Assembly: GCA_028821845.1 (NCBI GenBank)
Contig: JAPKEZ010000006.1
Span: forward strand, 1 to 32,918
From: Planctomycetota bacterium
Lineage (GTDB): Bacteria; Planctomycetota; UBA1135
Reading direction: 5' to 3'
Length of the DNA: 32,918 bases
Both the position numbers and the translations under genes were made by a program. Within the stretch, counting starts at the first letter, position 1. Every line of letters begins with the position of its first letter. The notes under the pieces were generated by a model. That model ran no database searches, had not been told where the DNA came from, and saw nothing but the letters and a program-made list of their open reading frames with translations. This document shows, one piece after another, positions 1 to 32,918 of this stretch.

Positions 1-193
1 AACGTTTCAATTCTTTACGGGCCTCTTTCACATAGCCAATATATTCAAGACGAGTTTCATCATCGCCATGACTCATGTTCAGGCGAAATGCTGTGACTCC
101 TGCCTTAATCATTAATTTGATTTTGGCCAACGAAGCACACGCCGGCCCAAGGGTAGCGAGTATTTTGGTACGAGCGACTGGCTTTTCAAGCAT
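1..193 (-). CDS. pyk: Pyruvate kinase, N-terminal fragment (runs off the window)
   Basis: Minus-strand translation MLEKPVARTKILATLGPACASLAKIKLMIKAGVTAFRLNMSHGDDETRLEYIGYVKEARKELKR matches the pyruvate kinase N-terminus (RTKI-AT-GPA ... RLN-SHG). Confidence 0.9.
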   Translation of the reverse strand, partial: MLEKPVARTKILATLGPACASLAKIKLMIKAGVTAFRLNMSHGDDETRLEYIGYVKEARKELKR

Positions 194-199
194 CGTTAA

Positions 200-1135
200 T
201 TACAACAATCCCTTTTCTTTAAGAGTTTCAATATCGGCCCGAATAGCTGTTGCTGAAGCATCAAGCTTTTCGCGACCTGCATCGTCTAGCTCGAGGTCGA
301 CGATACTCTCGACGCCATTGGTACCAAGCACACATGGCACACCCATGTAAATGCCTTCAAGTCCATATTGGCCATCGAGGTAAGCCGCACACGGCAACAA
401 ACGGCGCTCGTTACGCAGAATTGACTTTGCCATTGCCACGGCAGCTGCAGAAGGCGCATAGAAAGCTGAACCGGTCTTCAACAAGTTAACGATTTCGGCG
501 CCACCATGCTGAGTGCGGTGGTTAATCGCATCGATTTCATCACCAGGCAAAGTAGCCTGCACCGAGACACCATCCATTGTTGAAAATTGTGGAAGTGGCA
601 CCATTGAGTCGCCATGACCACCAAGAACCATACAGCGTACATCTTTAATGCCACCACCGTTGGCCTCTGAGATAAAGAAGGCCATGCGCGCAGAGTCTAG
701 AACGCCAGCCATACCAACCACTCGTTTCGTTTCGAAACCGAGAGCTTGCGACATTAGGTACACCATTGTGTCGAGTGGGTTCGAGACCACTATCACCTTA
801 GCATCAGGAGATCCTTCTTTAATGTAGGCCGCAACTGTCTTGATGATGTTACCGTTAACTTCAAGCAAGTCTGAGCGATCCATGCCGGGTTTACGCGGTA
901 GACCTGCAGTCATGATGAACAAATCAGAACCGTATGTGTCGGATGGGTCATTAGTGCCGGTCACTAATGCTTGGTAGCCTTCGACGGCTGCTGCTTGATT
1001 GAGGTCGAGCGCAATGCCCTGTGGACGGCCTTCAATCACGTCGATTAAGACGATGTTTTCGGCCACTTCTTGCTCGGCTAGGCGTTGTGCACATGTCATG
1101 CCAACGAATCCGCCGCCTACTACTGTTACTTTCAT
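200..1135 (-). CDS. mdh: Malate dehydrogenase (LDH-like type)
   Basis: 311 aa; MKVTVVGGGFVGMTCAQ nucleotide-binding motif, GLPRKPGMDRSDLL, VSNPLDTMVYL, GGHGDSMVPL. Confidence 0.95.
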   Translation of the reverse strand: MKVTVVGGGFVGMTCAQRLAEQEVAENIVLIDVIEGRPQGIALDLNQAAAVEGYQALVTGTNDPSDTYGSDLFIMTAGLPRKPGMDRSDLLEVNGNIIKTVAAYIKEGSPDAKVIVVSNPLDTMVYLMSQALGFETKRVVGMAGVLDSARMAFFISEANGGGIKDVRCMVLGGHGDSMVPLPQFSTMDGVSVQATLPGDEIDAINHRTQHGGAEIVNLLKTGSAFYAPSAAAVAMAKSILRNERRLLPCAAYLDGQYGLEGIYMGVPCVLGTNGVESIVDLELDDAGREKLDASATAIRADIETLKEKGLL

Positions 1136-1223
1136 GTTTTAAAGTGGGTTAAGCCAGGGCTGAGATGTCTGACAGCTAACATGTTGCGAATTTTACCCTA
1201 TTCGGCAAACAATAACAGCCCAA

Positions 1224-2237
1224 CTAGCCGTTGTTCTGCCACCAATCTCGCCATGCCTGCTGAGAGGCTGCGCGCGCGGCATCGTCACCTTTGTGGTTGT
1301 AGCCCACGCTGTTTTTAGTGACCGCCTCCAATGCAGCATTCACCTCTTTGCGAACGAACTCGAAGGAGTCGTCAAGGGCCTCAATGAGTTGGGGTGTCGC
1401 TGATAGCGCAGCCCATTGACGCAAAGTGGTAGCCGCTTGATAACGACAGAACTCGTAGCTATCTTGCAACAATGGCAACACATACGGCACCAAGTTTGGG
1501 TCGTTGCGGTCAGCGATATCTTCAAGGGCTGAAAAGCGAGTATTCGGGTCGCTGTTTTGCAAGTCTTGAATGATACTTTGCACACGCTGGTTAAAGGATG
1601 ATTCTTCAACGTCAACAGGCGGTGGCGCTGCTGCCACCTGGCGTTCTACTGCCGAAACTTTGTCACGCAACACAACTTGGCCGGCGCGGATTTCGCGAGC
1701 ACTATCGGCAATAGTTGATATTTCAACTTGTGATAAATTTAACTTACTTGCCATTGCTGAAAATTGCAGCGGCAACGATTCTAGATCTGCCAAAGTATTT
1801 GCCTGGCGCGACAAGGCGTCACGTAATTTGTTGTCGCCATTTTCGACAACGATGCCCAATTTATCGCGCTCCATTTTTGCGCGAGTTGCGGCGGCGCCGA
1901 TTTGGTTCTCAAGATCAGACTGCAATTCAGAATTTGCAGCACTGAGGCGATTATTATTCGATACAGCATCTCTGTTTGATACAGCGACCGCTTCAAAGAA
2001 TCGCTGCTGCTCAACATACATATAAGCAAATACCGCCCAAGTTATCGTGAAGAACACTACAACGATTGGCGATATTGACCATTCTTTCTTACCCGGTTCT
2101 AGCTCGGTAGCTATCACCAATGTATCGGCACAGTCAGGACAAATCACCCGGTCGCCATGGCGAACGGCGTTACCAGTATCAAGGCTAACCTGCGGTACAG
2201 ATTGCTGACACACATTACAGAAGTAAAGCTCGGTCAT
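1224..2237 (-). CDS. Zinc-ribbon / transmembrane / coiled-coil / HEAT-repeat protein of unknown function
   Basis: Start placed at MTELYFCNVCQQ (2237), just after the stop of the upstream gene, rather than at 2369 as in the ORF track. Two CxxC pairs (CNVC, CPDC), one TM helix (PIVVVFFTITWAVFAYMYV), coiled coil, HEAT-like repeats, C-terminal QQAWRDWWQNNG. Confidence 0.75.
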   Translation of the reverse strand: MTELYFCNVCQQSVPQVSLDTGNAVRHGDRVICPDCADTLVIATELEPGKKEWSISPIVVVFFTITWAVFAYMYVEQQRFFEAVAVSNRDAVSNNNRLSAANSELQSDLENQIGAAATRAKMERDKLGIVVENGDNKLRDALSRQANTLADLESLPLQFSAMASKLNLSQVEISTIADSAREIRAGQVVLRDKVSAVERQVAAAPPPVDVEESSFNQRVQSIIQDLQNSDPNTRFSALEDIADRNDPNLVPYVLPLLQDSYEFCRYQAATTLRQWAALSATPQLIEALDDSFEFVRKEVNAALEAVTKNSVGYNHKGDDAARAASQQAWRDWWQNNG

Positions 2238-2238
2238 C

Positions 2239-4104
2239 TTATTTACGATGATAGACGAAATAGCCGGCCAAAAACAGTGACAGAGCGCAAAACAATGCGA
2301 AAATGTTAAATTCTTTGGGAACGGAATAACGCCTTTCCAACCATGCTGTAAATGGCTGTGTCGAAGCACTGAATTCGGAAGAGACTAGCGGCTGCAAATA
2401 TAGTGCCCTGTCTAGGCCTATACCGCTAACAGCTACAATTTCAGACTGATCGATATCCGCTATGTACAAGTTCTGCTGCGCAGAAGCATCTACCAATCGC
2501 ACTTCACGCCAATTATCCAGTTGCCAGATACTTGGGACATCGTGCGAATAGATTAGCAAACCATCGTTGGTACGACGCAACTTATTATGATGGCGCATAC
2601 TTTTCTCAATTTCTGCTAATTGGAGGAATGCTTCTGAATCGCAAGTCCCGGCTACTGAAAATAATCGCGCATTAGAATAAATATCGACCGCCACAACAGG
2701 ACTACCCTGCTCGTCGAAATACAAAGCGTTGCTTCGAGAATTTAAGTCGAAGATAATGTGAGGCTCCTTCAACAAGAATTGTTTAGCAAGGTCAAAGAAG
2801 TTTGCTCCCTGCAAATTCCCCACGGAGTCATTGCGCAATACAGCACTATCTAGCTGAGCGAGCAAGCGTTCTGACAAGTTGCCGTCAGAGACTATATCGC
2901 CCAACTGTTCTAAAGACTCAAGCCGTGCATCAGCACTGCACGGCAACACAGAAATTGGTATCTCCGCGAAGAGTTTTTGTACTAGTGGACGCCATCCACT
3001 TGACGGAGCTTTGCTTTGGCCATCACTCAAGATGACTATTTTGCGTGGTGAATAGTCTAAAACGCTTAACTGCTTAAGCGCGTTGCCGATGTCAGTCGAC
3101 CCAAAAGCTTGGATGCCTGTTAAATCTTCGAGGTCGGCTAAAGGTTGCTGCAGTGCTGAGCTAAACGGAATCACTTGAATCTTGACAGATGCTTGATCGT
3201 TGCCAATAGCTTGCAAAGCACGTATAGCCTGGTCTAAGCCAGCGCCATCCATACTTCCGGAGACATCGAGCAAGCAAATCACCGTAGGTTGTGATTGTCG
3301 GTGAGAGGTAAATGCGCGGTACTGTTCAGCAACTAGATTAATTGACGAGGCCGTCGGGTATTCAACAACACAAGAAACTCCAGAGCCTAATAGCTCTTGC
3401 AACTGCTGGAAGTTTACCGGTGGCGTCAACAGCTTGAGGGGTGGCAGCTGAGTATGCGCAACGACGAAGTGCTCAACGATTTCTCCGTTGAGGATGATGT
3501 CGAATTCAAAGTATTTGTTGCTGGCGAGTGGCTGCAGAGTCAACCGCAGATGATTCTCTTGCAAAAAATCAAACCGTGGTGCAGCCGACATCTGTTGCTC
3601 ACTTTCGACAGTAAACTGTAAAGTGGTTGCTAAGTTGTCGTGCAACAAAATATCTACTTGCAAAGAAGATTGCCCGGCGAAAAAAGTTGGGCACTGGATA
3701 TGCCGAACCACACCAAAGGCTGGCGAGTGTAAATGAACGATATCTACCCCCGGCAATATGTCATCCTTAATCTTCGATAAAGCACGACCATCGCTAACCA
3801 CATACAATCGATCAGTAGGAACTAGCAATTGAGACATGGCAGCCAAAGCCAAAGCCAAGTCACTCGAATCCGAAAATTGCTCTGTAGGGAAAACGCGCAC
3901 TCTATCATGACTCGATGCATCCGCCCACTCTTCTATAGGAAAGTCCTGCAACGCGCTGTAGTCACTTAAAGGGCGAGCAGCGCCTGCGCTGAGTGATTGG
4001 TCGAACAAGAACCAAGTGTTGCGCACATAAGTCGAGTTAGACGGCAAAAACGACAACGCAAAAGCCACGGCAGACAGAGCGAATAGCAATCGGTAAATCA
4101 TCAA
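2239..4104 (-). CDS. Membrane-anchored von Willebrand factor A domain protein (possible second degenerate VWA at the N-terminus)
   Basis: 621 aa; MIDAS-like DVSGSM with downstream STDIGNALKQL and IVILSDGQSK; N- and C-terminal hydrophobic segments. Confidence 0.8.
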   Translation of the reverse strand: MMIYRLLFALSAVAFALSFLPSNSTYVRNTWFLFDQSLSAGAARPLSDYSALQDFPIEEWADASSHDRVRVFPTEQFSDSSDLALALAAMSQLLVPTDRLYVVSDGRALSKIKDDILPGVDIVHLHSPAFGVVRHIQCPTFFAGQSSLQVDILLHDNLATTLQFTVESEQQMSAAPRFDFLQENHLRLTLQPLASNKYFEFDIILNGEIVEHFVVAHTQLPPLKLLTPPVNFQQLQELLGSGVSCVVEYPTASSINLVAEQYRAFTSHRQSQPTVICLLDVSGSMDGAGLDQAIRALQAIGNDQASVKIQVIPFSSALQQPLADLEDLTGIQAFGSTDIGNALKQLSVLDYSPRKIVILSDGQSKAPSSGWRPLVQKLFAEIPISVLPCSADARLESLEQLGDIVSDGNLSERLLAQLDSAVLRNDSVGNLQGANFFDLAKQFLLKEPHIIFDLNSRSNALYFDEQGSPVVAVDIYSNARLFSVAGTCDSEAFLQLAEIEKSMRHHNKLRRTNDGLLIYSHDVPSIWQLDNWREVRLVDASAQQNLYIADIDQSEIVAVSGIGLDRALYLQPLVSSEFSASTQPFTAWLERRYSVPKEFNIFALFCALSLFLAGYFVYHRK

Positions 4105-5204
4105 ACCTGCAAAAAGTGTTGCGAGCTCACCGTCGCGATAAATCCTCCGCCAAGCAATTGATTGCCACGATAAACAGCCACCCCCTGGCCGGGGTTAATA
4201 GATTCAACACTATCTATGAAATCTATTTTCACTGTTCCGGGAGCTGTGCATTTCAATACCGCACGGAATTGTTGGAATGCCGACCGATACTGAACAGTGA
4301 CATCGTGCCATTCGTCGCCAATGTTTAGCTCGACACCGAAGCAATGGAAGTCGTTCGCCGTAAGTGAGCTACATGTAGTAGCAGCGCGTGGGCCAACAAG
4401 GACGTCACCGCTTTGAGGGTCAATATCAATGACGTACATTGCCTTAGTTGAGGCGAAGCCTAAACCGCGGCGTTGTCCACGAGTGAAGCCGGCGTGACCG
4501 CTGTGAGTTGCGAGTTGTTTACCCTCTGCATCTATTATGCGGCCTGGTTTGCCAAGCTGGTCGCGCGAAGCAAGTAACTCGCGGTAGTTATTATCTGGCA
4601 CGAAACAGATTTCGAAGCTCTCTGCTTTATCGTGAATTTGCAAACCAGCCTCTTTAGCTATCTGACGCGTTTGAGTTTTGTCGAGCTCGCCAATAGGCAG
4701 CAAAGTCTTAGACAGTGTTTCTGGGCCAAGCGGGAAAACCACATAGGATTGATCTTTGCTAATATCGACGCCGCGGTGCAATTGGTGCTGCCCATCAACG
4801 TTGATGATACGCGCGTAATGCCCGGTTGCTAAATATTCGGCACCAACAGCTGCGGCCAAATCCCAAAGTTTGCCAAATTTAATATCGCGATTGCAGCGCA
4901 TACATGGATTTGGCGTGCGCGCTTGCTGGTATTCTTCTGCAAAATAATCGATGATTGACTCGAACTCCTGATGCATATCAATAGCATGAAAGTCAATTCC
5001 TAGATGGTCGGCAACCAAAGCAGCGTCACGCGAATCTTCTACTGAACAGCAGCCTTGTTTATTCGAGCTAGAGACAGCCGGCTTTGCTACACCGTTGCGC
5101 AAGAACACACCAATCACCTCATAGCCCTGCTTCTTCAATAAGTAAGCAGCGACACTAGAGTCAACGCCTCCCGAAAGAGCGACAAGTACACGCTTGGATT
5201 CCAT
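4101..5204 (-). CDS. mnmA: tRNA-specific 2-thiouridylase MnmA
   Basis: Start at MESKRVLVALSGGVDSSVAAYLL; PP-loop SGGVDSS, NPCMRCNRDIKFG, ATGHYARI, FEICFVPD, TRGQRRGLG. Overlaps the next gene by 4 nt. Confidence 0.95.
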   Translation of the reverse strand: MESKRVLVALSGGVDSSVAAYLLKKQGYEVIGVFLRNGVAKPAVSSSNKQGCCSVEDSRDAALVADHLGIDFHAIDMHQEFESIIDYFAEEYQQARTPNPCMRCNRDIKFGKLWDLAAAVGAEYLATGHYARIINVDGQHQLHRGVDISKDQSYVVFPLGPETLSKTLLPIGELDKTQTRQIAKEAGLQIHDKAESFEICFVPDNNYRELLASRDQLGKPGRIIDAEGKQLATHSGHAGFTRGQRRGLGFASTKAMYVIDIDPQSGDVLVGPRAATTCSSLTANDFHCFGVELNIGDEWHDVTVQYRSAFQQFRAVLKCTAPGTVKIDFIDSVESINPGQGVAVYRGNQLLGGGFIATVSSQHFLQV

Positions 5205-5257
5205 GATGGTCAATGTGCTAGAATAGCTCGACGCATTATCGCTCACTCCTCATTAAC

Positions 5258-5689
5258 ATGCCAACTTCAATCGAAATGTTTGCTCTAGACACCAATACCA
5301 TCGAATCTGACTTTCAGATTACTATTGCCCCAAACGGCAAAGCCGAATCAACACAAGCTACTACCGAAGTCGCCGAAACAGGTCTTGTCGACGGTGGAGC
5401 TGCGCAAGGTGGCGGCATGGGCTTTTGGGTGATGATCGCCATCTTATTTGGCTTCATGTACCTTTTTGTTATTCGCCCTGAGAAGAAGCGACAAAAAGAA
5501 CGCGTCCAGTTTCAAAGCGATTTGTCTAAGGGCGACGACGTAGTCACCGCGGGTGGTCTACACGGCGTAATTGCCTCACTAGACGAGCACACTATCACGC
5601 TCAAAGTTAGCGATAACGTCCGGATGAAATTTGACCGTGTCGCTGTGAGTCGCCGCGCGTCTACACAAGCTCCTTTGCAAGGCAAATAA
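5258..5689 (+). CDS. yajC: Preprotein translocase subunit YajC
   Basis: TM segment followed by FVIRPEKKRQKER and GDDVVTAGGLHGVIASLDEHTITLKV, characteristic of YajC. Confidence 0.93.
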   Translation: MPTSIEMFALDTNTIESDFQITIAPNGKAESTQATTEVAETGLVDGGAAQGGGMGFWVMIAILFGFMYLFVIRPEKKRQKERVQFQSDLSKGDDVVTAGGLHGVIASLDEHTITLKVSDNVRMKFDRVAVSRRASTQAPLQGK

Positions 5690-5737
5690 AGCAGTTGTAA
5701 TCAAATCGACTCGATTAGATTACTGCAATATCTCGAA

Positions 5738-6799
5738 CTAAGCTATTAACCAAGCACGCCGCAAATCTCCGTCATGGTCGCGACGCAATTCATGTTCGAG
5801 ACACATGGCTTGCTGCGGGCTATCAAACCCGTCGGCAGCAATTGCTGACATACCACCGCCAAACAGCAATGGCGCTTCATACTTGACTATGGCGTGAACC
5901 AGTCCCAAATGAATCAGCGAATGAATAAAGCGTGGCCCACCCTCAATGAAGACGCGGCCTAGGTGATACTGTTCAGACAACTGCCCCCATATTTCGACAA
6001 GGTCTGTTCGGCGATGAAAGGAATCAGCATCAGTCGACCATGATGGCGAACACTCGTCTGAGTCAAACCATAGTCGTTGCATGTCATCTTGTAATATTTT
6101 AAAATCGTGATTAACGGCGTTCGCGCAACCAATAAGGACTTTAGTGTTTAAAACATTATGCTCCACGTCACGCGCGGTAAGGCTTGGGTTGTCGGCGACA
6201 ACGGTCCCCTTAGCGACAGCTATAGCCTGCGAGGCTGAACGCAATTGGTGAACTTCTGCTCTCGATTCAGGATTGCTTATCCATTTCGACTTGCCACTGC
6301 TTGATGCTATAAAACCGTCGGCTGTCGACGCCCACTTAACTATAGTGAACGGAACTTTACGAGTTAGATGTGACAAGAAAGCCGGGTTCTGTGCAGCAAA
6401 TTGTTCTTCACAATTCAACAGCTCTACCTCAATGCCTTGCTGCCGCAATAACTCGGCGGCACGGCCTGCGTGGCGCGGGTCAGGATCAGTCGCGCCTATG
6501 ACTACACGCTTAACGTTTGATTTACTAATCAACTCGACACATGCGGATCTCTTCTTGGCGCCGCCTTTTGAACTGCAGGGTTCTAAAGTGACGTAAAGCT
6601 CATCGGCTTGCGGGCAATCCTGCAGAGACATCTCTTCTGCGTGAGCCTGGCCGAATTGTTGATGATGACCGTACGCAACAACATGGCCACCACAAAGCGC
6701 GATTGCGCCAACAAGTGGGTTCGGAGCCGTAAACAACCAATCGCTTTTTGCGGCCTCAGCAAAGGCGCGCTGCATAAGGTTGAAGTCACGATTACTCAA
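5738..6799 (-). CDS. ribD: Bifunctional diaminohydroxyphosphoribosylaminopyrimidine deaminase / 5-amino-6-(5-phosphoribosylamino)uracil reductase
   Basis: MQRAFAEAAK...PNPLVGA, HAEEMSL, TLEPCSS, VVIGATDPDPRHAGRAAELL, then a reductase domain (VKWASTADGFIA, FIEGGPRFIHSLI). Confidence 0.9.
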   Translation of the reverse strand: MSNRDFNLMQRAFAEAAKSDWLFTAPNPLVGAIALCGGHVVAYGHHQQFGQAHAEEMSLQDCPQADELYVTLEPCSSKGGAKKRSACVELISKSNVKRVVIGATDPDPRHAGRAAELLRQQGIEVELLNCEEQFAAQNPAFLSHLTRKVPFTIVKWASTADGFIASSSGKSKWISNPESRAEVHQLRSASQAIAVAKGTVVADNPSLTARDVEHNVLNTKVLIGCANAVNHDFKILQDDMQRLWFDSDECSPSWSTDADSFHRRTDLVEIWGQLSEQYHLGRVFIEGGPRFIHSLIHLGLVHAIVKYEAPLLFGGGMSAIAADGFDSPQQAMCLEHELRRDHDGDLRRAWLIA

Positions 6800-8193
6800 A
6801 CGCTGAACTCAGAAATTTTTGAGGTGGTTGCAGAAGAAGCAAGCTTAGCTGCTTCATCATCACTCAAGTTGTCCGCGCCAATTAACGACTTGCCGTTGTA
6901 ACCGACTAAGTCGACATTGTAAAGCTGGCCCGGGGCAAAGCCATCGCGGCTCGGCAGCAAACAGTAATGGCCGTTATGAACACGACCGAACCAATAGCCG
7001 GGATTTTTCTTATCAGGACGCTCAATGAGTATTTGAGATTTCCCACCCACCATCAAAGGTGTTTTAGCCTTGGCAATTTCACGCTGCAAATCAAGCAAAC
7101 GGTGGTTGCGTCGCGCTTTCTGTTGCGGAACAACGTCGTCATCTCCCGCATGCGAAACAGTGCCAGGGCGCGGAGAATACTGAAAGACATAAGACTGTAA
7201 AAAGTCAAATTCTCTCATAGCCTCTTCAGAGGCCAGATGGTCGTCGTCAGTTTCTCCGGGGAAGCCGACAATCCAGTCTGAGATTAACTCTAAATCTGGC
7301 ATGGAGTCGCGAAGCAAATTAATACGCTTGCGGTACATTTCTAGGTTATACCCGCGCTTCATTGCTCGCAGCACTGGGTCAGAACCTGACTGCACTGGCA
7401 CCGGCAAGAAACGCATAAACTTAGTAGAGCGCGCCATTGCATCAACCAAGTCTTGATCAATGTATGACGGATGCAAGGTAACCATTCGAATACGTGCAAT
7501 ACCCTCAATGTGCTCAATCTCGTCAAGCAAACTAGCCAACGACGGGCGACCCACTTTGGGCAGATCACGACCATAAGAATCAATTGTTTGCCCGAGCAGG
7601 TGCACTTCAGTAACACCCCCTTCGGCTAAGCGCTTAATCTCGTCAAGGATGGTCTTCTGTGGACGTGACTCAACTCGTCCGCGCACGCTTGGAACAATGC
7701 AATAAGTGCAGTTCATGTCGCAACCACGCATAACCGCAACGTGAGCCTGATAACCGGGAACGCGGCCGGTCAAGTCGCGCTCTTGCTCGTCGACTACTTC
7801 CTCGGCCTCACCAAGTACGCAGACTCGCTGTTCGCCACCCTCCACCTTTGCAACTAAATCTGGCAGCTTAGGAAAATGTCGCGAGCCGCAAACGATATCG
7901 ACATGAGGCTCGCGCTCAAATAATTCTTCGCCCTCACGATCAGCCATACAGCCAATAACAGCGATAACAATTGACGGGTCATTCTTCTTTAAACGACGCA
8001 ATTCACCAAGTAAACCATGAACCCGCTCTTCAGCATTTTCGCGCACCGAACATGTGTGAAACATATGCAATTGCGCTTGGTCGGCGTCCTGGGATTCCAC
8101 CCAACCACGCTTAATGAATGCCGCACGAATCAACTCGCCGTCATAGAAATTCATCTGACAGCCAAAAACCCGGAGGTGAAAGCTGCGAGGCAT
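6796..8193 (-). CDS. miaB: tRNA-2-methylthio-N6-dimethylallyladenosine synthase (radical SAM methylthiotransferase)
   Basis: FGCQMNFYDGE, MRGCDMNCTYCIVPSVRGRVESR radical-SAM CxxxCxxC, VQSGSDPVLRAMKRGY, IVGFPGETDDDH, C-terminal TRAM-like region. Confidence 0.94.
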   Translation of the reverse strand: MPRSFHLRVFGCQMNFYDGELIRAAFIKRGWVESQDADQAQLHMFHTCSVRENAEERVHGLLGELRRLKKNDPSIVIAVIGCMADREGEELFEREPHVDIVCGSRHFPKLPDLVAKVEGGEQRVCVLGEAEEVVDEQERDLTGRVPGYQAHVAVMRGCDMNCTYCIVPSVRGRVESRPQKTILDEIKRLAEGGVTEVHLLGQTIDSYGRDLPKVGRPSLASLLDEIEHIEGIARIRMVTLHPSYIDQDLVDAMARSTKFMRFLPVPVQSGSDPVLRAMKRGYNLEMYRKRINLLRDSMPDLELISDWIVGFPGETDDDHLASEEAMREFDFLQSYVFQYSPRPGTVSHAGDDDVVPQQKARRNHRLLDLQREIAKAKTPLMVGGKSQILIERPDKKNPGYWFGRVHNGHYCLLPSRDGFAPGQLYNVDLVGYNGKSLIGADNLSDDEAAKLASSATTSKISEFSV

Positions 8194-8849
8194 TAGTCGT
8201 TAGAGACAGTTTCGAACTCTGGGATACCGCAGCCTGGGCCAGGAACGAAGAAGTCCTCTGACTCGTACTCGATGCCTGTCATCGCCTCAATATCAATCGC
8301 TTGATAACGAGCTACTGCTCCATCGCCGCGCATGTAAATCATGGCTGAGCGGTGAATCCATTCGCCGTCAGAGACAATGGTGGTTGAGCCCGAACTTTTA
8401 CGCAACTTACGGCGAACGTCACTATCACCACCAGTTGTGAAGCCAGCATACGATGTATAACCAGGACTGATGTTATCCCAGTCGTCTAGGTACTCAACAA
8501 TGGTGATTTCCTCTTCTTCAGAAACTAATTCTTCGAATGGTAGCGATGGGCTGAAATACATATTCGCAGCTTGCGGAGTATGTTCAAATATTTTGTCGTG
8601 CCAAGGGCGTAAGACAAATTTAATACCTTCATCACGTGGCCACACATTGTTTTTACCGGTCTTGTAGTCGGTCAATGTCATATAGATTCTTTTCATGTTC
8701 TGCTCGGAAGCAGTCATGTTGCCTTTGTCTATCCATTCCGGCACAGAGACGATGAAGTAAGTAGACAGAATGCCGATAATAACCAGCACCACCATCATCT
8801 CCATAAGAGTGAAGCCTAGGCGGCCTAAAGAAACGAGTGTAGATTTCAT
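8193..8849 (-). CDS. Type II secretion / type IV pilin-like protein (pseudopilin)
   Basis: N-terminal prepilin signature LGFTLMEMMVVLVIIGILSTYFIVSVPEW. Confidence 0.85.
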   Translation of the reverse strand: MKSTLVSLGRLGFTLMEMMVVLVIIGILSTYFIVSVPEWIDKGNMTASEQNMKRIYMTLTDYKTGKNNVWPRDEGIKFVLRPWHDKIFEHTPQAANMYFSPSLPFEELVSEEEEITIVEYLDDWDNISPGYTSYAGFTTGGDSDVRRKLRKSSGSTTIVSDGEWIHRSAMIYMRGDGAVARYQAIDIEAMTGIEYESEDFFVPGPGCGIPEFETVSND

Positions 8850-10120
8850 TATGTACCTTGTGAGTAATCAGTAGCGTAAGCGACCTGTTCTGGAGTGAGC
8901 TCATCGAGGCCGAGCCCCATTGAGTCGAGCTTAATCTTAGCAATTTCTTGGTCAAGTTCTTCAGGAAGTTCGTGAACACCGTTAGCCAGGTCGGCACCCT
9001 GCTCAGCGAGCATCATCATTGCTTGAAATTGATTAGCGAAACTCATGTCCATTACCTCCGACGGATGCCCCTCAGCAGCAGCCAAGTTTACAAGGCGGCC
9101 ATCAGCAAGCACGTAAATGCGATTGCCGTTCTTCAGAGTGTATTCGACACAGTTATCGCGCATCTTGCGCGAAGAGACTGCCATCTTTTTCAGATCGCCA
9201 AGATTCAATTCACAATCGTAGTGCCCAGTGTTACAGACAATAGCACCATCACGCATTGATTCAAAGTGACGACCAACAATCACATCTTTCATGCCTGTTG
9301 TGGTAATAAACACATCGCCGATTTTCGCAGCGTCGTCCATCTTCATAACGCGGACGCCTTCTAAAGTAGCCTTGAGTGCAGCAGTTGCTTTAACTTCGGT
9401 AGTAATAACGTTGGCGCCCATGCCTTTGGCACGCATTGCACAGCCCTTACCGCAATGGCCGTAACCGACTGTCACGAAGTTCTTGCCAGCGAGCAAAACG
9501 GATGTCGCGCGCAAGATGCCATCAAGAGATGACTGACCGGTGCCATACACATTGTCAAAATCCCATTTGGTTTCGGCGTCGTTAACCGCTATTACTGGGT
9601 ACATTAATTTACCGTCATCTGCCATAGCTCGCAAACGGTGAACACCAGTGGTAGTTTCTTCTGAGCCACCAACAATGTCTTCGAACAATTCTGGGTGTTC
9701 GTTGTGCACGCGAAAAATCAAATCGGCGCCATCGTCTAGAGTCATGGTCGGCCTGAAATCTAAGGTGCGATCAATTGACCAGTAGAACTCTTCGGTGTCT
9801 TGACCGTACCAAGCAAACATCTTGATGCCATCTTCAGCGAGAGCCGCGGCAACCGCATCATTCGTTGAGAGAGGATTACACCCCGACCAAGCGATGTCGG
9901 CCCCTGCAGCACGCAGCGTGCGAATCAACACAGCAGTTTCTTTGGTAACGTGCAGGCAACCCGTTATACGGTGGCCAGCAAGCGGCTTGGTCTTTTCGAA
10001 TTTTTCACGCAGTGACATTAGCACTGGCATGCGGGCTTCTGCCCAATCGATTAATAGACGACCTTCGGCAGCTAGAGATAAATCGGCTACCTTGTAGTTA
10101 AGTTGTTCGGCTGTAGTCAT
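8849..10120 (-). CDS. ahcY: Adenosylhomocysteinase
   Basis: KPLAGHRITGCLHVTKETAVLIRTL, GYGHCGKGCAMRAKGMGANVI, CNTGHYDCEL, DGRLVNLAAAEGHPSEVMDMSFANQ. Confidence 0.97.
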   Translation of the reverse strand: MTTAEQLNYKVADLSLAAEGRLLIDWAEARMPVLMSLREKFEKTKPLAGHRITGCLHVTKETAVLIRTLRAAGADIAWSGCNPLSTNDAVAAALAEDGIKMFAWYGQDTEEFYWSIDRTLDFRPTMTLDDGADLIFRVHNEHPELFEDIVGGSEETTTGVHRLRAMADDGKLMYPVIAVNDAETKWDFDNVYGTGQSSLDGILRATSVLLAGKNFVTVGYGHCGKGCAMRAKGMGANVITTEVKATAALKATLEGVRVMKMDDAAKIGDVFITTTGMKDVIVGRHFESMRDGAIVCNTGHYDCELNLGDLKKMAVSSRKMRDNCVEYTLKNGNRIYVLADGRLVNLAAAEGHPSEVMDMSFANQFQAMMMLAEQGADLANGVHELPEELDQEIAKIKLDSMGLGLDELTPEQVAYATDYSQGT

Positions 10121-10124
10121 GTAA

Positions 10125-11348
10125 TTAACAAGATGCCCCTAGTTTAGACATCGAGTGGAGTTCGGTAACAAGGTTGAGTTTTTCCCAAGGGAAAATCGCA
10201 CGACCAAAATGGCCGTGGTAGGCAGTTTTACGGTAAGTCCATCCATTTGGGTCGACGTTACCGTTGGAATCGGCGTAGCCCGTTGGAGTACGAAGACCAA
10301 GGCGCCCGATAATCCAGTCTGGAGTAAAGGCGGAGTGCCCTTCGAATGCTTGCAGGTTAGAAATGTTCTCAGCAATTTGCTCGTCGCTTAGGCCAGAAGA
10401 TGTACCGAAAGTATCTACGCGAATAGAAACTGGATGTGGGACCCCTATTGCGTAGGCAAGTTGAACTTCGCAGCGCTCGGCCCATCCAGCTTGAACGATG
10501 TTCTTGGCAACCCAGCGTGCGGCATAAGCAGCTGAGCGATCGACCTTCGTGCAATCCTTTCCTGAGAAGGCACCACCGCCGTGACGTGAGTAGCCACCGT
10601 AAGTATCAACGATGATTTTACGGCCGGTTAATCCAGCGTCGCCATGTGGTCCACCTATAACGAACTTACCGGTCGGGTTGATATGCACCTTCGTTTCGTT
10701 TGACAACCATTCTGCTGGAAGTGTTTCACGAATTAATTTTTCTTCAACCTCTTTTTGAATGAAGCTCAAGTCGATGTCTTCTGTTTGAGTGGACAGCACC
10801 ACGGCATCTATTGCTACTGGCTTATCATCCTCGTATTTAAAAGTAACCTGAGATTTAGCATCTGGGCGCAACCATGGCAGCTCTCCACTTAGGCGCAACT
10901 CGGCGTGACGCGCCATCAGTTGGTGTGCCCAGTGAATGGGTGCTGGCATAAGCACTTCGGTTTCGCGGCACGCAAAGCCAAACATCATTCCTTGGTCACC
11001 GGCGCCAGTGACGCCCGTATCGCCTTCGTCAACTCCTTGGGCAATGTCTTCTGACTGGCCATGAATAAGATTATGGACGCCGCAAGAATGAGCATCAAAT
11101 CCAATGTCGGCGTGGACGTACCCAATTTCTTGCAGAACATTACGCACCTCTTCTTGCATATGCACCCAAGTCTTGGTGGTGATTTCACCCGCAAGCACAA
11201 CCGTACCAGTAGTTACAAGGGTCTCACAAGCCACACGAGAATTAGGGTCTTTACGCAAGCAAGCATCAAGCACTGCATCGCTGATTTGGTCAGAGACCTT
11301 ATCAGGATGTCCCATAGAGACAGACTCAGAGGTAAACAGTTTTTTCAT
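10125..11348 (-). CDS. metK: S-adenosylmethionine synthetase
   Basis: [72 protein letters not shown]. Confidence 0.97.
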
Positions 11349-12631
11349 TTTAATGGTAATAGGCCGCGGGTACTCAGAGCGGCAAGGGTGATTTTCGCTG
11401 TTCCCCGCTGAGATTCAAGAGCATTACGTGCATTTCGGGCTAACAAGCTACCTTTTTGCGGATTTAGCTGCCAATCCAACATCAATTCTAGCACATCCTG
11501 GGCATTATTGACAAGATGCATTCCTTCATGAGAAAGCAAAAGCTCGACCTCGTCTTCAAAGTTGTGATAACTCGATCCCATAACCAACGGACAATCCGCA
11601 ACTGCAGCCTCTAGCAAATTCTGACCACCATGCGCAATAAGAGAGCCGCCGATAAAACTACTGTCAGAATTAGCGAAGGCTTCCTCAAGTTGGCCCAAAG
11701 CATCTACTACCAAGACGTCACAAGCAAGCTGCTCGGAGTCTAGAACTTCAGAGAACAATTCAATCTTAAGCTGAGGGGCTTGTCGCTGCAATTCACCTAT
11801 CATATTCGCACAACGATACGGATGGCGTGGCACTAACACAAAGATGCTGTTGTCGAATTCAATCTCAGAGTACGCTTCTAGCAGCTGGGCTTCTTCCGGT
11901 GAATGGGTCGAAGCCGCAAGCAGCAATGAGTTACGTTTCGACCACCGAGGCCAAGGTGAATCTTTAACGGGCACTTGCGGCACATGCAAGGAGTCGAACT
12001 TGATATTCCCGGTAATTACAATATCACTAGGGTCAACTCCGAGTTGCTCGAAGCGTTGCGAATACAGCTTGGTCTGCACACCGAAGAACCGTACGCTACC
12101 GAAACGCGGCAACCAACGCCCTATTCGCAAATAACCCGACAGCGATCGCTCCGTAATGCGGCCATTAACTACCGCTACATCAATGTTGCGCGCTTGACAA
12201 GCTCGCAAAAAATTTGGCCACAATTCTAATTCTGCAAGCACTACCATACCTGGTGATACAACGTTTAAGAAACGTGAACAAGCGCCGAACATATCGAGAG
12301 GGTAAACCAATACATCTAAATCAGGGTATATCGATTTTGCCGTTTGATAACCCGTTACTGTAGTGGTAGAAATCGCTAATTTCAAATCTGGATAGTCGCG
12401 CTGCATCTGGTCTACTAACCCACGTATAGCCTTGACTTCGCCAACCGAAACCCCATGCAAAAGTACATCAATGTCACCAGATGTAGAGCAACTAAAAGCC
12501 AAACGCTGCAGGCGGCGTGTGCGACCGTTGCCATCGATCAGCAGCTTGGCCAAGAACCACGGCAGATACAATAGTCCTAACACTGACAACAATAAGTTAT
12601 AAGTATAAAAGACTAAACGCTGAACTATCAA
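11345..12631 (-). CDS. waaA: 3-deoxy-D-manno-octulosonic acid (Kdo) transferase
   Basis: [63 protein letters not shown], typical WaaA/KdtA. Confidence 0.93.
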
Positions 12632-12633
12632 AT

Positions 12634-15411
12634 CTATTGTTTACCGTGACACTGCTTGTATTTCTTGCCCGACCCACAAGGACAAGGGGCATTACGCGCC
12701 ACCTTAGGCTTGGGACTCGCCGGGGCAGCGGCCGTCGGAGCACCAGGCTGTTGCGGAATTTGAGCCTGCTTTTCGTAACCAACAGCAACTTGACGCTGCG
12801 GCGGAGCAGAACGCCCAGCTATTGCCCTTGGCTGCGATGCATTTCCGCCAAAGCTAGGGTGTGAAGCCTGTTGCCCGGCGTAAACCTCGGATTTCTGATC
12901 CATTTCGCTCTTTAATTGCACGCGCAACACGAACGATGAAACTTCTTCCGCGACATTGAGTAGCATTTCTTCGAAACGCTCAAGGCCTTCACGTTTGTAT
13001 TCGTTTTTAGGATCGACTTGAGCGTAGCCACGCAAACCAATACCAGAACGCAATGCGTCCATAACGTAAAGGTGTTCTTTCCATTTAGTGTCTATGGCAT
13101 TGAGAACTAAGAAACTTTCTAGACGCGACATTTGCTCATCGCCTAATTGCTCGGAGCGTGCAGCATAATGTTTTTCGAAATCTTCGGTAACGTAGCCAAC
13201 AACATGATTCACCCCACTTTCGTGGAGATCCTCAAGGCTTAACTCCGTATCCCAACGGCGATCGATGAATGTTTTTATTACTTCCCATTCTGGCTCTATT
13301 TCGCTACCGTTGCCCAAATTGTTTTCGAGATTTACGCGCACAGCTTCGCGGGCCATGTCCAACACGCGTTCGCTCAACGACTCACCCGCGAGGGCACTTT
13401 GGCGCTGAGTATAAATCATCTTACGCTGCTCGTTCATCACCTCGTCGTACTCGAGCAAACTCTTACGAATCTCAAAGTGGTAATCTTCAACTTTCTTCTG
13501 AGCTTTTTTAATCGCATTCGAAACCATTTTAGATTCGACCGGCTCGCCATCGCCCATGCCCGCCTTAGACAAAAAATTCTTCACCCAATCACGGTAAAAA
13601 CGGCGCATCAAAGGATCGTCAAGGGATAAGAAGAAACGTGAACGCCCCGGGTCACCTTGGCGACCCGAACGACCTCGTAACTGATTGTCAATACGGCGCG
13701 ATTCGTGACGCTCAGTGCCAATCACGTATAGCCCACCAGCGTTAAGCACAATTTCGCGCTCACCTTTAAGACTTGCGTTGATCCCAGCCTCAACTTCTAA
13801 ATATTTTTCTCCGCCAACCTCGATGTTGTTGGCATCTACGTCGGCTTTGAGCATTGCTTCGGCATTGCCGCCAAGCACAATGTCAGTACCACGACCAGCC
13901 ATGTTAGTTGCAACAGTAACATGCCCCGCGCGACCCGCCTGCGCCACAATAGACGCTTCGCGTTGGTGTTGCTTAGCATTAAGTACATCATGCTTGATAC
14001 CGCGACGAGTCAAAACTCCTGACAGCAATTCGGAGTTTTCGATACTAGTAGTACCTACTAAAACAGGCTGACCCTTATCTTGAGCTTCTTTAATTTCGTT
14101 AGCGATGGCCACCCACTTATCTTTCATTTCCAAGAACACCACATCGGCATCATCAAGACGCGCGATCGGCTTATTGGGAGGAATCGAAACAACATCAAGG
14201 TCGTAAATTTTGGCGAATTCTCCAGCCTCAGTCATCGCCGTACCAGTCATCCCAGACAGCTTATCGAACAATCTAAAGTAGTTCTGAAAAGTAATCGTTG
14301 CTAAAGTTTGGTTTTCAGCACGTGGGCGTAAACCCTCTTTAGACTCAACGGCTTGGTGCAAGCCATCACCCCAACGTCGTCCATCCATCAAACGGCCGGT
14401 AAATTCGTCGACAATGATAACCTGGCTATCTTTAACAACGTAATCGACTTCTGGGTGATAGAGGTGTAAGGCGCGCAAGCTTTGTTCGATGATGTGCGGC
14501 CATTCCATGTTGGCAGCGTCGGTGTAGAAATCGTCGATGTCCATCGCTTGTTGCGCGAGAATAATTCCTTCTTCCGTCAGAGTAGCTGACTTTTCTTTTT
14601 CTTTTACCTCGAAGTGGTCATCGACTTTCAGCTTGCGTGCTATCTGCATGCCAACACGATACTTCTCGGAGTTTCCTGTCGCAGGACCAGAAATAATCAA
14701 AGGCGTACGCGCCTCGTCGATAAGGATCGAATCGACCTCATCGATAATCGCAAAGCCAAGTTGGCGCTGCACTTGATCTTCCAGGCGTTGCTTCATATTA
14801 TCGCGCAAGTAATCAAAACCAAGTTCGTTATTCGTAGCGTAAATAATATCGCCAGCATAAACCGGATGGCGCTCGCCCGGTGACATCGACGATTGGATAG
14901 CACCTACCTTCAACCCCAAGAATTCGTAAACAGGGGCCATCCATTCCGAGTCACGTAAAGCCAGGTAATCGTTCACTGTCACCACGAACACCTTGCTCGA
15001 AAGAGCGTTCAAGTAAGCGGAAAGAGTAGCGACCAATGTCTTACCCTCGCCTGTTGCCATTTCGGCAATTGAGCCGCCGTGCATCGAGATGCCTCCAATC
15101 AGCTGTACGTCGTAATGGCGCATGCCAAGTGTGCGCTGTGCGGCCACTCGAACAATAGCGAACGCTTGAGGCAATATTTCGTCGAGTGAGCGGCCGCCAG
15201 CTACCTCTTGTTTCCAGGTGGCGGTTTGCTGACGAATCTCTTCGTCGCTTAGCGCTTCGGCCCATGGCTCGTGTGAATTAATTTCAGCTATTAACGGCTT
15301 CATGCGTTTTACCACACGAGCATTTTGAGAACCGAAAACAGTATTCAAGGTACGGCCAAAGCCTTCGCCTAAGCCTTTAAGTGAATCGGTAATTGCTTCG
15401 AAGTCAACCAT
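12634..15411 (-). CDS. secA: Protein translocase subunit SecA
   Basis: 925 aa; MATGEGKTL, IIDEVDSILIDEARTPLIISG, ATNMAGRGTDIVLGG, RGRSGRQGDPG, C-terminal zinc-binding RNAPCPCGSGKKYKQCHG. Confidence 0.98.
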   Translation of the reverse strand: MVDFEAITDSLKGLGEGFGRTLNTVFGSQNARVVKRMKPLIAEINSHEPWAEALSDEEIRQQTATWKQEVAGGRSLDEILPQAFAIVRVAAQRTLGMRHYDVQLIGGISMHGGSIAEMATGEGKTLVATLSAYLNALSSKVFVVTVNDYLALRDSEWMAPVYEFLGLKVGAIQSSMSPGERHPVYAGDIIYATNNELGFDYLRDNMKQRLEDQVQRQLGFAIIDEVDSILIDEARTPLIISGPATGNSEKYRVGMQIARKLKVDDHFEVKEKEKSATLTEEGIILAQQAMDIDDFYTDAANMEWPHIIEQSLRALHLYHPEVDYVVKDSQVIIVDEFTGRLMDGRRWGDGLHQAVESKEGLRPRAENQTLATITFQNYFRLFDKLSGMTGTAMTEAGEFAKIYDLDVVSIPPNKPIARLDDADVVFLEMKDKWVAIANEIKEAQDKGQPVLVGTTSIENSELLSGVLTRRGIKHDVLNAKQHQREASIVAQAGRAGHVTVATNMAGRGTDIVLGGNAEAMLKADVDANNIEVGGEKYLEVEAGINASLKGEREIVLNAGGLYVIGTERHESRRIDNQLRGRSGRQGDPGRSRFFLSLDDPLMRRFYRDWVKNFLSKAGMGDGEPVESKMVSNAIKKAQKKVEDYHFEIRKSLLEYDEVMNEQRKMIYTQRQSALAGESLSERVLDMAREAVRVNLENNLGNGSEIEPEWEVIKTFIDRRWDTELSLEDLHESGVNHVVGYVTEDFEKHYAARSEQLGDEQMSRLESFLVLNAIDTKWKEHLYVMDALRSGIGLRGYAQVDPKNEYKREGLERFEEMLLNVAEEVSSFVLRVQLKSEMDQKSEVYAGQQASHPSFGGNASQPRAIAGRSAPPQRQVAVGYEKQAQIPQQPGAPTAAAPASPKPKVARNAPCPCGSGKKYKQCHGKQ

Positions 15412-16310
15412 TATAATTGTAATGAACCACGGAGGTCGGCTAGCGTTAAATCTTCGCTAGCCAGGATACTCCGTAAATCATTGGCTATCTGTGAAATTAC
15501 TGATGGGTTGCGAAATACAGCAGTGCCAATTTGCACAGCCGTCGCTCCGGCAACAATAAACTCGAGGACGTCATCGGCACACTCGGCACCGCCTGACGCA
15601 ATAATTGGGATATCAACCGCAGCTGCACATTGCGAAACTAAGTGCATTGCAACTGGCTTAACCGCTGGCCCTGACATTCCGCCAATGCCGTTTGCTAGTG
15701 CAGGCCGACGCGTGCGCCAATCGACCAACATGCCTATCAAAGTGTTGCACACAGTAAGCGCGTCAGCTCCTGAATCAGCCGCTGCCTTTGCCAAAGGCTG
15801 AATGTCGGTTACATTCGGTGACAGCTTAACGAACATTGGCTTATCGCTCAATTTACGGCACGCTGCTACGACTTTTGCTAGGTCAATTGGATCTGTCGAG
15901 TACTGAATACCACCGACTACATTCGGGCATGACAGGTTCAGCTCAATAGCTGAGACGCCTATCATGCTATCGAAGGTGCTGACAACTTTCGCGTAATCAT
16001 CTACGCAATGGCCACCGGCATTAGCGACTACTGGGACTGACAGACCTTCGAGGGTCGGAGCTACTGTGTCTCGCCAGTAATCTAATCCCTTGTTTTCGAG
16101 GCCGATCGCGTTGACTATGCCGCCAATGAATTCTGCCATGCGTGGCGCAGGGTTACCTTGCCGTGGCTCGGGGGTTACCGTCTTTAAAACCAACGCACCT
16201 AAATCACCTGGGCTTATAAAACTCAAAGCCGCCGGGTTATGCCCAAAAGTACCCGACGCCGTCATCAGAGGCGAAGCGAATTCAAGCGAGGCTATCTTGG
16301 TAGAAAGCAT
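15411..16310 (-). CDS. pyrD: Dihydroorotate dehydrogenase (class 1, 1B-like)
   Basis: LMTASGTFGHNP, TVTPEPRQGNPAPRM, NAIGLENKG, IELNLSCPNV, KLSPNVTDI, IASGGAECADDVLEFI. Confidence 0.93.
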   Translation of the reverse strand: MLSTKIASLEFASPLMTASGTFGHNPAALSFISPGDLGALVLKTVTPEPRQGNPAPRMAEFIGGIVNAIGLENKGLDYWRDTVAPTLEGLSVPVVANAGGHCVDDYAKVVSTFDSMIGVSAIELNLSCPNVVGGIQYSTDPIDLAKVVAACRKLSDKPMFVKLSPNVTDIQPLAKAAADSGADALTVCNTLIGMLVDWRTRRPALANGIGGMSGPAVKPVAMHLVSQCAAAVDIPIIASGGAECADDVLEFIVAGATAVQIGTAVFRNPSVISQIANDLRSILASEDLTLADLRGSLQL

Positions 16311-16318
16311 GCAATATT

Positions 16319-16876
16319 CTACTGTTGCGGAGGCTTAAAACTATTACCAAGCGTGGCAACTCCGGTGAGTAGCAATACGAAACCAACTGATATGCAAGCG
16401 TCGGCAAAATTGAAAATAGGGAATGGGTCGAAAATCCAGACGTTTTCAAGAGCAGCCGTTGGTGAAGCCACCTTGAACATAATAAAATCACGGACTTCGC
16501 CATTACCGCTCCATGGCATGACAGTCGACAAATTGTCATACAAATTACCCAATGCCCCAGCCAACAACAGGCCAAGAGTAGATAAGCCAATCTTATTTTG
16601 TGGATGCTGCTTATTAATATAAAAGATTAAAAATGTAACCGCAACAATCCTTATTATTGTCAGAATGTTAGTGAAGCCGCCGCCACCACCTATGCCCCAA
16701 ATGCCACCGGCATTAGTGATGCAATAAATACTTAACCATTCACCAAATACTGGCTGAGCTGGCATGAACAATCCGACCTTGTCAAAGGCCCAAGCCTTCG
16801 ACCACAAATCGATGATTATTAAAAGAATTACGCCGAAATACAGGCGCTGCTTAAACTCAAAGCGCGGCAAGTACAT
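16319..16876 (-). CDS. lspA: Lipoprotein signal peptidase (signal peptidase II)
   Basis: Four hydrophobic helices; catalytic-Asp motifs GALGNLYDNL and FNFADACISVG. Confidence 0.88.
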   Translation of the reverse strand: MYLPRFEFKQRLYFGVILLIIIDLWSKAWAFDKVGLFMPAQPVFGEWLSIYCITNAGGIWGIGGGGGFTNILTIIRIVAVTFLIFYINKQHPQNKIGLSTLGLLLAGALGNLYDNLSTVMPWSGNGEVRDFIMFKVASPTAALENVWIFDPFPIFNFADACISVGFVLLLTGVATLGNSFKPPQQ

Positions 16877-16882
16877 CCGTTA

Positions 16883-17257
16883 TTACTCGACGTCGAGCTC
16901 TCCTTTTTCAATTTTTTCTTTACAGCCAACGCAGAACTGAGAGTATGGTCGGATTTCAAGGCGCCGAGCGGGGATCAACTCTTTACAAGCTGTACAGTTG
17001 CCAAAAACATTATCACGAATGCGCTCAAGCGCATGGTAACATTCTTCAATTATTTGGTTTTCGTTTTCAATCAAACCAAGTTGTAATTCGCGGGATTGGC
17101 CTTCTGAGCCAAACTCGTCGCCGTCATCAGGACCAGCGTCGTCGTCAATTAGCAATGCCGCCTCTTCTAGGTGCTCGAGCTTCGCACCTAACTGCTTAAG
17201 GTAAGCCAGCAGGATTGGGCTAAAATGCTTCTGTTGGGGTTTAGTTAGCTTCTTCAT
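16883..17257 (-). CDS. TraR/DksA-family zinc-finger protein
   Basis: C-terminal CTACKELIPARRLEIRPYSQFCVGCKE; located next to lspA. Confidence 0.85.
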   Translation of the reverse strand: MKKLTKPQQKHFSPILLAYLKQLGAKLEHLEEAALLIDDDAGPDDGDEFGSEGQSRELQLGLIENENQIIEECYHALERIRDNVFGNCTACKELIPARRLEIRPYSQFCVGCKEKIEKGELDVE

Positions 17258-17316
17258 TTATGTATCCTCTTAAGGTACCGCAAGGTGCTTTCGGAAGCAG
17301 ATTCTAATAAAACCCC

Positions 17317-18246
17317 ATGCCACGTCAAACACTACCTGCCAGTCTTTCAGAAATAATTGCTGATTATTTAGCCGGTTTGGCCGCTGAAGCCGGTTTGGCA
17401 CGAAATAGCATCGCTGCCTACAAGAGAGATTTGGCCAAATGTGGCCTATTTTTGGCCGAAAAAGGGTGTTCTGACTGGAAAGACATCACAACTGAACTAA
17501 TTGTCGACCTCATTGCCGCCAGTCGCCTCGACGGCCTCGCCCCCTCCTCTCAAGTACGATTAATTTCGACATTACGCGGATTTCTCAAGTGGCATCGTGC
17601 TGAACACGGCTTTTCCGGGCGTGATCCGCTGCGCACAATTGGCAAAATTCATCTCTGGAAGAAGCTGCCTCAAGTGCTTAGCCCTGAAGAGGCCATGTCT
17701 TTATTGAACGCGCCGCAAGCTGACAACTGGATTGGCTTACGTGACCGAGCGCTGCTAGCGCTGCTTTATGGCGGAGGTCTTCGGGTCAGCGAGGCAATAG
17801 ATTTGAAAGTCGGCGACATAAACCTTGATTTGGCAAGCGACAATCGCCCAGGCATAATGCGTGTTTCTGGCAAAGGCAGCAAAGAACGATTAGTGCCTCT
17901 CGGTGGTATTGCTGCTCAACGTGTGAATGAATGGATTGAAGAACGTGGCAAAAGGTTTGTAGCTCCGGAGACGAATTTATTGCTTAGTAAAAACGCACGC
18001 GCCCTCGATCGACACTTCGCTTATCGTGCAGTTAAAAAATACGCGACACAAGTTGATTTAGTTCAAGACATACACCCACATATTTTGCGGCACTCTTGCG
18101 CAACACATTTGTTGTTAGGTGGCGGCGACTTGCGGAGCGTACAAGAGTTCTTAGGACATGCTGATTTGCGCACCACCGAGCACTACACTCACGTAGAGGT
18201 CGGGGAGTTACAAAGTTTGCACAAAATGCATCATCCGCGCGCTTAG
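17317..18246 (+). CDS. xerD: Tyrosine recombinase XerC/XerD family
   Basis: 309 aa; SAM-like N-domain, GGGLRVSEAIDL, KGSKERLVPL, HPHILRHSCATHLL, LGHADLRTTEHYTHV (R..K..HxxR..H..Y). XerC and XerD cannot be distinguished with certainty by eye. Confidence 0.87.
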   Translation: MPRQTLPASLSEIIADYLAGLAAEAGLARNSIAAYKRDLAKCGLFLAEKGCSDWKDITTELIVDLIAASRLDGLAPSSQVRLISTLRGFLKWHRAEHGFSGRDPLRTIGKIHLWKKLPQVLSPEEAMSLLNAPQADNWIGLRDRALLALLYGGGLRVSEAIDLKVGDINLDLASDNRPGIMRVSGKGSKERLVPLGGIAAQRVNEWIEERGKRFVAPETNLLLSKNARALDRHFAYRAVKKYATQVDLVQDIHPHILRHSCATHLLLGGGDLRSVQEFLGHADLRTTEHYTHVEVGELQSLHKMHHPRA

Positions 18247-20057
18247 CTACTACCCAATTCACGGCGTAAATAGCTTTGAATGTCTTGCGCTAATTCCGCG
18301 TGAATCCCTTTGAGTGCTGTCAATTCAGCGATTTGCGCATTTACCAATATAGACAAATCTCCGCCGCAGTAGTCAAGTAGCACTTGACGGCGGCGCATTC
18401 CGACTTGTGGTATTTTCTCTAAGACCAACCGTAAGGATTCGCGGCGCCGACGATGATGGCTAATTGCAAAACGGTGGGCTTCATCGCGAATGCGTTCGAA
18501 GAAGTGACGGATATCGGTGCCACGCGGCAACACTACTGGCTGTTCGCGTCCAATCACGAATACCCTTTCTTCAGCTTGAACTCCTATTTTAGAACTGCGA
18601 GCTTTTGCCAAAGACAACAGTGGCAAATCAACTTCGTCTCGTTCTAAAATTTGCTGGCCACTGTCTAATTGTTGCGCCCCGCCATCCAAAATCAACAAAT
18701 CAGGTAAGCCCTCAGTTGCACGACGCGCCAAGACTCGCGAAACCACTTCGCGCATTGCAGCTAAATCATCATTGCCCTTACCATCAGCGACCAAATAATG
18801 GCGATATGAACTTTGCTCTGGCTGCCCGTCAACAAAACGCACCTTCGATGCCACACACTGATTACCTTGCAAATGCGAAACATCTATGCAATCGACTATG
18901 TGCGGTGCCGGTACGTCAAACAGCGAGCTGATGGCCCGTGCGACACTAGAGTAAGACAACTCTCGTTGTTCTCCTTTTAAGGATTGTGCATTACGCTGAG
19001 CCATCTTGACCAGAGCCCGTTTCTGCCCCCGCTGAGGTGTTAGCAATTCGAACTTAGAATTAGTCTTAGAGGCAATAGCATCTTGAATTTGGTTGATGTC
19101 ATTCGGTTCTATATCTATCAAAACTTCAGGGGGCACATCGGCACCGTCAGCATATAGAGCAATTAATAATTTCGACATCGCGTTTTTCAAATCATGAAAC
19201 AATGGCACGAAGCCAGTTGTGGAATGTAGCCAATCTCCATCGCGGTACTGTAAAACGGCATACGCGCCACGCACATCTAAAGCCACCACATCAAAATCTT
19301 TCCCAGAGACAAGGCGCACATTTTGTTTTTGCTGTAATGACTCTAGGGCTCTAATGTTGTCGCGGCAGCGCAAGGCATTTTCATATGCCATTGCCTGCGA
19401 GTGCAGCGCCATCGACTCCTTCTCACGCACAAGCAGCGGCGCGACATTACCGTTTAATATCTCACGCGCGTTGTCTAATGCCTGCGAGTATTGTTCCGAG
19501 TCACACTTTGCTACACATGGGGCAAGGCACAACTTGATACCGAACTTCAAACATGGGCGGCGGCGATTAGCTAAAGTCGAATCGCTACAATCTCGCAGCT
19601 GACACAATTTCTGAACTAGCCGTTTGGCTCGCCTTGCTGTCGAAGCATTGGGATATGGCCCAAAGTGCTCTCCACGGCGCTCTGGCTTGCGAACTAAACT
19701 GAGCCGGGGCCACTGGTGTGATGTGTCTAGACGGATAAACAAAAATGTCTTGTCATCTTTCAGTAACACATTCATCGGTGGATAATGGTTTTTGATTAGT
19801 TGCGATTCAAGGATGATCGCTTCAACCTCATTATCAGTAAGTAAGAACTCGGCGGTTGCTGCGACTTCTAGCAAATCTTCGAGGCGCGAGCGGCCATCAG
19901 CACCATCCCTAGAATAGACCTGTACGCGCTGCTTGATATTCTTAGCCTTGCCGACATACAACACCCGCTCGCTCCTGTCACGAAACACATACACCCCACT
20001 GCTTGAAGGAGCGGCCTTCAGTTGCTCAACAAACTGCGAACGGAAGTCATTCATCAT
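18243..20057 (-). CDS. uvrC: Excinuclease ABC subunit C
   Basis: GVYVFRDRSERVLYVGKAKNIKQRV (GIY-YIG), UVR region, CIDVSHLQGNQCVAS, LLILDGGAQQL, RDEAHRFAISHHRRRR, C-terminal HhH. Confidence 0.96.
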   Translation of the reverse strand: MMNDFRSQFVEQLKAAPSSSGVYVFRDRSERVLYVGKAKNIKQRVQVYSRDGADGRSRLEDLLEVAATAEFLLTDNEVEAIILESQLIKNHYPPMNVLLKDDKTFLFIRLDTSHQWPRLSLVRKPERRGEHFGPYPNASTARRAKRLVQKLCQLRDCSDSTLANRRRPCLKFGIKLCLAPCVAKCDSEQYSQALDNAREILNGNVAPLLVREKESMALHSQAMAYENALRCRDNIRALESLQQKQNVRLVSGKDFDVVALDVRGAYAVLQYRDGDWLHSTTGFVPLFHDLKNAMSKLLIALYADGADVPPEVLIDIEPNDINQIQDAIASKTNSKFELLTPQRGQKRALVKMAQRNAQSLKGEQRELSYSSVARAISSLFDVPAPHIVDCIDVSHLQGNQCVASKVRFVDGQPEQSSYRHYLVADGKGNDDLAAMREVVSRVLARRATEGLPDLLILDGGAQQLDSGQQILERDEVDLPLLSLAKARSSKIGVQAEERVFVIGREQPVVLPRGTDIRHFFERIRDEAHRFAISHHRRRRESLRLVLEKIPQVGMRRRQVLLDYCGGDLSILVNAQIAELTALKGIHAELAQDIQSYLRRELGSS

Positions 20058-22029
20058 GAGACAAACGCTGTGTTTCTAGTCGTTGTAACTTGTCTCGCAA
20101 CTCAATCGCTAATTCAAATTTCAAATCGGCTGCGGCGGATTGCATTTGCTCACGCAATTCATCGCTTTGTTGCTGCCAATCTATATCCTGATAATCTACC
20201 TGCTGTTCAGCGCTCTCGCGCAGTAAAATTCCTGACAGCGAATCAATTACCGGCTTCGAAATGGTGCGCGGGGCAATACCATTCACGACGTTGAAGGAAT
20301 GCTGAATATCACGCCGTCGCTTTGATTCGTCGATTGCTGATTGCATAGACTTGGTGACTTTATCGCCAAACATAATCACCCTTCCATCGACGTTACGCGC
20401 AGCACGTCCGCAAGTTTGAACCAGCGAGGTCGTTGAGCGCAAAAAGCCTTCGCGATCGGCATCGAGTATTAGAACCAGCGAAACTTCAGGAATATCCAGC
20501 CCCTCTCGCAACAAGTTGATTCCCACTAAAACGTCAATTACACCCAATCGCAAATCGCGCAACAACTCTGAGCGTTGCATGGTGTCGATATCAGCATGCA
20601 TATAGCTCGCCTTAACTTTGTTCTCTTGCAAGAACTCGGTCAGGTCTTCGGACGACCTCTTGGTAAGTGTTGTCACTAACACTCGTTGTTGGCGTTCGAC
20701 ACACTGCAGGACCTCCGCCAGACACTCTTCAACTTGATGCTTGGCGCTTCTCACTTCAATTATCGGTTCCAGCAAACCTGTCGGGCGCACAATTTGCTCA
20801 ACGTAATCGTCGCTGACCAAAGCTCTTTCGCGGTGCGACGGAGTAGCCGAGACGTAAAGCACCCGCGACATCATACCTTCGAATTCTGGCTCAGCCAGCG
20901 GGCGATTATTTAGTGCTGACGGCAAGCGGAAACCATGCTCTATCAGCGACTCTTTACGCGCGGCATCGCCACGCACCATGCTATAAACTTGAGGCAAGGT
21001 GACATGCGACTCATCAATTACAGTCAAGAAATTAGATGGGAAGTAATTCAACAATGTGAACGGTGGCTGGCCATCGGCACGCTGCTCGAACAAACTGGAA
21101 TAGTTTTCTATGCCAACGCAGTAGCCAAGTTCTTCAAGATCTTCAATATCTGATAACACGCGGCGCTCAAGACGACTGGCTTCTAGATTTTTTCCTAGCC
21201 TATTCAACTCGGCAACTCGCGCACTGCATTCGGCTCGCATTGAGACCAAAGCCTGCGGAATTTTGTCTTCGGGCTGTACGTAATGCCCCACTGGATAAAC
21301 CGCGACCTTGTGCGGAGTCTCTAATATTTCTCCGGTTAAGGAGTCGACATACATCAACTCAGAAATCTTGTCGTTTTCAAGCGCAACACGCAAGAAACGT
21401 GACTCCTCATGTATGGGCCACACTTCAATAGCATTACCACGGACACGAAAAGTACCTGCGCCGAAACCGACTTCGTTGCGACTATGTTGAGTGCGAACTA
21501 ATTCTCGCAAAAGTTGCTGGCGTAAGCAATCGCTACCAACCACTAAGCGCAACGCGAGATTTTGATAAGTCTCGGGATCGCCTAATCCGTAGATACATGA
21601 TACCGAAGAAACCACAATCACATCTCGACGTGTGAGCAATGAAGCCGTTGTCGAATTCCGCAATCTTTCAATTCGCTCGTTAATGCGTGCATCCTTTTCT
21701 ATGTATGTATCTGAGCTAGGAATGTATGCCTCTGGCTGATAATAATCATAGTATGAAACAAAATACTCGACAGCGTTATCGGGAAACAATTCGCGCAGTT
21801 CTTGATATAACTGCGAAGCTAAAGTCTTATTGTGAGCAAGCACTAATGTTGGTACTTGCAAATTTTGAATCAGATTGGCCACTGTGAAAGTTTTTCCCGA
21901 TCCGGTTACGCCGAGCAAAGTTTGGCGAGCATTTTTCGCAGTGAATCTTGAGACCAAGGCTTCAATCGCCGCTGGTTGATCACCAGCAGGTAAAAACGGA
22001 CTAGCTAAATTGAAATTATTGGTAACCAC
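20047..22029 (-). CDS. uvrB: Excinuclease ABC subunit B (GTG start)
   Basis: FLPAGDQPAAIEAL, LLGVTGSGKTFTVANLI, HNKTLASQLYQEL, YFVSYYDYYQPEAY, GINLLREGLDIPEVSLVLILDAD, C-terminal UVR motif. Confidence 0.97.
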   Translation of the reverse strand: MVTNNFNLASPFLPAGDQPAAIEALVSRFTAKNARQTLLGVTGSGKTFTVANLIQNLQVPTLVLAHNKTLASQLYQELRELFPDNAVEYFVSYYDYYQPEAYIPSSDTYIEKDARINERIERLRNSTTASLLTRRDVIVVSSVSCIYGLGDPETYQNLALRLVVGSDCLRQQLLRELVRTQHSRNEVGFGAGTFRVRGNAIEVWPIHEESRFLRVALENDKISELMYVDSLTGEILETPHKVAVYPVGHYVQPEDKIPQALVSMRAECSARVAELNRLGKNLEASRLERRVLSDIEDLEELGYCVGIENYSSLFEQRADGQPPFTLLNYFPSNFLTVIDESHVTLPQVYSMVRGDAARKESLIEHGFRLPSALNNRPLAEPEFEGMMSRVLYVSATPSHRERALVSDDYVEQIVRPTGLLEPIIEVRSAKHQVEECLAEVLQCVERQQRVLVTTLTKRSSEDLTEFLQENKVKASYMHADIDTMQRSELLRDLRLGVIDVLVGINLLREGLDIPEVSLVLILDADREGFLRSTTSLVQTCGRAARNVDGRVIMFGDKVTKSMQSAIDESKRRRDIQHSFNVVNGIAPRTISKPVIDSLSGILLRESAEQQVDYQDIDWQQQSDELREQMQSAAADLKFELAIELRDKLQRLETQRLSHDE

Positions 22030-22040
22030 ACCTTTTCTCT

Positions 22041-22073
22041 ATAATATTTTATTATGCTTGAGCTGTTAACAGC
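22041..22073 (-). promoter_or_regulatory. Predicted sigma70-type promoter of uvrB with a palindrome overlapping the -35
   Basis: Minus strand: TTAACA (22069-22064), 17-nt spacer, TATTAT (22046-22041). The -35 lies inside the perfect palindrome GCTGTTAACAGC (22062-22073). Confidence 0.55.
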
Positions 22074-22208
22074 ACCATTATACTTTAATACACTATCGGT
22101 CATTGCGACGTCGTGACGCAGTGCGTTGGCCACGGACACGGTCTAACGGTCTCAACAATCTGATAGCAGATCAAAGGATCGGTTGCTGCTAAACTAGCGG
22201 CAGCACAA

Positions 22209-22230
22209 AGAGCAGGGTTAAGCCAGCTCT
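22209..22230 (-). terminator. Possible weak terminator / 3'UTR hairpin after the NIL-domain gene
   Basis: Inverted repeat AGAGC (22209-22213) / GCTCT (22226-22230) at the stop codon, plus an inner GG/CC pair. The following tract (TTTGTGC) is only weakly U-rich. Confidence 0.3.
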
Positions 22231-22460
22231 TAGTCGTTATCTTCTAAGAATTCAATCAGCACACCCTCTTCGACAAGGTACTGCACAGCTTCTTCAACTT
22301 TATCGTCGTCTCCTTCTAGTTCAAGAGACAAGATAGCGATAGTGTCTGTTACGCTTGCGCCACGAATATTTGGTACCACTTGAAAGCGCTTAACAAGAGT
22401 GAATAACAACGGTTGTTTAATCAACCGTTCCGGGAAAGTACACATTAAGCGGCGTTGCAT
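22230..22460 (-). CDS. Stand-alone NIL-domain-like small protein
   Basis: 76 aa; CTFPERLIKQPLLFTLVKRFQVVPNIRGASVTDTIAILSLELEGDDDKVEEAVQYLVEEGVLIEFL resembles the NIL (ferredoxin-fold) domain found at MetN C-termini. Confidence 0.7.
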   Translation of the reverse strand: MQRRLMCTFPERLIKQPLLFTLVKRFQVVPNIRGASVTDTIAILSLELEGDDDKVEEAVQYLVEEGVLIEFLEDND

Positions 22461-22468
22461 TATTATTT

Positions 22469-22951
22469 TTAGGTTTCTTCGATATTTGAAGTAGTCCTAA
22501 TTATAGCCACGAGGCGGTCATAGGCGAACAACAAAATTGCAGATGCCACACATGCGGCTAACGGCTGCCAAAGCTCACTATTTGGCAAGGCGTGTTGCGA
22601 GCCAAATTTATCGTAGAGTTCGCCTTTATAAGCAGGGTCCCATTGGTCATTAGACAACAACTGCCCTGGCCAATACACCCATGCGGACGGCATCCATAGC
22701 GGAAGCGTACAAAGAGCTGTGTAGCAAACAATTGCGCGGCTGCTGCTTGAAGATGACAAAGCAAATGACTTCCGATGATTAAGGCTGATTGCGGCGATAA
22801 ATCCGGCGATGCTAAATGGCGCGAGCTCGATATTAATCAGAGCAATCAGCGGGATGACTGATAATACTAGCAGCCGCGCACTTTTATTCCCACTGAACCA
22901 AATTAAAGGAGCAATAAACAAGAAAAGCAGATGGAAAAACGTTGGATTCAT
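22469..22951 (-). CDS. Small integral membrane protein of unknown function
   Basis: 160 aa, several hydrophobic helices, in operon-like spacing with the NIL gene. No family recognised. Confidence 0.55.
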   Translation of the reverse strand: MNPTFFHLLFLFIAPLIWFSGNKSARLLVLSVIPLIALINIELAPFSIAGFIAAISLNHRKSFALSSSSSSRAIVCYTALCTLPLWMPSAWVYWPGQLLSNDQWDPAYKGELYDKFGSQHALPNSELWQPLAACVASAILLFAYDRLVAIIRTTSNIEET

Positions 22952-22974
22952 GATGTATCTTCCACATAATACAA

Positions 22975-22980
22975 TATAAT
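22975..22980 (+). promoter_or_regulatory. Candidate -10 box for the tRNA-Cys / tRNA-Leu / gltA transcript
   Basis: Exact TATAAT ending 14 nt before the mature 5' end of tRNA-Cys. No convincing -35 (GATGTA at 17-nt spacing). Confidence 0.45.
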
Positions 22981-22993
22981 TTGCCCCTGTGAT

Positions 22994-23068
22994 GCCGGCA
23001 TGGCCAAGTGGCTAAGGCATTGGATTGCAAATCCAACATCCCCAGTTCGAATCTGGGTGCCGGCTCCA
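22994..23068 (+). tRNA. tRNA-Cys (GCA)
   Basis: GCCGGCA...TGCCGGC acceptor, anticodon arm TTGGA-TTGCAAA-TCCAA, T-arm CCCAG-TTCGAAT-CTGGG, U73, encoded CCA. Confidence 0.96.
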
Positions 23069-23099
23069 CCCATTTTGGGTGTAAATATCACATAATTAA

Positions 23100-23175
23100 G
23101 GGGAGGTAGCCCAATGGCAGAGGCAAAGGACTTAAAATCCTTCCAGTGTGGGTTCGAGTCCCATCCTCCCTACCA
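23100..23175 (+). tRNA. tRNA with UAA anticodon (tRNA-Leu), 5-nt variable loop
   Basis: GGGGAGG-TA-GCC-CAATGGCAGA-GGC-A-AAGGA-CTTAAAA-TCCTT-CCAGT-GTGGG-TTCGAGT-CCCAT-CCTCCCT-A-CCA. Complete cloverleaf, encoded CCA, anticodon TAA. Confidence 0.88.
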
Positions 23176-23193
23176 CACCAGCGGAACAACAAA

Positions 23194-24501
23194 ATGTCAG
23201 CAGACACCAACAATAATTCAGATGCCCTTAGCGCCATAGATAGTCGCACAGGCAAAGAATATACGCTACCTATCGAGAACGACACTATTCCTGCGACTAA
23301 ATTGCGCGAGATTAAGGTCAACGACGATGATTTTGGCATGCTGTCTTATGACCCCGCTCTCAAGAATACAGTCACATGTAAAAGCTCAATTTGCTTTATT
23401 GATGGCGAAAAAGGAATTTTAGAATATCGCGGTTATCCAATCGAAGAGACTGCGTCCAAAGGGACTTACCTTGAGATATGCTGGCTGCTACTGAATGGCG
23501 AGCTTCCGACTGCCGCTGAACTTGATATGTTCCAAGCCGAGATCAGCGCCGCCACCTATGCGCCGCAAGATATCCAAAATCTTCACGATGTGTTCAACAA
23601 AAACTTGCACCCGATGGCCATGCTCGAATCAGCACTGGCAGCTTTGGGCGGCGAGTTTGATGACATAGATGAAGTACTCAGCGCCGAATCTCGCCACCAG
23701 CAAATCATTAGATTGATTGCTCTTACTCCAGTACTTGCCGCGATGGGTTACCGTCATCGTAATGGCTTAGGCCCGGTAGAAGTAAACACTGATTTGTCAT
23801 ACAGCAGCAACTTCCTGCATATGATGCTTAGCCGCGAAGGCCGCGAACACGAAATCCATCCGGCTCTTGAAAAAGCAATGGATGCCCTGCTTATCCTGCA
23901 TGCTGATCACGAGCAAAACTGTTCGGCAAATGCAGTGCGCGCAGTTGGCTCGTCACACGTCAATCCTTACTCAGCTGTTTCAGCTGGTGCATCTGCACTG
24001 CACGGTCCACTTCATGGTGGAGCTAATCAAGCGGTACTCGAAATGCTTAATCAAATTGACAGCGTCGAAGATGTTCCGGCTTTCTTAGAGTCATGCAAGA
24101 ATGGAGAGCGACGCTTAATGGGCTTCGGTCACCGCGTTTACAAAAACTACGACCCACGAGCTAAAGTTATTAGCGAGTTGGCGGCGAATGTTTTTGACGT
24201 GGTTGGTCACAATCCCAAGCTCGATATTGCCAGCGCATTAGAAAAAGCTGCGGTTGCAGACGATTACTTCTCTAGCCGCAAGTTGTTTCCGAATGTCGAC
24301 TTCTATTCGGGGCTAATTTACTCGGCGATGGGTTTTGACTCGCGCATGTTCACAGTGTTCTTCGCAGTTGGCCGAATGGTCGGCTGGCTAGCTCACTGGA
24401 ATGAAATGATGGCTGATAGTTCCACGAAAATCGTGCGTCCGCGCCAGATTTACACTGGCTACGAACGCAGAGATTGGGTCGAGGCTGACGACCGTAAGTA
24501 A
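23194..24501 (+). CDS. gltA: Citrate synthase
   Basis: Start set at MSADTNNN (23194) because the longer ORF (23146) would lie inside the tRNA. GILEYRGYPIEE, HADHEQNCSANAVRAVGSSHVNPYSAVSAG, ALHGPLHGGANQAVLEML, MGFGHRVYKNYDPRAK. Confidence 0.97.
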   Translation: MSADTNNNSDALSAIDSRTGKEYTLPIENDTIPATKLREIKVNDDDFGMLSYDPALKNTVTCKSSICFIDGEKGILEYRGYPIEETASKGTYLEICWLLLNGELPTAAELDMFQAEISAATYAPQDIQNLHDVFNKNLHPMAMLESALAALGGEFDDIDEVLSAESRHQQIIRLIALTPVLAAMGYRHRNGLGPVEVNTDLSYSSNFLHMMLSREGREHEIHPALEKAMDALLILHADHEQNCSANAVRAVGSSHVNPYSAVSAGASALHGPLHGGANQAVLEMLNQIDSVEDVPAFLESCKNGERRLMGFGHRVYKNYDPRAKVISELAANVFDVVGHNPKLDIASALEKAAVADDYFSSRKLFPNVDFYSGLIYSAMGFDSRMFTVFFAVGRMVGWLAHWNEMMADSSTKIVRPRQIYTGYERRDWVEADDRK

Positions 24502-24506
24502 TAGTA

Positions 24507-25952
24507 TTAATTTCTTAATACTGCAAGCATCGTGCGCGCAATAACGCCGCGCCCGCCTTTGCCCATGTAACTACGCATTGGTCCTTCCCAAGCAGTAGCA
24601 GCGATGTCGAGATGTACCCAAGGCACATCTTCGACGAAGAATGACAAGAAGCATCCGCCAGCGATAGTGCCTGCACCCTGCCCCGGAGCATATATGTTTT
24701 GCAAGTCTGCATATGAACCACGAGTCAAGTCGCGGTACGAGTCATTGATTGGCAACTGCCAGCACGGCTCGCCTAGTTCAGCAGAAAGAGCACAAACTTG
24801 ATCAATAGCTTTTTGGTCGGTGCCGATTACAGCCGAGTGCAGATGACCCAGCGCATGGATGGCCGCCCCAGTGAGTGTCGCCATATCGTAAATACGCATT
24901 GGCTTAACTTTACGCGCGGTATAAGTCAAACAATCAGCCAAAACCAAACGCCCTTCAGCATCAGTATTATGAACTTCGATAGTCAGCTTGTTCATCGCAG
25001 TGACGATGTCGCCAGGACGTTGTGCGTTTGCACCTGGCATATTTTCAACACAACCGAGTATGCCGTGCACCTCGTATTGACATTCGGCGCCTTTCGCCAG
25101 CGCAGCAAATGTGCCAAGTACTGCTGCTGCGCCAGACATATCAAACTTCATGTCTTGCATGTTGCCGGACGGCTTAATAGAAATGCCTCCAGTGTCAAAT
25201 GTCAAACCTTTGCCGACTAATGCCAGCTTACCTTTTGACTTGCCTTTTGGCTTGTAAACCATGTGCACTAGTTGCGCTTCGTTAGCTGAGCCTTGAGAGA
25301 CACCGAGCAATGAGCCCATACCCATCTCAGCCATTTTCTTCTCACCCAAAACTTTGCAGCTTAACTTTGGAGAAGAGCTGCAAACTTTGCGGGCGCGCTT
25401 AGCGAATTCTTTTGGTGAAAGAATATTAGCCGGGGCATTCTGCAAATCACGGGCAGCCAAGTTAGCAATCGCACCGTGCGTGCCATGCTTAAGAGCTTTG
25501 CCAGCAGACTTAGATGAACCTGCGCCAGCAACTTGAATTAATTTGACATGATACTTTGGCTTGTCTGATTTCATCAAACCCATATCATGTCCAGCCATCA
25601 TTGAACCTTCAATTGCTGCTTGCACAAAAGAAGCGGCGTTTTTCACGCATGATAGATCAACACTAAGTGTCGTTTTTTCAAGACCTTCGCAAGCATTGCG
25701 CGCAACACCTGCAGCCCCGCGGACGTCTTCAGCGGTAACGTCTTTAGCTTTAGGCAAACGCACCAACACCCAACGCTTGCCAGCGGCACCGCGCAATGTG
25801 ATTGATGATCCATTCTTATTACTAAAGTCTGACTTCCAAGTATTTGCCTTTGGGGCATCACTTGGCAAATTGATTTTTGCTCCAACCGGAACGAGGATAG
25901 CATGCAACTCGCTATTGCGAGCTGCTGCTGAATTTACTAGTTTTGTACGCAT
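24507..25952 (-). CDS. pepA: Leucyl aminopeptidase (M17)
   Basis: KGLTFDTGGISIKPSGNMQDMKFDMSGAAAVLG, NTDAEGRLVLADCLTY, DMATLTGA. Confidence 0.95.
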   Translation of the reverse strand: MRTKLVNSAAARNSELHAILVPVGAKINLPSDAPKANTWKSDFSNKNGSSITLRGAAGKRWVLVRLPKAKDVTAEDVRGAAGVARNACEGLEKTTLSVDLSCVKNAASFVQAAIEGSMMAGHDMGLMKSDKPKYHVKLIQVAGAGSSKSAGKALKHGTHGAIANLAARDLQNAPANILSPKEFAKRARKVCSSSPKLSCKVLGEKKMAEMGMGSLLGVSQGSANEAQLVHMVYKPKGKSKGKLALVGKGLTFDTGGISIKPSGNMQDMKFDMSGAAAVLGTFAALAKGAECQYEVHGILGCVENMPGANAQRPGDIVTAMNKLTIEVHNTDAEGRLVLADCLTYTARKVKPMRIYDMATLTGAAIHALGHLHSAVIGTDQKAIDQVCALSAELGEPCWQLPINDSYRDLTRGSYADLQNIYAPGQGAGTIAGGCFLSFFVEDVPWVHLDIAATAWEGPMRSYMGKGGRGVIARTMLAVLRN

Positions 25953-25970
25953 GTTATGCTTAATTGTTTA

Positions 25971-27590
25971 TTACATTGAGGTGTAGACTGGGCCGCCCTC
26001 TGCAGGCACTACCCAATTAATGTTTTCGTAAGGATCTGCTATGTCACAAGTTTTGCAGTGCACGCAGTTCGAAGCGTTAATCATAAGGTCCCCCTTTTCG
26101 AATTCGTAGACCTCGGCAGGGCAAAAATGCTGGCAGGGATTCCCGTATTCTTCGGTGCACTTATCTACACAAATACTCGTGTCGAGTACCTGCAAGTGGC
26201 ATGGCTGATCCTCTTCGTGAATTGTCCCTGACAAAAACACGCTAGATAATTTGTCAAATGTAAGTTCGCCATCAAATTTTGGCAAAGGGTTTGGCTTAGT
26301 GCCTTTTTTGTAAAGCTCGATATCGCTCTTCATAGACTTCTTTCCAGCAGGCAAGGCGCCACCGGTCAAAGTGCTAAGTGCGACGCCAATCGAACCAGCT
26401 AGGAAACCTTTCTGAAAACCTTGGCGGTAGTTACGGACCTTTCTTAATTCGGCATAAGCCCAGCTCTCATTAAATAACTTGTCGACCTTGCTTAGCTTCT
26501 CGCCTTGAGCGATGCCGTCAGTGGATGCCAAAGCTTCTAGAGCAGCAGTGGCTGCTAGGACTCCTGACTTGACCGCCAAGTGCAAACCTTTAAGACGTGC
26601 AGCGTTCATATAGCCAGCAGAGTCGCCGATTAACATGAAGCCATCGCCCCAAGATTGTGGCATTGAGAACAAACCACCTTCGGGCACTGTCTTGGCACCA
26701 TAGCGAATCAGTTTACCGCCCTTCAGCATATCAGCCATAAACGGATGAGTCTTCCAGCGCTGCATTTCAGCGTGGTAGTCGAATGCGGCATTGCCGTGGT
26801 CCATGCCCATCACAAAGCCGATAGACAGACGATTGTTAGGTAAGCCGTAAATCCAGCCGCCACCATACACCGCAGCACCTAAAGGCCATCCGCCGGTGTG
26901 AAGGACTGTGCCTTCGAGATCGTGGTCAACTTCCCATATTTCTTTGACGCCCACACCCCAGATTTCCGGGTTGCGGTCGGCGTCAAGTTTGTTTTCGGCG
27001 ATAACTTGCTTAGTAATTGAGCCACGCGTTCCTTCTGCAAGAATAGTAAGTCGTGCTTTGATGTCGTAACCCGGAGCATAGGTCGATTTTTTCTCACTAC
27101 TCTTTGACAAGCCTTGGTCGACACAGCGCACACCGCATACGGCACCACTTTCGTCGCGTAACACACTAGCGCCAGCAAATCCAGGGTAAACTTCGACACC
27201 AGCGGCCTCAGCTTTTTGCGTGAGCCATTTCACCATTTCGTTGGCGGATGTAATCCAGTTACCGTGGTTCTTGAATTGCGGCGGACACAAAATGCCACCC
27301 ATTCGTTTATGTGATTTCTCAGTCAGCCACAGCAAAGCATCGTCTTTAACCTTAGCGTGAATCGGAAAACCTTCCTGCTCTGCTTCAGGGAACATTTCTA
27401 GAATCGCTTGAGGATCAAGAACAGCGCCTGACAATTGATGGTGGCCAATTTCTCCAGCCTTATCCAACACCAAAATCGAAAGCTCTTGTCCTGCCGCTTG
27501 TGACGTATTAGCCAACTCGATGGCAAAGCATAGTCCGGCTGGGCCAGCTCCCACTACCAACACATCCACTTCGAGTGATTCGCGTTCCAT
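25971..27590 (-). CDS. Electron transfer flavoprotein-ubiquinone oxidoreductase
   Basis: DVLVVGAGPAGLCFAIEL FAD motif, GDSAGYMNAARLKGLHLAVKSG, C-terminal 4Fe-4S region NASNCVHCKTCDIADPYENINWVVPAEGGPVY. Confidence 0.94.
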   Translation of the reverse strand: MERESLEVDVLVVGAGPAGLCFAIELANTSQAAGQELSILVLDKAGEIGHHQLSGAVLDPQAILEMFPEAEQEGFPIHAKVKDDALLWLTEKSHKRMGGILCPPQFKNHGNWITSANEMVKWLTQKAEAAGVEVYPGFAGASVLRDESGAVCGVRCVDQGLSKSSEKKSTYAPGYDIKARLTILAEGTRGSITKQVIAENKLDADRNPEIWGVGVKEIWEVDHDLEGTVLHTGGWPLGAAVYGGGWIYGLPNNRLSIGFVMGMDHGNAAFDYHAEMQRWKTHPFMADMLKGGKLIRYGAKTVPEGGLFSMPQSWGDGFMLIGDSAGYMNAARLKGLHLAVKSGVLAATAALEALASTDGIAQGEKLSKVDKLFNESWAYAELRKVRNYRQGFQKGFLAGSIGVALSTLTGGALPAGKKSMKSDIELYKKGTKPNPLPKFDGELTFDKLSSVFLSGTIHEEDQPCHLQVLDTSICVDKCTEEYGNPCQHFCPAEVYEFEKGDLMINASNCVHCKTCDIADPYENINWVVPAEGGPVYTSM

Positions 27591-27618
27591 TGCCCTATAG
27601 AATAACGACGCGGATGTC

Positions 27619-28251
27619 TTATTTTGCCTTTACAAATGGGTTAGTCTTCGCCTCGTGACCAATAGTAGTAGTCGGCCCGTGACCACAGTGCACAACCGTT
27701 TTGTACGGCAAGCTATACATCTCTTGCTGTATAGATTTTTCTAGTTGTGGGAATGACCCGCGAGGAAAATCAGTACGCCCGATGCTACCGTTGAACATAA
27801 CGTCGCCTGCAATAACTATGTCGGCATCTGCGCAGTAAAACACCACGTGACCAGGCGTGTGACCAGGGCAGTTACGAACTTCTATTTTCACATTGCCAAA
27901 ACTTAATTCTTTAATATTATCGATGTTAGTCGTAACTTCAGGAACTCTTACCGCCGGAAATCCGTAGTTGTGCGCATGTTCTGGCAAGGTGGTTCTTAGG
28001 AAATCGTCTTGCTGCGGAAAGAAAAAAGGCACCTTTAGTTCCTCTAACAACTCAGCAGTGCCTCCAATATGATCCAGGTGCCCATGAGTAGCCCAAACAG
28101 CGACGACCTCGAAATCATGCTGCGCAATAAACTTTATTAAAGGCGGCGCATCTCCGCAGTCGCAGACAACGGCCTGCTTAGTTTCAGTGCACTCGAGCAC
28201 AGTGCAGTTCTGCATGAAAGGAGTAACCGTAACGGTGTGTACTTTTAACAT
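27619..28251 (-). CDS. MBL-fold metallo-hydrolase (glyoxalase II-like)
   Basis: Start set at MLKVHTVTVTPFMQNCTVLE. WATHGHLDHIGGTAELL, CPGHTPGHVVFYC, AGDVMFNGSIGRTDFPRG, VHCGHGPTTTIGHE. Confidence 0.9.
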   Translation of the reverse strand: MLKVHTVTVTPFMQNCTVLECTETKQAVVCDCGDAPPLIKFIAQHDFEVVAVWATHGHLDHIGGTAELLEELKVPFFFPQQDDFLRTTLPEHAHNYGFPAVRVPEVTTNIDNIKELSFGNVKIEVRNCPGHTPGHVVFYCADADIVIAGDVMFNGSIGRTDFPRGSFPQLEKSIQQEMYSLPYKTVVHCGHGPTTTIGHEAKTNPFVKAK

Positions 28252-28255
28252 TTTT

Positions 28256-28681
28256 CTAGTCTTGTTCGCCCAACCATTGGGCGCCATCGGAGTAAACTTC
28301 TTTTTTGAAAATGGGCACACGCTTTTTCAATTGAACCATAAAAAACTCGAGCGCGGCAAAAGTGTCGCGGCGGTGCGCAGCACTCACTGCGACTTGCACG
28401 GACTGTTCGCCGAGTTTTATTTCGCCGATTGAGTGTTCGACAGCGATAGCTAACAACTCGAAGCGCTCAGCCATTTCGCTGGATATTTTTTTAATTTCGG
28501 ACTCGAACATTTCTGGATAAGCCTGATAATGTAATGCGACTACATCGTTGCGTTGATTATTGTTTTGCCGAATCTGCCCCGCAAAGCAAAGTGTGCATCC
28601 CACTGTATTATCTATAGCCACTTGCGACTTACACCAAGCAGCGGATACCGGCCCCTCAACTAACCTGCAAGAAAAACGCAT
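28256..28681 (-). CDS. moaE: Molybdopterin synthase catalytic subunit MoaE
   Basis: GCTLCFAGQIRQNN, LHYQAYPEM, AVEHSIGEIKLGEQSVQVAVSAAHRRDTFAALEFFMVQLKKRVPIFKKEVY. Start overlaps the moaD stop (TGATG). Confidence 0.9.
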   Translation of the reverse strand: MRFSCRLVEGPVSAAWCKSQVAIDNTVGCTLCFAGQIRQNNNQRNDVVALHYQAYPEMFESEIKKISSEMAERFELLAIAVEHSIGEIKLGEQSVQVAVSAAHRRDTFAALEFFMVQLKKRVPIFKKEVYSDGAQWLGEQD

Positions 28682-28920
28682 CAGCCGCCACACACCGCAG
28701 GAATAAAAGCAACCTCGTCACTATCACCAAGACTATGACTGTTGTCTACATAAGAGCAATTGACTGCGACGCGAAATACGCGGTTATTAAATATCTCATA
28801 TTGAGAGCTGGCTATTAATAACAAATCACCAACGCACGAATGCGCTGGTAATTGCAATTGTATTGAACTGTTTTCGCAGAGTTCTTGCAACTCGCCGAAC
28901 AGTTTAACTGTCAGATTCAC
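28681..28920 (-). CDS. moaD: Molybdopterin synthase sulfur carrier subunit MoaD
   Basis: MNLTVKLFGELQELC ... VAVNCSYVDNSHSLGDSDEVAFIPAVCGG ending in Gly-Gly. Confidence 0.9.
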   Translation of the reverse strand: MNLTVKLFGELQELCENSSIQLQLPAHSCVGDLLLIASSQYEIFNNRVFRVAVNCSYVDNSHSLGDSDEVAFIPAVCGG

Positions 28921-28925
28921 TGGCT

Positions 28926-29399
28926 CTAAAATGGCACGTCATCTGACATACCGCCGCCAAACGAATCTGGCCCTGGAAAGCTAGGAACAGCAGCTTGTGG
29001 CTGTTGCTGGTCTTGCTGAGGAGACGCTGCCTGGCCTCCGCCCTGCCCGCCACCTGCGTTATCATTTTTGTTACCTGTGAAAGACCAGTTATCAACGACC
29101 ACGTCTACCTTGGAACGTTTCTGACCACTTTCCTTGTCATCCCACGAAGAGAAATTGAGGCGTCCTTCAATCAACACACATGCGCCGCGCTTATTGAAAC
29201 GGGCAAAAGCCTCGCCACGCGTGCCAAAAATAGTGATATCGAAGAAGTGTGCTTGCTCTTTCCAGCCACCTTGGCCATCAGGACGACGCTCGTTTACAGC
29301 CAAACCGGCCTTTACAAGTGCTGTTCCGCTTTGCGTTTGACGCACTTCTGGATCGCGGGTCAAATTACCCATTAAAATTACTTTGTTGTATGATGCCAT
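28926..29399 (-). CDS. ssb: Single-stranded DNA-binding protein
   Basis: NKVILMGNLTRDPEVRQTQSGTALVKAGLAVNER, FFDITIFG, VLIEGRL, acidic tail SDDVPF. Confidence 0.96.
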   Translation of the reverse strand: MASYNKVILMGNLTRDPEVRQTQSGTALVKAGLAVNERRPDGQGGWKEQAHFFDITIFGTRGEAFARFNKRGACVLIEGRLNFSSWDDKESGQKRSKVDVVVDNWSFTGNKNDNAGGGQGGGQAASPQQDQQQPQAAVPSFPGPDSFGGGMSDDVPF

Positions 29400-29451
29400 T
29401 TTAGTTATTCTACGGTAGCTATTCCCTTAAACAAAGCCAAAGCATAAGAAA

Positions 29452-29796
29452 ATGACCTCCGGACAAGAAAGACGTAAACACCCGCGTAAAGCGGTCAAGG
29501 ACCTCCCCATCGTCGTCGATGGCGATACCCCTTTACTCGTACGCGACTTATCGCAATCTGGCGCCTGTTTCTTTTCAGAAACTCCGCTGCGAATGATGAC
29601 CCACGTCAAGTTCGCTTTCGAATTCGAAGACAGCACGGGCGAGACAATTGGCATATCTGGTGAAGGCGTAGTCGTTCGTTGCGAGCGCATCTCCCCGACC
29701 CTTGGCCACTATGAAGTCGCGATATTCTTCCAATCACTCGACGAAGGAGGCTCAGCAGCCGTCCGCCAATACTTGATTGATAAGGAAGAATGCTAG
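29452..29796 (+). CDS. PilZ-domain protein
   Basis: GQERRKHPRKAV (RxxxR) followed by VRDLSQSGACFFSETPL (D-S-G), the PilZ c-di-GMP motif pair. Confidence 0.8.
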   Translation: MTSGQERRKHPRKAVKDLPIVVDGDTPLLVRDLSQSGACFFSETPLRMMTHVKFAFEFEDSTGETIGISGEGVVVRCERISPTLGHYEVAIFFQSLDEGGSAAVRQYLIDKEEC

Positions 29797-30656
29797 GCGA
29801 TTAGCTGCAAACTTATTGCACGCACCACCGAGCACATATCTTCACGTTGCTCGAGCACTTGATAACCACATTCGCCTGCGGCAAGTGCTAAATCATCTTG
29901 TCGATTAGCGCCAATTTCAAAGACCAGTACGGCTTTCGGCAGCAAGTGCGCTTTAGCTTCAATCATTATGCGCCTATAAAATTGCATCGCATCACCGTCG
30001 GTAACGAATAGCGCACTGTGCGGTTCGTACTCAGCAACAGACGGGCCAAGTTCTTCACCATGCGTTATGTATGGTGGGTTTGAAACAATCAAATCAAACA
30101 TATCACTAGGGTCCAACTCTACCAAACAATCTGAGTTGAGCAACTGTAAGCGCTGGTCAACACCAATTGTTTTCGCATTCAGCGCGGCCAACTCTAGAGC
30201 CTCGCCTTCGATGTCTATGGCGACGCCCTCAGCGTGCGGCAATTCGCTCAACAAACTAATTATTAAACAACCGGAACCGGCGCCGACATCAAGCAAGCGT
30301 AGATGACTATTGCTATTCAAATTTTCTAAACACAGCTCTACTACAACTTCACTATCGGCACGTGGGATAAGTGCTCTCGGATCAATAACAAAGTCATGTT
30401 TGTAGAATCCGACACTGCCTTCAACATAAGCGAGTGGTTCGCCAGTTTGCAAACGTTGCAGCAAAGGTAACAACTTGTCAATCTGCTCTTGGCTCAATTC
30501 AGCATTAGAGTCTAGCGAGATATCGTGTATTGCCAGCTCTAACACGCGCGCGACAAAATTGCGCGCCGCTGCAGCCGTAGCTTGATTGTTGTCTTCTAGG
30601 AAAGACAACACCGCATCGACTGCGTGTTGTCGATGCGGTGTTGGAGGAAGCAACAA
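29793..30656 (-). CDS. prmC: Peptide chain release factor N5-glutamine methyltransferase (TTG start in ORF track; start uncertain)
   Basis: GEPLAYVEGSVGFYKHDFVIDPRALIPRADSE, LLDVGAGSGCLIISLL, DLIVSNPPYI. Confidence 0.93.
   Translation of the reverse strand: MLLPPTPHRQHAVDAVLSFLEDNNQATAAAARNFVARVLELAIHDISLDSNAELSQEQIDKLLPLLQRLQTGEPLAYVEGSVGFYKHDFVIDPRALIPRADSEVVVELCLENLNSNSHLRLLDVGAGSGCLIISLLSELPHAEGVAIDIEGEALELAALNAKTIGVDQRLQLLNSDCLVELDPSDMFDLIVSNPPYITHGEELGPSVAEYEPHSALFVTDGDAMQFYRRIMIEAKAHLLPKAVLVFEIGANRQDDLALAAGECGYQVLEQREDMCSVVRAISLQLIA
30606..30643. repeat. Perfect 15-bp inverted repeat with 8-nt loop
   Basis: CAACACCGCATCGAC (30606-30620) - TGCGTGTT - GTCGATGCGGTGTTG (30629-30643). Confidence 0.95.
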
Positions 30657-30664
30657 CTTATTAC

Positions 30665-31663
30665 TTACTTAGTTACTGAATCGTTGTTAGTTTCGGCAAC
30701 TGGCGAAACAGGTGCATCTTGCTTTGACTTACGCTGAGCTTTGCGCGCATCAACTTCAGCCTGCTTCTTTGCTTTATTGGCCGCCATACCTTTCTTGGCG
30801 CCATGGAACAATTCGTAGGTAGCGATTAGGCCACCACCCAATACGAGCATTGGGCCTACACCGTGAGCCAAGAAACCAGCGTCGACGTTACCAGCCCATT
30901 GATCAGCAATAGGTCCGTCGGTGCCGGTGACGACACGTAGCAGACCGAACAAGCCGTAAATAATTGCCTCCAACGGAGCGAGAAACAAAACTAAACCCAA
31001 CATGCCGGAAGTAATTGCCGGCATTGACCACATCTTCCACATGCCAGCCCAAGATGCCCAAGCACCGATTAAGCAAAACAGGAATGTGAAAGAACCCAAA
31101 GGTGACTCAAGTCCTGTTGTGTCCGCGGCCCACATCAATGGAAGGCCACCTAGAACCAACAAATATGCCAACAACGACTTAGAGAACTGGGCGTCGGTTT
31201 CGGGTTCGGCAGGAGCAGCTGGAAGCTTAGTGTCATATTTTTTACCCAACATAGGCGCAAGCAGCGCAAGCGCAGCACCCCAAAGAGCAATACACGCACC
31301 AATGATACTAGCAGAGCTTTCGGCAGCAGCCACTGGGAATACAAATAATGGCAAACTGGCTGTAATCAATGCCAAAAAAGGTATAAACGGTTTATGCGCA
31401 CTAAAGCTTTGATTGATTCGCAGCAAACCATTACTAAGCAACTCCCATACAATTAGCATTGCCACTAAACTCGGCAAGAAAGCGTATTCACGGAGCGGAT
31501 ACGGTAGCAGCAAACCGGCGAGTGCAAAAATCAGGCCGATAGAACCAGTAGACAATGACTTGCGTACAGGCTGCTTAGACAAGGGTGACTGCTGAGCAGA
31601 CGATTGCTGCGAAACTTTTACGTCTGCAGAAAGAGGTTCAGTGTGGTTGTTATCGTTTTTCAT
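30665..31663 (-). CDS. Multi-pass membrane protein of unknown function
   Basis: 332 aa, multiple hydrophobic helices, Lys-rich C-terminal tail; lies between prfA and prmC. Confidence 0.7.
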   Translation of the reverse strand: MKNDNNHTEPLSADVKVSQQSSAQQSPLSKQPVRKSLSTGSIGLIFALAGLLLPYPLREYAFLPSLVAMLIVWELLSNGLLRINQSFSAHKPFIPFLALITASLPLFVFPVAAAESSASIIGACIALWGAALALLAPMLGKKYDTKLPAAPAEPETDAQFSKSLLAYLLVLGGLPLMWAADTTGLESPLGSFTFLFCLIGAWASWAGMWKMWSMPAITSGMLGLVLFLAPLEAIIYGLFGLLRVVTGTDGPIADQWAGNVDAGFLAHGVGPMLVLGGGLIATYELFHGAKKGMAANKAKKQAEVDARKAQRKSKQDAPVSPVAETNNDSVTK

Positions 31664-31683
31664 GATCTTTAAATTATTAACGT

Positions 31684-32757
31684 TTACAGAGCAGCTAGCT
31701 TAGCTTCGCGGTCAGCCAGAATTAAATCTTCAAATATAGGTTCAATCAATCCCTCAGATACCTTTTCAAGACTGAAAGATTTTCCTAAGCGGTGATCAGT
31801 TGCCCGATTTTGCGGGTAATTATACGTGCGAATACGTTGCGAGCGATCGCCAGTTCCCACTTGGGTACGACGCATTTCAGAGCGTTCATCGTCGAGCTTT
31901 TGGCGCTCTATTTCATAGAGCTTCGCACGCAACAAGTCTAAAGCGCGCGCTTTATTACGCAATTGCGAAGAATCTTCTTGGCACTTCACTTGAAGACCAG
32001 TCGGCAAGTGAATGACACGTATTGCAGAAGAAGTTTTGTTCACGTGCTGCCCCCCGGGACCGGATGAACGCATCGCGGTGATTTCTAGTTCTTCTTCGTC
32101 AAGCTGATAATCTAGCTCCTCGACTTCAGGCATCACGGCGACCGTTACAGCCGAAGTATGGATACGTCCTTGAGTTTCAGTAGCTGGGACTCGCTGCACG
32201 CGGTGCCCTCCTGATTCGTAGCGCAACAATCTAAATGCGTCGTCACCAGTAACCTTCAACACGAGTTCTTTATAGCCACCTGCTTCTGAACGTGACTCAG
32301 CGACTATCTCCATATTCCAATTTCGAAGAGCAGCGAACTTTTGATAAATTTTCGCCATATCACCGGCGAATAAAGCAGCTTCGTCGCCGCCCGCACCCGC
32401 ACGAATTTCCATCAACGCCGGCTTATCAGCATCAGGGTCATCTTCGAGTACGCGATCGAGAATTACTTTCTCGACTTCTGCAAAACGCTCTTCTAGTTCT
32501 GGTAACTCGAGCTCGGCCAACTCTTTCATCTCAGCGTCTTTACCGCGAAGGAACTCTTTGGCTTCGGAGATTTCCTCGTCAAGTGAAGTGTATTCGTGCC
32601 ATGGGCCTAGCACTTTTTGCAACGTACCTAACTCACGCAACCAAGACTGAAACTCGGGCTGGGACGACGCGCTCGGGTCAGCCAGCTTAGTTTCTAAATC
32701 TTTTTGTCGCACCTCTACTTCAGATACGCGACCACGTAGTGTGTCAACAAGAGACAT
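31684..32757 (-). CDS. prfA: Peptide chain release factor 1
   Basis: EIRAGAGGDEAALFAGDM, RVPATETQGRIHTSAVTVAVMPE, MRSSGPGGQHVNKTSSAIRVIHLPTG (GGQ). Confidence 0.97.
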   Translation of the reverse strand: MSLVDTLRGRVSEVEVRQKDLETKLADPSASSQPEFQSWLRELGTLQKVLGPWHEYTSLDEEISEAKEFLRGKDAEMKELAELELPELEERFAEVEKVILDRVLEDDPDADKPALMEIRAGAGGDEAALFAGDMAKIYQKFAALRNWNMEIVAESRSEAGGYKELVLKVTGDDAFRLLRYESGGHRVQRVPATETQGRIHTSAVTVAVMPEVEELDYQLDEEELEITAMRSSGPGGQHVNKTSSAIRVIHLPTGLQVKCQEDSSQLRNKARALDLLRAKLYEIERQKLDDERSEMRRTQVGTGDRSQRIRTYNYPQNRATDHRLGKSFSLEKVSEGLIEPIFEDLILADREAKLAAL

Positions 32758-32781
32758 GAGCTAGCGATAAAGCGTTTAAGC

Positions 32782-32918
32782 TTACTTAGTGCTGCTGCCG
32801 TAACGCTTCTGGAAGCGATCAACACGGCCAGCAGTGTCAACAAACTTTTGCTTACCTGTGTAGAAAGGATGGCATGCTGAACAGATCTCAACGTTGATTT
32901 CTGGACGAGTACCGCGAG
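32782..32918 (-). CDS. rpmE: 50S ribosomal protein L31, C-terminal part (runs off the window)
   Basis: Minus-strand translation [44 protein letters not shown]. Confidence 0.93.

Follow-up and report, generated by a model that had tools for sequence, protein, structure and literature searches.

Leucine tRNAs are long-armed everywhere except in animal mitochondria, according to a 2023 review (PMC9976931). In Escherichia coli, A73, A15-U48, G18G19 and A20a are essential for leucylation, neither the sequence of the long arm nor its folding correlates with it, and armless variants stay active (PMC9976931). Truncated E. coli tRNA-Leu molecules are leucylated without the long arm (Larkin et al. 2002, reviewed in PMC9976931), although these are laboratory constructs from which the anticodon arm is missing too. 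Animal mitochondrial tRNA-Leu(UUR) is a natural tRNA-Leu(UAA) of class I, and A73 and A14 serve in its charging (PMC9976931), but it is organellar, has its own mitochondrial LeuRS and carries a floppy anticodon arm. A tRNA-Leu(TAG) with a short variable loop was reported from a bacterial genome in 2019, in a mycobacterial tRNA cluster, where it is an extra beside a class II isoacceptor, whereas the gene described here is in all likelihood the only reader of UUA (PMC6582537 for the cluster). Annotated phages with a class I tRNA-Leu include Pseudomonas phage ZC03, cyanophage P-RSM6, Cronobacter phage LPCS28 and Mycobacterium phage Tourach, all with the short variable loop seen here. Mycobacteriophage Gaia carries a tRNA-Leu(CAA) reported as replacing the host gene (PMC10865867); that gene is 83 nt long, hence class II, and was set aside as an in vivo proof.

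The present gene lies in a stretch of 32,918 nucleotides (the window), which is contig 151 of a 1.83-Mb Planctomycetota MAG that is 85% complete. Whether the short form was already well known in this lineage had been raised in an earlier, sequence-only reading of the same DNA. Our literature search found the lineage case undescribed, with one passing mention of a short tRNA-Leu (PMC6582537), and older subscription phage papers may say more; the form itself is nevertheless widespread and not private to this genome.

Structure and classification of the short tRNA-Leu(UAA)

ARAGORN, a check that the sequence-only reading had proposed, calls a tRNA-Leu with anticodon TAA. The Rfam tRNA model RF00005 matches 23100-23172 at 60.5 bits (gathering cut-off, 29 bits) over model positions 1-71 of 71, with the cloverleaf complete. 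The minimum-energy fold of the naked strand is not a cloverleaf, so that support for the cloverleaf comes from the covariance model and from conservation. The features of the locus are as follows.

22994..23068, + strand: tRNA-Cys(GCA), conserved neighbour upstream (ARAGORN; synteny)
23100..23175, + strand: class I tRNA-Leu(UAA), 76 nt, CCA encoded (ARAGORN; Rfam RF00005; family conservation)
23100..23106, + strand: 5' strand of the acceptor stem, pairing with 23165-23171
23107..23125, + strand: leucine-type D-arm in the class I core form, the core being that of phage class I genes
23133..23135, + strand: anticodon UAA, in the loop CTTAAAA (ARAGORN)
23143..23147, + strand: variable region CCAGT, 5 nt, where class II has its arm; U48 pairs with A15
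23172, + strand: discriminator A73, an A in all parsed class I and class II relatives
23194..24501, + strand: citrate synthase gene gltA, frequent family neighbour downstream (ORF, tblastn synteny; name by sequence resemblance)

The anatomy given in the sequence-only reading (stems, C13, loops, CCAGT, A73 and G1-U72) was correct throughout when set against ARAGORN, Rfam and the sequence. The acceptor stem is GGGGAGG/CCTCCCT with G1-U72 as its first pair, and the core consists of U8, A9, a 3-bp D-stem (GCC/GGC), C13.A22, A14, A15, G18G19 and A20a, the D-loop being CAATGGCAGA. G1-U72 is the commonest state among class I genes (17 of 20 distinct genes in the family and 66 of 109 in phages) and is rare in class II relatives (1 of 29). 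U8-A14, A15-U48, G18G19, A20a and A73 are all retained, and the leucine identity set of E. coli (A73, A14, A15-U48, G18G19, A20a) is complete in the family alignment.

Bacterial class II tRNA-Leu(UAA), such as Streptomyces bldA, the E. coli tRNA and a planctomycete gene discussed below (L058), have the same anticodon, A73, U8-A14, A15-U48, G18G19, A20a and 3-bp D-stem, and those of relatives also share part of the acceptor arm and gene neighbourhood. The window gene differs from them in having no long arm (5 nt, against the variable region of at least 10 nt that defines class II) and in its core. With its 5-nt variable loop, C12-G23, C13.A22 and A20a, it fits a class I tRNA-Leu group of phages and bacteria, a grouping defined in the present analysis. 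The core TAGCCCAA...GGCAGAGGC is found here and in most phage class I tRNA-Leu; in contrast to the phage genes, the window gene is chromosomal, single-copy and housekeeping, and its acceptor stem is unlike that of most of them.

Other identities were considered and rejected. An allo-tRNA (8/4 or 9/3, with a long arm) is ruled out by the 7/5 geometry and short loop, and a suppressor or stop-codon tRNA by the anticodon, since UAA reads UUA and not a stop. A mitochondrial origin was dismissed because this is a chromosomal bacterial gene at a class II locus, with no relation of descent as far as tested.

Conservation in the family and probable decoding of UUA

The class I gene is present in 25 of 26 genomes of the family, spanning 16 genera, the GTDB-named members being Planctomycetota MAGs with UBA1135 among them. 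The window gene is identical in two further species of its genus, and all stems of the family genes are paired, with compensatory changes; a gene conserved, paired and covarying to this extent is not a chance match. The sole family genome with neither form (G019) is 75% complete. Searching the 26 genomes with two patterns, the looser of which covered class II forms with encoded CCA, turned up no class II tRNA-Leu(UAA), and there was none among the tRNAs recovered from three of them (G000, G015 and G007). Among the long tRNAs listed for two 90%-complete relatives there were class II tRNA-Leu for CAA, CAG and UAG, and none for UAA. Sister families present the opposite picture, as an order-level search with the same pattern returned 62 genomes outside the family with a tRNA-Leu(UAA), all class II. 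The genome of the window itself has 32 tRNAs, of which the class II members are Leu (CAA, GAG, UAG), Ser and Tyr and the only tRNA-Leu(UAA) is the class I gene; the genome-wide search for a second, class II copy that had been advised thus came back empty for genome and family alike. Two family genes (L056:1291-1364 in G016 and L057:1496-1571 in G017) depart from the common CCAGT with A9: their variable regions are GTGGT and GTGTT and they have G9, which may reflect an early form of the core or an alternative one.

Across 24 genes of the window, UUA accounts for 172 of 994 leucine codons (17%). A tRNA-Leu(CAA) with C34 cannot read UUA under normal wobble rules, so that the short tRNA should be the only UUA reader. 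The meaning of the codon was examined in SecA, UvrB and LeuRS at positions for which class II relatives show 80% conservation or more; these relatives have leucine at 18 of 21 UUA, 49 of 50 UUG and 42 of 46 CUN positions. Over all positions, leucine was matched at 60% of UUA, 64% of CUN and 70% of UUG codons. The sequence-only reading had called the codon live, and both its use in the window and the leucine found at UUA sites in relatives agree.

LeuRS was detected above cut-off in 29 of 30 genomes searched. A change in this enzyme had been thought worth looking for, but no LeuRS residue was common to class I lineages as against class II lineages. When 13 LeuRS of the family were set against 11 of class II lineages, seven residues proved specific to the family; they were scattered and none recurred in other class I lineages, and an adapted LeuRS was therefore rejected; no adaptation would be expected, as the same enzyme still charges class II tRNA-Leu. 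It is proposed that LeuRS, which continues to charge three class II tRNA-Leu, would read the short tRNA via A73 and the D-loop/T-loop elbow (A14, A15-U48, G18G19 and A20a), the long arm being unneeded. Loss of the arm would have been accompanied by a remodelled core (A9, C12-G23, C13 and a variable loop that is mostly NMAGU), which may allow a leucine-type D-stem of 3 bp to stack within a class I body.

Taken together, we consider with high confidence that the window gene encodes a functional class I tRNA-Leu(UAA), the sole UUA reader of the family, which replaced the class II form and is charged by the ordinary LeuRS. That the short tRNA is instead dispensable or the remnant of a mobile element, and that UUA falls to a class II tRNA absent from the assemblies, draws on the fact that the family genomes are all draft or MAG assemblies, 73-90% complete. 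A class II copy could indeed be absent from an 85% complete MAG, but not plausibly from all 26 genomes, and neither the conserved synteny and stems nor the lack of phage genes around the short tRNA in the window fits a remnant, which we regard as very unlikely. A reassigned UUA, with the short tRNA charged with another amino acid, is less credible still. It could appeal to the short arm and UAA anticodon in a class I body and to the 3 of 21 conserved UUA positions at which relatives lack leucine, a share slightly above that of UUG in what is a small sample. Against it stand the leucine matches at UUA, 60% overall and 18 of 21 at conserved positions, and the full E. coli leucine element set. 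SerRS, moreover, depends on a long-arm tRNA.

Locus and origin of the gene

When the short gene was sought beside tRNA-Cys in relatives, as had been suggested, tRNA-Cys proved by synteny to be its conserved upstream neighbour; 31 bases separate the two in the window. A promoter scan of the + strand gave nothing above chance, and a TATAAT stands 13 nt ahead of tRNA-Cys; the short gene is presumably expressed. Class II genes of family f8 adjoin an inverted tRNA-Cys, or gltA-like or pepA-like genes, and the latter two also border the family class I gene. In G027 (family f3), the class II gene L058 directly follows tRNA-Cys, with the orientation that the pair has in the window, and shares with the family class I genes the acceptor stem GGGGGAG/CTCCCCT with G1-U72. 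The neighbours common to these class II genes place the class I gene at the ancestral tRNA-Leu(UAA) locus, where the switch would have happened.

The two halves of the gene differ in their affinities. In the acceptor, the family genes differ from G027 at 1.3 of 14 positions on average, and from the nearest phage gene at 3.8. Across the core (positions 8-26 and 48), nothing separates the family from phage class I genes (minimum distance 0), whereas class II relatives differ at 4-5 of the 19 positions, the near-universal change being A9, C12-G23 and C13.A22 in place of G9, G12-C23 and G/A13.A22. A tree of the arms only groups the family genes with the order's class II genes (SH-aLRT 96), weakly, as it uses 34 columns, in a 68-row set that also contains acceptor-selected non-planctomycete rows. 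The non-planctomycete genomes had been fetched with a GGGG acceptor pattern, and their acceptor similarity, being thus selected, was not used. Judged by these comparisons the gene appears to be a mosaic, with arms like those of the relatives' class II gene and a core like that of phage class I genes. The sequence-only reading had described a tRNA-Leu minus its variable arm, which holds for leucine type and arm loss but leaves out the changed core. It had also excluded an isoacceptor with a mutated anticodon; the arms are indeed closest to class II tRNA-Leu(UAA), and core and arms match tRNA-Leu and no other family, so that this candidate was discarded.

In our reading, the core changes are what a short variable region costs structurally, whether they were reached by change in place or by conversion with a phage gene. 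In an origin by transfer, the class II gene would not have lost its arm on its own: a phage class I tRNA-Leu(UAA) would have taken its place at the native locus, by insertion or gene conversion, and would still serve as a LeuRS-charged decoder of UUA. This is a possibility to be taken seriously, if somewhat doubtful. The 19-nt core identical to that of phage genes speaks for it, as do the abundance of class I tRNA-Leu in phages and its occurrence, in four of the sampled Planctomycetota genomes, within phage-like tRNA arrays; two of these genomes, G207 and G466, also show class II. The acceptor, anticodon and T arms nonetheless group with the order's class II genes and away from most phage genes, the acceptor stem with G1-U72 is shared with L058 next to its tRNA-Cys, and tRNA-Cys, gltA or pepA also flank the class II genes of f8.

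Class I tRNA-Leu genes in phages and other bacteria

The class I pattern occurs on at least 120 IMG/VR contigs, where the genes read were tRNA-Leu(UAA) with one stop-anticodon call. Class I tRNA-Leu genes also exist for CAA, GAG, CAG and UAG. A tRNA array in genome G413 (L269:1481-1831) holds four consecutive class I tRNA-Leu genes (UAA, CAA, GAG and CAG), and the short form thus covers most leucine anticodons. Escherichia phage GreteKellenberger (T5-like) encodes a 77-nt tRNA-Leu(UAA) with a short loop (L383:553-629); its divergent D-arm makes it a looser relative.

In a sample of the phylum, 43 of 392 genomes have the class I pattern. All 6 sampled genomes of family f15 and all 3 of f43 matched the class I pattern, with no class II seen, and four other Planctomycetota genomes match both forms. 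MAGs of Coriobacteriia, Rubrobacter, Acidimicrobiales and Chthonomonadaceae gave class I only, by the same pattern; an Armatimonadota MAG is among the carriers of the class I form. Class I-only calls outside the family of the window are provisional, because 3 of 11 control genomes escaped the pattern entirely. It is conceivable, though unlikely, that in bacteria at large class I tRNA-Leu replaces class II time and again, with phages spreading or templating it and with escape from tRNA-cutting defences or toxins that recognise the long arm as its advantage, leaving several lineages with the short form as their only UUA decoder.

In the family genome G015, a unit of about 1.4 kb is repeated with 79% identity on contigs 3 and 2 (L436:1253-2680 and L437:1273-2705). 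It carries an XRE-ImmA/IrrE-like gene, named by resemblance, and after it a leucine-like class II tRNA of 85 nt that has the alanine anticodon UGC and lacks G3:U70; the unit may be a small mobile element bearing a tRNA decoy.

Implications

The function of this tRNA seems ordinary and its form unusual, and the form, widespread as it is, seems to be undescribed as such. If the reading preferred here is right, nature would provide a counterpart to the in vitro results in E. coli and a compact LeuRS substrate, the purpose of the class II arm would become directly testable in nature, and annotation pipelines that assign leucine by arm length may misjudge short genes. The GreteKellenberger tRNA would be a convenient laboratory test case, its host being E. 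coli K-12. The long extra arm, an apparent hallmark of leucine tRNAs, would then be dispensable in nature, and for a common codon this bacterial family would rely on a short-armed tRNA-Leu that is most likely its sole, essential UUA decoder, charged by an ordinary LeuRS.
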